A DNA stretch of 64,000 nucleotides, from assembly GCA_038744685.1 (NCBI GenBank), contig JBCDMB010000001.1, positions 1-64,000 on the forward strand. The letters are read 5' to 3'. This DNA is from Verrucomicrobiota bacterium. Its GTDB lineage: Bacteria > Verrucomicrobiota > Verrucomicrobiia > Opitutales > Puniceicoccaceae. Positions 1-64,000 of this stretch are shown one piece after another (the stretch's first letter is position 1; each line of letters begins with the position of its first letter). The notes under the pieces were generated by a model. The model was given only the letters and a program-made list of their open reading frames with translations. It had not been told where the DNA came from and ran no database searches. The position numbers and the translations under genes were made by a program.

Positions 1-56
1 CGCGGGGCAACGCTGCTCCATCGGCTCCTGCGCCCGTCTCGCAGAGATGCGGCGTG

Positions 57-134
57 GATCGAAGTTCGCAGCGTTACAGGCCTTGGGTCGTATCTCGATA
101 CGCTCCCAAGGCCTGCGCCTCGCGCTGCTTCGAT
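57..134. repeat. Long imperfect inverted repeat (REP-like hairpin)
   Basis: The core arms are 77-87 and 105-115, which are exact reverse complements of 11 bases. Inside them 89-94 pairs with 97-102, leaving a 2-base loop and a small 1x2 internal bulge. Weaker pairing extends outwards to about 57 and 134 (TCGAAG at one end, CTTCGA at the other). There is no T-run after it, so it does not look like a simple intrinsic terminator. It lies beyond the 3' end of the minus-strand lpd gene. Positions 1-56 and 135-266 hold no gene I can support. Confidence 0.6.
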
Positions 135-266
135 TCATGCCCGCACCAAATTCGCCAGAAATTTTTTGAAGTGGTATAATACTACGTCTAGGTGGTGTCG
201 TCCCTTCCTGAGTGCGGACTAGGCAGCTGTTTGAAATTGCTGCTTAGGTTTTGCCACCAAGCCTGG

Positions 267-1667
267 CTAGATGTGAATAGCTTCTCCGTAGACCGCTGCC
301 GAAGCTTCCATCAACGCTTCGCTCATCGTTGGGTGAGCATGGATCGTATCGTGAATCTCTTCAGCAGTCGCCTCTAGCTTCATGCCCAGAACGTACTCGG
401 AGATCAACTCAGTAGCTTCCGCACCCACAATGTGCGCTCCGAGAATTTCTCCATAATCTTCGGAAACCAGCAGCTTTACGAAACCTTCAGAATGTGCTGA
501 GGCAACTGCCTTGCCGGATGCGGTGAAGGGAAACTTACCCACCTTATAGGGCACTTTTTCCTCCTTAAGCTTTTGCTCGGTCTTTCCGATACTTGCTACC
601 TGTGGTTGGCAGTAGGTACATCCCGGAAAGGCCTTCACCTTTTCGGGGTGGTGCGCTTCGAACATTCCCTTTACTGCATGCACCGCCTCCCATGTGGCAA
701 CGTGGGCAAGCCAGGGAGGACCAATGATATCTCCAGCGGCATACACCCCTTCGATACTCGTTTCGTAATTGTCCTTCGTCTGGATGTAGTTCCGATCCAT
801 TTCGAGAGAGACTCCCTCGCCCAAAAGACCTTCAGTGTTCGCCTGAACGCCAATGGCAACAAGCACGGATTCGGCCTCGACCTTATCGGTTTTTGATCCC
901 TTTACCAAGTCCATCGTTACCTTGGTTTTGAGGGACTTGAGGTTTTCGACCTTGGTATCGGTGCGGCAGTCAATCCCCTGTTTTTTGAAGGCCCGGGCAA
1001 CCGCATCGGAGATTTCGTTATCCTCGACAGGAAGGATCTTGGGAAGCATTTCGACGAGCGTTACCTTGGTGCCGAGAGCGTTCAGGAAGTAAGCGAACTC
1101 AGCTCCGATCGCGCCTGCACCAATAATCACGATTGACTTTGGTTGTTTGGTCATCGCCAAAGCATCACGCGAATTCATGATCCTGCTTCCGTCGTGCTCG
1201 ACACCAGGAATCATTCTGGGCTTACAACCCGTGGCGATGAGAACTTTCTTAGCGGAGAGGGTCTTTCCCTTATCTGGCCCCTCGAAAACCTCTACTAAAT
1301 TTCCTTTGTTCAAGCGTGCCTTACCAATTACGTAATCGACCTTATTTTTCTTGAAGAGAAATTCTACGCCTTTTGCCATTTGATCAGCAACGTTCCGGGA
1401 CCGTTTCATGACCTTTGGAAAGTCGATATCAATGTCTCCGACGGTGAAACCAAGGTCAGCGCTGTGGGTCATTCTCTGGTAAAGCTCTGCACTGGTGAGA
1501 AGCGCTTTCGAGGGGATGCATCCCCAGTTCAAGCAGGTGCCTCCGGCGCGTTCCATTTCGACGCAGGCTACCTTTTGGCCCAACTGACCCGCTTTGATTG
1601 CCCCAGCGTATCCGGCAGGTCCTCCGCCGATCACGACGAGGTCGTATTGAATCGTTTCGTTGCTCAT
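267..1667 (-). CDS. lpdA: Dihydrolipoyl dehydrogenase (E3)
   Basis: Flavoprotein disulfide reductase that reoxidises dihydrolipoamide of 2-oxoacid dehydrogenase or glycine cleavage complexes with NAD+. The 466-residue protein opens with the FAD-binding GGGPAG motif. The redox-active disulfide GGTCLNWGCIPSK places cysteines near residues 45 and 50. An NAD-binding GAGAIG motif lies in the middle, the second FAD motif YAAGD follows, and the C-terminal dimerisation domain has the catalytic HAHPT motif. The frame is open to an ATG at 1697, but I choose the ATG at 1667 because MSNETIQYDL is where family homology begins. Neither start has a convincing Shine-Dalgarno sequence. No E1 or E2 genes are adjacent, so the partner complex cannot be told from context. 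Confidence 0.95.
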   Translation of the reverse strand: MSNETIQYDLVVIGGGPAGYAGAIKAGQLGQKVACVEMERAGGTCLNWGCIPSKALLTSAELYQRMTHSADLGFTVGDIDIDFPKVMKRSRNVADQMAKGVEFLFKKNKVDYVIGKARLNKGNLVEVFEGPDKGKTLSAKKVLIATGCKPRMIPGVEHDGSRIMNSRDALAMTKQPKSIVIIGAGAIGAEFAYFLNALGTKVTLVEMLPKILPVEDNEISDAVARAFKKQGIDCRTDTKVENLKSLKTKVTMDLVKGSKTDKVEAESVLVAIGVQANTEGLLGEGVSLEMDRNYIQTKDNYETSIEGVYAAGDIIGPPWLAHVATWEAVHAVKGMFEAHHPEKVKAFPGCTYCQPQVASIGKTEQKLKEEKVPYKVGKFPFTASGKAVASAHSEGFVKLLVSEDYGEILGAHIVGAEATELISEYVLGMKLEATAEEIHDTIHAHPTMSEALMEASAAVYGEAIHI

Positions 1668-1799
1668 AAAAATTCTTAAAGTGGAGATGGAAGGCAATTC
1701 CGGTAACGGTGGCCTCCTAAATTCTTATCAGTTCAGATGTCGGAAAAAGGCAAGCCTATCCAAGCGACTTGCAGCCCTGACAGAGTGAATACCCTTCAA

Positions 1800-2246
1800 T
1801 CAGATGTCGATGAAGTCATCGTTATCCACCTTCTTTTTCGGATCGACGTTTCTGCGAAACCCGCTTTGGTGTAAGACGACTTTCCTGAAGCGCTGATCGT
1901 TTTTCCCAGTCACGGCGATTGTTCCTAGGGTGAAAAGGCTCACCCACAGCGCGGTCCAAAAAGCCGAGCCCCATGTTGCTAGATCAAACCCCGGAATGAT
2001 AGCTGAGGCTAACATCACGATTAGGGCGTTCACGACCCAAAGACCCAGACCGAGAGTCAAAACCACCAGCGGCAACATCAACAAAACCAGAACCGGCTTG
2101 AGGAGCGTCAGAAAAATACCGAGAAGGGCTACCGCACCAACGAAACTCAGACCACTCTGAAAAACAACGCCCGAAGCGGTCCACTGGGCCACGGCTAGGC
2201 CCCAGGTGACTGCTATCAATCTAAGGATGATGGGAATGGCCGCCAT
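1800..2246 (-). CDS. Small four-helix membrane protein, phage holin family 4 type
   Basis: A 148-residue protein with about four closely spaced hydrophobic segments covering residues 5-115 and a charged, lysine/aspartate-rich C-terminal tail (KKKVDNDDFIDI). The size, the four segments and the LKPVLVLLMLPLVVLTLG stretch fit the bacterial membrane family called phage holin family 4 (also DUF360-like). In most genomes these are ordinary chromosomal genes and their function is unknown. No lysin or phage gene is nearby, so the holin label should not be read as a prophage. It is on the same strand as lpdA, 130 bases upstream of it. Confidence 0.7.
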   Translation of the reverse strand: MAAIPIILRLIAVTWGLAVAQWTASGVVFQSGLSFVGAVALLGIFLTLLKPVLVLLMLPLVVLTLGLGLWVVNALIVMLASAIIPGFDLATWGSAFWTALWVSLFTLGTIAVTGKNDQRFRKVVLHQSGFRRNVDPKKKVDNDDFIDI

Positions 2247-2341
2247 GGAAAGGGGAGAGAATGGGAGACCCCTGGGGATAAGGCAAGAAACCTCCTTCCG
2301 TCTGGTATTTTTCGCGAAGTTATGCTCTGTATGGACACTGA

Positions 2342-3364
2342 ATGATAGTCACTGAAACAGAACCTCCTCCCTTTATCGTGGGGAAAGAATCCGGCGCAAA
2401 GCGTTTGAGCGAGATTCAGGAGGAGATCATGGATCTGAAAAGAGAGAAGAATGCTGTGCTTCTTGCTCACAACTATCAGATCAACGAGATCCAGGAAGTC
2501 GCCGATTACCTAGGGGACTCTTTGGGGCTTGCTTACAAAGCTGCTGAGGCGGATGCCGACCAAATTGTTTTCTGCGGTGTTCATTTTATGGCGGAAACCG
2601 CCAAAATCGTGAATCCGGGAAGAAAAGTGATTCTGCCAGACCTCGAGGCAGGTTGCTCCCTTTCTGATTCCTGTCCTCCGGAGAAACTCGCTGCCTTCAA
2701 GGAGGAGAACCCGGATGTCTACGTGGTGGCGTATATCAATTGCTCGGCTGGAGTGAAAGCACTCTGCGATGTGATTTGCACGAGTGGAAATGCCGCTAAG
2801 ATTGTGAGCCAGGTGCCTGAGGATCGCGAGATCCTGTTTGTTCCCGACCAGAACCTTGGCCAATGGGTCTCCCAGCAGACGGGACGGCAAATGCGGCTCT
2901 GGCCGGGAAGTTGCTACGTTCATGTTCTCTTTACAGTGCAGTCCATCCAACGGGTGAAAGACCAGTTTCCTGGTGCGCCCGTGGTTGCCCATCCGGAGTG
3001 CACGGACGCGATTCGATCCTTTGCTGACCACGTTTGTAGCACGGAGGGAATGATTCAGTATGCCCGCGAGCATTCGAGTGAGGACATTATCGTCGCGACA
3101 GAGAGTAGCATGCTCTATCGGCTACGAAAAGATGTCCCAGAGAAGACATTTATTGCAGCTCCTGCCCAGCAGGTTGCCTGCGGTGATTATCGAACCGGCA
3201 CATCTGACAGGGGTGCCTGTAACTATTGCCGCTACATGAAAATGAACACGATTGAAGGTGTGCGGGATGCACTCAAGTATGGGACGCCCGAAATCACTAT
3301 GGATGAAGAGACCCGACGGAAGGCTTATGTCCCACTCAAACGCATGCTGGACTGGAGTCGGTAG
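2342..3364 (+). CDS. nadA: Quinolinate synthase
   Basis: Condenses iminoaspartate (from NadB) with dihydroxyacetone phosphate to form quinolinate in NAD biosynthesis, using a [4Fe-4S] cluster. The 340-residue protein shows the LAHNYQ motif near residue 41, CGVHFMAETAKI near 78, and the cysteines expected for the cluster: YINCSA at C134, HPEC near residue 220, and the C-terminal ACGDY/CNYCRYMKMNT region near 293-296. Length is normal. nadB and nadC are not in the window. The gene is divergent from the holin-type gene, and the DUF3108 gene follows 7 bases after its stop, so the two probably share a transcript. Confidence 0.95.
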   Translation: MIVTETEPPPFIVGKESGAKRLSEIQEEIMDLKREKNAVLLAHNYQINEIQEVADYLGDSLGLAYKAAEADADQIVFCGVHFMAETAKIVNPGRKVILPDLEAGCSLSDSCPPEKLAAFKEENPDVYVVAYINCSAGVKALCDVICTSGNAAKIVSQVPEDREILFVPDQNLGQWVSQQTGRQMRLWPGSCYVHVLFTVQSIQRVKDQFPGAPVVAHPECTDAIRSFADHVCSTEGMIQYAREHSSEDIIVATESSMLYRLRKDVPEKTFIAAPAQQVACGDYRTGTSDRGACNYCRYMKMNTIEGVRDALKYGTPEITMDEETRRKAYVPLKRMLDWSR

Positions 3365-3371
3365 ATAGACC

Positions 3372-4175
3372 GTGGCTAAGTCACAAGGTCTCCTTTGTAG
3401 AGAGAAGGCGTTTCGTCCTGCGATCTTGGTCACTCTTCTTTCGGTTTTTCTGTGTGGATCGACGTTGGCTAGTGGAGGAACTTCACCGACCGGCGCGGTC
3501 GTTGGGGAAAAGGCCCTCTACAAACTCAAGTGGGGTGTTGTGGGGGTAGGTGAGGTTGAGATACGGCTGGATGAGGTATCCGAGGAAGCTGGCCTAGTTG
3601 AAGCGACACTTGATGCGAAGGCCAATGCCTTCATGAGAAGATTTTACGATTTCCACACAATTATCAAAAGCCGTTTTGCTCCTGATTTAGAGGAATCATT
3701 GGGTTACTCGCGGGACGAGACGGCTTCCGAGAATCTTCACGAGACAATCTTTGATTGGGAAAATGGAATCGTTCGGTATTCGAAAAACGGCGACGTGAGA
3801 AATCCGATACCACTTCAACCTCTTTGTCAGGATCCGCTGTCCATCGTTTTCGCTTTTCGAAGCGGTGCAGTTCCTTGTTCGGTCGGAACCCATCGTGTTT
3901 GGGTAACGGACGGTAAAGTAATTGATCAGATCGAGTTTAAGGTTTCGGGGCCTGAGAAGCTTAGAGTGCCTGCGGGAAAGTTCAGTGCGTTAAAGATAAC
4001 CGCAGATTTTCTTGGCGTCCGAGCGATCTTTGCCCGGCCGGAAGGTGCGTTGATTGATGTCTGGCTCACCGACGACGAACGCATGATTCCCATTAAACTG
4101 AAGAGTGAGGCGAAGATTGGAAGTTTCCGTTCCGAGCTGGAAGAGTATTGGGTCGACGGGGAACAGGTCCTTTAG
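3372..4175 (+). CDS. DUF3108 domain protein, secreted
   Basis: A 267-residue protein starting at GTG 3372. A hydrophobic signal-like segment (residues 17-33, ending near TLASGG) suggests export to the periplasm. The rest matches the general DUF3108 pattern: an early GEKALYKLKWGVVGVGEVEI strand pattern, a central SLGYSR...ENLHETIFDW region and a late GALIDVWLTDDERMIPIKLK stretch. DUF3108 proteins are beta-rich and often encoded near envelope genes; their role is not established. The gene is 7 bases downstream of nadA and probably co-transcribed. Confidence 0.75.
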   Translation: MAKSQGLLCREKAFRPAILVTLLSVFLCGSTLASGGTSPTGAVVGEKALYKLKWGVVGVGEVEIRLDEVSEEAGLVEATLDAKANAFMRRFYDFHTIIKSRFAPDLEESLGYSRDETASENLHETIFDWENGIVRYSKNGDVRNPIPLQPLCQDPLSIVFAFRSGAVPCSVGTHRVWVTDGKVIDQIEFKVSGPEKLRVPAGKFSALKITADFLGVRAIFARPEGALIDVWLTDDERMIPIKLKSEAKIGSFRSELEEYWVDGEQVL

Positions 4176-4243
4176 GAGCAATGGATTAGCCCTCAAGATC
4201 GATCTCGGGTTGAAACGGGCGAAGGTCCGCGTGGAGTAATCGA

Positions 4244-5002
4244 TTAATCAGTAGAGCGGTCTTTTCGGTAGTGACCTGCCTTCAACCTTCTTCTGATCCT
4301 TAGGACGGACCTCAACATCGGCCACGCATCCCGAAGCGGATGAACCTTGCTCCCGGCAATTTCCCGCCAGGGGATTGGCACCTCGCGAATTTCGTAGTGG
4401 TTGGATTCGAGAGCCACGAGGAGCTCGAGGTCAAAAGCAAATCCGCGTTCTTCGAGTCGATTCGAGATCTCCCGGTAAACGGGTCCTGCCAAAACTTTCG
4501 CTCCACATTGGGTGTCTTTAAAGCGAATTCCCAGAAGCCTGCGAACGAGGCTATTGAATATTCGAAACGATTGTTTTCGGGCGATTCCTCGATCTACTGG
4601 GGTGCTGGGAGAGTTCTGCCGAACCGCAATCCAAGCCGATGGAGACGATGAGGCTAACGCCTCTTTGAAAAGGTTTATGATGGTCTGTGCATCGATGGCT
4701 CCATCGGCATCCACAAAACCAAGCCAATCAGAATCGTTTGACTGATCCCATGCTTCATAAACGGCACCTCCCTTGTAAGTTCGCTCAGCGAGTGGAAGAA
4801 AACGGATCTGCGGGTAGATTTTGAGTAACTCCTCGACCTTCTTCTCAACCAGTCGCTTTTCGTTTGAATCAGACCCGTCGTCAGAGACTATCCATTGTAT
4901 CGGTAGGTTGGCTTCAGCGACAGCTTTAGCCAACTTTGGACCGAAGACCGATAAGCGCTTGGAATCGTTGTATACTGGGGTTACTAAAGTGATCTGCTTC
5001 AA
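4244..5002 (-). CDS. GT2 family glycosyltransferase (dolichyl/polyprenyl-phosphate sugar transferase-like)
   Basis: A 252-residue GT-A fold transferase. TLVTPVYNDSKRL opens the nucleotide-binding domain, SDDGSD (around residues 40-45) contacts UDP, and FVDADGAID (around 99-107) supplies the DxD-type metal site. The later TQCGAKVLAG motif and ERGFAFDLELLVAL resemble the group that transfers a sugar from a nucleotide sugar to a polyprenyl phosphate. There is no membrane segment. It is divergent from a GT39-like polytopic membrane protein, an architecture that fits making a lipid-linked sugar and then using it at the membrane. The sugar cannot be predicted. Confidence 0.8.
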   Translation of the reverse strand: MKQITLVTPVYNDSKRLSVFGPKLAKAVAEANLPIQWIVSDDGSDSNEKRLVEKKVEELLKIYPQIRFLPLAERTYKGGAVYEAWDQSNDSDWLGFVDADGAIDAQTIINLFKEALASSSPSAWIAVRQNSPSTPVDRGIARKQSFRIFNSLVRRLLGIRFKDTQCGAKVLAGPVYREISNRLEERGFAFDLELLVALESNHYEIREVPIPWREIAGSKVHPLRDAWPMLRSVLRIRRRLKAGHYRKDRSTD

Positions 5003-5090
5003 CGAACCTTTAATGTGCGAGTCTCCCTTTTGCTAGGCAATTGAAAATCGTCCACAGCACTTTCCTGTCCGCTCTATTCTTACTCTTCCA

Positions 5091-6614
5091 ATGTCGCGTA
5101 GTTGGTTCACTTTCCTAGCTTGGATCGTAGTTGTGGCCGGGGGAAGCGTGTTGCGGCTGGCTGATTTGGAGGAGCGTCCGCTGCATTTCGACGAAGCCAC
5201 GAATGCGCGGATGCTCGCGGACAGGCTGGAAGGGGAGGACTACGTTTTTGATCCGGAGCATTTCCACGGTCCTTGGCTGAGTTTGAGCGCCATTCCGATT
5301 GCCAGAGCATCTGGCGAAGAAGGGTGGAAGGATTTGACCGCTACTACCATTCGACTGGGACCTGTAGTTGCCGGAGTGCTGACTATTCTGACTCCGCTTC
5401 TCTGGCTCAGGATTATCGGCTCAGGTCCAGCACTATTGGCAGGTGCCTTACTTGCGACGTCCCCTCTACTGATCTACTACAATCGCATGTTCATCCATGA
5501 GAGCTGGTTGGTTCTTTTTGGAATGCTCACCGCGGCTGCGGTCTACCGTTTAGCCCTGAGGCCCAACTGGTTGAATGGTCTCGTAACAGGTGTCTGCGTC
5601 GGACTGATGTTTTCGACTAAAGTGACATTCGCAATATCGCTTCTAAGTTTCGGTGCCGGGGTAGTCTTTCTGTTGATCTTCCTAAAGGGTTTTTCGAGTC
5701 AAGGCGGACAGGTTTCCACGATCTGGGAGTATTTTAGAGCTCTTCTTCTGGTTGCAGTGACTTCGATCATTGTTGGAGCCGTTTTTTACACAGAGTTTTT
5801 CAGCAGGCCGGAGGGTCTAACGGATGCCTTCAAGTCATTCTTTGTATACGAGACCGTTCCGGGTCATCAGAAGCCGGTATCCTTCTATTTTGATCTCCTC
5901 CTCAGGCCTAAAGAGCTGGTCGGTAGCTGGTGGACGGAGGCGTTTGTATTTTTGTTGGCAGTCATTGGCTTTTTGGCGGGTATCTCGTCGCGGGAGAGCC
6001 GCGGATTTACCGGATTTCTTGGGATTGCCGTGGTCATTCATTTCGCGATCTATAGTTTGATTGGCTACAAGACTACCTGGCTCCTATTGCTGCCTTGGTC
6101 GCTGACCTGTCTACTGGCTGGAGCGGCGGTCTACCGAATGCGGTTCGAGCGATTCGGTTTCGGAGCCTTTGTAGTGGCCCTCATCGTTCTCGGTCTCTCA
6201 TTTCAGGTTCAACAATCGGTGCAGGCAACTGGGCGATTGGCCAATGATGCCAGAAATCCCTACGCCTATGTTCCGACTAACAGAGACGTGGAACGAGTCT
6301 CTTCATGGATAGAGAAGCTTCGGTCGATTCATGTGAATTCTCTGGATGACCCGATTGCGGTAGTCGGACAGGAGTATTGGCCTCTACCTTGGTATTTGAG
6401 AGATGTTGGTCCAGTAGGTTATTGGCCGGAAGGTAGCCCGGAACTCGAGCAGCTTCCGGTAGTGATTGTAATGCCCGATCATTTCGAGGAAGTCCGGAAA
6501 ATGTTGGATGAAAGTCATATCGAGGTGCCTAGGAGTCTTCGCAATAATGTGCCCATCCTACTTTTTATTCGGAGTGATCTTTGGGACGCATGGATGAAGG
6601 AGTCGGATTCATGA
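5091..6614 (+). CDS. GT39-like polytopic glycosyltransferase (TIGR03663/Agl23 type)
   Basis: A 507-residue membrane protein with roughly ten hydrophobic segments between residues 5 and 400 and a soluble C-terminal domain. The first periplasmic loop carries PLHFDEATNA near residues 31-40 and FDPEHFHGPW near 53-62, the acidic and HGP motifs typical of the TIGR03663 family (related to PMT/ArnT-type GT-C enzymes). These use a lipid-linked sugar as donor outside the cytoplasmic membrane. The acceptor is unknown. The divergent GT2 gene could supply the donor. The stop overlaps the apbE start by 4 bases (ATGA at 6611), indicating translational coupling. Confidence 0.8.
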   Translation: MSRSWFTFLAWIVVVAGGSVLRLADLEERPLHFDEATNARMLADRLEGEDYVFDPEHFHGPWLSLSAIPIARASGEEGWKDLTATTIRLGPVVAGVLTILTPLLWLRIIGSGPALLAGALLATSPLLIYYNRMFIHESWLVLFGMLTAAAVYRLALRPNWLNGLVTGVCVGLMFSTKVTFAISLLSFGAGVVFLLIFLKGFSSQGGQVSTIWEYFRALLLVAVTSIIVGAVFYTEFFSRPEGLTDAFKSFFVYETVPGHQKPVSFYFDLLLRPKELVGSWWTEAFVFLLAVIGFLAGISSRESRGFTGFLGIAVVIHFAIYSLIGYKTTWLLLLPWSLTCLLAGAAVYRMRFERFGFGAFVVALIVLGLSFQVQQSVQATGRLANDARNPYAYVPTNRDVERVSSWIEKLRSIHVNSLDDPIAVVGQEYWPLPWYLRDVGPVGYWPEGSPELEQLPVVIVMPDHFEEVRKMLDESHIEVPRSLRNNVPILLFIRSDLWDAWMKESDS

Positions 6615-7441
6615 TGGCAGTTCATCAGCACGGACATGAAGCGATGAAAACCACCTTCACGCTCAATTTGGAATGTGACAGCGGTGACCATGCGAAAACG
6701 CTGGCAAGTGCTTGTTTTCAGCGCATTGATGAGATCGAAAACAAGCTAAGTCGTTACATTCCGGGTAGTGACATTTGGCAGCTCAACCATATGGAAAGCG
6801 GTTCGAGTCTCTTTGTGAGCGACGAATGTCATCAGTGTTTGCTGCTTTCGATGGAGGCTTACCAGCTTACCTACGGGTACTTTGATGTTACTCTCGGCAA
6901 ACAGATCGAGCATCGGAAGACCAGTGCTGAGGGTTCAATGCCAGTGCTTGGCGGTCAGCTTCAGATTGTGCCGGATCGGCCCGTCGTCCAGTGTCTCGAA
7001 GCGGGCAGGGAAATCGATTTGGGAGGAATTGGAAAGGGATATGCTCTGGATTGTCTTCTCCAGCTGCTCAAGGATGAGGGCAGCATCAAAGCCGGATTTC
7101 TATCTGCGGGAAGCAGCACCCACTTGGCATTTGGTGAAAAGCAATGGGAGGTAGCATTGGTGGGAGATGAGACTCGGAGAGAGCTAGGACTGCGGAATGA
7201 AGCGCTGAGTGCCTCGGGAACTGCGATCCAAGGAGCCCATATCATTTCACCCTTCAGCAACCAAGCGGCCGCTTTAAATAAACGGGTCTGGGTAGTTGAT
7301 CCAAGTGCGGCGATGGCGGATGCAAGGTCGACTGCGGCAGTGTTGATGGATGTGGAATCTTTGAGAGAGCAATCCTCTGCCGAAAAACCGGTATACCGTG
7401 AGACGGTCGAAGCCGGTAATATAGAAGAGCTACACCGCTAA
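6611..7441 (+). CDS. apbE: FAD:protein FMN transferase (ApbE family)
   Basis: Attaches FMN covalently to a threonine of target flavoproteins such as NqrB/NqrC or RnfG. The 276-residue protein contains the family motif DLGGIGKGYALD, the ALSASGT segment preceding HIISP, and ADARSTAAVLM near the C-terminus (the usual MADALATA metal-binding region). The frame is open to 6581, but the ATG at 6611 overlaps the previous stop as ATGA and precedes the HEAMKTTFTL strand expected at the start of the family. No lipoprotein signal is seen. The stop (TAA 7439-7441) overlaps by three bases the stop of the convergent addA-like gene. No Nqr or Rnf genes lie in the window. Confidence 0.85.
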   Translation: MMAVHQHGHEAMKTTFTLNLECDSGDHAKTLASACFQRIDEIENKLSRYIPGSDIWQLNHMESGSSLFVSDECHQCLLLSMEAYQLTYGYFDVTLGKQIEHRKTSAEGSMPVLGGQLQIVPDRPVVQCLEAGREIDLGGIGKGYALDCLLQLLKDEGSIKAGFLSAGSSTHLAFGEKQWEVALVGDETRRELGLRNEALSASGTAIQGAHIISPFSNQAAALNKRVWVVDPSAAMADARSTAAVLMDVESLREQSSAEKPVYRETVEAGNIEELHR

Positions 7442-10400
7442 ACAGGGACGATTTCGCCTGAGCGCAAGAATACAAGCTTGGCGTCAATTTGATCGGTATC
7501 TGTAGAGAGTATCATGGCTAGTGCCTTTCGGTAGGTCAGTAGTTGGTCCCGGTAGGATTGGGGAATTTCTTGAGGAGAACTGTCAGTTTTGAAGTCAATG
7601 ATGAGGGGTCTCGATTTTTCGTTTGGTTTTGGCCAACGTTGATGAACCCGGTCAAAAACGCCGGAGACCCACGTGTCTTCAATCCTAGCATCGAAAGCCC
7701 GTTCGCGCCAAACCTCGGTCGGGTTTTGCGGTCGACTAAGGAGTTCACGAATAGAATCGTGAGCGAAGGCTTGGGAAAGAATCGGTCGAACATCTGGATC
7801 CGCGGTTTTCGGGTCCCAGTCGGAGGCAGGCCACTCGAAGGAGGCGAGAACCCGATGAACCTTTGTGCCGAATTCGAGCAAGGCCATTTTATCGGGAAGA
7901 AAGAGGGAAGAGGCCTCACCGGAACCCTTCTTAGAAGGAGAAAGGTCCCTACGAAGGGATGACGAAAGTGTTTTCTCTAAAACCGGAGGCGACGGTTCAG
8001 GGGGTGCCTTGAAAACGGGTTTTGGAGGAGTTGATTCTACCGGTTCTCCAATTTTGACAAGGGGCACATCCTCTGGATCGGGAGAAAACGCTTTCTCGAT
8101 CCATTGACTAAGGAAGCTCTTTCTTTTCGGACAATAAACATAGAGTTCTTCAACCGCGCGGGTTGCCGCGACATAGGTAACGCAGAGGCTCTCAAAGGTG
8201 CGGTCCTCAGCGACTTTATCGCCCCATTCCCGTAATGGTGGGAAGATTGCCTGTGCGTCTTGGTTTACTCTTTCGAGGACCGCGGTAATTCGTCCTTCCT
8301 CTTCGCTAACCCATAACTCTTTGTGTGGCGCGATACCGGGTCCGGGCGCGAGGTCGGGAAGAAATACAGTGTCGAATTCCAACCCCTTTGAACGGTGAAT
8401 GGTCATGATTTGGACACCCGATGCGGACCCAGGATCTTCCAGTCTCGAATGGCTCAGCGTCTGGACGATTTCTTTTAGTTCCGGACCTTCCTTGCTCTTA
8501 GCCTCCCGAAGAATCGTATACACGGCCTCGAGGCAACGGTGCTCGGAAGAATCAATCCATCCGCCCGAGCTAAGGCAGGATTCGAAGTCAGCGAGAAACT
8601 GTGGCAGAGGGAGCGATTCCCACTTTTTCCTCAAGGACTGCGGGCTGATTTTGCCTCCGCAGAACTGCTCGATCGATGAGACCGCTGAGCTGCTGGTGAG
8701 CACTCCAAGAGCGAGCGTGTTTCCAGGGCACAGTAGGACATTGAAGATCGCATAGATGAGGCGACCAGAGGAAAAGTCTCGGGTGATTGAGAGTGCTCCG
8801 TCCCGAACGGTGGGAATTCCATTTTCACGAAGTAATGCGTCGAAATGATCAGCGGTCTTATTGGTTCGGCAGAGGATGGCGACGGATCTATCGGACTTTC
8901 GATGGCTGTTGGCCCTCAGGCGATTCAGGATTAGTTCGTCTGGCGATTCTTTGTCTGGAAACGATTCGACCTCTACTATTCCTAGAGGAAACTCCTTGGC
9001 CGATTGATGAAGTTCCCATTGGTCGAGCCATCGGGAGGCCACGTTTTCATTCAGGTCCTTGGGAAATGCCTCACGGCTTCCAAAGAGCTGGTTGATAAAC
9101 TCAACAATGGGGGGGGAACAGCGGTAAGTTTTCGCGATCGATTCGACTACTAGTGGTCGGGGTTCAAAGGCGCTGTATTTCGCTGCAATCTCTTTGAATA
9201 ATCGACTATCTCCTTTTCGCCAGCCGTAGATCGCCTGCTTGGGATCGCCGACGCAGAAAAAGGTTCGAGGTTCCTCGCAATCGTAGAAAAGCTCTTCGAT
9301 AAATGGATGCAAAACCTCCCATTGACTTCGACTGGTGTCCTGAAATTCATCGAGGAGCCAGTGCTTGAGTCGAGCGTCGAGACGGTAGGCGAGAAGAGAG
9401 CCTTCCGGTGAGTCGAGATTGCGAAGCAAGAAAGGGAGATCTTCGAATCGAAGATGACCCACACTCAACCGACGGGCTTCATTCTCAGTCTCGAAATGAG
9501 CAAGAAACTTGTGCGCCCCCTTGGTGTTGCCCACCGCCAACTGGACGGCGTTTGCATAAAAGATTTCCGCAAGCGAGATGAGGGCTTCCCCTGTGGAAGG
9601 TGAGAGGGTGATCTTCTTCCGGTTGATAATAAATCCTTTCTTCCCCAAGAGGAGCTTCTCCTGATCGACCGCGCCGGCTTTGATCCACTTGGCGTACTCT
9701 TTCGGTAAGACCGGCGAAAAATCCCAGTTCTGCAGATGCGCGATCAGTTCTTGAACCGCTGGCTGACTTTGTTCCGCGATAGACTCCTCATTGAGCCTCT
9801 GTGTAAAAAGACTCAAGCGTTTCGTCCATTCTTCGGGTGTAACCTTCGGGAGAGTAAGCCCGTCCGGAAGCTTTCCCCATTTCTCCGAATCGGGACATTG
9901 ACGATAGAGAGAAAGCGCTGACTTGATCCACTCCTCGAGCACCGCCTGAAAGCTCCGAACGGAATCGTCGCCTCGATCTTCTTCGACCAAGTGGAAGAGT
10001 GCTTTTCGTGTGTCCTCTTCGGCCGCAGTAAAGATAGTGCGGAGAAGGTCGCGTATTTCGAATTCTTCGCCAGTTTCCGAACCGAGAAAAACGTTTGCAC
10101 CCAGTCCCAGCTCAAAGCGGAAGAGCCCGATCAGTTCGAGAAAGAATGCATCGATGGTGCTCAGGCGAAGCAGGTCGGGATCGCGGACCAGTGAGCTTAG
10201 AAGGGTGCGGTAGTCATCAGTGCCCCAACCCGGACAGCCGATTTCATCGCTCAAAGTTTGACTGGCTTCCCTATCTTCGACGGCAGTCGCGAGGGCAGAA
10301 AGTAGTTTCGCCCGAAACTCCCCCGCAGCTTTTCTTGAGAAGGTAGCAGCGAGGATGGAGTCTGGAGCCTCGCCGTCCGCGAGCAGACTGATCAAACGCC

Positions 10401-10473
10401 GGACCAATCGATAGGTCTTTCCCGAGCCCGCGGAAGCCCTGATCATAAGATGGTCTCGTGGATTCGGGTTCAT
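7438..10473 (-). CDS. addA: UvrD-type helicase/nuclease, AddA-like
   Basis: Superfamily 1A helicase-nuclease for resecting double-strand breaks before RecA loading. The 1011-residue protein has Walker A ASAGSGKTYRLV near the N-terminus, ATFSRKAAGEF (motif Ia), the Walker B LLDEFQDTSRSQWEVL, GDPKQAIYGWRKGD (motif III), MTIHRSKGLEFDTVFLPDL (motif V), VAATRAVEELYVY (motif VI) and a C-terminal RecB-type nuclease motif IIDFKTDSS. Both helicase and nuclease residues therefore look intact. The start is set at the ATG at 10473; a longer frame reaches 10497. It lies downstream of the AddB-like gene in the same operon. The length is shorter than Bacillus AddA (about 1230), as in many AdnAB/AddAB variants outside Firmicutes. 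Confidence 0.85.
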   Translation of the reverse strand: MNPNPRDHLMIRASAGSGKTYRLVRRLISLLADGEAPDSILAATFSRKAAGEFRAKLLSALATAVEDREASQTLSDEIGCPGWGTDDYRTLLSSLVRDPDLLRLSTIDAFFLELIGLFRFELGLGANVFLGSETGEEFEIRDLLRTIFTAAEEDTRKALFHLVEEDRGDDSVRSFQAVLEEWIKSALSLYRQCPDSEKWGKLPDGLTLPKVTPEEWTKRLSLFTQRLNEESIAEQSQPAVQELIAHLQNWDFSPVLPKEYAKWIKAGAVDQEKLLLGKKGFIINRKKITLSPSTGEALISLAEIFYANAVQLAVGNTKGAHKFLAHFETENEARRLSVGHLRFEDLPFLLRNLDSPEGSLLAYRLDARLKHWLLDEFQDTSRSQWEVLHPFIEELFYDCEEPRTFFCVGDPKQAIYGWRKGDSRLFKEIAAKYSAFEPRPLVVESIAKTYRCSPPIVEFINQLFGSREAFPKDLNENVASRWLDQWELHQSAKEFPLGIVEVESFPDKESPDELILNRLRANSHRKSDRSVAILCRTNKTADHFDALLRENGIPTVRDGALSITRDFSSGRLIYAIFNVLLCPGNTLALGVLTSSSAVSSIEQFCGGKISPQSLRKKWESLPLPQFLADFESCLSSGGWIDSSEHRCLEAVYTILREAKSKEGPELKEIVQTLSHSRLEDPGSASGVQIMTIHRSKGLEFDTVFLPDLAPGPGIAPHKELWVSEEEGRITAVLERVNQDAQAIFPPLREWGDKVAEDRTFESLCVTYVAATRAVEELYVYCPKRKSFLSQWIEKAFSPDPEDVPLVKIGEPVESTPPKPVFKAPPEPSPPVLEKTLSSSLRRDLSPSKKGSGEASSLFLPDKMALLEFGTKVHRVLASFEWPASDWDPKTADPDVRPILSQAFAHDSIRELLSRPQNPTEVWRERAFDARIEDTWVSGVFDRVHQRWPKPNEKSRPLIIDFKTDSSPQEIPQSYRDQLLTYRKALAMILSTDTDQIDAKLVFLRSGEIVPV

Positions 10474-10579
10474 TGGCCGCGTTTTTGGAACGAACACCCC
10501 GGTCCGGACGGAGCCGGACCCTTCCTGAGATCATGCCGGGACCTCCGGATCGTTCCGCTACGATAGTGTCGCTCAAACA

Positions 10580-13384
10580 TCATTTCCCCTCCGTTGCCAA
10601 TGTCGATAGATCGAGAAGGGTTCCTTGCTGCCACGCCTCGCGACCTTCAGGTCCTGACCAATCAAACGCGTCCGATCTTTCGAAAGTCGAAGATGGAGGC
10701 CAAAAGCCCGCGTTTTTCCACAGGTCGACAATCTTCTCGGCGGCTTCCACGGCTTCTTCGGCAAGCTGTAAGGAGAACTCTTTCCATTCTTCAAGTCTTG
10801 ACTCTGTTACTGCCTTGGGAAGGAGGATGTAGGCGACTCGGATCGGGCGTTCAGGATACTTTTCAGCGATTACTTTGGCGTAGAGTGGAAGCTGCAGATT
10901 TCTCCAGCCGGAACCCGGTTCGCTATTGATAGTGAGTAGGCTGGAAGGGCTGAATCGCTTTTTTCTCTCGATATTCTCTAGATGAGCTTTGGATGGAGAT
11001 TCAGCCTGATCGCTCGTTTTGTAGTCAATAAGACGAATTTCATCACCCCTCTCTTCGACCAGATCGATCTGACCGGAGAGCGGGATTCCGTCGATCTCGA
11101 GAAGGCCTTCGGGGCGAAAATTCCACTCGATGTGCATCGGGGTCCATCCTTCTATGCGAGTTTCTCTACGAATCGAAACTGCTGCGGAGATCCTTCTATG
11201 AATCGCCTCCTTTTGGAGTTGAAGGAGTAGGCCGGTCTTTCTCCCAAAGACTCTAGAGAACCAATTTTCAAGAAGCTCAGTTGCTTTCGTTTGGACCTTG
11301 TCCAAATCCTCCCACTCAGCCTTATCCATCAAGGTCTCATCAAGAATGCGCATGACCTCGTGCACTGCAGTTCCGAAGTAGCGTGGATCCATCTCCATTC
11401 GATCTGGTTCGACGGTGGTCATTCCACAGACCCTTTCCAGATAAAAGGTAAACGGACAGCGGATCCAGGAGGCAAAGCTGGTCACGTAGATCCGATCTAT
11501 TTCGGAAAGCCAAGAAGAGTGAGGGGCTTTTGCTGACGGGTCGAAAAGGAGAGAAGGGGCCGGGGTAGGAGCCTCGGAGGGAATTGGACCTTTGGATACG
11601 AGAGCGATTCGTTTCGAAAGGTCGTGTTCATCCGTGTAGAAGAGAAAGCGCGATGGAGAAACTGTTTTGCCAGTCAAGTCCCGCCCCGGAACGTATAGGT
11701 CTACTCGTCCTCCGTCTTTCCGGAGACGGATCAGCGTCTTCAAAATGTAGGCATCCCGCGTATCGCGTTGTTTGCGGGAGGGTAGACTCAATTCCCTCAG
11801 GAGGGCTTCCGGGATAAAAGGTTGGTTGACGGTTTCGCCGGGAATCGACCCATCGTAAAAATCTGGTATCTGCAGCCAAGGATGTTCGTCCCAAAGGAGC
11901 TCAAGCCATCCGAGCACTTCAATCACTTCGGCAGGACGTTCCGGATAGATTGAGAACTGGAGTGCTTCCTTGATCGCCCACTGACCCAACAGGGCGGAAT
12001 CTGACTTCAGGGTGTATTGCTGCGAAGCCTCCCGGATCGTGAAGAGGTTTTTTGCGAAGTCGGTGACACCGTCCTCTCGCTCGATAGTCGTCAGCAGGGT
12101 TCTCATTTCCTCCGACTCCAGGAGTTGGAAAATGTTTCCAACCTTCCGCGCAATCTTTCGGATCTTTTGGGTGAGTCCAATAATCTTGGGTTTAGCACCG
12201 CGGGCCTTAAGGATCTGAAGAAAGCTACCGATCGTTGCGGGAAGACTCTCTGCCCGGATTTGGTCGATCCCCTGAATCCATTCTTCACGGGGCAGACTTT
12301 CTCCCTCGTTTGCGACCCAAGTCGCAACGAAAGGGTCGCGGAGCCAGGAAGCGAAGTCTTCCGGGTCTTCTCCGAAGGCGATCCTTTCAAGGATTTGTAG
12401 GAATCGTCCTTGAGGAGTCGATACAAAGGGAACCCCAGCTGGATTGTATGCAGGAACGCGTCGGGAGGTAAGGGTATATGCGAGCGAATCACCGTCTACC
12501 GCTTGCCCGACACCACAGACGGCCGCAGAACGCGAATCGGGATACCGGACCAGTTGTGTTGCGATCCTCTCGTTGGCAGCGACCACATCCGTAGCGATGT
12601 GTAGAAACTCTTCAGGTATTTCGATAGACTTTTTAAGAAACCAACTCTCGAGCGGTCGGCCAACGTCATCAAAGGCTGCTTCTTCCTCAGGACGAGCCAG
12701 GATGAGTATTTCGACGGGAACAGTTTGGGATAGGTTTCGGAGGAAAACGGCTGTTCTTTCTGGAAAATCAGGCGTCCCAGCGACGATGATTCTCTTCCAC
12801 TCGGGACAGGGAGATGGTGCGGTTGCCATTTCGGCAGCCCAATCGTCAGGATCCAACAAGCGCTCGTTTTGCAGTAAGCTTCGATACTTCGCTTCGATCG
12901 TCGCGAGTGCGGCCCAACGGTCTCTGTCGGGAATGGAAGGGTGTCTGGACACGCTCGCACAGTCGAAAAGACCCTCGGCAAGGGTTCGACGAGAGTGTAG
13001 GAATACTCGAGCGAACGAGAGAGACTCGTTGAATCCGCCGAATTCCTCCCTTCCAAATGCCCGTTGGAGAACTTCTGAAGAAAGGCTCTCGAGAACGTTA
13101 ATTACAGCGAGGATTTGGCTGGCTGGTCGAAAGGTCTTTTCTTCCGGAGCTAAGGACGAAAATAGTGAGCCGGGAGTCAGGGTCAGAGGACTCAGTGCGG
13201 CGCGGTTTGATTCTCCGGCACGAATTGCAAGCTGTTCTCGCACCCGCCTACCAACGTTGCGAGTCGGAAGAATAAGAACAGTCTGTGAAAGGTCTACGAC
13301 CCCGTGTTGATCAAATTGATCCAGATGTTCGAGTAGAGTGTGGAGAATCGGCCGCTCGTAACCGGTGAAGATACGTTCGATCAC
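10580..13384 (-). CDS. addB: PD-(D/E)XK nuclease family protein, AddB-like
   Basis: Partner subunit of the AddA-like helicase. The 934-residue protein begins with a degenerate helicase domain (VLILPTRNVGRRVREQLA). It ends with a RecB-type nuclease domain: FASWIRCPFTFYLERVCG, then FGTAVHEVM, then the active-site IRLIDYKTSDQ. Classical AddB holds an iron-sulfur clasp with one cysteine before and three after the nuclease core; after the IDYKT motif I see no cysteine cluster, so the clasp is probably absent. The start overlaps the stop of the upstream dehydrogenase gene by 4 bases (13381-13384). The assignment rests on domain order and operon with AddA rather than on close similarity. Confidence 0.78.
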   Translation of the reverse strand: MIERIFTGYERPILHTLLEHLDQFDQHGVVDLSQTVLILPTRNVGRRVREQLAIRAGESNRAALSPLTLTPGSLFSSLAPEEKTFRPASQILAVINVLESLSSEVLQRAFGREEFGGFNESLSFARVFLHSRRTLAEGLFDCASVSRHPSIPDRDRWAALATIEAKYRSLLQNERLLDPDDWAAEMATAPSPCPEWKRIIVAGTPDFPERTAVFLRNLSQTVPVEILILARPEEEAAFDDVGRPLESWFLKKSIEIPEEFLHIATDVVAANERIATQLVRYPDSRSAAVCGVGQAVDGDSLAYTLTSRRVPAYNPAGVPFVSTPQGRFLQILERIAFGEDPEDFASWLRDPFVATWVANEGESLPREEWIQGIDQIRAESLPATIGSFLQILKARGAKPKIIGLTQKIRKIARKVGNIFQLLESEEMRTLLTTIEREDGVTDFAKNLFTIREASQQYTLKSDSALLGQWAIKEALQFSIYPERPAEVIEVLGWLELLWDEHPWLQIPDFYDGSIPGETVNQPFIPEALLRELSLPSRKQRDTRDAYILKTLIRLRKDGGRVDLYVPGRDLTGKTVSPSRFLFYTDEHDLSKRIALVSKGPIPSEAPTPAPSLLFDPSAKAPHSSWLSEIDRIYVTSFASWIRCPFTFYLERVCGMTTVEPDRMEMDPRYFGTAVHEVMRILDETLMDKAEWEDLDKVQTKATELLENWFSRVFGRKTGLLLQLQKEAIHRRISAAVSIRRETRIEGWTPMHIEWNFRPEGLLEIDGIPLSGQIDLVEERGDEIRLIDYKTSDQAESPSKAHLENIERKKRFSPSSLLTINSEPGSGWRNLQLPLYAKVIAEKYPERPIRVAYILLPKAVTESRLEEWKEFSLQLAEEAVEAAEKIVDLWKNAGFWPPSSTFERSDAFDWSGPEGREAWQQGTLLDLSTLATEGK

Positions 13385-14211
13385 GGAAGAAGACGAAGAA
13401 GGGAAACAAAGTCGTCATCTCCCATTCCGGCCTCTAATGCTTCGGTAAGCCGTTCCTTGACAAGAGAGAGGGAGGGAAGGTGAAAAGGGGAGCATTCTTC
13501 AGCAAGACGAAGGTCTTTCTGCATATTTCGAAGCGAGAACTGTGGGCTGAAATCCATGTTCTTGATCTTGTCCTCTTTCAGGCCTGCAACTCCCGACCAC
13601 GCCACATTCTCGCGGAGAACGTCAAAGAATTGGTCGTCCGATAGCCCGGCACTGCGTGCCCAGGAAATGCCTTCGCAGAGAGCCTCGGTGATCGCCGAGA
13701 TTTGGTGATTCATTGCGAGTTTAATGGTTGCCGCCTGCCGCGGACTTTCGAAGACAAAGCATTTACGGGAAAGTAGGGCGAGGGTCGGATCGACTCTTGA
13801 TACAACGGTGGGACCGCCTCCAAGAAAAAAGACGGTCTTCTTGGCCTCCGCTGCAGGTTTGCTACCCGTAAACGGCGCTTCCACGTAAGAGGCACCTGTT
13901 TCGCTCACCATCGAAGCAAATTTCTCGGCACTTTCGGGATCAATGGTAGTCGATTGGACGACGGTTTTCTCAGGCCCTAGCGTGGGGTTGATTCGTTCCA
14001 AAGTTTCCCTAACTGAAGGAGGATCAAAAACGCAAAGATGGATGACGTCGCCCTTTGCAGCCGCATCTGCAGGATCCTTTTCCCAGAGTGGACTCTCGGG
14101 TTTGGGGCTGCGGTTCCACGAGGCAGCAAGAACGCCTGCATCGTCGTAGTGCTTGGTCCAGACAGAGCCGATGATTCCCAGACCGAGAACGGAAACTTTG
14201 GTATCCTTCAT
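13381..14211 (-). CDS. NAD(P)-dependent beta-hydroxyacid dehydrogenase family protein
   Basis: A 276-residue oxidoreductase of the 3-hydroxyisobutyrate dehydrogenase superfamily. The Rossmann motif is VLGLGIIGSVW (residues 8-18). The substrate-side EAPFTGSKPAA segment corresponds to the usual DAPVSGG motif. The TIKLAMNHQ helix carries the catalytic lysine. The specific substrate cannot be read from sequence; glyoxylate/succinic semialdehyde reductase and imine-reductase-like members exist. Its stop overlaps the addB start, but a role in recombination is unlikely and the linkage may be only positional. Confidence 0.8.
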   Translation of the reverse strand: MKDTKVSVLGLGIIGSVWTKHYDDAGVLAASWNRSPKPESPLWEKDPADAAAKGDVIHLCVFDPPSVRETLERINPTLGPEKTVVQSTTIDPESAEKFASMVSETGASYVEAPFTGSKPAAEAKKTVFFLGGGPTVVSRVDPTLALLSRKCFVFESPRQAATIKLAMNHQISAITEALCEGISWARSAGLSDDQFFDVLRENVAWSGVAGLKEDKIKNMDFSPQFSLRNMQKDLRLAEECSPFHLPSLSLVKERLTEALEAGMGDDDFVSLLRLLP

Positions 14212-14313
14212 TGGTTACAATGGCATAGGCGACCATTCTCTGAATGTCGAAAAGTAATCCTGGGTTTGCAGCGTCTACAGTGAGACCGATGACCCTTTGG
14301 GGCAGGTTTTTCT

Positions 14314-14694
14314 TCAATACAGGATGATCTTGAGGCCAGGGATTCTAGAAAAGTGATCTTCGTCTTTCGTGACGATTGGAAGTGCGAGTGCCATGGCTGA
14401 AGCAGCGATCAATATGTCGAAGTCACCAATCATCGACCCGGACAGACGGAGTGAGCGTCTGATCGTTGCTGCCTGATCGGTGACGACTGAATCGATACTA
14501 ACCCTCCTGAAGGGACTCAGGAAGCGCTCTCCGTCTTTTGGATCCTCGAAACCCTCGAGGAACTCGATAGCGGTGATTTCCGATATGGCAAAAGGGGTCT
14601 GTCGATGCTCTTCGAGGAAGCTTTGGCTGATTCCTGGTTTGCGACGTCGAATTTCCTTGTGCAGGTCGATCAAAAAACAGGTATCTAAGATCAT
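14314..14694 (-). CDS. vapC: PIN-domain toxin, VapC family
   Basis: A 126-residue PIN-domain ribonuclease. Acidic active-site residues are visible: D4 in MILDTCFLID, E44 in AIEFLEGF, D91/D93 in IGDFDILIAASAMA, and D111/D113 in VTKDEDHFSRIPGLKI. That is the complete set expected of an active VapC, which typically cleaves initiator tRNA or rRNA. It overlaps the upstream antitoxin gene by 4 bases, the usual antitoxin-toxin coupling. It sits between an oxidoreductase gene and an RNA methyltransferase gene. Confidence 0.92.
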   Translation of the reverse strand: MILDTCFLIDLHKEIRRRKPGISQSFLEEHRQTPFAISEITAIEFLEGFEDPKDGERFLSPFRRVSIDSVVTDQAATIRRSLRLSGSMIGDFDILIAASAMALALPIVTKDEDHFSRIPGLKIILY

Positions 14695-14960
14695 TTTTGA
14701 TCATCCCATGGACTCGGTGACGGAACATGGCTTTCGGCTTCGAAAGCAGCTACCTTTTTCCAGTATTCCTCTTGAGTATTCTTCACTCCATCTCTCGAAG
14801 ACATTAGTCTTGTCGCATCTTCGAGGATCGACTCACCGGTTGATAACTCCGGGGTAAAGGTAGCTCGCCGCACCACAGAGGAAAACGACTCACGGCCTCT
14901 CTTAGCTCGGCGCAGCTTGTCATAAGCATCAATTTCTAACGTAATTGTCTTTGTAGCCAT
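14691..14960 (-). CDS. vapB: Antitoxin, VapB family
   Basis: An 89-residue antitoxin partner of the VapC gene that follows. The N-terminus ATKTITLEIDAYDKLRRAKR is the ribbon-helix-helix-like dimer and DNA-binding segment seen in the VapB/DUF217 type. The C-terminal half (EEYWKKVAAFEAESH...) would wrap the toxin. The frame opens at an ATG at 14972; both ATGs lie inside a perfect 20-base palindrome, so the start cannot be decided from a Shine-Dalgarno sequence, which is absent. I choose 14960 because homology begins at MATKTITL. Confidence 0.85.
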   Translation of the reverse strand: MATKTITLEIDAYDKLRRAKRGRESFSSVVRRATFTPELSTGESILEDATRLMSSRDGVKNTQEEYWKKVAAFEAESHVPSPSPWDDQK

Positions 14961-14977
14961 GCATGAATTCATGCATG
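14958..14977. promoter_or_regulatory. Perfect 20-bp palindrome at the vapB start, likely VapBC operator
   Basis: CATGCATGAATTCATGCATG reads identically on both strands. It covers the candidate start codons of vapB, the place where VapB/VapBC complexes commonly bind to repress their own operon. That it is the operator is inferred from position and symmetry. A very short leader or leaderless transcript would be implied if a promoter overlaps it. Confidence 0.6.
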
Positions 14978-15037
14978 AAAATAGGTGATCTTCAAACAGA
15001 TTCGGTAACGTTGGGATTCTTCACAGTAGCTATTTGG

Positions 15038-16261
15038 TCACCTCGACAGAGTGACCACGTTTTCAATATGCCGCGTTTGGGGGAACAGGTCGAAGGGCTG
15101 GATCTCCTCGATTCGATAGGCGGATTCAGTGAGGATTCTGAGATCGCGCGCTTGGGTTGCTGGATCGCAGGATACGTAGACGATTCTACGGGGCAAATAG
15201 GCAATGAGCTGATGAAGGAACTGCTCGTCACAACCTCGACGAGGGGGATCAATGATTACGCTCGTTTCGTCTGCGGGTAGATCTGTTACTTCCGTAAAAA
15301 TTGCCTCGGCTTCACCCGCGCGAAATTCTGCATTCTTGATCCGGTTGAGGGCGGCGTTTGAGTCCGCAAGGGTTACCGCGGCCGCGGAGACTTCGATTCC
15401 CACAACCCGGTCGAAACGGGAAGCGGCAGTAAGGGAGAATAGGCCGGACCCACAATAGGCATCGATCAAATAGCGTGACCCTTTGGAGGCCTGGTCACCT
15501 ACGTAATTAGCAAAGTCAGGGAGAATGAAGGGATTGTTTTGGAAGAACTCGCCCGCTTTAAACTGGAAAACGATGTTTCCCACGCGCTCGGTCACCAGTG
15601 CCTTCGCATCGGTTTCCACGCCTTCCATCACATCTCTGAGAAGAAGCGTAGCACCTTTACGCTTCTTTCCTTTAGGAGGAGTGGTTAGGGAAATCCGCCT
15701 GACCTCCGGAAGCTTTTCGTTGATCGCATCTGTAGCAATTGGGCAATGAGGGACATCGACAATGCGGCCCCTCTGACCAAATTTGAGGAAGCCGATAGGG
15801 AACCGACCTCCATCCTGCCACCTCTGGAAATGCGGTGTGATCTTTGAGCGATATCCAAACTCTTTGGGCGAACGCTTTGGCAGATTAATGGTTTCGGTGA
15901 TTCCTCCAATTCTTTCGAAAACCTCTCTGACCTGTTCCTGTTTCCATTCCAGCTGGGCCGGATAAGCCAACTGTTGATACTGGCAACCTCCACAGGTGCC
16001 AAACAGATCACACCTTGGTTCTACTCGATCAGGGGAGGGTTCAAGAACTTCAATCAAGTCACCCTCAGAAAAGTTCGGACGATTGCGGTAGATGCGTGTC
16101 CGCACCAACTCGCCCGGAAGAGCGTAGGGAACCATCACCACCCAATCATTCACCCGCCCAACTCCGGCACCGAGGTTGGTCAGACGATCTACCCGTAGCT
16201 CAACCTGGTGGTGATACGGGAACGGATCGGGAGAAAAGTTGCGGGGTGCGTCTGCGGTCAT
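15038..16261 (-). CDS. 23S rRNA (uracil-C5)-methyltransferase, RlmD/RlmCD-like
   Basis: SAM-dependent enzyme making 5-methyluridine in RNA. The 407-residue protein has an N-terminal TRAM-like RNA-binding domain (residues 18-75) with LGAGVGRV. The [4Fe-4S] site follows: C84, C90 and C93 in CDLFGTCGGCQ, with a fourth cysteine in VPHCPIA. The SAM fold has AYCGSGLFSL and GIEVSAAAV, then the catalytic motif IIDPPRRGCDE, and VSCDPATQARDL supplies the nucleophilic cysteine. All expected catalytic elements are present. Which position (U747, U1939 or tRNA U54) it modifies cannot be told. Confidence 0.88.
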   Translation of the reverse strand: MTADAPRNFSPDPFPYHHQVELRVDRLTNLGAGVGRVNDWVVMVPYALPGELVRTRIYRNRPNFSEGDLIEVLEPSPDRVEPRCDLFGTCGGCQYQQLAYPAQLEWKQEQVREVFERIGGITETINLPKRSPKEFGYRSKITPHFQRWQDGGRFPIGFLKFGQRGRIVDVPHCPIATDAINEKLPEVRRISLTTPPKGKKRKGATLLLRDVMEGVETDAKALVTERVGNIVFQFKAGEFFQNNPFILPDFANYVGDQASKGSRYLIDAYCGSGLFSLTAASRFDRVVGIEVSAAAVTLADSNAALNRIKNAEFRAGEAEAIFTEVTDLPADETSVIIDPPRRGCDEQFLHQLIAYLPRRIVYVSCDPATQARDLRILTESAYRIEEIQPFDLFPQTRHIENVVTLSR

Positions 16262-16288
16262 GTTAAAGTCTAAAAAGCGCGAACCTTA

Positions 16289-16371
16289 CACGTTGAACTT
16301 CCAACTCTAAACTTAGAGCGAAGTTGCATCTCTTTCAATGTTCAGCGTTGAGAGTCTAGAGTTAAACGTTC
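16289..16371. repeat. Intergenic imperfect inverted repeat
   Basis: The 123-base gap between the methyltransferase and RNase HIII holds two related sequences in opposite orientation: ACGTTGAAC...AACTCTAAAC read on the plus strand from 16290, and AACGTTTAACTCTAGACTC read on the minus strand from 16370. They could form an imperfect hairpin. No T-run follows. Confidence 0.4.
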
Positions 16372-16384
16372 GTCTTCGAAGCGA

Positions 16385-17338
16385 TCAACCTCCCGCCAAT
16401 TCCACCGCCTCCGAAGCGGTCTTAAAGTGGGTTTTGGCAAAACGTTCGAGCTCCTCGGCTCCAAACTTTTGCACAAGCTCCACGGCCTGTTGCTTTACCT
16501 GAGCACTCGCGCCCCGAAGGAGGTCCAAGCCGGCTTCCTCAGAGAGTTTCTTCATCTGCCGGACGTAGACGGCTCTTGCGACGATTGAGGCTGCGGCGAC
16601 CACTGGATCGGATTCGGCGCGGGGCATCATACGGAGATCAAAATTCAGCCCTTTCAGATTACGTTGAACCAGCGGTTGTTTGGTAAACTGGTCGAGCATT
16701 CCCCATTCGACTGGCTGGGTTTCCAGAGCTTCTTTCAGGGCAGTCGCGTGCATCCAAGCCATCAGGCGGTTCGTATTGGAACCAAACTTACCGTGCAGGG
16801 CATTGTATTTGGGCATCCCGGCAAAAAGGGTTTTGATCGTGACGCCAGTGGTTTTGCGAATCTCTTTGTCCAGAGCGAGGATCCGGTTGTCCGAGGAGAT
16901 GCTTTTGCTGTCCTGAACCCCGTTGTCCATCCAGGTTCGGACTGCCGAACCGTCAGCAATTACGCAGGCAACGACTAGCGGGCCGAACAGATCTCCTTTT
17001 CCACTCTCGTCAAGTCCTGCATGAGGCTCGAACCATTCCGGGTGATGGACTTCGTCGTAGCCGAGCTGCGGGTCACCCGTTACCTGAGCCTCCAGAACAT
17101 CTCGAACAAAGTCTTCGGTTCCTTTACCTTGAATCACGACTTTTCCACTTTGGTAACAAACCACGTTAAAACCATCCCCCTTGTAGGCGAAATCGGAATA
17201 CTCGACCGTAAAGTCAAAGTAAGGACCCGACTCAAGAATCTCTCTCAGCTTGTCGCGCTCCGAGTCGTCAAGCTTGAGCGAGTAGACGGATTTTTTCTTC
17301 GGTCCTTCGTCCTCTTCCTTCTTTGATTTACGTGGCAT
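16385..17338 (-). CDS. rnhC: Ribonuclease HIII
   Basis: Degrades the RNA strand of RNA/DNA hybrids. The 317-residue protein has an N-terminal substrate-binding domain (DUF3378-type, residues about 15-95). The catalytic domain opens with GLDESGKGDLFGPLVVA near residues 108-124, the HIII form in which the second acidic residue is Glu. PRAESDPVVAAASIVARA lies later with the third acidic site. The frame is open to 17467 but the first 43 residues (basic, low complexity) look like upstream readthrough, so I set the start at the ATG at 17338. No Shine-Dalgarno sequence decides it. Confidence 0.9.
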   Translation of the reverse strand: MPRKSKKEEDEGPKKKSVYSLKLDDSERDKLREILESGPYFDFTVEYSDFAYKGDGFNVVCYQSGKVVIQGKGTEDFVRDVLEAQVTGDPQLGYDEVHHPEWFEPHAGLDESGKGDLFGPLVVACVIADGSAVRTWMDNGVQDSKSISSDNRILALDKEIRKTTGVTIKTLFAGMPKYNALHGKFGSNTNRLMAWMHATALKEALETQPVEWGMLDQFTKQPLVQRNLKGLNFDLRMMPRAESDPVVAAASIVARAVYVRQMKKLSEEAGLDLLRGASAQVKQQAVELVQKFGAEELERFAKTHFKTASEAVELAGG

Positions 17339-17501
17339 TGGGCAGGAGGTTCTCATTTTGAGAGACGTTGAACAAGGTTTTCTCTTAAGGGCTCTAGAAG
17401 GCGGTCCTTCCTCTTCTTTGGGTTGTGCCTTTTTAGGGTGCTCCTGCGAGCGCCTGCAGGCCCACAAGGAAGCAAAGCGTGAGAGTGCAATACCTAAAAG
17501 A

Positions 17502-18389
17502 TCACTTCAAAAGAGACTTCAGTGTTCCTTTTGAGGTGAGGTTCTCTATCCACTGCGGTGGGATTCTCTCGATCCCGTGCGCTGCGCCTAAGAGCATTCC
17601 CAGTGCAAGGGCACGGGCACAATTGTCGCCCCCCGCCATTGCGTTTTCAGAAAAGGCTTTCGGAAGGTCTTCACCGTGGCGAAGGGCGAGGTAGATGACC
17701 GCGGGTAAGGCAGAAGGAGTGGTGCACGATTGACCGAGTTTTCCAATGGCTTCGATGGCCTCTTGATCCTGAACGCTTTCAGCCTTTTCGAAGGCCCACT
17801 GCGGCGCGGTCTCCTTTAAAGTATCCGTAAGCGGAGCACCTTTTCCCAGACGGTGGGTTGCCGACGCCAGAAAAGTGGTAGCTTCCAAAGTTTCCGGGGA
17901 ATTGTGGGTCAGAACCGTCTGCTCAACGCAGGCTTTCACGACCACTTCTTCAGACTCTTCGAAAAGAAAGGCCACCAGAGGGGCTATCCTGCCAGGCCCG
18001 GCCAATTCCCTTGATTCGCTCGCCGCTTCATAGACACCCAGGCCGTTTTGGATGTTTTCCAAAACCGTCTTGGTTGCATGGTCAAAATAGTGGTTGTAGT
18101 CCGCCCACAAAGTGGTCCAATCGCGGAAAAAAGCCTCTCCGCTCCAAGAGCGATTGTTGTTCAGGAACTGAGCGAGTTGGAGTGCTTGATCACCTACGTG
18201 GCTTTGCGCCCCAGCTTCCTTATTCGGATGATAGGAGTCTTTCCCAGGCGCGTAAAACTGATCCACATATCCGAATTTGCCCTCCAATTCATCGGTGTCG
18301 TAAATCCAATGGACTCCAAGGGAAAGGGCGTCTGCCGCGAAAGAACCAAATAGAAGTCCCGCTCGTTTATCTCGGTCTACAGGTGTCAT
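17502..18389 (-). CDS. ADP-ribosylglycohydrolase superfamily protein with altered metal site
   Basis: A 295-residue all-helical protein of the DraG/ARH fold. It opens with LLFGSFAADALSLGVHWIY, matching the family GDALG region. The C-terminal GGDNCARALALGMLLGAAHG aligns with the usual GGDTDTxAxxxGALxGAxxG. Two metal-binding elements are changed: the first TDDT-type motif reads HVGDQ, and the DTD of the second reads DNC. Active DraG/ARH1/ARH3 enzymes need these aspartates for two Mg ions. The protein may therefore belong to the crystallin-J1-like branch with different or no hydrolase activity. Upstream on the same strand is a 76-base gap and then the end of dxs. Confidence 0.75.
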   Translation of the reverse strand: MTPVDRDKRAGLLFGSFAADALSLGVHWIYDTDELEGKFGYVDQFYAPGKDSYHPNKEAGAQSHVGDQALQLAQFLNNNRSWSGEAFFRDWTTLWADYNHYFDHATKTVLENIQNGLGVYEAASESRELAGPGRIAPLVAFLFEESEEVVVKACVEQTVLTHNSPETLEATTFLASATHRLGKGAPLTDTLKETAPQWAFEKAESVQDQEAIEAIGKLGQSCTTPSALPAVIYLALRHGEDLPKAFSENAMAGGDNCARALALGMLLGAAHGIERIPPQWIENLTSKGTLKSLLK

Positions 18390-18465
18390 GGCAGAATACG
18401 GGTTCTTTCGGCTAGCTACACATGACGGGATCCCGCTCGTGTAAAACCAAAATACCAGAATCGGT

Positions 18466-20472
18466 TCAGCTTCCGGTCAGCGGTTGCTCCTGCTCCGGTT
18501 CGGTCTGTAATGCACCTTCATCGGAGAGATTATCCTTAACTGGGTTTTCGGGCATGTCATCTGAGTCTTCCCTGTCCGGAACCATTTTCTCTAACCGGCG
18601 AAGCACAGCATCGAGCATATCGTTTGGACCAAGTCCGTTCGCCTCCCGAAGATCGGAGTCGGAATTTCCGTGGTCAACGAAACGGTCCGGCCAACCGATT
18701 CTTTCCACAGGTAAGGTGTGTCCCGACTCCGAGAGCGTTTCTAGAATAGCCGAACCAAATCCACCTGATCGGACGTGATCTTCAAGAGTCACAAAGAGCT
18801 TTGCGGAAGCGGCTTGCTCACCGAGAAGTTTGCGATCGAGGGGTTTGGCAAACCGCGCATTCACAACGCCTACACGGAAGCCGGTCACTTCAGACACTCG
18901 GGAAGCGAGAATGTCTGCTTCGTGAACCATTGGGCCCAAAGCCCAGATCTGAATCTCTTCACCTCTCCGAAGAACTTCGGCTTTTCCAATCTCAAGGATC
19001 TTGGGTTCTTCTTTGATCGGAACGCCCTCTGCGTTTCCACGAGGGTAGCGGATGAAGGCGGGGCCTTGGTGATGCAAGCCCGTCGCTATCATGTCGGTAA
19101 GCTCATCTTCATCCTTAGGCTGCATAATCACGGTTCGGGGAATGCTTCGGACGTAAGCAATGTCAAACAGCCCGTGGTGAGTTGCGCCATCGTTAGGAGA
19201 GAGACCAGCGCGGTCCATACAGAAAAGGACGGGTAGATTTTGCAGGCAAATGTCGTGAACGATGGGATCGAAGGCTCTCTGCAAAAAGGTCGAGTAAATT
19301 GCGCATACGGGATGCATTCCGCTAGTCGCCATTCCCGCTGCAAAAAGCACTGCATGCTCTTCAGCAATGCCCACATCGTAATATTGCTGAGGAAGCGAAT
19401 CTCGTAACAGGTTCAACCCCGTTCCACTTGGCATGGCGGCAGTAATTCCGATGACTGTTTTGTCCTTCTTACAGTGGGCCACGACGGCGTTTCCTAAAAC
19501 GTCCTGGTACTTGGGAGGCGGGTTGGCGGAGCCTGGTTTGGAAGAGCCGGTTTTTGGATCGAATGGCGAAGTCCCATGGAACTTTTCCGGTTGGGCGAGT
19601 GCCACATCGCTGCCTTTTCCTTTCTGGGTAATTACGTGCAAGACGAGGGGTTCAGGCGCATTTTTCGCAAAGAGTAGGTACTGCTCCAGCTCGCTCAGGT
19701 TGTGACCGTCGATTGGACCAATGTAGCGGAGTCCGAAGTTTTCGAAAATAGAGGATGAGGTAAAGAAATCCTTGGTTTCGCGCTTCCACTTCGATCCGAG
19801 GCGAATCAAAGCATCGCCGCCCGGAACCCGCTTTAAAAAGGACTCCAGGTCTTCATTGATCCGGTTGTAGAAAGGCGTGGTGATCAGCTCATTGAAGTAG
19901 CGAGAGAGTGCACCAACGTTCTTATCGATCGACCATTCGTTGTCGTTGAGAATTACAACCAAACGTTTCGTGGAATCAGTGATGTTGTTGAGGGCTTCCA
20001 GGGTGATGCCACAGGTGAACGCGGCGTCCCCGCAAATGGCCACTACGTGTTCGTCACCTCCGGCCTGATCGCGGGCAGCGGCCATACCGAGAGCAGCCGA
20101 AAGGGCAGTGCCCGCGTGGCCCGCTCCGTAACAATCATGTTCGCTCTCGGACCGGTTGAGAAAGCCGCTGTAGCCGCCCGCTTTCCGGATTTTGGTAAAT
20201 TGATCATCGTTTCGGCCGGTTAGGAGTTTGTGGACATAGCCTTGGTGAGAGACATCAAAAACAAAGCGATCAGTAGGCGTGTCGAATACCCGGTGGAGCG
20301 CGATACTGAGCTCAACCACGCCAAGGTTAGGTCCGATATGGCCGCCATTGGCAGCCGTGACCTCGATCACCCGTTTTCGGATCTCTGTTGCCAGCTCATC
20401 GAGTTGGTCTTTTTCCAATTCCTTTACATCAGCAGGACCCTGAATCCTGGCCAAAATGCTGTCGTTATTCAC
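18466..20472 (-). CDS. dxs: 1-Deoxy-D-xylulose-5-phosphate synthase
   Basis: First step of the MEP isoprenoid pathway: pyruvate plus glyceraldehyde 3-phosphate gives DXP, with thiamine diphosphate. The 668-residue protein shows HIGPNLGVVELSIALH, the ThDP/Mg motif GDAAFTCGITLEALNN...NDNEWSID, the transketolase pyrimidine domain with GIAEEHAVLFAAGMA and DRAGLSPNDGATHHG, and the C-terminal LEDHVRSGGFGSAI. The last ~45 residues (after LRRLEKMVPDRED) form an acidic, Pro/Glu-rich tail ending EQEQPLTGS. Most DXS proteins, at about 620-640 residues, lack such a tail. xseB lies 21 bases upstream on the same strand, as in the E. coli xseB-ispA-dxs order but without ispA. Confidence 0.95.
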   Translation of the reverse strand: MNNDSILARIQGPADVKELEKDQLDELATEIRKRVIEVTAANGGHIGPNLGVVELSIALHRVFDTPTDRFVFDVSHQGYVHKLLTGRNDDQFTKIRKAGGYSGFLNRSESEHDCYGAGHAGTALSAALGMAAARDQAGGDEHVVAICGDAAFTCGITLEALNNITDSTKRLVVILNDNEWSIDKNVGALSRYFNELITTPFYNRINEDLESFLKRVPGGDALIRLGSKWKRETKDFFTSSSIFENFGLRYIGPIDGHNLSELEQYLLFAKNAPEPLVLHVITQKGKGSDVALAQPEKFHGTSPFDPKTGSSKPGSANPPPKYQDVLGNAVVAHCKKDKTVIGITAAMPSGTGLNLLRDSLPQQYYDVGIAEEHAVLFAAGMATSGMHPVCAIYSTFLQRAFDPIVHDICLQNLPVLFCMDRAGLSPNDGATHHGLFDIAYVRSIPRTVIMQPKDEDELTDMIATGLHHQGPAFIRYPRGNAEGVPIKEEPKILEIGKAEVLRRGEEIQIWALGPMVHEADILASRVSEVTGFRVGVVNARFAKPLDRKLLGEQAASAKLFVTLEDHVRSGGFGSAILETLSESGHTLPVERIGWPDRFVDHGNSDSDLREANGLGPNDMLDAVLRRLEKMVPDREDSDDMPENPVKDNLSDEGALQTEPEQEQPLTGS

Positions 20473-20493
20473 TGGCGTTCTGGGGCACTCGGG

Positions 20494-20748
20494 TTAACTG
20501 GCCTCTGTTGGGGAGGAGGTTCTTTCAAATGGCTCAAGTGACATTTTTTCGTCATCGGCAACTTTCTCGATACGGAGAGCCGCCTCATTCAGGCGTTCGT
20601 GACAAGTTTTGAGCAGTGCCATACCCTCCTCATAATCGCGCACCAAATGGTCGAGGTCGGGCTCATCTTCCTCCAGCCGGGAGACGATTTCCTGAAGCTT
20701 CCCGAAGGCTTCCTCATAGGAAATTTCCTCTTCGTTTTTTTTGCTCAT
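20494..20748 (-). CDS. xseB: Exodeoxyribonuclease VII small subunit
   Basis: Small helical subunit of ExoVII, which binds XseA and helps degrade single-stranded DNA to oligonucleotides. The 84-residue protein has the family core SYEEAFGKLQEIVSRLEEDE followed by LDHLVRDYEEGMALLKTCHERL. The frame extends to 20820 without homology; the ATG at 20748 gives the normal length. The large subunit gene xseA is not in the window. dxs follows after 21 bases. Confidence 0.9.
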   Translation of the reverse strand: MSKKNEEEISYEEAFGKLQEIVSRLEEDEPDLDHLVRDYEEGMALLKTCHERLNEAALRIEKVADDEKMSLEPFERTSSPTEAS

Positions 20749-20838
20749 AAACGGTAAATAAAGCGGTTTGAGACTACGAAAACAAGCAGTCTCCCATCTT
20801 TCTTGCAAATCTTTCCGCAACAGACTCCAGTACGGGAG

Positions 20839-22149
20839 ATGACGGTTATACTCTTGGCGGTAATTGTGATTCTTACCTTGAAAGTCTGTTTTGAGTTCTT
20901 TCTCGAGCGGCTAAACGCAGACTATGTAGCGCGAAACCGGCACCATTTGCCTTCGGTTTTTAAGGGTGTTTTCGATCGGGAAACTTTCGACAAATCCAAC
21001 GACTACACGTTGGCGAAATCTCGGCTGGGGCGGAAAGAGATTTTCTTCGACGGGATAGTTTTGGCGCTGGTGCTTTTGCTTGGGGTATTACCCTTTCTCT
21101 ACGACCTGCTTTCCGGGTGGCTTGGATTTGGCCTTTGGGGGCAGGCACTCGTGTTTGTAACCCTTTTGTTTGTCTTGTCGCTTCCGGGGTTGCCCTTCGA
21201 TTGGTATTCGCAATTTCGATTGGAGGAATCGTTTGGATTCAACAAAACTACCTTGAAACTTTGGTGGTCTGATAAGGCAAAGGGTCTATTGCTTACCTAC
21301 GCGATCGGTGTCCCGCTGGCCGCTCTTATTCTCTGGATCCCTACACGGTTCTCGGAGTTCTGGTGGCTGATCGGCTTTGCTGTCGTATTTGGAGTGCAGC
21401 TACTGATGCTCGTTCTCTATCCGATTCTTATCGTGCCGCTGTTCAACAAGCTTCAGCCCCTTGACGAAGGAGAACTGAATGATCGCCTGATGGCTCTGGC
21501 GGATCGCACTGGATTCAAGGCCAAAACCATCCAGGTCATTGACGGGAGTAAGCGTTCTTCCCACTCCAATGCTTACTTCACCGGGTTTGGGCGGTTTCGG
21601 AGAATCGTCCTGTTTGACACTTTGATTGAACAGCTGAACCCGGAGGAGATCGAGGCGGTTTTGGCCCATGAGATCGGCCATTACCGAAAAGGTCACATCC
21701 CGCGGATGATTGCAGTTTCAGCAGTAAGTTTGGCTCTCGGTTTTTGGATCCTGCAATGGCTTTCCGGGCAGGACTGGTTCATTGGCGGGTTCGGTTTCGA
21801 CCTTAGTCCCGCACTCTATGGGGAAATGGCGCGTTATGTACCTGCCTTTCTTCTTTTCGTCATTCTGGGGGGATTAGTGACTTTCTGGATCAGTCCGCTT
21901 TTCAACTGGTTATCCCGCAGGCATGAGTATGAGGCCGACCGCTTTGCCCGCGACGCAATGGGATCGCCTAAACCGCTTATCTCAGCGCTTCGGGCAATGT
22001 ATAAGAAGAATCTCGGTAACTTGATCCCCCATCCAAGCTATAGTCGCTTTCACTACTCCCATCCGACCTTGAGGGAGCGGGAGAAGAGTTTGAAGGCATT
22101 GGCGGATTCGCCGAAGACTCCCGAAGAAGAGAGTGCACAGTTGGCCTGA
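20839..22149 (+). CDS. M48 family membrane metalloprotease (Ste24/CAAX prenyl protease type)
   Basis: A 436-residue polytopic zinc protease. An N-terminal CAAX_prtase_1-type membrane region (residues 1-200, about five hydrophobic segments) precedes the catalytic LAHEIGHYRKGH motif near residue 277. The third zinc ligand is in HEYEADRFA near residue 367. This domain order is that of Ste24/M48A rather than the shorter HtpX. In bacteria these proteases probably act in membrane protein quality control; no prenylated substrate is implied. The ATG at 20839 is preceded closely by GGGAG, which favours it over the frame opening at 20803. Confidence 0.9.
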   Translation: MTVILLAVIVILTLKVCFEFFLERLNADYVARNRHHLPSVFKGVFDRETFDKSNDYTLAKSRLGRKEIFFDGIVLALVLLLGVLPFLYDLLSGWLGFGLWGQALVFVTLLFVLSLPGLPFDWYSQFRLEESFGFNKTTLKLWWSDKAKGLLLTYAIGVPLAALILWIPTRFSEFWWLIGFAVVFGVQLLMLVLYPILIVPLFNKLQPLDEGELNDRLMALADRTGFKAKTIQVIDGSKRSSHSNAYFTGFGRFRRIVLFDTLIEQLNPEEIEAVLAHEIGHYRKGHIPRMIAVSAVSLALGFWILQWLSGQDWFIGGFGFDLSPALYGEMARYVPAFLLFVILGGLVTFWISPLFNWLSRRHEYEADRFARDAMGSPKPLISALRAMYKKNLGNLIPHPSYSRFHYSHPTLREREKSLKALADSPKTPEEESAQLA

Positions 22150-22158
22150 GTAAAGAGA

Positions 22159-22180
22159 ATCGGCATCGCGATCGGTATCG
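22159..22180 (+). repeat. Left arm of 22-bp inverted repeat flanking the four-helix-bundle gene
   Basis: Built of ATCGG-type units. Its reverse complement matches positions 22607-22628 at 19 of 22 bases. It lies between the M48 stop and the start of the small gene. Confidence 0.65.
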
Positions 22181-22232
22181 TAGCGAGCGGAGCGACATCA
22201 ATAAATCGGAGAACCTCCAGAATCGAATCACG

Positions 22233-22649
22233 ATGAGCTTCGGACACGAGAAATTGGATGTTTACAGATTGGCAGTTCTCTACGTTTCCCGAGTTTTTGG
22301 CTATTCTAATAATTTGAATGGCCTTCACCGTCACGCCCGAGATCAGTGGCTGAGGGCGAGCCAGTCGATTCCTCTGAATATCGCCGAGGGTAACGGCAAG
22401 GCTACTGAGCCTGATCGAAGGAGATTCTTCGAGATCGCGAGAGGGTCTGCACTTGAATGCGCAGCAATCCAGGATGTCCTTGTCGCTGGAGAGGCGTTGA
22501 GTGAGATGGAAAGCAATGAGCTGAAGGTTGATCTGGATCGAATGGTAGCAATGCTGAGCCGATTGGGGAAGCGAGGCTATGCCGTTAAAGAGGAATGTAA
22601 TGGACTCGATACCGATACCGATCCCGATGGGGGAAGCGAGAGGTGGTGA
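22233..22649 (+). CDS. Four-helix-bundle protein (23S rRNA intervening-sequence family)
   Basis: A 138-residue protein of the S23/IVP family. It has the N-terminal HEKLDVYRLAVLYV helix, the signature QWLRASQSIPLNIAEGNGK (residues about 38-57), then RRRFFEIARGSALECAAIQDVL and a last helix with LDRMVAMLSRLGK. First described as ORFs inside intervening sequences of 23S rRNA genes, these are more often free-standing and of unknown function; crystal structures show a four-helix bundle forming a pentamer. The C-terminal tail LDTDTDPDGG is encoded by the right arm of the inverted repeat. The stop overlaps the next gene. Confidence 0.88.
   Translation: MSFGHEKLDVYRLAVLYVSRVFGYSNNLNGLHRHARDQWLRASQSIPLNIAEGNGKATEPDRRRFFEIARGSALECAAIQDVLVAGEALSEMESNELKVDLDRMVAMLSRLGKRGYAVKEECNGLDTDTDPDGGSERW
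22607..22628 (-). repeat. Right arm of 22-bp inverted repeat, inside the 3' end of the four-helix-bundle gene
   Basis: Three consecutive CGAT-type units here encode the Asp/Thr/Pro tail of the protein. It is the inverted partner of 22159-22180 (19 of 22 bases), so the repeat pair encloses about 450 bases containing the whole gene. Confidence 0.65.
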
Positions 22650-23545
22650 GAGGACCTCTGAAACACATTTTTCTGCTTATAGTCTTCGGTTCCATCGCAG
22701 GCGCAGGGGAAATCCGTGTCGCTTCCATGAATTTACAAAACTATCTCATCATGGACCGGAGGGTAGACAATCGATGGGTGAAGGACTATCCGAAGCCTGA
22801 AGTCGAAAAGGCTGCACTGAGAAGAGCGGTTTTAGAAATTAACCCCGATATTCTCGCAGTCCAGGAGATGGGTCCTGGCCTTCTGCTCAGGGAATTTCAG
22901 GAGGATTTGGAAAAGGAGGGACAGGTTTTCCCCTATATGATCCTGATGGAGGGAGAAGATGAGGAGCGTCATGTTGCGGTTCTTTCGAAAATCGAGCCAC
23001 TTGAGGTGATTCCACACAGGGATATGGATTTCCCCTACTTTGGAGAGCGGATGAAAATGAAGCGCGGGCTTCTCGAAGTGGTGTTTCCTCAACAGGAGAA
23101 TGGAGAGGATTTCTGGAGCTTGTTTGTCGTTCATCTCAAGAGCCGGTTAACGGACAATGATTCAGATCCAGACTCGAGAGAACGCAGGGAAAAGGAGGCG
23201 AGGGCGGCTCGTGACCGCATTCTCGAGCAGTTTCCGAACGGGGACGGATATTTTCTAGTGGTCGGAGACTTCAACGATCACCGGGATAGCGCCTCCCTGA
23301 GGAGATTCGCCAATCGCGGCGACACACAGATTACACGGATGATCGACGCCTTTGACTCACGCGGCGAAAAGTGGACCTACCACTACGAGAAATTCGACCG
23401 TTATGAGCGCGTGGACTTTTTTCTGGCGTCCACTGATTTGTCTCGTTGTGTAAAAGGCGCGGAGGGTAAGATCCTAGACTCTTTCTACTGGCGGGTCGGC
23501 ACCGATCACCGCCCCATTTTTCTCGATCTGGATTTCGGGCAATGA
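22646..23545 (+). CDS. Endonuclease/exonuclease/phosphatase family protein, secreted
   Basis: A 299-residue protein with a signal peptide (HIFLLIVFGSIAGAGE). The EEP fold residues are visible: VASMNLQNYL (Asn), LAVQEMG (Glu, metal), FVVHLKSRL, VVGDFNDHRDS (Asp/Asn) and GTDHRPIFLDL (Asp-His). That is a complete set for a Mg-dependent phosphodiesterase. Export suggests scavenging of phosphate or nucleotides from extracellular nucleic acid or phosphoesters rather than DNA repair. The start is GTG 22643 or 22646; the latter overlaps the previous TGA as GTGA. Confidence 0.85.
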   Translation: MRGPLKHIFLLIVFGSIAGAGEIRVASMNLQNYLIMDRRVDNRWVKDYPKPEVEKAALRRAVLEINPDILAVQEMGPGLLLREFQEDLEKEGQVFPYMILMEGEDEERHVAVLSKIEPLEVIPHRDMDFPYFGERMKMKRGLLEVVFPQQENGEDFWSLFVVHLKSRLTDNDSDPDSRERREKEARAARDRILEQFPNGDGYFLVVGDFNDHRDSASLRRFANRGDTQITRMIDAFDSRGEKWTYHYEKFDRYERVDFFLASTDLSRCVKGAEGKILDSFYWRVGTDHRPIFLDLDFGQ

Positions 23546-23603
23546 TCCACGGCAGAAGCGGTCTTGCCATACCGCGGGAGGTCTGATTCGGTCCTGCTTC
23601 TAA

Positions 23604-23680
23604 CGGGATGTAGCTCAGCCTGGCAGAGCGCTGCGTTCGGGACGCAGAGGTCGCTGGTTCGAATCCAGTCATCCCGACCA
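23604..23680 (+). tRNA. tRNA-Pro (CGG)
   Basis: A 77-base cloverleaf. The acceptor arm CGGGATG pairs with CATCCCG (23670-23676). The D-arm region is TAGCTCAGCCTGGCAGAGCG. The anticodon stem CTGCG/CGCAG encloses the loop TTCGGGA, which gives anticodon CGG. The T-loop is TTCGAAT. ACCA follows the acceptor stem, so the CCA end is encoded. Accessory genes begin less than 150 bases downstream. Confidence 0.97.
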
Positions 23681-23739
23681 CGCTGCTGTGAGCGTTGTGC
23701 CGTATCTTTGTCTCGTAGCTTTGGAATCGCTGAATCTTA

Positions 23740-23768
23740 TTCGATAGGAGAGGAGAATTGATTATAAT
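23740..23768 (+). promoter_or_regulatory. Candidate promoter for hipBA
   Basis: A perfect TATAAT at 23763-23768 stands 17 bases after a weak -35 (TTCGAT at 23740). The stretch up to the hipB start at 23819 is much richer in A+T than flanking DNA. A TTGACA at 23780 has no -10 at proper spacing. Confidence 0.35.
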
Positions 23769-23818
23769 GTTTATTAAAATTGACAATATACCTATTTTTG
23801 TCGTTTTTTATAAGCATT

Positions 23819-24142
23819 ATGCAGCGTTCAGTGAATTTGCTTCCTCGTCAACGCCGCCAATTCACTCAATTCGGTGAGCGGTTAAAGTTGGCCCGTTTAC
23901 GTCGCCGCCTTTCGGCTACATTGGTGGCGGAGCGCTCTGGTATCAGTCGGGCGACGTTGCACAAGATAGAATTGGGGGATCCCAATGTGGCAATGGGGAG
24001 TTACTTTCAAGTGCTCCGAGTGTTAGGCTTGGAGGCTGATTTCGGACTATTGGCTTTGGATGATCAAATGGGTCGTAAACTTCAGGATTTGGATCTGGTT
24101 ACAAAGAAAAGGGCTCCTCGGCGAAAGGCCTTAAATGGCTGA
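23819..24142 (+). CDS. hipB: XRE-family antitoxin/repressor, HipB-like
   Basis: A 107-residue DNA-binding protein. A helix-turn-helix runs over residues 17-70 (FGERLKLARLRRRLSATLVA, then SGISRATLHKIELGDPNVAMG), which is the Cro/C1 pattern seen in HipB antitoxins. The basic tail (TKKRAPRRKALNG) could contact DNA or the toxin. The frame runs from 23780, but the ATG at 23819 is where protein-like sequence begins. It overlaps the hipA gene by 8 bases. It is expected to neutralise HipA and repress the pair. Confidence 0.85.
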   Translation: MQRSVNLLPRQRRQFTQFGERLKLARLRRRLSATLVAERSGISRATLHKIELGDPNVAMGSYFQVLRVLGLEADFGLLALDDQMGRKLQDLDLVTKKRAPRRKALNG

Positions 24143-25376
24143 GCGACCACCGATCTATGTTTATGCGGATTGGGTGTGGTTGGAGAAGCCCGCCTTGATG
24201 GGGGTGATGCATCGCTCCGTGGTGCGTGGGGAGGAGGTGCTTGCATTTGAGTATGAGCAGGAATGGTTGAAGCAGGGAGACGCTATGCTGCTTGATCCTC
24301 GTCTGCAATTGGTCCAAGGGCGTCAATATCCCGATGCGTCTAGTGCATTTGGTCTTTTGACTGACTCTGCTCCGGATCGCTGGGGGCGGTTGTTGATTCA
24401 GCGTCGAGCAGCCTTAGAGAAAGAGCCAAGGAGTTTGTATGAGTCAGACTATGTGCTCGCAGCTGCTGACACTTGCCGAATGGGCGGTTTACGCTTCAAG
24501 TTGGATTTGGATGGCGCTTTTCTCGCCGAAGATGAAGCGCTTTCAGTGCCTCCAATGCATATGCTTCGAGAGTTGGAGCAGGCGTCTCTTAACTTTGAAG
24601 CGGCAGATTCGGAAGATCCGCATTATGTGCAATGGCTGCAAATGCTGCTCGCTCCGGGGACTTCTCTCGGAGGTGCGCGACCTAAGGCCAGTGTGCTGGA
24701 TCCCGAAGGCAATCTGTGGGTGGCAAAGTTCCCTAGCCGCAACGACGAATACGATGTCGGCGCATGGGAGGGCGTGGTCACGCAGCTTGCTCATGGGGCT
24801 GGACTCAATGTCGCGTCTGCCAGAGTGGAAAAATTTTCGGGAGCCGGTCATACTTTTCTGAGCCAGCGCTTTGATCGGCAGGGGCAGAGGCGAGTGCATT
24901 TTGCTTCGGCAATGTGCCTGTTGGGCTATCAAGATGGGGACGGAGCGAAAACCGGGGCGAGCTATCTGGACTTGGTTGATTTAATCGAGCGCTATGGTGC
25001 TAATGTGGAGGCAGATCTTATAGAGTTATGGAAGCGAATCGTGTTTAATATTTGCATACATAACACGGATGATCATCTGCGAAACCATGGTTTTCTGCTT
25101 GGGGAATCTGGTTGGAAACTATCACTGGCCTACGATCTCAATCCGCAGCCTTGGGCTGTAGGATTGGCTTTGAATATCGACGAAGTTAGTAATGCCTGCG
25201 ATCTGGATTTGGCTCGGTCGGTGGGGCATTATTTCCGACTCTCAGAGCGGGAGCAGGATACTTACATCAAGGAGATCCGAGAGGCGGTTGCCGGCTGGGA
25301 TTCTATCGCAGAGAGGATGGGAATCAGTCGTGGCGAGATAGAGCGAATGCGTGTGGCGTTTGAAAACGAGTGCTAG
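24135..25376 (+). CDS. hipA: HipA-family serine/threonine kinase toxin
   Basis: A 413-residue full-length HipA. The N-subdomain-1 is residues about 5-105 (with SSAFGLLTDSAPDRWGRLL). The Gly-rich loop is GTSLGGARPKASV near 175-187, the ATP lysine lies in LWVAKFPS, the catalytic loop is IHNTDDHLRNHGF, and the metal-binding AYDLNP follows. HipA kinases phosphorylate aminoacyl-tRNA synthetases (GltX in E. coli) and halt translation; the target here is unknown. The gene is translationally coupled to hipB. It ends 30 bases from the convergent SNF2 gene. Confidence 0.9.
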   Translation: MAERPPIYVYADWVWLEKPALMGVMHRSVVRGEEVLAFEYEQEWLKQGDAMLLDPRLQLVQGRQYPDASSAFGLLTDSAPDRWGRLLIQRRAALEKEPRSLYESDYVLAAADTCRMGGLRFKLDLDGAFLAEDEALSVPPMHMLRELEQASLNFEAADSEDPHYVQWLQMLLAPGTSLGGARPKASVLDPEGNLWVAKFPSRNDEYDVGAWEGVVTQLAHGAGLNVASARVEKFSGAGHTFLSQRFDRQGQRRVHFASAMCLLGYQDGDGAKTGASYLDLVDLIERYGANVEADLIELWKRIVFNICIHNTDDHLRNHGFLLGESGWKLSLAYDLNPQPWAVGLALNIDEVSNACDLDLARSVGHYFRLSEREQDTYIKEIREAVAGWDSIAERMGISRGEIERMRVAFENEC

Positions 25377-25406
25377 CTACTTGAATTCGTGGTATGCCGT
25401 TTCCGC

Positions 25407-28154
25407 TTATTCTGTAGCTCCTCGTTGTTGGCTTGATGGCGGCGTCTGGGCCAGCGAAGCGAACCTTGCGAAACTGGCCGCAAGGTTTTGAAGGCTGTCT
25501 TCGTCTTGAAGTGTCAATTGCAGTGTTGGACGGCCAGATTCGTCTCGGGTGACACATTGACTGAGCCCTTCCGCAAATTGTTTCTGCAATGCATTTTGTG
25601 CTTCGATGGCTTCTTTACTTGTAGGCCTAGGCTGCAGCTTTTCGAGAAATGCGAAGGTGGCGCTGAGCATTTGTCCTCCGCTAGCGGCGAGTTCGCTACG
25701 TCGAGTCTGAAGGGCTGCTTCCGTTTCGCGTTGTTGGCTTTCATCAACATTTGCGTGTGGCTCAGATCCGAGGAGCACTTCGAGTCGTCGCTTGAGTTCT
25801 TCGATACCGCTTTCCATGTCGACTCGATCAATCTCTGAATTGATATCGATTGCTGCGCTGGCGAGTTCTTTTTTAGCCGAAATCGTATCGAGTAAGCGTT
25901 CCTCAAGGGTGTCTTCCGTGACGAGCACGTAGACGTGGACGGGGCGTTTTTGGCCCATGCGGTGCGCACGGGCAATGCGTTGCTCAAGGATAGCGGGGTT
26001 CCAGGGAAGATCGACGTTGATGACGGTGTCAGCTGCTTGGAGATTCAGACCCGTCGAGCCTGCATTCGTCATGATAATGAAGCGGCAGTCGCTATCTCCT
26101 TGGAAGGTTTTAACGAGCTGCTGCCGCTTCTTCTGAGGCACTTTTCCGTCGAGCCGGACATAGCCTGCTTGAGCTTCGACGAGTTGCTCTTCGATGAGAT
26201 CGAGCATCTGCGTCCACTCGGAGAAAACGACGACTTTACGCTCGGGCTCTGCGGTCAACTGTTCGATCAGCTCTTTGAGTTTCTCGAGCTTTGATGAGTG
26301 GCCAGGGCGTTGCTTGTCTACGAGTGTGGTGCTGTCCGCTGCCATGCGGCACATGAGCAGTGCCTTTTGCAGGCGGATGAAATCCATCTCAGTGAGATAG
26401 TTTTTCCGGGTGATGGCTGCCACGGTTTGCGCATGGACGGCATGAAGTTCCGCTTGCTCCTCTTTTGCGGGGATACGCACGATTTGGGTGGTGCGAGGGG
26501 GAAGCTCGCCTAGGACTTCGGCGCGTGTGCGACGGAGAAGAATCGGGGCGATGCGCTTACGCAGCTGATCCAGATTTTCGATGGCGGTAACGCGGCCGTC
26601 TTCGTTGACTGATCGATGCTGATTGAAAAAGCGATAGGCTGGGCCGAGGCGCTGGTCGTCGATAAATTCAACGACTGAGTAGAGCTCATCGATGCGGTTT
26701 TCCATTGGTGTGCCGCTGAGCACGAGCGCAAAGGTGGAGCGCAGTGCTTTGATAATTCGGCTGGTTTTTGCCTCCCAGTTTTTGATGCGTTGGCCTTCGT
26801 CGAGTATGATGAGGTCCCATTTGCAGGACTCGACGCTTAGAATGTCGCGCATGATTTGCTCGTAGTTGCAAATCGTGAAAAAGGCTTCGCTCGCGTATTG
26901 CTGAGGTCGTTCGGCTGCGGAGCCCAGAATCTGGCGTGCGCTCAGATCAGAAAAGCGTCCGATCTCGGTCAGCCACTGTGATTTGAGCGAGGCTGGGCAA
27001 ATGATGAGGACTTTCTTGATATTGGCCTCTGCTTTGAGGTAAGCGGCTGTGCCAATACCCTGAATGGTTTTACCGAGACCCATGTCATCGGCAAGGATGG
27101 CGCGGCAAGCTCCGGCGGCAAAGGCGATACCGTCCAACTGATAGGGGAGTAGTTCGGTTTTTAGAAGGGATTTTCGAAGAGGGTGCTCTTCAGGGTTTTC
27201 GCGGATGATGGCGGCCTTTGTTTCGAGATGGTCGCGCAGTAAGATCGCCTGAATCCACTCTTCCGCATCAGGGTAGATGCGTACTTCATGTCCGTCGGCT
27301 TCAATTTGGCGAATTAGTTCAATCAGACGGCGAACGGCTTCGGGTGCTGCCGGATTGGGAAGTGAGGCGTATGCTTTGAGCCGAGTCCGTGTTTTGGTGA
27401 ATAGCTTTGGTTTTTCAGGACGGAGTAGGCGAGGGGTGATGGTTTCTCCGTAGTCGAGAGCCACGGCAAACTCATGCTGAACATAGGGTTCAGCAAGTTG
27501 TTCGGCAGAAAATTTTCGACGGACGTAGGCCTTTAGCTTGATGAGGTGTTTACAGGTGCCGAGCTGGTTCGTCTTGAAATCGCGGCAACTGCAATAGGCA
27601 TCGCCGGGCTCAAAGCTGCGAAGCGCGGCGCGGTAGGTTTTGCCGGATTGGTAATTGTAGATGGTGTAGTCAGTCCACGGGGTGCTCGGGTCTTGACTGG
27701 TGATTTTCATCCGCTCCTCTCTCGCTCGCTTTTCACGCTGGACGAGGGCATAGGCCCTGAGCGCTTTTGGATCGAGTGTTTCAAATGCGGGTTCTTCACC
27801 CGGAGGAATGGAGAGGCCAAGTTCGAGTTTGTTTTCCAAGATTAGGCCGATTACAGCACCTTTGAGTTCGCTCTCCTGTTCGCAATGAGTGCAGGTGATT
27901 TGGAGCCGGTTACGTTTGTGCTCCGAGAGGTCGAGCGTGACGACCGCAGTTCGTGTTCCGCCGATTGCTTCTGGAAAGCGTATCTGTATGCGTTTGCGCC
28001 CCAGTTTCACCTGTTGTGAGATATTGATCTCGTATTGACGCCCTTCGCTAAGCAGGCGCTTCGCATCTTGGCCGAGTAATTTTTCGGCGCGCTTCAGATT
28101 GAGGCGAGAAAGATGATCGTGAAGTGTGAGTTTCTTTGAGGGCTTTGTTGGCAT
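25407..28154 (-). CDS. SNF2-family ATPase with SWIM zinc finger
   Basis: A 915-residue DNA translocase. An N-terminal region has a CTHC pair and then a SWIM zinc finger CSCRDFKTNQLGTCKHL near residues 187-205. The SNF2 motor follows: DDMGLGKTIQG (Walker A, near 358), ILDEGQRIKNWEAK (motif II), LSGTPMENR (motif III), then helicase C with GSTGLNLQAADTVINVDLPWNP and RAHRMGQKRPVHVYVL near 700-740. Such SWIM-SNF2 proteins act in chromatin-like remodelling or stalled RNA polymerase/repair, and some belong to defence islands. The start is set at the ATG at 28154 (MPTKPSKKL). It sits convergent to hipBA and divergent from hipBST. Confidence 0.9.
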   Translation of the reverse strand: MPTKPSKKLTLHDHLSRLNLKRAEKLLGQDAKRLLSEGRQYEINISQQVKLGRKRIQIRFPEAIGGTRTAVVTLDLSEHKRNRLQITCTHCEQESELKGAVIGLILENKLELGLSIPPGEEPAFETLDPKALRAYALVQREKRAREERMKITSQDPSTPWTDYTIYNYQSGKTYRAALRSFEPGDAYCSCRDFKTNQLGTCKHLIKLKAYVRRKFSAEQLAEPYVQHEFAVALDYGETITPRLLRPEKPKLFTKTRTRLKAYASLPNPAAPEAVRRLIELIRQIEADGHEVRIYPDAEEWIQAILLRDHLETKAAIIRENPEEHPLRKSLLKTELLPYQLDGIAFAAGACRAILADDMGLGKTIQGIGTAAYLKAEANIKKVLIICPASLKSQWLTEIGRFSDLSARQILGSAAERPQQYASEAFFTICNYEQIMRDILSVESCKWDLIILDEGQRIKNWEAKTSRIIKALRSTFALVLSGTPMENRIDELYSVVEFIDDQRLGPAYRFFNQHRSVNEDGRVTAIENLDQLRKRIAPILLRRTRAEVLGELPPRTTQIVRIPAKEEQAELHAVHAQTVAAITRKNYLTEMDFIRLQKALLMCRMAADSTTLVDKQRPGHSSKLEKLKELIEQLTAEPERKVVVFSEWTQMLDLIEEQLVEAQAGYVRLDGKVPQKKRQQLVKTFQGDSDCRFIIMTNAGSTGLNLQAADTVINVDLPWNPAILEQRIARAHRMGQKRPVHVYVLVTEDTLEERLLDTISAKKELASAAIDINSEIDRVDMESGIEELKRRLEVLLGSEPHANVDESQQRETEAALQTRRSELAASGGQMLSATFAFLEKLQPRPTSKEAIEAQNALQKQFAEGLSQCVTRDESGRPTLQLTLQDEDSLQNLAASFARFASLAQTPPSSQQRGATE

Positions 28155-28588
28155 ATTGCTTCGAAGTATTTTCCCTGATCTACCGACGACAATAGCAAAG
28201 CGATACTTCAAGGATTTAGGGACTTCGATCTCCTGGTTTATATACGTAAAGCTCTTCTTATGAGAGGCTTGTGTTGTTTTAGGCTGGTGTTTGAGCTTTG
28301 CCTGTTGGGGAAGTAGGAATCATATTTGAGTCCTGAGGTTCGACCAACCTTCAATAATGCCTCTCTGGTAGTGTAAACAGATACCCTCTCGGATTTGCCA
28401 TTGAGGTAGGTTATCCCATTTCGATTAATTTTGCCTGATATAGCAGGCGAAACTGGCTGGATATTAGGAAAAATAGCCTCGATTCCTAATTTATCTAGAA
28501 ATATGCATGTAATAACATGCAATATACTTGATAAATTTAGATCTTCTTAGATTCTGATACGGAGTTAACCCAGTAAGCCTGAAATACC
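28155..28588. other. A+T-rich intergenic region between SNF2 and hipBST
   Basis: A 434-base spacer that must hold both divergent promoters. A 94-codon open frame on the minus strand (28238-28522) is visible but resembles no family I know and has no clear start signal; I do not call it. The region contains the palindrome at 28504-28521. Confidence 0.5.
28504..28528 (+). promoter_or_regulatory. Palindrome and candidate -10, likely hipBST operator/promoter
   Basis: TGCATGT-AATA-ACATGCA (28504-28521) is a perfect 7-4-7 inverted repeat. It is followed directly by TATACT at 28523-28528, a good -10. The palindrome would lie between -35 and -10, where an XRE repressor would block RNA polymerase. The HTH gene starts 60 bases further on. 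Function is inferred. Confidence 0.45.
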
Positions 28589-28828
28589 ATGCGCGCTTCA
28601 GATATAGGATCGCTGATCGTTTTCCATAGAAAGAAAGCCGGTCTGACGCAAATTGAGCTCGCCAAGTTGGCTGGAGTGAGTCGCTTCGTGGTGCAGGATA
28701 TTGAGGCTGGAACAGGTAGGACTACTTGGAGAAACTTGGAGTCTGTGCTTAGTTCCCTTAATCTTGAACTGGAGCCGAACGGGCCACTTGTTGAGGAATG
28801 GAAATCTCGGAGAAGGGCTTCTGAATGA
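28589..28828 (+). CDS. hipB: XRE-family HTH protein, HipB of a HipBST-type module
   Basis: A 79-residue protein that is almost all helix-turn-helix (residues 8-60: SLIVFHRKKAGLTQIELAKL, then GVSRFVVQDIEAGTGRTTW), followed by LNLELEPNGP, typical of HipB C-termini. It is the first gene of three that overlap in sequence (stop overlaps hipS by 4 bases). In E. coli O127 HipBST, HipB augments neutralisation and regulates the operon. Confidence 0.88.
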   Translation: MRASDIGSLIVFHRKKAGLTQIELAKLAGVSRFVVQDIEAGTGRTTWRNLESVLSSLNLELEPNGPLVEEWKSRRRASE

Positions 28829-29190
28829 GTGCGGATGAAAGGTCTATCGGGCGCCGTGCTGAGGTCTACCAACAGGGGCAACTCGCTGGGTATTTGGAAG
28901 AGGAGGGTGATGATTCGTGGCGGTTTTCTTATCTGCCGAACTACGTTGGATTGGCTGTTTCCTTGACGATGCCTAAGCAGACACAGCCTTATCTATTCAA
29001 AACCTTCCCACCGTTGTTTGATGGCCTCTTGCCGGAAGGCCTTCAACTGGAAGCTTTGCTGCGCATCCACAAGCTCGATCGTTACGACCTTTTTGGCCAA
29101 TTGATGATTGTTGGCGAGGATCTGGTTGGCTCCCTTTCGGTCCGTCCAGCTAAAGAGTCGTCTGAAGAGGAGGCTGGCCATCATGACTAG
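28825..29190 (+). CDS. hipS: HipS-like protein (HipA N-subdomain-1 as a separate gene)
   Basis: A 121-residue protein matching only the N-terminal domain of HipA: RAEVYQQGQLAGYLEEEG, then FSYLPNY, LSLTMPKQTQPYLF-like beta strands and the FDGLLPEGLQLEAL...LDRYDLFGQLMIVGEDLVGSLSV segment. It ends where the kinase core would begin. In the described HipBST system this piece is the antitoxin that binds the kinase HipT. It overlaps hipB by 4 bases and hipT by 8, so the three are co-translated. Because hipS and hipT are in different frames with proper starts and stops, this is a real split rather than a frameshifted hipA. Confidence 0.85.
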   Translation: MSADERSIGRRAEVYQQGQLAGYLEEEGDDSWRFSYLPNYVGLAVSLTMPKQTQPYLFKTFPPLFDGLLPEGLQLEALLRIHKLDRYDLFGQLMIVGEDLVGSLSVRPAKESSEEEAGHHD

Positions 29191-30118
29191 TTGTCCGATC
29201 ACTTTGGAGCCCGCACCCAAAGGGAAGCTGTATTCGGAAGCGGGTCTGAAGATGATGCATCCTCGGTTGGCGGGTCTGCACGCATTGGAATATTCTGCAG
29301 AAGAGCAGATCAAGCAGGCTCGTATGCGTGCGGACAAGATGTCGATACAAGGAGTTCAGCCGAAACTTTCAGCGGTTCTGCGAATTAGTAAGCAATCGAT
29401 CGAATTGGTTGATAGCGCAGGGAAGTTTATTCTCAAACCCAACCCACCGACTTTTGAGGAAGTTCCCGCCAACGAAGCACTCACAATGAGGATGGCTGCC
29501 ACAGCAGGTATCGATGTTCCTGCTCACGGTCTTCTTCGGGCGGTAGACGATAGTTGGGTCTATTTTGTGAAGCGCTATGACCGGGTAGGACGCTCGGAGA
29601 GGGTGCATGTTGAAGACTTCGCCCAACTGATTGGTGCGAATCGAGATACAAAGTATGATAGTTCATTGGAAAGGGTCGCTGAGCTGGTCGAAAGATTCTG
29701 TACATTCCCGGCGCTCGAGAAGCCCAAGTTGGCTAAGCGCTTACTCTTCTGTTTCCTTACGGGAAACGAGGACATGCATTTGAAGAATTTTTCGCTGTGG
29801 CATCGCGGTGGAGTCGTGTCGCTGGCACCAGGCTATGATTTTTTAAATTCCACTTTGGTCTTGGGTGGAGCCAAAGAGGAGAGTGCTTTGCCTATTAGCG
29901 GCAAAAAGAAGCATCTGACGCGGAAGCTGTGGCTGAGTTATTTTTGCAACGAGAGGTTGGGTCTCAGCGAAAACCAAATTGAGACCATTCTGAACGGATT
30001 GAGTGCAGCACTTCCCAAGTGGAGAGAGTTGCTCGGTAGTAGCTATCTTTCAGAAGGGGCCAAAGAAGGCTACAGAGAGATTCTGGAGCAAAGGGTTGAT
30101 CGCTTGAAACTAAGTTAG
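29183..30118 (+). CDS. hipT: HipT-like kinase toxin (HipA kinase core)
   Basis: A 311-residue kinase lacking the HipA N-subdomain-1. The Gly-rich loop is MSIQGVQPKLS with SIQ at residues 54-56, the site of regulatory autophosphorylation in HipT (Ser-Ile-Ser in E. coli O127). The ATP lysine is in FILKPNPP, the catalytic loop is TGNEDMHLKNF near 192-202, and the metal-binding APGYDFLNS near 214-222. E. coli HipT phosphorylates tryptophanyl-tRNA synthetase; the target here is unknown. The ATG at 29183 lies inside the end of hipS. An upstream in-frame start at 29108 would duplicate hipS sequence in another frame and is unlikely. Confidence 0.87.
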   Translation: MTSCPITLEPAPKGKLYSEAGLKMMHPRLAGLHALEYSAEEQIKQARMRADKMSIQGVQPKLSAVLRISKQSIELVDSAGKFILKPNPPTFEEVPANEALTMRMAATAGIDVPAHGLLRAVDDSWVYFVKRYDRVGRSERVHVEDFAQLIGANRDTKYDSSLERVAELVERFCTFPALEKPKLAKRLLFCFLTGNEDMHLKNFSLWHRGGVVSLAPGYDFLNSTLVLGGAKEESALPISGKKKHLTRKLWLSYFCNERLGLSENQIETILNGLSAALPKWRELLGSSYLSEGAKEGYREILEQRVDRLKLS

Positions 30119-30268
30119 ATTCGAGGGTTCACTTTACCTTTATTACGGATTGGTTCGCGCATTTTGAAAAGGTATATCGGTGCTCATCCCTGCCTTGCGA
30201 TTTTCTCTCGGTATTAATCCTGTTCATTTCGGAATCATCATGATTGGGGCCTTGCTACTGATCACCTT
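30119..30268. other. Intergenic stretch after hipBST
   Basis: 150 bases with no supportable gene, between the hipT stop and the transposase remnant. It probably contains the truncated left end of the insertion sequence, but I cannot define a terminal repeat. Confidence 0.3.
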
Positions 30269-30688
30269 TTGGGCTCCATTAAGTATGGCTCTGCCAAATT
30301 TATTGAAGTAGGCGGTTTTGATCAGGGCGCACTTTTGCTTCGCGAGCTGGAGTTACGCACCGGAACGATCCGGGCACTGGCTGGTTGCTTCCGCGACGAA
30401 CGCGATCCAGATCTGATCGAACACAGCGTAGAGGAGTTGCTGCGCCAGCGCAGCGGAGCCTTGGCGATCAGATACGAAGATTTGAACTACCACGACAGCC
30501 TGCGCCACGATCCGCCTGAAGCTCTTCAAAATCGCCGCCATAGTGAAACCAGCCTCCGGCTATCCGTTTCGAGTCGCCTCAGGGGTGCCCCGATCAGGAT
30601 GATTTCGCACGGGTCTGGAAAAATCTTCAGGCTTGGCCTTAGTAGCAAGACCGAGGCCCTACGACCTCCTACAAATCCACCTCTCTAA
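30269..30688 (+). pseudogene. IS1380-family transposase remnant
   Basis: Residues encoded by about 30305-30515 read GGFDQGALLLRELELRTGTI, then RDERDPDLIEHSVEELLRQR and YEDLNYHDSLRHDPP, the conserved N-terminal region of IS1380-type transposases. After the DPP the homology stops. In the next frame, KLFKIAAIVKPASGYPFRVAS resembles the family C-terminus, so most of the catalytic centre seems to be deleted and the ends joined out of frame. No terminal inverted repeat could be paired. From 30689 to 30868 I see nothing else. Confidence 0.7.
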
Positions 30689-30868
30689 AATACATCCACC
30701 CTGCTTTGCCTTGCCCATCCATCAGGGAAAACTTATTTTCGAGGTCAAAGTCAGCCGAAATCAGGTCCGAATATTCACAAATCAACACCCTCTTCATTCC
30801 CCGAGGATCATGGCCGACCTTCCTTAGTGAGAATCAGCAAATACTACACCCCTTGTGAACAATGAGGG

Positions 30869-31897
30869 CTAAGCGAAACTACGGGCCAGTAGAGCTGCTC
30901 CGATGGCCTGCGAGAGTTCGCCTAATCGTGCTTCGTGAAAATGGAGTTGTTCAACAGAACTCCAGCTTACCTCTTCAGCGGTCTTCCGAATTGTATCTAT
31001 ATATTGAATACGAAACCGTGGTGTCGTCGACTCTGGATCCATCAGCCCACCGCCGATGATGATGTGAGTGGGGTCGTAGGCCATTGCACCCGTTGCTACT
31101 GCATAACCCATTGCACGCGCCTGAATGTTGAAGACGTCAAGAGCGAGCGCATCGCCTTGTTGGGCAAGTCCACGCAGCTGCAGTGATTCCTTTTTGGTGA
31201 TCGTATCCAGCGATGCAAAAGGGTGGTCGGGATGATCCGGCAGGCAGGCCTGAATCAGATGCGGAAGCCCGGCAATCGCGGTGTAGACTTCAAAGCAGCC
31301 CCATGTGCGGCCACAGCCGCAGGGAAACGCGGGGAGGCCGAGTGCAGCATGAGGGGCGGGCATGTGCGCTAGAATCGCTGCGGCGTTGTTATCGCCTTCG
31401 AGGAGCCTGCCATCTGCATGGACGAAGGCGCAGCCGAGACCCGAACCGGGCGCAAGCATGAGCACCGAACCGGGCGTTTCTGCCTGAATTGGGCGCGCCT
31501 CACCGAGGCCGGCGAGCTGCCCGTCGTTGGCCGTGGTGACGGGGATGGCGCGACCTGCATTCGCTTGAATCGCGGCTGTCAAATCATCGAGAAAGCGCCA
31601 GCCCTCAAGTGAGTGAGGTAGGTTGGCCTGTTTCCCAAGGACTCCGTAGCTGAGATAAGGCCCCGGGATGGCAAGACCTACACCCGCTACCCGAGACCAG
31701 TCGAGAGACTGCTCTTTGATAAAGCCTTCTGCATTGGCAACCCAACCCTCGATGATCGCCCCGGCACCTTCTTCGCCACGTGTAGGCCGTTGCCTTAGCT
31801 CCCGGGTGATCGGGGTGTCGTCGGTATCAATGGCTCCGACCTTTGTGGTGGTCGCACCACAGTCGATGCCGAGGTAGATGGAAGGGGAGTCGCTCAT
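30869..31897 (-). CDS. ROK-family sugar kinase
   Basis: A 342-residue kinase of the ROK group, which phosphorylate glucose, fructose, mannose, N-acetylmannosamine or similar sugars. Visible are the phosphate loop YLGIDCGATTTKVGAID, the GLAIPGPY segment, the nucleotide/sugar site TANDGQLAGLGEA, LAPGSGLGCAF, and the zinc-type motif CGCGRTWGCFE, which has one residue more than the usual CxCGxxGCxE. IIIGGGLMDPE lies near the C-terminus. The start at 31897 overlaps the upstream isomerase gene as ATGA; the longer frame to 32338 is out-of-frame sequence within that gene. It is the last gene of a four-gene operon. Confidence 0.85.
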   Translation of the reverse strand: MSDSPSIYLGIDCGATTTKVGAIDTDDTPITRELRQRPTRGEEGAGAIIEGWVANAEGFIKEQSLDWSRVAGVGLAIPGPYLSYGVLGKQANLPHSLEGWRFLDDLTAAIQANAGRAIPVTTANDGQLAGLGEARPIQAETPGSVLMLAPGSGLGCAFVHADGRLLEGDNNAAAILAHMPAPHAALGLPAFPCGCGRTWGCFEVYTAIAGLPHLIQACLPDHPDHPFASLDTITKKESLQLRGLAQQGDALALDVFNIQARAMGYAVATGAMAYDPTHIIIGGGLMDPESTTPRFRIQYIDTIRKTAEEVSWSSVEQLHFHEARLGELSQAIGAALLARSFA

Positions 31898-33693
31898 GCG
31901 CGGATACGGATGAAGGCCTTCAGCGTGGCGCATTCCTTGCCCTCGCTTTTGCCGTAGGGCCGAATGGTATAGGCACCCACAGCGGCGGGGACAATAAAAG
32001 TTTCGGCGTAGTGAACGATAAAGGGCTCGAAGGCACCCGTCGGGCTTTCGACAATCGCTTCGATGCCTTCGACGAGGTTGAGCACGTTGACGCTGTGGCC
32101 CCCGGAATCGTGTTCGACACTCTTGGTGAACCAGTGGCGGCGCGTTTCGATAAACTCGCTTTCGTAGAGGCCGGTGTGTTCCTCGCGCCAGCCGTCGCCC
32201 TCGGCTACGAGGATCTTGCGGTTGACCAGATGTTTGGCGGCCCAGGTCTTGTTGCGCTCCCACTTGATGTTGACTGTGCCGCGCTCGAGGTTGATCGGGC
32301 GGGGCAGTCCGTTGAGGTCGACACGGTCCCAATCCCACATCTTGAAGGTAAAGATGTAGGGCGTGTGGCTAATCTCCAGGACCATGCTTTCGGAGCCGGA
32401 GCAGTGGCAGGTGCCCGCAGGGATGAGGAAGTGGTCGTGCTTCTTCGCGGGGAAACGCGCTACGTGTTCTTTATCAGGGAAGGGCTTGCTGGGGTCTTCG
32501 GATGCGGTCTTGAGGTCGGCGAGCATCGCTTCGGGGTCGACATCGTCGGCGAGGCCAAGATAGACCTCGGCGTTTTCTCCGGCATCAAGGATGTAGTAGC
32601 TTTCGTCCTGCGTGTAGCGCAGGCCGAAGTGCTCGTAAGCGTAGTCCACTGTGGGGTGCACCTGAAGACTTAGGTTCTGACCCTCCATCGTGTCGAGGAA
32701 GTCGAAGCGAATCGGGAAATCGGCGCCGAACATCCCATGGACGGGCTCTCCGAGTAGTGCATCGGGATGACGGAATACGAGATTGATTGATGGGATCTCC
32801 ACGCGCGTTTCACCAAAACCGAGGAGGAGACTGTTTTCTTCCGGCACGCAGTCGAAGCACCATGCGTAGTTCGGCTTGTCCTTCGGGAGCTGGCAGATCT
32901 CGCGCATCCACTGACCACCCCAAACGCCAGGGTCGAAAAAAGGAACTACACGGAACGGTTGCTTGGTGGCCTGTTCAAGGCCAGCGCGGAAGGCGTCACC
33001 CGTAATGAGCTTTGGTTCGCCCTCGGCACAGGTGTCAAGCAGGTAGTCCCACTGATCGAAAGTCGCGCGCTTGAGTTTGTCGCAGGCGCGCCAGTCGATG
33101 AAGAAGCTGCGCTTGTATTGTAGAGAAGCCTTGAGTTCTTTGTTGTCGACGCCGAGATTGCTGATTTTATTGTCGCGTTGACGGACTTGCGCCTCCCAGC
33201 GAGCCATGTCTGCGTAGACGACAAGATCGGGTGCTTCGCAACAGAGCAGCGCGGCAGGGCCGTAGATGACAGTCATTCCTGTATTCGACCTTTGAATACC
33301 TTTTTGAATTTTCTCAACTTTGCCCGCATCAAGGTAGTCCTTCAGGCTCAGGCGTGTGATGCGACCGAAAATAGGATCGTCACCGCCGAGTTCGGGTGCG
33401 AGCAAGTCGTCGATCTCCTCCGGTGCCTTAAAGGAGTCCTTTTCAGTGCCGATCCAGATGTCTGCTTGCAACGCTGCTTGCAGAGCGGGAACGACCTCTT
33501 CTTCGATAATGCCGGAGTAGCACTCGATCGCGACGACGACCTTGTTCTTACCCAGAGCGTCGATGGAGCGTTTCAGCTCCGTGCCAATGCTGGACCAATC
33601 TGTCCAGCACTGTCTCTCGTATCCTTTGACAGGAATGTAGGGCTTGAGGTCATAGTTGGCCTCACCCATGCCGAGTTTTTGTAAGTAGCTCAT
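31894..33693 (-). CDS. ManA-type (class I) mannose-6-phosphate isomerase with extra N-terminal domain
   Basis: A 599-residue protein. The C-terminal part (from about residue 250) has the type I phosphomannose isomerase elements: VPFFDPGVWGGQWM, SLQVHPTVDYAYEHFG (metal-binding QxHP), DESYYIL, and FLIPAGTCHCSG near residue 425. The N-terminal 230 residues are additional and hold VVVAIECYSGIIEEEVVPAL and VVYADMARWEAQVR. They resemble nucleoside-kinase-like domains without a clear P-loop; I do not assign an activity. Its stop overlaps the ROK kinase start. Three bases separate its start from the upstream cupin gene, so the operon is tightly coupled. Confidence 0.8.
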   Translation of the reverse strand: MSYLQKLGMGEANYDLKPYIPVKGYERQCWTDWSSIGTELKRSIDALGKNKVVVAIECYSGIIEEEVVPALQAALQADIWIGTEKDSFKAPEEIDDLLAPELGGDDPIFGRITRLSLKDYLDAGKVEKIQKGIQRSNTGMTVIYGPAALLCCEAPDLVVYADMARWEAQVRQRDNKISNLGVDNKELKASLQYKRSFFIDWRACDKLKRATFDQWDYLLDTCAEGEPKLITGDAFRAGLEQATKQPFRVVPFFDPGVWGGQWMREICQLPKDKPNYAWCFDCVPEENSLLLGFGETRVEIPSINLVFRHPDALLGEPVHGMFGADFPIRFDFLDTMEGQNLSLQVHPTVDYAYEHFGLRYTQDESYYILDAGENAEVYLGLADDVDPEAMLADLKTASEDPSKPFPDKEHVARFPAKKHDHFLIPAGTCHCSGSESMVLEISHTPYIFTFKMWDWDRVDLNGLPRPINLERGTVNIKWERNKTWAAKHLVNRKILVAEGDGWREEHTGLYESEFIETRRHWFTKSVEHDSGGHSVNVLNLVEGIEAIVESPTGAFEPFIVHYAETFIVPAAVGAYTIRPYGKSEGKECATLKAFIRIRA

Positions 33694-33696
33694 GGC

Positions 33697-34089
33697 TCAT
33701 TCTCCTTTATCGGGGCGGGCAAAATCGTCTTCATAGCGCTCGATATCGGATTGCTGCCAGTTCCCGAATGCGACTTCGAGCACACGGCATGGCGTGTCGC
33801 CGACGCAGGAGAGTCTGTGCTTTTCGTTAGCGGGAATCCAAATCTCTTCCCATGGTTGGCACTCGCGGATTTTATCGCCCACCTGCACTTGTGCGCCGGC
33901 ATCCATCACGATCCAAAGCTCAGCTCGACCGGTGTGACTTTGAAGCGATAGACGCATACCTGGTTTTACCTCCATGAGGCTAACGGTGCAGTCTTCATTA
34001 AAGGCGTATTGTTTGAATTGCCCCCAAGGGCGGACGACGTGATCCGGCTCGGGCTTCTCGGCGGGGAAGGGTTTGGTGACGTAGTTCAT
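33697..34089 (-). CDS. Cupin-type phosphomannose isomerase (type II C-terminal domain)
   Basis: A 130-residue single cupin like the isomerase domain of bifunctional ManC/AlgA. VVRPWGQFKQY opens it. Metal ligands are likely in MRLSLQSHTGRAELWIV (Gln, His, Glu), and the second cupin motif is WIPANEKHRLSCVG. There is no GDP-mannose pyrophosphorylase domain. It probably interconverts mannose 6-phosphate and fructose 6-phosphate, or acts on a related sugar phosphate. It is second in the operon. Confidence 0.8.
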   Translation of the reverse strand: MNYVTKPFPAEKPEPDHVVRPWGQFKQYAFNEDCTVSLMEVKPGMRLSLQSHTGRAELWIVMDAGAQVQVGDKIRECQPWEEIWIPANEKHRLSCVGDTPCRVLEVAFGNWQQSDIERYEDDFARPDKGE

Positions 34090-34137
34090 GAAATGTGGAA
34101 GGTTGAAGGTGGGAAAGTCTGACGGTCTCGTGGGAAG

Positions 34138-34701
34138 TTAGCGGTCCTTGAGGGTTGGTTCGCCGTTTTCTTCTACGAGGACCTTGAGAAAGTTGCGCTT
34201 GGCGATGAGACCGTAGTCGTGCCCTGCGTTGGCAGGGTAGACGCCAAAGTAGGTGAGTGGCGCATCTCCCGTGTTCATCGTGCGGTGAGCGGTGTAGCCC
34301 GGCACGTAGACAACGGAGCCTTCGCCGAGCGGTTCGAGGCGGGACTCGCCAGTCTTCTCGTCTTCAAGCAACATGTAGCCCGCGCCGGAGAGGCCAATGT
34401 AGACCTCGGCTGCTTCGCGGGTGCTGTGTAGGTGGCCTTTGGTCAGATAGTATTCGTTGCCGATCTTACCTGGATAGAGAATGCCGAGGCCGTAGTGTAG
34501 GTCGCCGTTGCCTTTGGCTGGTTCGATTGCGGTGACTCGATAGAGTAGGCTGTCTTCTTTCTCCAGAGCTGCCTCGAAGGCTGCTTCATCCGCGAAACAT
34601 CCTTTGAGTTGACTGAGAGTGCGTTCGACGACTTGGCCTCCGTTCATTTCGGCAGTCGATCCGTTGTAGTATCGGGCGAGTTCCTTGAATTGTTCAAGCA
34701 T
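34138..34701 (-). CDS. Cupin-type glucose-6-phosphate isomerase (archaeal GPI family)
   Basis: A 187-residue cupin isomerase unrelated to ordinary Pgi. The metal site is LTKGHLHSTREAAEVYIGL (two His and Glu), with the second motif YVPGYTAHRTMNTG supplying another His. It interconverts glucose 6-phosphate and fructose 6-phosphate in Archaea and some bacteria. It is the first gene of the minus-strand operon and divergent from a DeoR regulator (75-base gap), so it is probably controlled by that regulator. Confidence 0.85.
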   Translation of the reverse strand: MLEQFKELARYYNGSTAEMNGGQVVERTLSQLKGCFADEAAFEAALEKEDSLLYRVTAIEPAKGNGDLHYGLGILYPGKIGNEYYLTKGHLHSTREAAEVYIGLSGAGYMLLEDEKTGESRLEPLGEGSVVYVPGYTAHRTMNTGDAPLTYFGVYPANAGHDYGLIAKRNFLKVLVEENGEPTLKDR

Positions 34702-34776
34702 GCGAACGACTGTTGACAGGCAGTTGTTGGAAATCGAGAGTATTTAACAAACATAACATAACTACTTATTTATAAC
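34702..34776. promoter_or_regulatory. Divergent promoter region of the sugar-isomerase operon
   Basis: A 75-base gap between divergent genes. It contains a TTGACA near 34714 and, next to the deoR start, an A+T-rich tract with the repeat ACATAACATAAC followed by TATTTATAAC. The repeat could be a DeoR operator. No -10 at ideal spacing from TTGACA was found. Confidence 0.35.
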
Positions 34777-35538
34777 ATGGCTGATTATGCCCACGAACGC
34801 CATCGGCGAATTCTAGAGTTTTTAAAAATGCAGGGGGAAATTCGTTGTGCCGATTTAGAGGTGTCGCTTGGCGTGACGCCGATGACGGTCTGGCGAGACC
34901 TGAAGTTGCTTGAAGAACGAGGGCAACTGCGCCGCGTCCGCGGAGGAGCAATGGCAAATACGGTGGCCGATGAACTGGACTACACGGCAAAGTCGGATCG
35001 AGCACGTGCGGCGAAACAACGTATTGCCAGTTATGTAGCGGCCAACTGTATTGATGAGGGGGATATACTCATTCTCGATGGCGGGACAACGATCGCATCG
35101 CTCAGAGACCAAGCCCTTCCAGGAGGGTTGACCATCCTCACCAATAGTTTACCTGTTGCGCAGGCCTTGCTGCCTCATGTCTCAAGACCGACCGTCTATG
35201 TTTCAGGTGGTTTGCTCCGTCCGGAGTCGGGAACAATGGTTGGACGTGAGGCAGCTACTTTCTTCAGTCGTCGGCGGGCGGCAAAGTTTCTACTCACGGC
35301 GACGGCGGTCGATGTTGGAGCAGGAGTTACAGATCCGAACCCGCAGGAAATTGAAGTGAAGCAGGCTATGGCCTCGCGAGCTGAGAAGATCATTTTGCTG
35401 AGCGATACTTCAAAGTTCGGAGAGGTTTCGCATATGCAAACCCTACCTTGGCGACGTATTGATCATTTGATTACAAATCGTGAGCATATGCTGACAAAAG
35501 CTATGCGAGCAAAGGGGCTAAACGTTTCAATCGCATAG
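34777..35538 (+). CDS. DeoR-family transcriptional regulator
   Basis: A 253-residue repressor. The winged HTH is at residues 5-60 (RHRRILEFLKMQGEIRCADL, LGVTPMTVWRDLKLLEERGQ, RRVRGGA), followed by the DeoR sensor domain with ILDGGTTIASL, ILTNSLPVAQAL, YVSGGLLRPESG and LLSDTSKFGEVS. These regulators respond to sugar phosphates. Its position, divergent from the GPI/PMI/ROK operon, makes that operon the likely target. Confidence 0.88.
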   Translation: MADYAHERHRRILEFLKMQGEIRCADLEVSLGVTPMTVWRDLKLLEERGQLRRVRGGAMANTVADELDYTAKSDRARAAKQRIASYVAANCIDEGDILILDGGTTIASLRDQALPGGLTILTNSLPVAQALLPHVSRPTVYVSGGLLRPESGTMVGREAATFFSRRRAAKFLLTATAVDVGAGVTDPNPQEIEVKQAMASRAEKIILLSDTSKFGEVSHMQTLPWRRIDHLITNREHMLTKAMRAKGLNVSIA

Positions 35539-35550
35539 TGCTGTGTGGGT

Positions 35551-35916
35551 CTAGTCCTTTGCAAATATGGTGATGTTTGCGTTGCTGTTGCCCAATAGTT
35601 CTTTTACTCGCTCAAGGGCATTGCGGGTCGATACGTTTGGCTGATCAGGATGCCATTGGTGGAAATTAGCTTCGCCAAGTTCTTTGAGTAAGCCAGAGTT
35701 TTGAAAGACAAGTTCGACTTATTCATGGGCTCCGCTGATGATGACGTCTCGGTTACGACTGGGTGCAAAGCGTATGAGGTCGCGCATCGCCATGGTTGCA
35801 GTGCCGTCGAGGTACCGTGCATTACGTGTGCGGAGAATAATGATCCATATCTCAGGGTGTTCGACGAGGTTGCACATCTGTTCAAGGAGCATTTCGCTTG
35901 AGGCGAAGAATATTGA
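35551..35916 (-). pseudogene. STAS-domain fragment of a SulP-type transporter
   Basis: Reading the minus strand from 35916, one frame is protein-like: IFFASSEMLLEQM, then HPEIWIIILRTRNARYLDGT and MAMRDLIRF, then VIISGAHE. It is interrupted by a TAA at 35719-35721, continues in the same frame as VELVFQNSGLLKELGEANFH and stops at 35551. The pattern is the C-terminal STAS domain of SulP sulfate/bicarbonate permeases (the FF start, the ILR..N..YLDGT phosphorylation-site-like loop). The transmembrane part is missing, cut off near the IS630 remnant. A stop codon plus truncation make it a pseudogene. Confidence 0.65.
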
Positions 35917-35961
35917 TCAGCTCTCAGAATAGATCATAAGTTGGTACAAGGAGTGCCTAGG

Positions 35962-36440
35962 ATGATTGCATTGAAAATCGAGACACAAGAACCCTTAGCC
36001 CAGAGGCTCAAGAAGAGATAGGCCGGCAGGCAATCTGTGGCCTGAAGGAGGGTAAAAGCCAAACCTTGGTCGCGAAGGAAGTTGGAGTGCATCAGCCCAC
36101 GTTGAATCGCTGGTGGAAGCGCTATCATTCGAGTCTGATCAGTGCGGTAAACAAGCATGGCAAGATGGATTGGATTCCTCTGACCAAAACCTTCGACTCG
36201 GACATTTTTCTGAGGTTCCTGCGCCAAATGATCAAGTTCCTCAAGCGAAAGGTCTATCTGGTAGTCGATAACCTCAGAGTCCATCACAGCAAAGCCATCA
36301 AAGGCTGGCTCGAAAAGAACAAGCACCGCATCGAACAGATCTTCATGCCCTCCTACAGTCCCGAACTCAACCCGGACGAGTATTTGAACACTATCCCAAG
36401 AGAACCGTCACCATCTGGATCAGGAAACCAGCTGGAGTGA
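35962..36440 (+). pseudogene. IS630-family transposase remnant
   Basis: The reading begins MIALKIETQ at 35962, then shifts frame to LSPEAQEEIGRQAI, LVAKEVGVHQPTLNRWWKRY (the HTH) and LISAVNKHGKMDWIPLTKTF. It ends with the DDE core KVYLVVDNLRVHHSKAIKGW and MPSYSPELNPDEYLN. The first catalytic aspartate region between the HTH and LISAVN is missing, so there is at least one frameshift and one internal deletion. After DEYLN the homology stops, about 30 bases before the mqo stop codon. The element is dead. It abuts the broken SulP gene on one side. Confidence 0.85.
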
Positions 36441-37925
36441 TTTCGTGGCCTCTCTATTCAGCTTTTTTTGGCGCTCTGCCATTGCCGGTTCGACGAGTGA
36501 TTCATCGTAGCTTGGGATCATGGCCTTCATGCGTTCGTGGCCATTCGTTTCGCAAAGCCGATCTGCGAAGCACTTGCGAACGATTTCGAGAATGATGTGG
36601 GTCGAAACGGAGGCTCCGGGCGAGGCCCCGAGTAAGGCGGATAGGCTGCGGTCGGCATGGGTCAAAACCTCGGTGCCGAAGTGAACAATGCCGGCGTCTC
36701 CGTCTTCCTTCTTGATGGCCTGCACGCGGATGCCAGCGTCGATCAGTTTCCAGTCCTCGGCCTTCGCGCTAGGATAGAAGTTTCGGAGCTCGCCGAGGCG
36801 CGTCTCCATGCTCTGTGTGCCCTGCTGAACCAGATAGCGCACGAGTGGAATATTGTGCAGGCCCACCTTGATGAGTGAACCGATATTGTCCGGGCGGATG
36901 GAGCGGGGCAGGTCGAAGACGGTGCCCTTTTCATGGAGGAACTTTGTGGTCCACGCCGCATACGGTCCGAAGAGGAGTGCGTTCTTGCCGCCGATGATCC
37001 GAGTGTCGAGGTGGGGCACGGCCATGGTCGGTGCGGCTCCGGGCGACATGCCATAGACTTTGGCGTTGTGCTGCTCGATCAGTTCCGGGCTTTCGGAAAT
37101 GAGCCACTGACCGCCAATGGGAAAGCCTCCAAAGCCCTTTGCTTCAGGGATGCGGGACTTTTGCAGGAGCGGCAAGCTGCCTCCACCGGCGCCGATAAAC
37201 ACAAATTTTGTAGAGTTGGTGAAGCTTCGGCCTGTTTCGAGGTCTTTGATCGAAACCTTCCAGTGGCCATTTTGCTTCGTCAAATCAGTGACGCGGTGGA
37301 GCGTGGCAAAGCCACAGCCCTCTTGCTTGCCGAGCCATTCGATAAGACCGCTTGCAAGTGCACCAAAGTTGACATCGGTTCCGTTGGGCATGCGGGTCAT
37401 GGCCACAGGTTGACCGGGATCGCGGCCGTCGAGAATGAGCGGTGCCCACCTACGGATCTTTTCACGGTCCTCCGAGTATTCCATCTCGCTAAAGAAATGG
37501 TGAGCGGACATTTGGCGGTGGCGGGAGCGCAGGAAGTCGACCTGCTCCTGCCCATAGACAAAGCTTAGGTGGGGAACGGGATTTACGAAATCCTGTGGTC
37601 TTTTGATCATTCCCTTCCGCACGGCGTAGCCCCAAAACTGAAGGGAGTGCTCAAACTGGTGGAAAATCTCGATTGCTTTGGCGACATTGACTTCCCCATC
37701 TGCTCCGTAATCCGGCGTGTAGCTGAGCTCGCACAGTCCGGCGTGTCCGGTGCCTGCGTTGTGCCAGCCGTTGGATGCCTCGTCTGCGAGACCCTTGGTG
37801 CATTCGTAAAGCTGGATCCGAAGGCTGGGGTCGAGTTCCTTGAGAACTGCGCCGAGAGTAGCTGACATGATGCCACTCCCGATCAGGATAACATCCGGGT
37901 TTTCAATGTGGGTTCCGCTTTTCAT
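36420..37925 (-). CDS. mqo: Malate:quinone oxidoreductase family protein
   Basis: A 501-residue FAD enzyme of the Mqo family. The dinucleotide motif ILIGSGIMSATLGAVL is near residues 14-29; GWHNAGTGHAGLCELSYTP, KFVFIGAGGGSLPLLQKS and FGPYAAWTTKFL are family signatures, and GASPGASVSTHI is near the C-terminus. Mqo oxidises malate to oxaloacetate and reduces quinone; a homologue in Staphylococcus oxidises L-lactate instead. It starts 13 bases downstream of the rhamnulokinase stop on the same strand, so it appears to belong to the rhamnose operon, which makes lactate a substrate worth testing. Confidence 0.9.
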   Translation of the reverse strand: MKSGTHIENPDVILIGSGIMSATLGAVLKELDPSLRIQLYECTKGLADEASNGWHNAGTGHAGLCELSYTPDYGADGEVNVAKAIEIFHQFEHSLQFWGYAVRKGMIKRPQDFVNPVPHLSFVYGQEQVDFLRSRHRQMSAHHFFSEMEYSEDREKIRRWAPLILDGRDPGQPVAMTRMPNGTDVNFGALASGLIEWLGKQEGCGFATLHRVTDLTKQNGHWKVSIKDLETGRSFTNSTKFVFIGAGGGSLPLLQKSRIPEAKGFGGFPIGGQWLISESPELIEQHNAKVYGMSPGAAPTMAVPHLDTRIIGGKNALLFGPYAAWTTKFLHEKGTVFDLPRSIRPDNIGSLIKVGLHNIPLVRYLVQQGTQSMETRLGELRNFYPSAKAEDWKLIDAGIRVQAIKKEDGDAGIVHFGTEVLTHADRSLSALLGASPGASVSTHIILEIVRKCFADRLCETNGHERMKAMIPSYDESLVEPAMAERQKKLNREATKSLQLVS

Positions 37926-37938
37926 TCTCTGGTTTCAA

Positions 37939-39420
37939 TCAATGGATCGAAGTTTGCAGAAATTTCTCCTTTGCCTCATGCCAGACCTCTGGGTCAGACG
38001 GTTCATAGGTTTCCAAGAGGGATGAGTTGAGGACAATCTGTCGCCCTTCGGAGATGTCGTTTATAGAGCCGTCACTAAGCATTTGCACGAGGATGTTTCC
38101 CAGTCCGGTTGCTTCGACCGGGCAGGCGTCGACCTTCGTTCCGATAGCATTGGCAGCAAATTGATTGAGGAGCTTATCCTGACACCCACCGCCGACGATG
38201 TGTAGCGTCGTAGGCGGCTTTTTAGTGTAGTTCATCAGCTTATCCCAAACCTCCGCGTAGCGAAGGGCGAGGCTCTCATAAACACAACGGATGATTTGGC
38301 CCTTCGTCTCAGGAACGGGTTGGTTGGTCTCTTCGCAGTATTGCTGGATTTTCTCTGGCATACGACCAGCTTCTGCGAACCGTTCGTCGTCTGGATCGAT
38401 CAATGACCTGAAGGCAGGTGCGTCGGCGGCGAGTAAGGCCATCTTACTGTAAGGAATATCTTCGCCCTCAATCTTCCAATAGGATTTCGACTCTTGGATT
38501 AGCCAAAGGCCACAGATGTTTTTAAGGAAACGGATCTTTTTTCCGACTCCAACCTCGTTCGTAAACGAGTCGGAGAAGGACTCATCACTAATAATCGGTT
38601 CGGGCAGCTCCAGCCCCATCAAAGACCAGGTGCCACTACTGAGGTAGGCAGGGGTCTCTGCCTGACTTGGAATGGCGGCGACCGCGCTTGCGGTATCGTG
38701 TCCGGCAACCGTGACGACCTTCACATTTTGTAAGCCCGTGTTTGCGGCAACATAGTCCGTAAGCTCTCCAAGGACGTCGCCCGGATCACTGAGTGTTTTG
38801 AAAAGCCGACTTGGGATGCCAAGTTTCTCGATCAAATTGTGGTCCCAATCGCCGGTCTTCGGGTTGTAGAGTTGAGAGGTGCTGGCAATACTACGCTCTT
38901 GGGTCTTATTGCCTGTCAGCCAGTAGCCGAGTAAGTCAGGCGTAAAAAGAAGATCCTCAGCGGCATCTATTGAAGGGTTTTTGAACTCCACTTCCGAAAG
39001 GATTTGGTAGAGCGAATTGAAAGACATGAACTGGACGCCAGTCGCATCGTAGATGGCTTTGTTGCCAACGATCTGGTCGGCGCGATCCATCATTCCATCG
39101 GTCCGGCTGTCTCTATATTGGTAGGGTAGACCGAGGAGACGGCCATTCTTGTCGATTAGCCCGTAGTCAACGCCCCATGAGTCGATGCCGATGCTGACGA
39201 CGGCATCCCCAAAACGCTCGCCTGCGAGCGTGAGTCCTTCGAGGATACGTTGATGTAAATTCGTTATGTTCCAGTGCCAGCCTGTTGGTAGCTGAACCGG
39301 AGTATTTTCGAAGCGGTTGAGCTCATGGAGCTCTATTCGTTTGCCATCGAACTCGCCTGCGAGAACACGTCCGCTGCCGGCGCCAAGATCAACTGCGAGA
39401 TAGACTTTGTTTAAACTCAT
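37939..39420 (-). CDS. rhaB: Rhamnulokinase (FGGY family)
   Basis: Phosphorylates L-rhamnulose to rhamnulose 1-phosphate. The 493-residue protein has the ATP-binding VDLGAGSGRVLAGEF at the N-terminus, GIDSWGVDYGLID (typical of RhaB), YRDSRTDGMM, VAGHDTASAVAAIP, SSGTWSLMGLEL and the C-terminal LHIVGGGCQDKLLNQFAANA. Length is normal for RhaB (about 489). It lies between a DeoR regulator (12 bases upstream) and mqo (13 bases downstream) on the minus strand. L-fuculose or another 6-deoxyketose could also be the substrate. Confidence 0.9.
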   Translation of the reverse strand: MSLNKVYLAVDLGAGSGRVLAGEFDGKRIELHELNRFENTPVQLPTGWHWNITNLHQRILEGLTLAGERFGDAVVSIGIDSWGVDYGLIDKNGRLLGLPYQYRDSRTDGMMDRADQIVGNKAIYDATGVQFMSFNSLYQILSEVEFKNPSIDAAEDLLFTPDLLGYWLTGNKTQERSIASTSQLYNPKTGDWDHNLIEKLGIPSRLFKTLSDPGDVLGELTDYVAANTGLQNVKVVTVAGHDTASAVAAIPSQAETPAYLSSGTWSLMGLELPEPIISDESFSDSFTNEVGVGKKIRFLKNICGLWLIQESKSYWKIEGEDIPYSKMALLAADAPAFRSLIDPDDERFAEAGRMPEKIQQYCEETNQPVPETKGQIIRCVYESLALRYAEVWDKLMNYTKKPPTTLHIVGGGCQDKLLNQFAANAIGTKVDACPVEATGLGNILVQMLSDGSINDISEGRQIVLNSSLLETYEPSDPEVWHEAKEKFLQTSIH

Positions 39421-39432
39421 TTGGTGGAACGC

Positions 39433-40194
39433 TTATTCTGCGAGCGTCACGGAGCAGCCGGCTGCGACGAGTTCGCGAACAAGGGAGGGATCGGCCTCGT
39501 TGTCAGTGATGATTTTTGAGATCTGATCGATCCCCGCGAAAAAGTACTCCGACCGCTCGCTCAACTTTGTTGAGTCAACCAAGAGGATGACCTTGTCGGC
39601 AAAACGTACGAGGCGTTCTTTGAAGGTGGCCTGTTGCTCGAAACCTTCGCTGGCCCCACGGGTAGCGTCAAAACCGATACAGGAGATGAAGGCGGTGTTA
39701 ATGTTGTGCCGACGAAGGGTATCGATGCTATCTCCGCCAACGAAAGTGTGGGTTTTTGGGTGATAGCGTCCGCCGGTGCAAATTACCTCGATTTGTTCAT
39801 GGCCGATAAGCTGGTCGACCACAGCAAAGGCGTTGGTCACAACTCGGAAAGGGTCATCGGGTAGGGCACAGACCAATTCAAAGACCGTCGTGCTGCTGTC
39901 GAAAGCATAGGTCAGGCCCGGCTGGATGAGCTTCGAAGCTGAACGGGCGATCCTCCGTTTATTCTCTACGTTGATAGATCGCCGCTCTGTGAAGGACTGC
40001 AATTTGGGTCGCCCACTCAAACTACTGGCTCCGCCGTGGATACGCGCCAGTCGACCACTGTCGGCCAGATTCTGCAGGTCCCTTCGAATGGTCTCGTCGG
40101 TTACCTCGAATTCTTCGGCGAGATCGATCGTCCGAACGGTGCCGCGTTCTTCCAGAAGGTTGAGAATTTGTTGATGTCGCTCTTGGGCTAACAT
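39433..40194 (-). CDS. DeoR/GlpR-family transcriptional regulator
   Basis: A 253-residue repressor: HTH at residues 5-55 (RHQQILNLLEERGTVRTIDL, VTDETIRRDLQNL, RIHGGAS) and a sensor domain with AFDSSTTVFELV, VVTNAFAVVDQL, CTGGRYHPKTHTFVGG and ILLVDSTKLSER. It is first in the minus-strand operon with rhaB and mqo and divergent from the aldolase/dehydrogenase gene (111 bases to the chosen start of that gene), so it probably represses both directions in response to a sugar phosphate. Confidence 0.88.
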   Translation of the reverse strand: MLAQERHQQILNLLEERGTVRTIDLAEEFEVTDETIRRDLQNLADSGRLARIHGGASSLSGRPKLQSFTERRSINVENKRRIARSASKLIQPGLTYAFDSSTTVFELVCALPDDPFRVVTNAFAVVDQLIGHEQIEVICTGGRYHPKTHTFVGGDSIDTLRRHNINTAFISCIGFDATRGASEGFEQQATFKERLVRFADKVILLVDSTKLSERSEYFFAGIDQISKIITDNEADPSLVRELVAAGCSVTLAE

Positions 40195-40219
40195 ACGGAG
40201 TTTGTTTGGATAAATTTGG

Positions 40220-40281
40220 TTTATTGCAATAAATTTGTTGACTAATATGGAAAATATTTGGTTTTGATCAAAAAGATCAAA
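40220..40281. promoter_or_regulatory. Two palindromes in the divergent rhamnose promoter
   Basis: TTTATTGCAATAAA (40220-40233) is a perfect 14-base palindrome. TTTGATC-AAAAA-GATCAAA (40263-40281) is a perfect 7-5-7 inverted repeat. Both lie between the DeoR and aldolase starts in A+T-rich DNA. A TTGACT at about 40237 may be a -35 for the aldolase. Either palindrome could be the DeoR operator. The second is close enough to the aldolase start (40306) to act in the leader. Confidence 0.5.
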
Positions 40282-40305
40282 TATTCAAAAAGAAATCCAC
40301 GGATT

Positions 40306-42501
40306 ATGAGTGAATCATCAGGATATATACATGCTAGTTACCTCTGGAATGACACCGATGCTGACAAGCTCACGCCCGTCGAACGTTTGGTTTACCGTTC
40401 AAACATTCTCGGCACGGATCAGCGAATTACCAACACGGGTGGTGGTAACACGTCCTCAAAAATTGCAGAAACGGACCCGCTCACCGGCGAGAAGGTTGAG
40501 GTTCTTTGGGTAAAAGGCTCAGGTGGTGACCTTCGAACTTCAAAGAAGGCCAACTTCTCTTCGCTTTATCAGGAGAAGCTGATCGCTCTTCAGAATATCT
40601 ATGCCGAGACAACGCCAAATGGAGTGAAGACACCCATTGAAGATGCGATGGTCGGAATGTATCCGCACACAACCTTCAACCTGAATCCGCGCCCCTCGTC
40701 GATCGATACACCGCTCCATAGTTTTATTGGCGCGAAGCACGTCGACCACATGCACCCGATTTCCTTTATAGCGATCGCCGCATGCAAAAACTCCGAAGCA
40801 CTGACCAAAGAAATCTACGGAGATCAATTGGATTACCTCCCATGGCAACGACCGGGTTTCGATCTTGGTCTAAAGATGCAGGCGATCTTCGAGAGCAACA
40901 AAGCCGCTGTTGGAATTAACATGGGGCAGCACGGCCTGATCAACTGGGCTGATGATGACAAGGCCTGCTATGAGCTAACGCTTGAGCTCATCGAGAAGGC
41001 CGGTCGATTTATTGATTCGAAGGACAAGGGAGCGAAGACCTTTAGCGGTCAAAAATACAGCTCAATCGATGAGGATCGCGCGAAAGATTTGACCTTGGAG
41101 TTGCTGCCATTCTTGCGTGGAAATGTCTCCCAGCAGAGACGTTTCATCGCGACCGTTCACCGCGACGCCGCCGTTCTAGAATTTGTAAACTCGGCAGATG
41201 CTCCGCGCTTGGCTGAAATTGGCACTTCCTGTCCAGATCACTTTTTGCGCACCAAGATCAAGCCACTCTTTATCGATTGGGATCCACAGTCCGGAGACCT
41301 TGAGAAACTGAAGGAGCTACTTCTCGATGGTCTAAAAGAATACCGAGCCGACTACTCAGCCTACTACGAGAGTTGCAAGCACGACGATTCTCCAGCTATG
41401 CGCGACCCGAACCCGACTGTGATCCTGATTCCAGGTCTCGGCCTCATTTCTTTTGGTAAAAACAAATCCGAGTCGCGCGTGACTGCTGAGTTCTACAATT
41501 GCGCTATTGGCGTTATGCGTGGAGCGGAGGCGATTGATGAGTACATTGGTCTTCCACGACAGGAGGCCTTCGATATCGAGTACTGGCTCCTTGAGGAGGC
41601 GAAGCTCCAGCGCATGCCAAAAGAGAAGGAATTTGCGAGCAAGGTTGTCATCGTCGCAGGAGCTGGCTCTGGAATTGGTCGCGAGACGGCTCTCCGCTTC
41701 GCAGAGGATGGAGCCCACGTGGTATGCGCCGACCTAAATCTTGATGCTGCGCAGGAAACTGCCGATGCGATCCTCGAAAAAACCGGTCTCGGAATCGGTG
41801 TCGCTGGCACCGGTCTGTCCAATTGTGGAAACGCGATCGCCTGCAAAATCGATATTACGGACCCAACGAGTATCGAGGCCTGTTACGCTGATACGGTTTA
41901 CGCTTTTGGAGGCATCGATGTGCTGGCGCTAACAGCTGGTATCTTCCTCGCTCCGAATGTGGACGGTAGATTTAGCGTCGACCAGTGGGAGACCGTTTTC
42001 CGCATTAATTCCTTCGGACCCTACCTCGTGGCTGATTCTGCGCGGGAGATATTTGAGGCTCAAGGCCCACACATGAAAAGTTCAGTTGTGATTACAACTT
42101 CGGTCAATGCGGTTGTTCCAAAGAAGGGATCTGTCGCCTACGACTCATCAAAGGCAGCGGCTAACCATATCATCCGAGAGCTCGCTGTGGAGCTCTCTCC
42201 CTATGCTCGGGTGAACGGCATCGCGCCAGCTACAGTCGTTAAGGGTTCGCTAATGTTTCCACGGGATCGGGTCATGGCATCGCTAAAGAAATACAATATC
42301 GATTACACCGATTCGGAAGAGACCGAGGACCTTCGCAATAAACTTGCGAGGTTCTATGCGTCACGAACTTTGACGAATGAACCGATAACGCCGGAGGATC
42401 AGGCCGAAGCGATTCACTTCATGGCCAGCGACCGGGCTTCCAAGACCACTGGGCATGTCATGATCGTTGATGGTGGCCTGCATGAAGCATTTCTCCGCTA
42501 G
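40306..42501 (+). CDS. Bifunctional class II aldolase / short-chain dehydrogenase (rhamnulose-1-phosphate aldolase / lactaldehyde dehydrogenase type)
   Basis: A 731-residue fusion. The N-terminal ~430 residues are a class II aldolase with the zinc ligands in KHVDHMHPIS and MGQHGLINW. The C-terminal ~270 are an SDR: VVIVAGAGSGIGRETALRFA (NAD motif), LTAGIF, a serine-containing VITTSVNAVVPKK, VAYDSSKAAANH (catalytic Tyr and Lys), and HVMIVDGGLHEAF at the end. This fusion is known as rhamnulose-1-phosphate aldolase plus alcohol/lactaldehyde dehydrogenase and converts rhamnulose 1-phosphate to DHAP and L-lactate or propanediol. The track-length frame starts at 40258; the ATG at 40306 begins the conserved protein. 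Fuculose 1-phosphate is an alternative substrate. Confidence 0.92.
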   Translation: MSESSGYIHASYLWNDTDADKLTPVERLVYRSNILGTDQRITNTGGGNTSSKIAETDPLTGEKVEVLWVKGSGGDLRTSKKANFSSLYQEKLIALQNIYAETTPNGVKTPIEDAMVGMYPHTTFNLNPRPSSIDTPLHSFIGAKHVDHMHPISFIAIAACKNSEALTKEIYGDQLDYLPWQRPGFDLGLKMQAIFESNKAAVGINMGQHGLINWADDDKACYELTLELIEKAGRFIDSKDKGAKTFSGQKYSSIDEDRAKDLTLELLPFLRGNVSQQRRFIATVHRDAAVLEFVNSADAPRLAEIGTSCPDHFLRTKIKPLFIDWDPQSGDLEKLKELLLDGLKEYRADYSAYYESCKHDDSPAMRDPNPTVILIPGLGLISFGKNKSESRVTAEFYNCAIGVMRGAEAIDEYIGLPRQEAFDIEYWLLEEAKLQRMPKEKEFASKVVIVAGAGSGIGRETALRFAEDGAHVVCADLNLDAAQETADAILEKTGLGIGVAGTGLSNCGNAIACKIDITDPTSIEACYADTVYAFGGIDVLALTAGIFLAPNVDGRFSVDQWETVFRINSFGPYLVADSAREIFEAQGPHMKSSVVITTSVNAVVPKKGSVAYDSSKAAANHIIRELAVELSPYARVNGIAPATVVKGSLMFPRDRVMASLKKYNIDYTDSEETEDLRNKLARFYASRTLTNEPITPEDQAEAIHFMASDRASKTTGHVMIVDGGLHEAFLR

Positions 42502-42927
42502 ACCGAGTTTGAGTGCGAAGAAGGCACACTCGAAAAACTTGTCGAACTCTCATTTTATTTCCCATCCAAAGTACTGGTTGTTTTTGAACCCCAAAAGCGT
42601 TCGAGCGACTCTCGCGCACTTGCAGCGGGCGGTTCTCTACGCAGTTTCGAGGCCGAGCATGGGAAAGCGTCCAAAGTTACCCTACTGGAAAATTATGGCA
42701 CGCACATTCCCAGTCAATCCGACCTCGAAGTAATCAACACCAAGGTGATGTTCGAAAAATGGGCGAGGATACTTGTCGCTAACGTAGCTTTCGGAGGCGC
42801 TCGAAAGTTGTCCGAGGCCGATGCCGACCGAATCGAAAGTTGCTTGAACGAAGCTCACAGAAGAAGGTGCTTGCTAGATTCCGGTTCGGGCGCTGAGTGG
42901 GTAAATCACGATTCAGATTATCGATGA
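42502..42927 (+). other. Open frame without start, directly after the aldolase stop; possible gene remnant
   Basis: The frame of the aldolase stays open for 142 codons beyond its TAG, ending at 42927. It reads as plausible soluble protein: LEKLVELSFYFPSKVLVVFE, then VTLLENYGTHIPSQSDLEVI, then MFEKWARILVANVAFGGARK and ADADRIESCLNEAHRRR. The first ATG is at 42745 (60 codons). I do not recognise the family. A true gene would lack most of its N-terminus, so a decayed remnant is the best guess. Its 3' end overlaps the convergent AraC gene by 15 bases. Confidence 0.35.
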
Positions 42928-43791
42928 ATCCTGCGAGGGTGGACGCCCGAAGTGTTTCTTGTAGGCCCGCGAAAAATAGTAGACGGAAGAGTAACCCAAA
43001 AGGTCGGCTACAGAACTAACGTTGTGCCTACCTCCGCTCAAGAGTTCCCGTCCACGGGTCAGCTTCATGACGTTCTCGAACTCACGAGGGGCGTGCCCCG
43101 TTTCGCTTTGAAAAATTCGTCTGAATCGCGAATAGGAAAGGCCGATTTCGGTGGCCAAATGAGTAAAATCAGTCCTCTTGCTGAGGTCCGATAAGATCGC
43201 GGCTTTAGCCGAGACAATGATTTCACGCCGCCGGCTCTGTTGGCTGTTTTTGGCGATTCGGCTGCGGCGCAAGAGGGCGATTTGTTGGGGAATCAAGCTG
43301 GCTGCCACCTGTTCGGAACCTGGATCGACGTTGTTCAGGTAGTCGTATTGCTTCTGGAAAATCTCATTCATTTCGCTACTTCCAGCACTTGGGTAGATTG
43401 GGTGGCTGCGAGGAAGAAATTCCTGCACGAGCCGAAGAGCCTCCCGCCCTTGGAAACCGACCCAGCGCTCCTTCCATCCGGTCCCAGGATCAGGCCTGTA
43501 GCGATGCCACTCGCCGGGGAAGAGAACAAAAGCGTCGCCCGCACCGAGGCGAGTAGTCCTCTGGGAGCGGGATTGAAATTGCCCCGTTCCACTGGTAAGG
43601 AGAACGATCTGGCACTCCATCAACGTTCTCCGCCCGTCTGCGCCGAAAAGGTAGGCCTGAGGGTGTTTCTCTGGTGGGTAGGAGACTCCGGGCTCTACGC
43701 TTTGCGCTCCTGCATCGACAATCTGCCAGCCCCATTTTTCTACTTCGGGGTCGGCGGCAAGATAACGGTTGTTGGAGGATTTTTCCCGCAT
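42913..43791 (-). CDS. AraC-family transcriptional regulator
   Basis: A 292-residue activator-like protein. The N-terminal cupin-like sugar-sensing domain has GDAFVLFPGEWHRYRPDPGT near residues 85-104. The C-terminal double HTH has FTHLATEIGLSYSRFRRIFQ, ETGHAPREFENVMKLTRGRELL and the family signature VADLLGYSSVYYFSRAYKKH, ending FGRPPSQ. It is divergent from L-rhamnose isomerase (127 bases apart), the arrangement of a RhaR/RhaS-like activator of that gene. Confidence 0.88.
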   Translation of the reverse strand: MREKSSNNRYLAADPEVEKWGWQIVDAGAQSVEPGVSYPPEKHPQAYLFGADGRRTLMECQIVLLTSGTGQFQSRSQRTTRLGAGDAFVLFPGEWHRYRPDPGTGWKERWVGFQGREALRLVQEFLPRSHPIYPSAGSSEMNEIFQKQYDYLNNVDPGSEQVAASLIPQQIALLRRSRIAKNSQQSRRREIIVSAKAAILSDLSKRTDFTHLATEIGLSYSRFRRIFQSETGHAPREFENVMKLTRGRELLSGGRHNVSSVADLLGYSSVYYFSRAYKKHFGRPPSQDSSII

Positions 43792-43918
43792 ATCATTCTG
43801 ATTACATCAATTGCAGCCAAATTGTGCAAACACTGTTCCGAAAAGTGCATTTATCGAAATCGAGATAGCGGGTAGAGTATGGTGTCCAGACAGTTCCTAC
43901 TCTAAAACTAAGACTACC

Positions 43919-45157
43919 ATGTTTGATCACGCTTGTGAAAAGTACGCTGCGCTCGGCGTTGACGTCGAGAGCGCCCTCGAAACTTTAGCCCGCACCCCGA
44001 TTTCCCTGCACTGTTGGCAGGGCGACGATGTTGGTGGCTTTGAGGGAAATAATACCGTGCTCGGTAGCGGGCTCGCTGTAACCGGAAATTATCCCGGCAA
44101 GGCCCGCTCAATTTCTGAACTGAAACAGGATCTTGAAGAAGTGCTCTCCTTACTACCGGGAAAGCATCGTTTGAACCTGCACGCAATTTATGGCGATTTC
44201 GGTGGCCAGCGGGTCGACCGCGATGCGATCGAAGTGAAGTACTTTCAGGGCTGGATCGAATGGGCAAAGGCGCAGGGTATCGGTATGGATTTCAACCCGT
44301 CCTGCTTTTCGCATCCGAGAGCAGATGATGGTCTTACGCTAAGTAGCCCGGATCGAGGGACGCGGGATTTTTGGATCGAGCACTGTTTGCGCTCACGGGC
44401 GATTGGTGCGGAAATTGGCAAGCAGTTGGGGAGTCCCTGCGTCACCAATGTTTGGATACCAGATGGCATGAAGGATTTGCCTACAGACCGGCTGAGCTAT
44501 CGGCAGCGACTCGAACTTAGTTTGGATACCGTCTTTGCGGAACCGCTGAATTCGAACCACAACATTGATGCGGTTGAGTCGAAGCTCTTCGGTATTGGAT
44601 CAGAGAGTTTTGTTGTGGGGTCGCATGAATTCTATCTGGGTTATTCTGCGAAGAACCAGACAGCACTTTGTCTCGATGCCGGGCACTTTCATCCGACGGA
44701 GAGCATTGCCGACAAGATCTCGTCGGTGCTCATGTATGTGCCGGAACTGCTTCTCCATGTTTCTCGTGGGGTACGTTGGGACAGTGATCATGTCGTGTTG
44801 CTCGACGATCCGACTCAGGCGATCATGCAGGAGCTGGTTCGCTGCGATGCGCTTCCTCGCACGCATATCGGCTTGGATTTCTTCGACGCTTCAATCAACC
44901 GTATCGCGGCTTGGGCAATCGGCACTCGTTCGGCGCAAAAGGCATTACTAATGGCCCTTCTGGAGCCAGTTGAAGATTTGAAAGGAGCCGAGCTAGTGGG
45001 AGATTACACGACGCGCCTAGCCCTCTTAGAGCAATGCAAGTCGATGCCTTGGGCTTTCGTTTGGGATGAATTCTGTAAACGCAGCGACGTGCCTAGCGAG
45101 ACCGACCTTATGAACGATATCAAGAGCTACGAAGGCGAGGTTCTGGCAAAGCGTTGA
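43919..45157 (+). CDS. rhaA: L-rhamnose isomerase
   Basis: Interconverts L-rhamnose and L-rhamnulose with Mn/Zn. The 412-residue TIM-barrel protein matches RhaA in length and motifs: [15 protein letters not shown] near the N-terminus, [27 protein letters not shown] (metal ligands), [35 protein letters not shown] and [10 protein letters not shown]. The track-length frame starts at 43811; the ATG at 43919 begins [12 protein letters not shown], the conserved start. It is divergent from the AraC regulator. A downstream mutarotase (rhaM) is not seen. Confidence 0.93.
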
Positions 45158-45186
45158 ATTTGAGAGCCGTTCACGACACAAAGGAT

Positions 45187-45320
45187 GGTGTTCACGGGCT
45201 TCAGCCGGCTACATACCAAGCCGACGTCAGCCTTCGCTGAAGAGCTACGGCGAGACAAGTGCGCTGCTTACATTTTTGTTTCCCACCCGACAGGTCAACC
45301 TATCCGCGAAGTGCTCTGTA
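45187..45320 (+). repeat. Dispersed non-coding repeat, copy A
   Basis: About 134 bases beginning GGTGTTCACGGGCTTCAGCC and containing CTTCAGC...GCTGAAG, which can pair as a hairpin. The same sequence, with scattered substitutions, occurs at 49941-50074 in the same orientation. Neither copy has a conserved open frame. The remainder of the 45158-45408 gap holds nothing I recognise. Confidence 0.75.
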
Positions 45321-45408
45321 AAGCGCAGTGTCATCAACCTCCTGATCGGTGAACTACATCTTAGAGTGAGTACATTCTGGAATAAGCAGATCCTCAATTC
45401 GTTTCAGT

Positions 45409-46494
45409 TCACTTATCGCTTGCCATTTCAATTTGGGCAATGAGTTCCTCCTTGTTTGGCGGACGAGCGTGGGTAACGAAAAAGGCCGTAGTAGCGTTTG
45501 CTATGACAAGGCGTTCCTTGATCGAGAGATCTCCTAGAGAGGCGCAGAGATATCCACCGTTGAAACTGTCTCCCGCACCTGCGGTTCGGACAACCTTTGT
45601 CTGAGTATCCTGCACAACAAATGCCTCTTCACCAGTGGAGCTCGACGCGGCTGCAAAGGTGGGGGTGTGAACGATGACTTCATCAATTTCAATAGCCTCA
45701 CGGACCCTCAAGAGCGCTGAGTTGACTGCTGCAGGATTCTCGCCCGGATCTCGCACGTCGAAAACACGAAACAGCTCACCAGCTTCATGCTCATTCGCGC
45801 TCAGCGTCATGGGAATTCCTATATTTAGCTCTCGGATGAGCTCCAGACTTTCGGCTAAGGATTCGGCAGATTTCTTCCCTATATCCGCGAAGTCGAAGAA
45901 CATGCGCTTCGGTGGTCTAGCGGTTTCGCTCAGATTGATGAAACCACTTAGCAAGTTATCAAAGTCTGGGGTGAGTGACCAGTAACCAAGCCCAAGGATA
46001 TCAACGCTGGAAAAGAGTTTCTTGAGAGTCTCTTCTCCGAGTCTTTCGACCACGTCATCCCAAGTCAGGTTAGCAACTGTCTTGAGGTCGCTCATCAGAA
46101 CTTTGCCGTCGTTGAATTCGAAAGCAATCGTAAGAGCTGGGTCACCGAGCGACACCAATTCGCAGATATCGTCGAAAAAGGCGAACGCGGGGTCGATCTT
46201 GTCTTGGCCGAATAGACCAAGAAGGGTAGGCCTGATGCCAAGCAATCCGGCTACTCGACCTGTATTGATTACAAAACCGCCCTCACAGCGACGCTTGTGC
46301 ACAATTTCTAGTCCTACTCCTCCTTCGGCTCGCGAAACGATCAACTCGCCGAATAATCTTAGCTTTTCCATAGCGGAGAAATCGCTGACACTCTGGCGCT
46401 GCTGAACGACTTGATACACTTCGTCGATGAAACCGTCGCAGCCAAGGAGAACCTTGCCGTCAAGGTTTTCAATGTAAGAGGAGTAGTTTTGCAT
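45409..46494 (-). CDS. PfkB-family sugar kinase
   Basis: A 361-residue ribokinase-fold kinase. VLLGCDGFIDEVYQVV opens the substrate domain, and GGFVINTGRVAGLLG follows. The C-terminal VRTAGAGDSFNGGYLCASLG holds the catalytic Asp of the GAGD anion hole. The start at 46494 is preceded by AAGAAGGAC at good Shine-Dalgarno distance, so it is preferred to 46542. The substrate is not predictable. Its position beside the rhamnose genes suggests a carbohydrate. Confidence 0.82.
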   Translation of the reverse strand: MQNYSSYIENLDGKVLLGCDGFIDEVYQVVQQRQSVSDFSAMEKLRLFGELIVSRAEGGVGLEIVHKRRCEGGFVINTGRVAGLLGIRPTLLGLFGQDKIDPAFAFFDDICELVSLGDPALTIAFEFNDGKVLMSDLKTVANLTWDDVVERLGEETLKKLFSSVDILGLGYWSLTPDFDNLLSGFINLSETARPPKRMFFDFADIGKKSAESLAESLELIRELNIGIPMTLSANEHEAGELFRVFDVRDPGENPAAVNSALLRVREAIEIDEVIVHTPTFAAASSSTGEEAFVVQDTQTKVVRTAGAGDSFNGGYLCASLGDLSIKERLVIANATTAFFVTHARPPNKEELIAQIEMASDK

Positions 46495-46970
46495 CAGATA
46501 GTCCTTCTTTAATTTGGAATTATACCTCCAAGTATATTTCAATTGGTGGTTAGTGTTGTTCTACTTTGAATTGATTCTGGAGGTCAGCAATTCCAGACTT
46601 TAGCATTTGAATGGAGTCTTGGTCGGCTAGTTTCATGACCGTTAGAGAAGTTCGGTATGCTCCTTCTCATTAACGCTGCATCCCTCGCCCTAGTGGATGT
46701 GGTAGGGGAACTGGTCTACAGCTGGTGGGGGAACTAGTCTTCCTAGCCGCAAAAAGTCTCTCGTCCAAGTCCAATCCCACTAAATCCTCTGGTTCGACAG
46801 TGAGTGTTTGTCAGTTCTGACCATAGTGTTTACCGTTGGACAGGCTAAAGGACGGGCTGCCGTGGGCGCGGGTTTTCTTGCTTTCATGAACGAGCTGAGC
46901 CTTGCGATTTTCTTCAAGTTGCGGAATCATCTCGCCTGATGCTGTTTACCTCGACGCTTGTTTGCTCCTC
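46495..46970. other. 476-base intergenic region upstream of the sensor kinase
   Basis: No supportable gene. It carries divergent promoters for the PfkB kinase and the two-component system, and the direct repeat listed separately. CCCTA (46688) and TAGGG (46703) can form a short hairpin. Confidence 0.5.
46705..46740 (+). promoter_or_regulatory. Tandem 13-bp direct repeat, candidate response-regulator site
   Basis: GGGGAACTGGTCT at 46705-46717 and GGGGAACTAGTCT at 46728-46740 match at 12 of 13 bases and are spaced 23 bases start to start, about two helical turns. This is a common layout for NarL/LuxR-type dimers. They lie about 230 bases upstream of the kinase gene. Autoregulation is inferred. 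Confidence 0.4.
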
Positions 46971-49169
46971 ATGAGAGAAACTGTGAAAAGATGGTTCCGT
47001 CTGGTGTTTTTTCTTGGAGCTTCGTGGTGCGTTGCACCGGTGTTCGCGCAAGAGACAGAACCGATCCGGTTGATTGGTGAAGTCCGAGTCTTGACAGAGA
47101 GTGAAGCCGAAGAGTCTCGTAGGGTTGTCCTCGAGGGACAGGCGATCAGAGTCCACCCGGCGGGGCACGGTTTTTTCCTGCATGACGGGCAATCTGGCAT
47201 TTACGTCGAAGGGCTCCCACCGGGAAAATCCTTCGAGGATCTTACGGCAGGTGATCTTGTCCGCATTGAAGGATATACGAAGCCCGGGCATTTTACGCCG
47301 TCGATTCAACCTGAGACCTTTCAAAAGACGGGCCGTGCACCGCTACCCGAGGCGAGACCTTTCTACCTCTACCAGATTTTTGATACGAATATCGACTCGG
47401 ACTGGGTTTCGGTAATGGGGCGCCTAATTTCCGTTACCGTATTCGATAGATTGAATGCTATCGTGATCGGGCTGGATATGAATGGGATTACCGTCTACGC
47501 GCAGTTGCCTAAGACGGAAGAGGGGCTTCAGCGGGTGCGTGAATTGATGTTTCGGCTGGTGCGGTTTGATGCCGTTGCGGGATCGGTTTTTAACACGAAT
47601 CGGCAGCTTACAGGGCGAATCTTCTTTGTAAACTCAGCTCAGGATCTTATCCCGCTTCGGGAGGGTGCTTTGGTTGAGGATATGCCTTCTTTCGGGATTC
47701 ATGAGCTAATGCGAGTGGGTGCACGGTTGAGGCAGTCCGTTCAGACGGAAGGAGTGGTGACCTACGTTAGCGATTCCGAGCTTTTTCTGCGGGGCAAAGA
47801 GAGTTCGCTATTGGTTGTGCCAAAGGAAGTGCCTGATGTTTCGCTAGGTGACACGGTGGTCGTCGGTGGTCTGGTATGGCCGCAACCCGTCAGCCCGGCG
47901 TTTCGCGCAATTGAGGTCGAGAGAATGCGGGAAGGAGATCCGCCTGAACCGAAGCAGGTCGTCCTCGGAAATGAAATTGATTCAGGTCTGAATTTTGAGT
48001 TGATTCAGCTGGAAGCTGAATTGGTCGATATCGGGAAGAGTTTCGAGATCTCGGTTCTCGATGTTGAAGAGAAGGAACGAGTGTCGCTTTTGTGTCGGTC
48101 AGGCCCACATCTTTTCGAGGCCTATCTTCCGGAAGGTGAGACCTTGAGCGGAGTTGAGCCAGGTGCGCTTCTTTCCCTAACAGGTATCTGTCGCCTCGAG
48201 GTCGCTCCAGAGGCACTTGGCATCATCTTTGTAGATGGCTTATCGCTACAGCTTCGAGGGCTCGAAGATGTGAAGGTTCTCAAAGCAGCTCCCTTCTGGA
48301 CGCCTCTCCGGTTGGTCTTGCTGCTGTTGATCGCTCTTGTCCTCATGTCGCTCTTTGTTGTTTGGGTCTTTTTGCTGCGTCGAACTGTCGAGCGCCAGAC
48401 GTCGACAATCAGTAGTCAGATCGAGCGCCAGACGATCTCAGACGAGCGCCAACGAATCGCACGTGAACTTCACGATAACCTGGAGCAAGGGCTGGCCGCG
48501 ATGGCGATTCAGCTGCGGGGTGCCTACAAACTCCTCCAGCGTCTCGCGAACAAGGCAGAGCAGTCGGTTCGTCGATCAATCAATCTGAGCGAGCAAGCGG
48601 ATCCAAATTTGCAAACCCATCTTAAGGGTCGACTTGAGGAGATCGCACATGACTCAGCGCAAAGCCAACGAACAGTGAGGACAGCGCAGGAGATGCTCGC
48701 TCACTGTAGCGAGGAGGCACGGGCGTCGATCTTGGACCTTCGAGGGGGTCTATTGGAGCGGATGGATCTGCCATCGGCCCTCGATGTGGCCCTTGAATTG
48801 ATTACCGAAGGTAGCGGAGCTCAGGTCACGGTTGAAGTCTTGGGTTCTGCCCGAAAACTTCGGAAATCGGCGGAACGCAATCTTTTGCTTATCGCTCGGG
48901 AATCTGCAACTAATGCAATCCGTCATGGCGAGCCAAAACGAATTGACGTGTCGATTGAATACAGAACGAGCTCGCTTCGACTAACGATCATTGACGATGG
49001 GGTGGGTTTTGATCCGTATCAGCGGAAGAAGGCAGGGCATTTCGGGTTGATTGGAATGAAGGAGCGCGCTGTAAGTTTAAAGGGTAAATTGGAAATCAAG
49101 AGTGAAGCGTCGAAAGGAACGAGTGTTGTTTTGCTGATACCCGATACAATGGAACTTGAGAGACCGTGA
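46971..49169 (+). CDS. Sensor histidine kinase with OB-fold-like periplasmic domain (HisKA_3 type)
   Basis: A 732-residue membrane sensor. The signal peptide ends near APVFAQ. A periplasmic region of about 450 residues contains repeated OB-fold-like segments: [29 protein letters not shown], and again [15 protein letters not shown] and [10 protein letters not shown]. One membrane helix follows near residues 463-490, then a HisKA_3 dimerisation helix with the phosphoacceptor in [20 protein letters not shown], and an HATPase with [21 protein letters not shown] and [12 protein letters not shown]. The start is the ATG at 46971, which begins the signal peptide. It is coupled to the response regulator by a GTGA overlap. 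It probably senses an extracellular ligand, perhaps an oligosaccharide. Confidence 0.88.
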
Positions 49170-49804
49170 CGAAAGCAAAGCAGATTCGGGTTCTGGTAGT
49201 GGATGACAATGCTCTCCTACGCCTTGGTTTGACGGAGACGATTACGATCGAGCCTGGCCTGGAATTGGTGGGAGAGGCAGGTAGCGGAGAAGAGGCAATT
49301 GAACTCGTCCGAAAATTGAAGCCAGACGTAATTACGATGGATTACCAGATGCCTGGGATTAACGGGGTCGAATGCACGCGCCAGTTGATAGGAGAGTTTC
49401 CAGACGCGAAGATTATCCTTTTGTCGGTTTTCGATTCGGAAGAGGACATTTGGAAAGCAGAGAAGGCCGGAGTGAAGGGATATCTTACGAAGAAGGCCGG
49501 AGAGGTGGAAGATGTCTTGGAGGCGATCCATGAAGTTGCTGCCGGCGGGACTTACTATCCGTCAAGCATCGCCCAGAAGCTGGCGCGCCGGAAAAAGCTC
49601 AAGAATCTTACGGAAAGGGAAATGACGGTTCTTGAATTGTTGGCTTCGGGTTACAGCAACAAGGAGATCGAAGATAAGCTCGAAATATCTTTGCCCATGG
49701 TGAAGCTGCACATTGTTAATCTTCGAGAGAAGCTGGGTGCGGCGGATCGGACGCAAGCAGTCGTTCAGGCGTTCAAGCGGGGTATCCTGCATCTGGACGA
49801 GTAG
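49166..49804 (+). CDS. NarL/FixJ-family response regulator
   Basis: A 212-residue regulator starting at GTG 49166. The receiver domain has the acidic pocket VVDDNALL, the phosphorylation site in [13 protein letters not shown] (Asp near residue 57) and the late [13 protein letters not shown] (Lys). The LuxR-type HTH is [20 protein letters not shown], then [20 protein letters not shown]. It is coupled to the kinase upstream. The Gfo/Idh/MocA-sulfatase genes downstream on the same strand are plausible targets. Confidence 0.93.
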
Positions 49805-49940
49805 TGGATTTGTTGAGTCGACTGTCTGGGCCTTGATCATTTTTACGAATCCGGTATTGGAAGCACTTCGCGGTTAGCTTGGAACGTCAGGTGAACAGCC
49901 CTTTGGAAGGAGTTAAAATGAGAGTTCGCTGCGTTAGCTT

Positions 49941-50074
49941 GGTGTTCACGGGCTTCAGCCCACTACACATCAAGCCGCCTTCCGCCTTTGCTGAAGAACT
50001 GTGGCGAGAAAGGTGCGCTGCTCTCATTTCAACACCCACCTGGCGGTTCAAGCTAATCGCGATGTGCTTCTATG
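49941..50074 (+). repeat. Dispersed non-coding repeat, copy B
   Basis: Direct repeat of 45187-45320, sharing GGTGTTCACGGGCTTCAGCC exactly and most of the rest (CAAGCCG, GCCTT.GCTGAAGA, GGCGAGA, GTGCGCTGCT). It lies in the 376-base gap between the response regulator and the oxidoreductase. The rest of that gap shows no gene. Confidence 0.75.
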
Positions 50075-50180
50075 TGTTCGAAGAGAACGTATCTTTTGGC
50101 TATGTGGTTGCCTCACTGGGATTTTGCTAGGGTTGGGGTCAACGGGAGTAGGTCATGATGTCCGCTCGCGGATTTACCCT

Positions 50181-51605
50181 ATGCATACACTTAGTCGTCG
50201 TGGCTTCATCAAACGCTCCAGTGCATTTGGCGCGGTTGCTGTCCTTCCCTCGTTCATTGCTCTAGGCAGTAAGGCAACTAGTGGAGCGGCCCCTAGTGAA
50301 CGGGTCAACGTCGCCTTCATAGGAACGGCAAACAAGGGATATCGGAATCGTAAAGCGTTTCTCGCTGGGGCAGGAGACCTGATCAACGTCGTCGCGCTTT
50401 GCGATGTCCACTTGCAGCAGACTCAGTGTCAGGAATCGGCTTCCGAGCATCCAAGTGCACGACAGTTTACTGACTTTCGAGTCATGTTTGAAGAAATGGC
50501 GGACGACATAGATGCGGTCATCGTTTCAACCCCGGATCACACCCACTTCCCAGCGTCGATGATGGCGATGCACTATGGCAAGGCGGTTTGGTGTGAAAAG
50601 CCTCTCGCCCACACTTTTGGGCAATGTGAACGGATGATGGATCTTGCTGAACGCTCAGGTGTGGTCACGCAGATGGGCAACCAGGGCCACTCTGGGGCAA
50701 ACTACTTTCAATTCAAGTCTTGGACCGAAGAAGGTGTGATCAACAACATCACAAAAATTGATGCCTACCAGGTCCAGGGGTCTCGTTGGAACGGATGGTC
50801 CAAGAATTCAAAGTTCGACAGCTTTCCGGATGAAGTCGTTCCCGATGGACTCGATTGGGATCTCTGGTGCTCAGTCTCTCCAGAGCGTCCCTATAGCAGG
50901 TGGCTCCATCCGAACAATTGGAGGGGTTGGTATGACTTTGGTTGCGGGAAGCTCGGTGACTGGGCAGCACACGTAATCGATACGCCGCACCGGTTTTTGA
51001 AACTGGGCTATCCCGATAAAGTCACCTCGCTCATGCGCGATGGAGTCCACCCCCTTATTTATCCCAGCCACTCGACAATCCGGTTTCAGTTTCCGCAGCG
51101 TGAGGATATGCCGGCCGTGGAGCTAAACTGGTACGACGGTCCGGGCAACTTCCCTGTGATCTCCGAGCAATACCGCGATTTAAAAAGTGAACAGCCTGGT
51201 TACGTCGCACCCGAGGGCACGAGACCACCCCGGAGCGCCTACGTCGGTAAGATCATGTACGGTAATGACCTCGTCTTCCGTGCAGTTTCTCACTCGGAGC
51301 CTCTCCGAATCGTTCCGCGCGAAAAGTTCTTGGATCTGCGCCGCGATCTTCCGCGCTTCCCACAAAAGAACTCAAACCACTGGACCAACTTCATTCTTGC
51401 CTGCAAGGGTGAGGAGGACGCGCGGTCACCGTTTAGCGTATCAGGCACACTTTCGCAGGTGCTCGCGATTGGTATGATCTCCCAGCGCCTCGGCGGGGAG
51501 CTGCACTTTGATCGGGAATCGAAACGCTTCACCAATAGCGATGCGGCTAACGCACTTCTTGACCCTGCACCCCGCGAGGGTTGGGAGGAGTTCTACGCGC
51601 TTTAG
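50181..51605 (+). CDS. Gfo/Idh/MocA-family oxidoreductase, Tat-exported
   Basis: A 474-residue NAD(P)-dependent oxidoreductase. A Tat signal with [20 protein letters not shown] begins it. The Rossmann fold starts at [16 protein letters not shown]. The family motif EKPLAHTF near residue 140 follows VSTPDHTHF, and the C-terminal domain contains [16 protein letters not shown]. Export of a nucleotide-dependent enzyme seems odd, but Tat-exported members with bound NAD (such as glycosidase-like or glucose-fructose oxidoreductases) are known and common in Verrucomicrobiota and Planctomycetota. The ATG at 50181 begins the Tat signal; the frame extends upstream without homology. It is 21 bases before the first sulfatase. 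Confidence 0.88.
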
Positions 51606-51626
51606 TTTATCAAATAGTAGTGACGG

Positions 51627-53243
51627 ATGAATAGAGTGCTCCTTACCGGACTCGCGTTTTGCTTCAGCACTTTAGTTTGTGGGGCGGAAAAAAAGCAGCC
51701 CAATATTATCATCTACTTTGCGGACGATATCAGCGCCCGGGAGCTACCCCTGTACGGATCTTCAGTCTGGTGTGATGGTATCCGTGGTGGAGATACCAGT
51801 GATCCTGCGAAACGTGCGTCGACCCCGGTGCTCGATAGGTTGTCGGAGGAGGGCGTCTGGGTTACCAACGCCTGGGCGGCAACGATTTGCAGTCCAAGTC
51901 GGGCGATGATGATGACGGGCCGTCATGCCCACCGCACGAAGTGGTGGAACAACAAGGACCGTGGTGTTTACAAGGATCCGCGTGGCAGGTTCACCACCTG
52001 GCCGCTTTACGAGAGCTCTCCTATTTTGATCAGTCATGTCGCGAATGAGGCTGGCTACGCAACTTTCTGGACGGGTAAGACACAAATGGTCGGTCCTTTC
52101 GAGGCCTACGGTTTCCACGAGGGGGCCTTCACGCCAGGGAACTGGGAGCATCTTGATAATCCTTACACCGACTTTCGCCTGCTCTTTGAGGAGCGGGATG
52201 GCCAGCGCCTACTCATCAACGACGACACGGATGAACAGGTCTTCACTTACAAACAGCATGGCTGGAACTTTTTCCCTCATGTTAAAGTGCTGAATCATCC
52301 GGCAAATCCGGGAGAACTTGTCTGGTGGCCGAACACTCCGGAAGCTCGGGCGGCCTTTGATGTTACGACTTACGGGCCTGATGTGGAACAGGACTTGGCC
52401 CTCAATTTCATGGACCGCGCCCACGCCGAGGGGAAGCCATTTCTCATCTATCACACCAGTCACCTTGGGCATGATGCGTTCGACTGGCTCAATCCGGACT
52501 CCGACAGTAAGTGGCCCGGAACTCCAGTGATAGAGTGGGATGGTCAGAAATACACGCGTGCTGAAGTAAAGATTACCGGCGATGACGGTGAGTATGACAC
52601 CCATGGAACCGTGACAGAGCCTGGCATGCACAGCCACCTCAACTACATCGATTACCAGATATGGCGCTACCTCGAAAAGCTCGAAGCGATGGGCGAGGCA
52701 GAAAACACGATTATCATTTTCACGTCAGACAACGGCACCAGTGGCTTTGGTAAAAACAGTCCCATCCAGCAACGCGGTGCTCATGTTCCCTTCATTGTCT
52801 ACTCGCCCGGTATGACCAAAAGCGGAAAGCAGGACGCCTTGGTGAGTCTGACTGATGTCTTGCCGACCATTGCGGAGCTTGTGGGATGCGAACTGCCGGC
52901 CGACTACGAGATCGACGGAGAAAGCCTTGTGCCTTTTCTCTTTGGTGAGGAGCGCGAGCACCGCAAATGGGTGTACTCGTTCCGCGGCCCCGAGCAGTTC
53001 ATCCGAGGCAAATACGTGCTCAAAGACGGTGCCGAAAAATGGTGGGATGTTTCAAATACTCCCAACGATCTGACCAGTTTTGCCCCCATCACGAATTGGA
53101 ACCAGGTCTCCGAGGTGCATCTCGGCGAGCGTGAGAAACTCGAGGCGATCCTCCCAGTTTATGACCTCTACTTTGACGAACACGAAGCTCCGGGGATCCC
53201 CAATCGATTCCCGAAGATCAACTACCGGCGAAAAGCAGAGTAG
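51627..53243 (+). CDS. Sulfatase (S1 family), copy 1
   Basis: A 538-residue secreted arylsulfatase-type enzyme. The signal peptide ends near LVCGAEKK. Metal site: IIYFADDIS (Asp pair at 33-34). The formylglycine motif is ICSPSRAMMMTGRHAHR, with Cys88 as the residue to be converted. GYATFWTGKTQM has Thr-Gln after GK where many family members have GKWH. The second metal/catalytic region is IIFTSDNGTSGFG. A formylglycine-generating enzyme is needed but is not in the window. The substrate is an unknown sulfated sugar. Confidence 0.92.
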   Translation: MNRVLLTGLAFCFSTLVCGAEKKQPNIIIYFADDISARELPLYGSSVWCDGIRGGDTSDPAKRASTPVLDRLSEEGVWVTNAWAATICSPSRAMMMTGRHAHRTKWWNNKDRGVYKDPRGRFTTWPLYESSPILISHVANEAGYATFWTGKTQMVGPFEAYGFHEGAFTPGNWEHLDNPYTDFRLLFEERDGQRLLINDDTDEQVFTYKQHGWNFFPHVKVLNHPANPGELVWWPNTPEARAAFDVTTYGPDVEQDLALNFMDRAHAEGKPFLIYHTSHLGHDAFDWLNPDSDSKWPGTPVIEWDGQKYTRAEVKITGDDGEYDTHGTVTEPGMHSHLNYIDYQIWRYLEKLEAMGEAENTIIIFTSDNGTSGFGKNSPIQQRGAHVPFIVYSPGMTKSGKQDALVSLTDVLPTIAELVGCELPADYEIDGESLVPFLFGEEREHRKWVYSFRGPEQFIRGKYVLKDGAEKWWDVSNTPNDLTSFAPITNWNQVSEVHLGEREKLEAILPVYDLYFDEHEAPGIPNRFPKINYRRKAE

Positions 53244-53265
53244 CTCGACCGGAAACTTTTAGACG

Positions 53266-55083
53266 ATGAAGCTATACCCCGCACTACTCTCAATCCTGAT
53301 CGCTGTTCAAGTCGTTGGAGCTTCAGATCAGCCAAACATTCTTTGGATCGTGACCGACGATCAACGCTATGACTCGATTCGGGCTTTCAATCAGATGTTG
53401 ACTGGGGAGGAAATGAGTCCGCTTGGCTACGTAGAGTCGCCGCAGGTGGACAAGCTTGCTGCCGCAGGCACAACCTTCATCAACGCCTACTGCCAAGCCA
53501 TGGGCTGCGCGCCGTCGCGTGCTTCGATGCACTATGGGAGGTATCCATTCCGCTCAGGGATCTACGAGTTCGAGTATCACAATACAACAGCGCCGCATCG
53601 TGAACCGAGTATCCCCGAGCATCTTGCAGAGCTCGGCTACCACACTGTACAGATTGGCAAGCTGGGCTTTCGTCTTCGTCAGGAACAGCCAGGTGGGTGG
53701 ATGAAAGCGTTCAATCCTTACGCGCAGAGTATTTCGTTTCGGGAGCTAGCGGCTGAGGGACTCGTGGATTGGGGAAGGGTCTGGATCAATGAACTCGATG
53801 GTGTGAAGCTTGATGAGCCGCTCTCTAATTTGCGGTTCTTTGTTCTACCTGACGGGGAGATCAAATACTTTTCGCTTGAGGTAGAGGAGCTGTTTCCAGA
53901 CCGAAAGGGTGACACGGTCTTTTTAAACGAAGAATTCGATTTGCTTCGTCATCACAACGCGAGGAAGCCACCTGCGAAAGACAAGGGCATGATCCTGAGT
54001 GGTGTGAGCCCCCAGCCTGCAGGGAAAACCCGGGACGCCTACTACAACGTCTCACTTTCCGAGCTGCTTGCGAACGAGAACCAGACTTTCAAGATGGGCG
54101 AGCTGGAGTTTGATGGTGTCGATCCGTCAAAGCCGCTGTTCGTTCATCTCGGATACGATTTTCCTCACACCCCGGTCTTGCCACCGGCCGATTATCGCGA
54201 GCGTTTTCAACGCTATACCTACGAACTCCCTGAGTTGACGGAAGAGGAGCTTGAGACGATGCCCGAACAGCTGAAGCGAGCTACGAGCTTTGGAGCGTCC
54301 GATCACTACACCGATGAAGAGAAGCAGAAGATGATTCAGGACTATTTCGCTTTCTGTGCCTACGGGGATGCCCTTGTCGGTCAAGCGGCGAAGGACTTTG
54401 TGGAGTACAGTAACAGGCATGGGCAGCCTTGGATGATCGTTTATGTCTGTGGCGATCACGGTTGGAAACTGAATGAACATGGCTCCGTTTCAAAATTCAC
54501 GCCGTGGAATATCGATCAACAGAATCCAATTATTGTTGTCTCTTCAGATCGCGCTGCGTTCCCCGCTGGCAAGGTCGTCCGTGATTTCACTGAGTTTGTA
54601 GATATTGCACCCACGATCCTGGCGGCAGCAGGTGCAGATCTAGGTGATCCGAAGTTCGACTACCTCGACGGTTTTGATATGGCAAGGATCGCTTCCGGTG
54701 AGCAGCCATCTCGAGACTATGTGACCGGGGAGAGTCACGCAGTCACCGGACCACGTGCCTTTATACGGATGAAAGATTTTGTGTTTTCAATGCAGACCCG
54801 CCCGGACAAAAGCCATGGTGGAAACATGGATTGGGGCCTCACTGCAGCGTATGAAGATGTCGATCCCGCGCTCTATCATATGCCGTCTGACCCCGGCGAA
54901 GTGAATAATCTGGCTTTCAATCCAGAATACCGTGATGTCGCGAATGCGATGCGCGAGAAGCTGGGTAACATAGTGCTGGGGGACAATCGCGTCGAAGTGA
55001 ACTGGGGTCCAAAGGCGGACGGCGTCGAGATATTCCGCAGCAACTTCGCGCCTGACGCCCACGATGGTCAGCTTGAACTTTAG
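53266..55083 (+). CDS. Sulfatase (S1 family, iduronate-2-sulfatase-like), copy 2
   Basis: A 605-residue secreted sulfatase with signal [20 protein letters not shown]. It has the metal site [13 protein letters not shown], the formylglycine motif [20 protein letters not shown] (Cys81), [12 protein letters not shown] without the GKWH histidine, and [20 protein letters not shown], which resembles iduronate-2-sulfatase-like members. It is close to the last sulfatase in the window: both share SPLGYVESP near residue 51 and a long insert after GK. It lies 22 bases after the previous sulfatase. Confidence 0.9.
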
Positions 55084-55103
55084 ACCTTAGAACAACCCCG
55101 TAG

Positions 55104-56420
55104 ATGAAGCCATTTAAACACAGGATTTTGCTCTTCGCTTTGATTTTTGGGGCCATTGCAACCGTTCAGGGTGAGTTGGTTTTTGAAGAGGATGATGGGT
55201 TGGTCGTCATCGAAATGGAGAGCACCGACTCTGATCTTGGAAATTGGAAACTGGTTGAGACGGATACCGATGGTTATCCTGAGGAAGACGCGGGCGAGGG
55301 GCATCTTGAGTATCAGATTTCACCAGCCTCGGGGTTTGTTGATGCGGAGCTTTACCGGGAAGCCGCGACAGTCGGGAGGAACTACGATGGTTGGAATTCG
55401 CTACGGAAGAGTTTGATAGACTCTGAGACGGAATGGAAATTCCGTAAGATTATCGGCCCTGATTGGCTGCATGTTGCACCTAATGGAGTTCTTTCGGGTA
55501 TACCTCTCGAGGCAGATGTAGGTATGAGCGAGTTTCAGGTGGAGGCCTACGCCCCTACTGGTGAGAGCAGTATCGCTCGACTGCGGATTCCAGTTCAAGA
55601 TGCCGATGTCGTTTATCGCTCGGGACGAATAGTTGTTAGTTCGGACGGCAACCACCACGATCCTGACGATTGGGGCGCCACCACAGCTTCTTTAGCGATC
55701 CTAGCCTCTCTCGGCCTCCAGGACAGTCTCGCGCTCTATATTCACAGCGACCACATTTGGGGAAGTAGTGACTGGGGTGGTGCCGAGCAAATGAAGAGGA
55801 GTGCCGTAGAGGGCGGTAGGCTGTTTGGTTTTGATACTAAGCGAATCATTTCCGGAGTCGACGATCCCGAGCGGGCCTACGATTTAATGAGGGATCAGAT
55901 CGTGAGATCGACGGCTGAAGATCCGTTGGTAATCGTAGCAGCGGGTCCGATGCAGGTTACAGGAGAGGCTCTATCCAGGGCTCGTGATTTGAATCCTCAA
56001 TCATTGTCACACGTCCGTTGCATCTCTCACTCAACCTGGAACAACCGGCATGCGGATCAACCTGCTGATTTCGAGTCCCACCACGGCTGGACTTGGTGGG
56101 AAATGATCGAGGAGTTTACGGACGACGGAGTTATCTTCGATAAAATCCACGATCAAAACCAAAAATTCGAAGCCTACAAAGGACTGTCTTCAGGAAGCGC
56201 AGGGCCTGACGGAACGGTTCTTTGGGAGCCTTGGTATTTTTTGCGGGACTACGATTCGAAGGATGAGATGACCAATAAGGCGATCCAATTTATTTGGGAG
56301 CGAATGCGCGCTTCAAAGAAAGCGGACATTTCGGATGCAGGCATGATCTATTATCTTGTTACGGGCGATCCGTGGGCTGATCCGAAGAAGATCGAGCAGT
56401 TATTTGATCACGGGTTTTAG
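55104..56420 (+). CDS. Secreted nucleoside-hydrolase-like protein with Ig-like domain
   Basis: A 438-residue secreted protein (signal ending near TVQGE). An N-terminal EDDGLVVIEMESTDSDLGNW segment resembles carbohydrate-binding module entry strands. A putative Ig-type module has PDWLHVAPNGVLSGIPLEAD (residues about 110-150), the pattern of He_PIG domains. The C-terminal 250 residues start RIVVSSDGNHHDPDDWGATT, which recalls the DxDxxxDD calcium site of nucleoside hydrolases, with VIVAAGPMQVTGEALSRARD further on. A role on sugars is inferred from its place between sulfatases; activity is not known. Confidence 0.6.
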   Translation: MKPFKHRILLFALIFGAIATVQGELVFEEDDGLVVIEMESTDSDLGNWKLVETDTDGYPEEDAGEGHLEYQISPASGFVDAELYREAATVGRNYDGWNSLRKSLIDSETEWKFRKIIGPDWLHVAPNGVLSGIPLEADVGMSEFQVEAYAPTGESSIARLRIPVQDADVVYRSGRIVVSSDGNHHDPDDWGATTASLAILASLGLQDSLALYIHSDHIWGSSDWGGAEQMKRSAVEGGRLFGFDTKRIISGVDDPERAYDLMRDQIVRSTAEDPLVIVAAGPMQVTGEALSRARDLNPQSLSHVRCISHSTWNNRHADQPADFESHHGWTWWEMIEEFTDDGVIFDKIHDQNQKFEAYKGLSSGSAGPDGTVLWEPWYFLRDYDSKDEMTNKAIQFIWERMRASKKADISDAGMIYYLVTGDPWADPKKIEQLFDHGF

Positions 56421-56421
56421 T

Positions 56422-56559
56422 ATGAGGTCTCAAAAAAACCGAACATGGCCAAATGCCGTTTTAACGCTTTCGACAGCTCGAAGTGGCCTCATTCCTGAAT
56501 TGGAGCAGGCACAGACCCCCTACATCCGCGAACTTAAAGCCACAAGAAAGGCGAACTAG
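56422..56559 (+). CDS. Short unrecognised open frame between enzyme genes
   Basis: A 45-codon frame starting right after the previous stop and ending 2 bases before the next sulfatase. It reads [20 protein letters not shown] then [17 protein letters not shown]. The last part is the kind of basic, helical tail seen at sulfatase C-termini, so it may be a leftover of a deleted gene. There is no clear Shine-Dalgarno sequence. Low confidence that it is expressed. Confidence 0.25.
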
Positions 56560-56561
56560 AT

Positions 56562-58076
56562 ATGAAAAAACTACATCTCCTCCTTTTATTCATTTTTGCT
56601 GGATCTGCGTGGGCGGAGCCGACGAGACCGAACATCGTTTTTATCATGGCGGACGACCTCGGTCTTGGGGACATCAGTTTCCACGCCCGGACGATCCAAG
56701 GCGAAGAGCCGATCTTTGAGACGCCGAATATCGACGCTCTCGCGGAGCAGGGGCTTTGGTTTACCGACGGGCATTCGGCGACGGCACTCTGCGCACCCAC
56801 GCGCTACGCAGTAATGAGTGGTAACAACAACTACCGCAGCTACTCGCCGGGTGGCGTGTGGAGCACCTTCGCGCCGACGCCATTTCGCGAGGGTGAAGTG
56901 ACGCTCGGCACGGTCGTCCGCGACGCCGGGTATAACACTGGCATGGTGGGAAAGTGGCATATGGGCGGTGACTTCTACGAGAGAGGCAGCCGCAGCAAGA
57001 TTTACCGTGGGGCGAAGAACGGTGATATTCTGGACAAAGTCGATGTGTCGCGCTGGGCGGGTAGTGGACCTCGCTACGTTGGCTTTGATTACGATTTTAT
57101 CAGCCCGTGTGGGATTCAGGGGCCGCTCTACCTGCTATACGAGAACGAGGAATGGTATCCAATCGCAAGGGACTCTGAGATCATTTATCTCAATGATGAG
57201 ACCGCGATCCGCGCAAAGGATGTGAGCGACAAAGGTTTCGGCCCTGGAGATTCCAAGTGGGACGCTCGCGAGATCGGTGATATTCTCTCCCAAAAGTGCG
57301 TTGAGTTCATCGAAGCGAGTGCTTCGAAGCGGGAACCTTTCTTCCTCTACTACTGTTCGCCGATGGTGCATATCCCGCATGTTCCGCCGGATCAGTTTGA
57401 CGGGAAGAAAGTTGAAGGCGCCACGCCGACTCCGCACCTCGACATGGTTGTCGAGCTCGACCTGCAGGTGAAACGGATTGTCGATGCTTTGAAAGCGACT
57501 GGTCAGTTTGAGAACACACTGTTGGTTTTCACCTCCGATAACGGTGGCTTACGTGACGGTAAAGCGACCCGGGAGCACGGCTACCAGCCGGGCGGCGGTT
57601 GGAACGGGAGCAAGAACTCTCCTCTCGAGGGTGGCCATAGAGTTCCTTTCTTCGCTGTGTGGCCGGGTAAGATCCAGCCCGGAATCACCGACGAGCTGGC
57701 AGTCAATCAGGATATGGTCGCCACCTTTGCGGCGCTGGTAGGCACTCAGTTGCCAGACGGTCAGGCACTCGATTCGAACAATCTATTGCCGCTCCTGCTC
57801 GGTGAGTCCGGCTTTGAACAGCGCGACTTTTTCGTCAATCAGGCAGGTGCCAGCCACGAGTTGATTTATCGAAAGATGCCTTGGAAGTATATGATCAAGA
57901 GTGATTTCAAGCGGACAAAGTATTTACCCCATGCTCTCTACAATCTCGAAAGCGATCCGGGGGAAACAAAGAATCTGATCAAGAACCCGGAGTTTGGCGT
58001 TATCGCTCAGCGCATGCACGACGAGTATATGGACATTATTACTTCAGGGATTCCCACGGCTCCGGGCCGGAGATAG
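56562..58076 (+). CDS. Sulfatase (S1 family), copy 3
   Basis: A 504-residue secreted arylsulfatase. The signal peptide ends GSAWAEP. It has the metal site [13 protein letters not shown], the formylglycine motif [13 protein letters not shown] (Cys77), [13 protein letters not shown] with the canonical Lys and His, a His in [11 protein letters not shown], and VFTSDNGG. All key residues of an active S1 sulfatase are visible. It begins 2 bases after the short frame upstream and 141 bases after the nucleoside-hydrolase-like gene. Confidence 0.93.
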
Positions 58077-58091
58077 CCACAGAATACATCA

Positions 58092-58733
58092 ATGAAATAC
58101 TGCTCACTCTTCTCGTTTTTCGTTTTAACGGCGCTCTACGCTGAAAGTGACTTCATTTCACTGGATTCGCTGGAACATTGGGAACCGACCAACAAGGTCG
58201 ACGGTGGTGGATGGACGATTGATGAGGAAGGTCTCATTCACTTCGTGCCGGGAAAGAAGGGTATCTTCCGGACGAAGGAGCGCTTTCTGGATTTTGAGCT
58301 CGTTTTCGAATGGAGGATTTCCAAAGGGGGCAATAGCGGGGTCTTCTATCGTCAAGGTCAGGGCAACGCGCCCGAATATCAGATCCTCGATGACGTCCAT
58401 CACCGCCGTGGGCAATGGGCGACTTCAAGTGCCGCGGCGCTCTACGATCTCTACGGTCGATCCGACGATTCAAGCGTGAAGGACTATGGCCAATGGAATA
58501 CCGCGCGGATTCTGGCCAAAGGAAACCGCCTGCAGCATTGGCTAAACGGAGTGAAGGTAGTGGACGTTGAAGTGGGTAGCGATGATTGGAAAGAGCGTTT
58601 CGAGAAGAGTAAATTCACGAAGGACCCGGAGAAAACCAACTGGGATTTTGGTCTGCAGGAAGGGAACATCTGGCTCCAGAACCATGGGGGCGAGGTTTGG
58701 TATCGCGGATTCAAGATACGGAATCTGGACTGA
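58092..58733 (+). CDS. DUF1080 / 3-keto-disaccharide hydrolase-type protein
   Basis: A 213-residue secreted jelly-roll protein. After a signal ([11 protein letters not shown]) come [53 protein letters not shown] and [19 protein letters not shown], the DUF1080 pattern. Members of this family include 3-keto-glycoside hydrolases and are usually found near Gfo/Idh/MocA oxidoreductases, as here. This pairing suggests an oxidise-then-hydrolyse route to break glycosidic bonds. Confidence 0.85.
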
Positions 58734-58809
58734 CTGAATGAGCCGAAAGATAGGATGACCAGAAGGGAGAAATCGTGTCTTGTATAGGCACGAATCCTCC
58801 CCGGAATCC

Positions 58810-59688
58810 ATGCATTCAAAACTACCTCCTCCTATCGCATTGTTTGTGCTCTTGTCTGCTCTAGTTCATGGGCAGAGTGCCCCAACGTTCATGGAAGGAG
58901 AAGATCCGCGTCCTGATGGGTTGAATTGGGTTCCCGTTGAGAAGATGTCGGATGAATTCAATGGCAAGGCTGTCGATCTCAGAAAATGGCAGATTGAACC
59001 GAATGAGAATAGCTTCACTTGGATCGGGCGGCCGCCCGGGCTTTTTCAGGCAAAAAATGTCTCTGTTTCAGAAGGATCCCTTCAAGTCGAGGTAGGCGTG
59101 CTCGACGAGCCGTGGGAGGGCGAGGAAGGTCTCTACACTTATTACGGAGGAATCGTGCGCTCCATCACCCCCGGCGATGTGGGTTATTATTTCGAGTGCC
59201 GGATGAAGGCTAACGCTACGGAAATGTCGTCTACTTTCTGGTTATTGACCGAGGGTGGCTACGACGAGGCACTGGAGCTCGATATTCAGGAATGTGTAGG
59301 TCGTGTGACGCCACTGACCCGAGGGTGGGCGCGGAATTGGGACCGGGTTTTTCACTCCAATACGATTCACTGGCGCTACTTCAGCGAGCCGCGACGCGTG
59401 CAAAAATCGAACTATGTCCAACTCGATGAAAAGAATTCCAGCCGTTACTTTGTCTATGGCGCGTGGTGGAAGTCGGATGAGGAGATCCAGTTTTTCCTCG
59501 ATGGTGTGTACCAATACTCAATCCGACCCGATTCGACCTGGGATATCCCCGCCTACTTGCACATGGCCATTGAGACCTATGATTGGAACCCCGTGCCGGA
59601 AGACGGTGGCATGGTAGCGTCCGGAACGAAGGAGGAACGGACAACCAAGTATGACTGGATCCGAACTTGGAAACTTGTGAATGAATGA
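58810..59688 (+). CDS. GH16-family glycoside hydrolase (agarase/carrageenase/porphyranase group)
   Basis: A 292-residue secreted beta-jelly-roll hydrolase. The signal is LPPPIALFVLLSALVHGQS. FNGKAVDLRKWQIEPN and WIGRPPGLFQAKNVSVSEG correspond to the substrate-cleft strands of marine GH16 enzymes. The catalytic motif is ELDIQE (ExDxxE form: nucleophile and acid/base Glu). IETYDWNPVPEDGGM and YDWIRTWKL occur near the end. The motif order resembles kappa-carrageenase and beta-agarase/porphyranase types, implying a sulfated galactan, but sequence alone does not fix specificity. The start is the ATG at 58810, which begins the signal. Confidence 0.82.
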   Translation: MHSKLPPPIALFVLLSALVHGQSAPTFMEGEDPRPDGLNWVPVEKMSDEFNGKAVDLRKWQIEPNENSFTWIGRPPGLFQAKNVSVSEGSLQVEVGVLDEPWEGEEGLYTYYGGIVRSITPGDVGYYFECRMKANATEMSSTFWLLTEGGYDEALELDIQECVGRVTPLTRGWARNWDRVFHSNTIHWRYFSEPRRVQKSNYVQLDEKNSSRYFVYGAWWKSDEEIQFFLDGVYQYSIRPDSTWDIPAYLHMAIETYDWNPVPEDGGMVASGTKEERTTKYDWIRTWKLVNE

Positions 59689-59692
59689 GAGG

Positions 59693-61339
59693 ATGAAGAA
59701 ATCAATTCTATGCCTATTCGCCGTTCTTCCGCTGGCTCTTGCCATCGGAGAGGAGCGGCGACCGAACGTGGTTGTAATCTACACCGATGACCAACCGATG
59801 GACTCTTTCGGCTTCATTCGAGGCAAGGCCCATACGCCGAACATTGATCAGCTGGCTGCGGATGGTGCCTACTTTTCCAGAGCTTACGCGACTAGCAGCG
59901 TGTGCTCCCCCAGTCGCTACACTGCATTGACAGGTCAGTATGCCAGCAGATGTCCGACGGTTCAATTCAGCCGAAGCACGAGCGAAGAGGGCGTGACGAA
60001 GGTCCTTTGGAATATGGGCTTCACGGAAGATCAATGGAATTTTCCAAGAGTCATGCAGGCCAATGGCTACAAGACCGGAATGGTTGGAAAATGGCATGTT
60101 GGATCGAGCGGAAAGCATGGTAGCCGCAAGCGTCTAGAGCCGCACCAGACCGACCCGCGTGATCCGGAGGTGAAAGCAGTGCTGCAGTACAACCAAGAGC
60201 ACTACTGCCGGGATATTGCGGAGTTTGGTTTTGATTACGTCGGCGCTGCCTTTCATGGGAACCCGAATGACGATCCCAATCTCGTGCAGACGGGCACCAA
60301 TGTTCATGTGCCAGAGTGGCAGACATACCACGCGCTCAAGTTTATTGAGGAAAACAAGGACGAGCCCTTTGTTTTGTATTATGCTTCGACGCTTTTGCAC
60401 GTTCCTGATTGCACCGAAGATTTAAAAAAAGATCCGCGCCTGACGCCGCTTGGCTGGCTGGATGAGCCAATCGCTCCCGGAGTGCTGCCTCCCCGCGAAG
60501 ACGTTCTACGGCGCGCACGGGAAGCGGGTGTGCCGGAAAGTGACAATGGAAAGCTGATCGCTGCGACCTGGCTGGATGACGTGGTCGGCGCAGTGAAGGA
60601 TAAGCTCGAGGAGCTTGAGCTTGCCGACAACACGCTGATCATCTTTTTCAACGACAACAGCACGGACGATCAGGGTAAAGGCTCGTGCTATCAGGGTGGA
60701 GCCCATGTGCCGATGTTGGCCTACCTGCCTGGGGTGGTAGTGCCTGGCGAAAGGACTGAGCTTGTCGGAAACATTGATATCGCTCCGACCATTTTCGATT
60801 TTACAGGTGTTACCCCACCCAAGGATATGGTGATCGACGGGGCGAGCCTGATGCCTTTGCTATTGAACGAGGAGGTTGCTTGGCGCGACTCAATGTTTTT
60901 GGAAATCGGTATTACCCGAGCGGTAGTGAGCGATGACAATTTCAAGTATCTCGCATTCCGTGTTCCCGAGAGCTACACGAACCGACCGAAGGAAGAAATT
61001 CAGCAGGAACATCGCGAATCACTTGCGGCGATTCACAAGGCATTCCCCTGGACGAAGAAGTTGTGGCAGGAAGAGGAAAACCCTCGGTACATGCATATGG
61101 GAATGGCACCCGGTGGACACCACATGGAGCGCTTCCAATTGTATCTGAACAACCCGCCGTTCAAAGATCACTACTTTGACCCGGATCAGCTTTTTGATTT
61201 GAACCGTGATCCGCGAGAGACGACGAATCTCGCCAGCAACCCGGAGTATGCGGTCAAGCTTCGTAAGATGCAGGCAAAGTTGGGTGATCATCTGGCGGAC
61301 GTTCCCGGCACTTTTGCAGAGCTAAAGCCGACCGAATAG
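59693..61339 (+). CDS. Sulfatase (S1 family), copy 4
   Basis: A 548-residue secreted sulfatase with signal KKSILCLFAVLPLALAIGEE. It has the metal site VVVIYTDDQPMDS, the formylglycine motif VCSPSRYTALTGQYASR (Cys71), [16 protein letters not shown] with the GKWH histidine, a His in YYASTLLHVPDC, and FNDNSTDDQGKG as the late metal site (FNDNS where others have SDNG). The frame opens at 59681 inside the GH16 stop; I prefer the ATG at 59693. Confidence 0.92.
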   Translation: MKKSILCLFAVLPLALAIGEERRPNVVVIYTDDQPMDSFGFIRGKAHTPNIDQLAADGAYFSRAYATSSVCSPSRYTALTGQYASRCPTVQFSRSTSEEGVTKVLWNMGFTEDQWNFPRVMQANGYKTGMVGKWHVGSSGKHGSRKRLEPHQTDPRDPEVKAVLQYNQEHYCRDIAEFGFDYVGAAFHGNPNDDPNLVQTGTNVHVPEWQTYHALKFIEENKDEPFVLYYASTLLHVPDCTEDLKKDPRLTPLGWLDEPIAPGVLPPREDVLRRAREAGVPESDNGKLIAATWLDDVVGAVKDKLEELELADNTLIIFFNDNSTDDQGKGSCYQGGAHVPMLAYLPGVVVPGERTELVGNIDIAPTIFDFTGVTPPKDMVIDGASLMPLLLNEEVAWRDSMFLEIGITRAVVSDDNFKYLAFRVPESYTNRPKEEIQQEHRESLAAIHKAFPWTKKLWQEEENPRYMHMGMAPGGHHMERFQLYLNNPPFKDHYFDPDQLFDLNRDPRETTNLASNPEYAVKLRKMQAKLGDHLADVPGTFAELKPTE

Positions 61340-61357
61340 GTCGTCGAACAGGATGTA

Positions 61358-63094
61358 ATGAAACGCTTGATCTCGCTGCTGCTTTTAGCGGGCGCTAGCG
61401 GTGCAATCGGAGCGTCCAGTGAAAAGCCGAATGTCGTTCTAATTCTTCTGGATGACGTCAGCCATTATTCCGTCTCTGCATACGGCGCAGAGACAATTAG
61501 TTGTGATGATCCGCGGGGAACGTTTGAGAATGTGCCTTTTGAGACGCCTCGGATGGATAGTCTTGCGGAAGAAGGCGTTCGGTGCGAAAGGGCTTTTACT
61601 TATCCACTGTGCGAGCCAACGCGGATCGCTTTGATGAGCGGGAAGAATAATCGGCGGAATTTCCTCCAGCCCAAAGCGCAACATGCTTCTGATATCACTT
61701 TCGGAGATCTATTCAAGAGGGCTGGGTATACCACAGCTCTTGTTGGCAAGTGGAAGCAAACGCGGGGCACCGAAGAGATACCTGCAGAGGAGTATATCTA
61801 CGAGTTTGGGTGGGATGAGTTCTTCGCGTTTGATGTGAATAACCAGGTGGGGAAACGCATGATTGAGCCCAACTTCGTGCTGAATGGAGAGATCAAGAAT
61901 TACCGTGGGATCGACCCCGAAACGGGTCGGCGGTGGTATGGCCCGGAACTGATCAATCGTTACGCGCTCGATTTTATCGAACGAAATAAGGAAGAGCCGT
62001 TTTTTCTCTATTATTCAATGGTCTTGATGCATACGGAAAGGACCCCGACCCCGGACACGGAACCGCAATCCGTCTACGACGACTACGATATCCATAAGAA
62101 GGGGAACGGAAACAATGTCGGCGATGATCCAAGCTTCTATCCGGAGATGCTCCATTACGCGGATAAAATGGTCGGCAATCTTCTGGATAAACTCGAAGAG
62201 ACTGGTCTCACCGAACGTACAATTGTGATTCTGATGGGGGATAACGGAACTCGTCCCGAGTACTTCTTTCATTGGTCGAACGGGAAAGTCAGGCAGGCCT
62301 TTAAAGGCAAGCATATCGAAGGGGGTATTCAGGTGCCGTTATTGATACGCGCTCCTGGGAAAATTCCTTCAGGTTCGGTTTATGACGGGATGGTTTACGT
62401 GACGGATATCCTGCCGATGCTCGGAGACGCGACAGGCATTGAGATTCCAAACGAAGAAGACCTTGATGGGGTTAGTTTCTGGACTCAACTTACCGGCACG
62501 GACGACACTGAACACCGCGATCATATCGTCACGTGGTATCGAAAGAATGGCGACTTTATCGAATATGCCTTCGATAAACGGTATAAACGTTATGCTCCGA
62601 ATGAAGTGTATCCGGAGGGACGCTTTTTCGATTACGGCGAGGATCCTTTGGAGAAAGCAGGCGAACCCGTCAGGAAGAAGATCCCAAACCGATGGAACCG
62701 TTGGCGGTATGCGGGACTAGACTTGAATAATCTTACTCCTGAACACCAAAAAGCGTATGATCGTCTGGGGAAGGTGTTGGATGAGTTTACGTATATCCCT
62801 GTTGGAGATTTGCGCGTGATCAAGAGCGAGGCGCCCTTGCGGGTCGGACACACGCAACAGCTTCGTTGTGAGATTTATCCCTCCAACGCCACTCGTAACA
62901 ATGTGATCTGGCAGAGTAGTCATCCCGAGATAGCCAGCATCGATAAATTCGGTATTCTGGAAGCGCATCAACCCGGTCAGACGACGATCAGTGCCTACTC
63001 TTGGGACGATGCAAATCCGGTAGCGAGTGGAGGTGGGTTTGAATTTGAAACGACGGGGATCCAAAGCTCGGTAGAGATTGGAATTGTTGAGTAG
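61358..63094 (+). CDS. Sulfatase (S1 family) with C-terminal Ig-like (BIG2) domain, copy 5
   Basis: A 578-residue secreted sulfatase with signal KRLISLLLLAGASGAIGA. It has the metal site VVLILLDDVSHYS, the formylglycine motif PLCEPTRIALMSG (Cys85), GYTTALVGKWKQT with Lys for the usual His, YYSMVLMHTERTP, and ILMGDNGTRPE. After the catalytic domain (about residue 480) comes RVGHTQQLRCEIYPSNATRN, then WQSSHPEIASIDKFGILEAH and GQTTISAYSWD, a bacterial Ig-like group 2 domain. Such domains mediate surface or carbohydrate attachment, so this enzyme may be anchored or bind its polymer. Confidence 0.9.
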   Translation: MKRLISLLLLAGASGAIGASSEKPNVVLILLDDVSHYSVSAYGAETISCDDPRGTFENVPFETPRMDSLAEEGVRCERAFTYPLCEPTRIALMSGKNNRRNFLQPKAQHASDITFGDLFKRAGYTTALVGKWKQTRGTEEIPAEEYIYEFGWDEFFAFDVNNQVGKRMIEPNFVLNGEIKNYRGIDPETGRRWYGPELINRYALDFIERNKEEPFFLYYSMVLMHTERTPTPDTEPQSVYDDYDIHKKGNGNNVGDDPSFYPEMLHYADKMVGNLLDKLEETGLTERTIVILMGDNGTRPEYFFHWSNGKVRQAFKGKHIEGGIQVPLLIRAPGKIPSGSVYDGMVYVTDILPMLGDATGIEIPNEEDLDGVSFWTQLTGTDDTEHRDHIVTWYRKNGDFIEYAFDKRYKRYAPNEVYPEGRFFDYGEDPLEKAGEPVRKKIPNRWNRWRYAGLDLNNLTPEHQKAYDRLGKVLDEFTYIPVGDLRVIKSEAPLRVGHTQQLRCEIYPSNATRNNVIWQSSHPEIASIDKFGILEAHQPGQTTISAYSWDDANPVASGGGFEFETTGIQSSVEIGIVE

Positions 63095-63154
63095 GACTTG
63101 CACATATTTACCAAATAATACATGAAATAGGACCAGGCCCCACGAAGTTACCCC

Positions 63155-64000
63155 ATGAAGAACATTTATTTTTGCCTAGTTTCCGTTTTATCTGCCGCCT
63201 TTACCGGATTGGGAGATACCAAACCGAACATTCTTTGGATTACGACAGACGATCAGCGTCCGGACTCCCTGCAGTGTTTTAATCGTGCTGTCTACGGCAC
63301 TGACGAGAGTCCTCTTGGCTACGTGGAATCGCCCGAGATTGATAAGCTGGCTGCGGAGGGAGTTCTCTTCACCCGCGCGATTGTCAATGCGCCTGCCTGC
63401 GGGCCATCGCGTGGCTCTATGCATAGCGGTCGGTACCCGTTTCGTAACGGACATTATGGTTTTGAAATGAGCCATCAGCAGGCGGACTTCGTGGAACCGA
63501 TTGTCCACCAGTCGATTCGCGACTACGGCTACAGCACAGGAGCCTTTGGTAAGATGGATTCTTACATCTATACGGTTCCAAAAGAATTCAACACGGATGG
63601 CATGTTCGGCGCCAAGGTTCATTTCAAGCACGACTTACAGAGTAACGGGCTCGGTGATATTTACTCTCATGTGCACGGGGAGAACATTGACGGCGTGTGG
63701 ACCGTTGTTGGAAACCGAGAGAAGGTGATGTATCCCGATGGAACGACGAGGATATACTTTACCAATCGCTGGGGCGAGGACCTCCGGCCAGAGGACATTG
63801 CTGAGATTGAGCAAACCAATCGAGAGTTCGATCTGCTTCGCGCCTACCCTAAAGGTTTCTACTCCAAGGCGCTGATCTACGGCGGGGAGAATCCTCAGGC
63901 CGAGGACGGAACGATCGATTTTCACATCGCCCGTGAATTTATGGACTATCTGGATAATGCCGATCAGACCTACACGACTGGTTGGGGGGCTGAGATGGAG
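63155..64000 (+). CDS. Sulfatase (S1 family), copy 6, truncated by window end
   Basis: The first 282 residues of a secreted sulfatase, in frame to the last base. The signal is KNIYFCLVSVLSAAFTGLGD. It has the metal site ILWITTDDQRPDS, the formylglycine motif PACGPSRGSMHSGRYPFRNG (Cys82) and GYSTGAFGKMDSY without GKWH. It is a paralogue of the sulfatase at 53266 (same [15 protein letters not shown] and insert), so the two probably act on similar substrates. The gene follows sulfatase 5 by 60 bases. Confidence 0.9.
   Translation, partial: MKNIYFCLVSVLSAAFTGLGDTKPNILWITTDDQRPDSLQCFNRAVYGTDESPLGYVESPEIDKLAAEGVLFTRAIVNAPACGPSRGSMHSGRYPFRNGHYGFEMSHQQADFVEPIVHQSIRDYGYSTGAFGKMDSYIYTVPKEFNTDGMFGAKVHFKHDLQSNGLGDIYSHVHGENIDGVWTVVGNREKVMYPDGTTRIYFTNRWGEDLRPEDIAEIEQTNREFDLLRAYPKGFYSKALIYGGENPQAEDGTIDFHIAREFMDYLDNADQTYTTGWGAEME

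Follow-up and report, generated by a model that had tools for sequence, protein, structure and literature searches.

The 64,000-nt stretch of DNA analyzed here (the window) very probably carries a complete HipBST operon, a tripartite toxin-antitoxin module of the HipBST(Lp) subclade, which is a published subtype known best from Legionella, with HipT as the kinase toxin, HipS as the antitoxin and HipB as a repressor acting on three phased operators. The genes, the Gly-rich loop, the homology, the fold and the operator array are directly observed at this locus. The module is an ordinary, seemingly intact new member of this subclade in a Verrucomicrobiota-type genome. The part worth following is the phased triple operator array, which was absent from a preliminary description of this DNA.

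The genes hipB, hipS and hipT follow each other in this order on one strand and overlap (Table 1), by 4 nt (ATGA) between hipB and hipS and by 8 nt (ATGACTAG) between hipS and hipT. HipS is homologous to N-subdomain 1 of HipA and is encoded separately from the kinase, while HipT is a core kinase with the Gly-rich loop and the catalytic and Mg motifs that lacks N-subdomain 1, as in tripartite HipBST systems. Coordinates and Pfam domains agree with the preliminary description, which had read the locus as an HTH protein, a detached HipA N-domain and a kinase core encoded by three overlapping genes. HipB additionally matched TIGR03070 couple_hipB (E=1e-14), below the curated cut-off of that model. 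The TTG at 29108, which appeared in an automatic ORF list, was ruled out as the hipT start by N-terminal alignment to HipT(Lp); the start is the ATG at 29183, from which residue 1 aligns with residue 1 of HipT(Lp) and from which the numbering S54-I55-Q56 follows. The hipBST unit, previously taken to begin at 28589, reaches upstream to at least 28432, where the operator array begins. A promoter scan yielded no sigma-70 match.

Table 1. Predicted operators and genes of the hipBST unit, with positions in the window.
Feature	Position	Strand	Description
O3, predicted HipB operator TGCCTGATATAGCAGGCG	28432..28449		PWM 21.2 bits, top site in the 64-kb window
O2, predicted HipB operator TGCATGTAATAACATGCA	28504..28521		PWM 19.4 bits; inverted repeat; 72 bp from O3
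O1, predicted HipB operator AGCCTGAAATACCATGCG	28576..28593		PWM 16.6 bits; 72 bp from O2; overlaps hipB ATG
hipB	28589..28828	+	79 aa, predicted HTH repressor; recognition region VSRFVVQDIEAGTG; HTH_3 E=1.2e-7 (Pfam)
hipS	28825..29190	+	121 aa, putative antitoxin, detached HipA N-subdomain 1; Couple_hipA E=6.7e-21
hipT	29183..30118	+	311 aa, putative HipA-type Ser/Thr kinase toxin; HipA_C E=2.2e-45

The closest solved relative of HipT is HipT of Legionella pneumophila (SVQ, Ser54, Gln56). The match to HipT(Lp) is colinear over residues 1-309 at about 50% identity (E=4.5e-96, 325 bits), as compared with about 24% identity to HipT(Ec) (E=6e-25, 91 bits). An AlphaFold2 model of HipT (pLDDT 87.1) reached a TM of 0.96 to 7vkc/7wcf at 49% identity, and the loop 53-58 was the sole segment with pLDDT <50. 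This Gly-rich loop reads K52-M-S54-I55-Q56-G57, so that the translation confirmed the Ser-Ile-Gln at residues 54-56, with one of two serines, noted in the preliminary description. The catalytic residues are D197, H199 and N202, and D219 binds Mg. All four kinase motifs and all three reading frames of hipBST are intact. The residues S54, Q56, K61, K85, R131, R134, D145, R154, D197, H199, K201, N202 and D219 of the Lp structures are present with identical numbering; K52, S54, Q56, G57, N195/D197 (catalytic) and D219 (Mg) are invariant in an alignment across 10 homologs. Judged by such alignments, the conservation of HipT residues is far beyond chance.

HipS also matched its Legionella counterpart best (7vkb_B, E=6e-27, 97 bits, vs about 2e-11 and 47 bits for HipS(Ec)). 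The preliminary description had taken E. coli O127 as the model, and for both proteins these scores point to Legionella instead. HipS lacks Trp65 of E. coli: it carries PEG-Leu-Gln (PEGLQL; Leu73-Gln74) where HipS(Ec) has PEG-Trp (Trp65) and HipS(Lp) PEG-Ile-Met (Ile65-Met66), so that its wedge position matches neither of the two antitoxins studied so far. In the alignment, Glu71 corresponds to E63 of HipS(Ec), and the partner of HipT R154 is Asp66 here vs E58 in Lp. The C-terminal tail is longer than that of HipS(Lp).

The SIQ loop had been regarded as an unusual variant, a view that did not hold. S-Psi-Q defines a named HipT group that includes HipT(Lp) (eLife 2023; PMC10627512), and SVQ/SIQ were reported in Legionella homologs by Lin et al. 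(PMC10653801). We assembled 90 homologous loci, 80 by genome scan and 10 by phylum searches, from Verrucomicrobiota, Bacteroidota, Legionellales, other Gammaproteobacteria, Desulfobacterota-type bacteria, Spirochaetota, Planctomycetota, Chlorobiota and others. The loop was SIQ in 71/90, SVQ in 18/90 and SVG in 1/90; as the homologs were selected by similarity, the total of 89/90 with S[IV]Q describes the clade. The hipS gene was present in 90/90 and hipB in 88/90 of these loci, and hipS and hipT overlapped by exactly 4 nt in 76/90. The sole SVG locus (L064) was also the only one of the 90 with an E. coli-like Trp in HipS. Just outside the clade, split HipTs carry [S/T/A]-[V/I]-P at this loop, and two fused HipAs carry S-[I/L]-S.

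Similarity, trees and structure match all place HipT among sequences of the HipT(Lp) type, and it shares their S-[I/V]-Q loop. The S-Psi-S double serine and the HipS Trp65 of HipBST(Ec) are both lacking, with SIQ and Leu73 in their places. Monophyly of the HipT(Lp) type was not rejected (p-AU 0.35), with the long-branch fused HipA relatives unplaced. Four of these fused relatives (L024, L025, L006 and L007, two of them with S-[I/L]-S) adjoin a Verrucomicrobial HipT clade on long branches, and repeats spaced by 69-71 or 144 bp occur in 3/4. Refusion of the fused HipA of L024, L025 and L007 inside the HipT clade is a possible reading of these trees.

How the module may work can be proposed by analogy with the characterized relative. 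HipT would phosphorylate a cellular target and thereby arrest growth. HipS would bind HipT and push the Gly-rich loop (P-loop) outward, blocking ATP binding, and it is by this P-loop ejection that it probably neutralizes the toxin. HipB would be non-neutralizing, bind O3, O2 and O1 and recruit HipT or HipST, resulting in repression of the operon. Ser54 is probably autophosphorylated without inhibition of the kinase, the phosphoserine being tolerated, and with Gln56 in place of the E. coli-type second serine, HipS binding would not be gated by a second phosphoserine. In Legionella, S54 of HipT(Lp) is phosphorylated in vivo and the S54A and S54D mutants are still toxic (PMC10653801), while pSer54 HipT(Lp) binds the ATP analog AMP-PNP (PMC9325769). 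The suggestion in the preliminary description that regulation by HipS may differ was therefore right in direction, but such a difference had already been published for Legionella. Since neither TrpS nor GltX rescued HipT(Lp) toxicity, a tRNA synthetase target, which the preliminary description presumed, should not be assumed here, TrpS included. Replacing E. coli (two phosphoserines, TrpS) by Legionella (one serine) as the model alters which experiment makes sense.

Upstream of the genes, O3, O2 and O1 are 18-nt near-palindromes, evenly spaced at 72/72 bp as in the HipBST(Lp) subclade. No other site in the window scores as high with the PWM (next unrelated site, 9.3 bits), and only these three matched the 16-nt IUPAC pattern GCMTGWWATANCANGC with ≤1 mismatch in the 3.64-Mb genome; as both PWM and pattern were built from sites including O1-O3, the independent evidence lies in the spacing and the lack of further copies, not in the scores. 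The placement of O1 over the hipB start is repeated in most close relatives. For Legionella, three operators with 53-bp gaps and HipB binding by EMSA have been published. As far as our literature search found, published operator data are restricted to this genus; we found no paper that extends the array to other phyla or notes two phased spacings, though such reports may exist elsewhere.

Across phyla, exactly three sites were found with the PWM in 55/83 distinct loci. Nearly all distances between adjacent sites (124/131) were 60-62 or 70-73 bp, most often 71 (40 cases), 72 (37) or 61 bp (31). The means of the two classes, 71.4 and 61.1 bp, differ by 10.3 bp, about one DNA turn. In a motif-free test, lags of 30-130 were scored for repeat and palindrome together; the best-scoring lag was 60-62 or 70-73 bp in 67/83 loci, compared with 7/75 control stretches taken downstream and 39/415 dinucleotide shuffles. 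The corresponding Fisher p-values of about 1e-20 and 1e-39 overstate the case because of the relatedness among the loci and because the bands were picked after the first histogram. Both spacings are mixed in three loci (L054, L116 and L019), and mapped onto the HipT tree, the spacing state shows no fewer than 6 changes. The operator word varies from clade to clade in step with the HipB recognition region: half-sites are TGC with VSRxVVQDLEAG, TTA with VGKTVVFDIEKG and TTCCC with VGKNLVYELE.

Related arrangements were seen at the margins of the set. Two IMG/VR contigs classed as viral, L141 and L142, encode HipT relatives with 63% and 53% identity, respectively; L141 has an array of the same kind, with distances of 71 and 73 bp and O1 on the hipB start, and L142 showed no site with either PWM. 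The split HipT loci L026-L042, with the [S/T/A]-[V/I]-P loop, have TATACCC...GGGTATA palindromes at 40-41 bp (or 80-81), a fixed spacing that sets them apart from the Lp type.

On a reading about which we are evenly divided, HipBST(Lp)-type promoters in many phyla retain a triple array with a spacing locked to one DNA turn (61 or 71-72 bp) and a word that varies with the HipB recognition helix. This would imply that three HipB(ST) complexes form a phased higher-order promoter complex, bent, wrapped or looped, in which geometry and not sequence is selected and which may keep the kinase restrained on DNA. The array provides a concrete geometric constraint on HipBST promoter repression, the HipBST structures that we found being DNA-free, and can be used as a marker for finding and typing such operons.

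To the left of a tRNA-Pro(CGG) gene, dxs, xseB, an M48 protease gene and an endonuclease-like gene (names read from sequence) are common to the window and both genus-mates. To its right, the contents differ. The window continues with a hipBA pair, an SNF2-type helicase gene and hipBST, in that order; in one genus-mate a large gene, serine-recombinase-like as read from sequence, directly adjoins the tRNA, and in the other a sensor-kinase-like gene is present. With its conserved left side and a cargo that differs in three congeners, the tRNA-Pro gene (23604-23680; with L134, L135) looks like an insertion hotspot. HipT is absent from both genus-mates. The pattern fits horizontal gain at a variable site linked to the tRNA. 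A second copy of the tRNA-Pro 3′ end, sought as an att repeat, was absent from the window and the genome. The right edge of the island was not found either, because the flanking genes are non-syntenic in the genus-mates. A phage origin was rejected after zero matches among 50,697 phage records.

The hipBA pair directly after tRNA-Pro forms a second hip locus (23816-25376, + strand), 3.2 kb upstream of hipBST, and encodes a HipB-like HTH protein and a 413-aa fused HipA; a search upstream of this locus gave no hipBST-like operator array. The SNF2-family helicase between both hip loci (25407-28211, - strand, 934 aa) resembles the DpdE/ZorD/DrmD helicase domains of PADLOC and scored below the equivalog cut-offs of NCBIfam.

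Other explanations of the locus were weighed against the HipBST(Lp)-type operon. Were it an E. coli O127-type HipBST, HipT would phosphorylate TrpS, HipS would act by a Trp wedge and the loss of the second serine would be a derived regulatory defect. Gene order and domain split are identical, yet the low identity and score of the HipT(Ec) match, a HipS without Trp, an S-Psi-Q loop that is the state of the clade and no loss, and the failure of TrpS to rescue HipT(Lp) toxicity make this very improbable; HipT identity, the missing Trp and the loop rule out O127 as a model for the locus. We give about as little credence to a decayed or domesticated relic with an inactive HipT and a HipB retained as regulator. 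Such a relic would agree with the patchy distribution and with two genus-mates without HipT, but the four kinase motifs, the clade-invariant residues, the three frames and the three operators are all intact.

The 61/71-72-bp repeats might instead have nothing to do with HipBST assembly and serve as promoter elements or as sites for some regulator besides HipB. Binding experiments are limited to Legionella, and O1 overlaps the hipB start codon, both of which leave some room for this explanation. Against it, the operator word follows the HipB recognition region, the sites are confined to this operon in the genome, and the Legionella EMSA shows HipB binding at equivalent sites, so that we consider it very unlikely, and predicted HipB operators remain our preferred reading.

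Compared with known systems, the locus shares an HTH repressor and a HipA-fold kinase with HipBA of E. coli K-12 and Shewanella oneidensis; in HipBA, the kinase is fused to N-subdomain 1, HipB is the antitoxin and phosphorylation of HipA Ser150 inactivates the kinase; the O1-O2 sites of E. coli HipBA are 28 bp apart (counted from the oligonucleotide in PMC3376134). HipBST of E. coli O127:H6 (PDB 7ab3-7ab5) has the same gene order, a HipS that is the detached N-subdomain 1 and the same kinase motifs, but differs in a HipT of about 24% identity, an SIS loop with two phosphoserines and HipS Trp65, and was published as being without this operator motif. HipBST(Lp) (PDB 7vkb, 7vkc, 7wcf, 8ezr, 8ezs) is alike in its three-gene order, a colinear and about 50% identical HipT, the S54/Q56 loop, a HipS without Trp and three operators at about 71-72 bp. 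The differences from it are SIQ here vs SVQ, operator half-sites TGC vs TTA, O1 on the hipB ATG vs 24 nt upstream, a HipS of 121 vs 102 aa with Leu-Gln vs Ile-Met, and the 8-nt hipS-hipT overlap found here.
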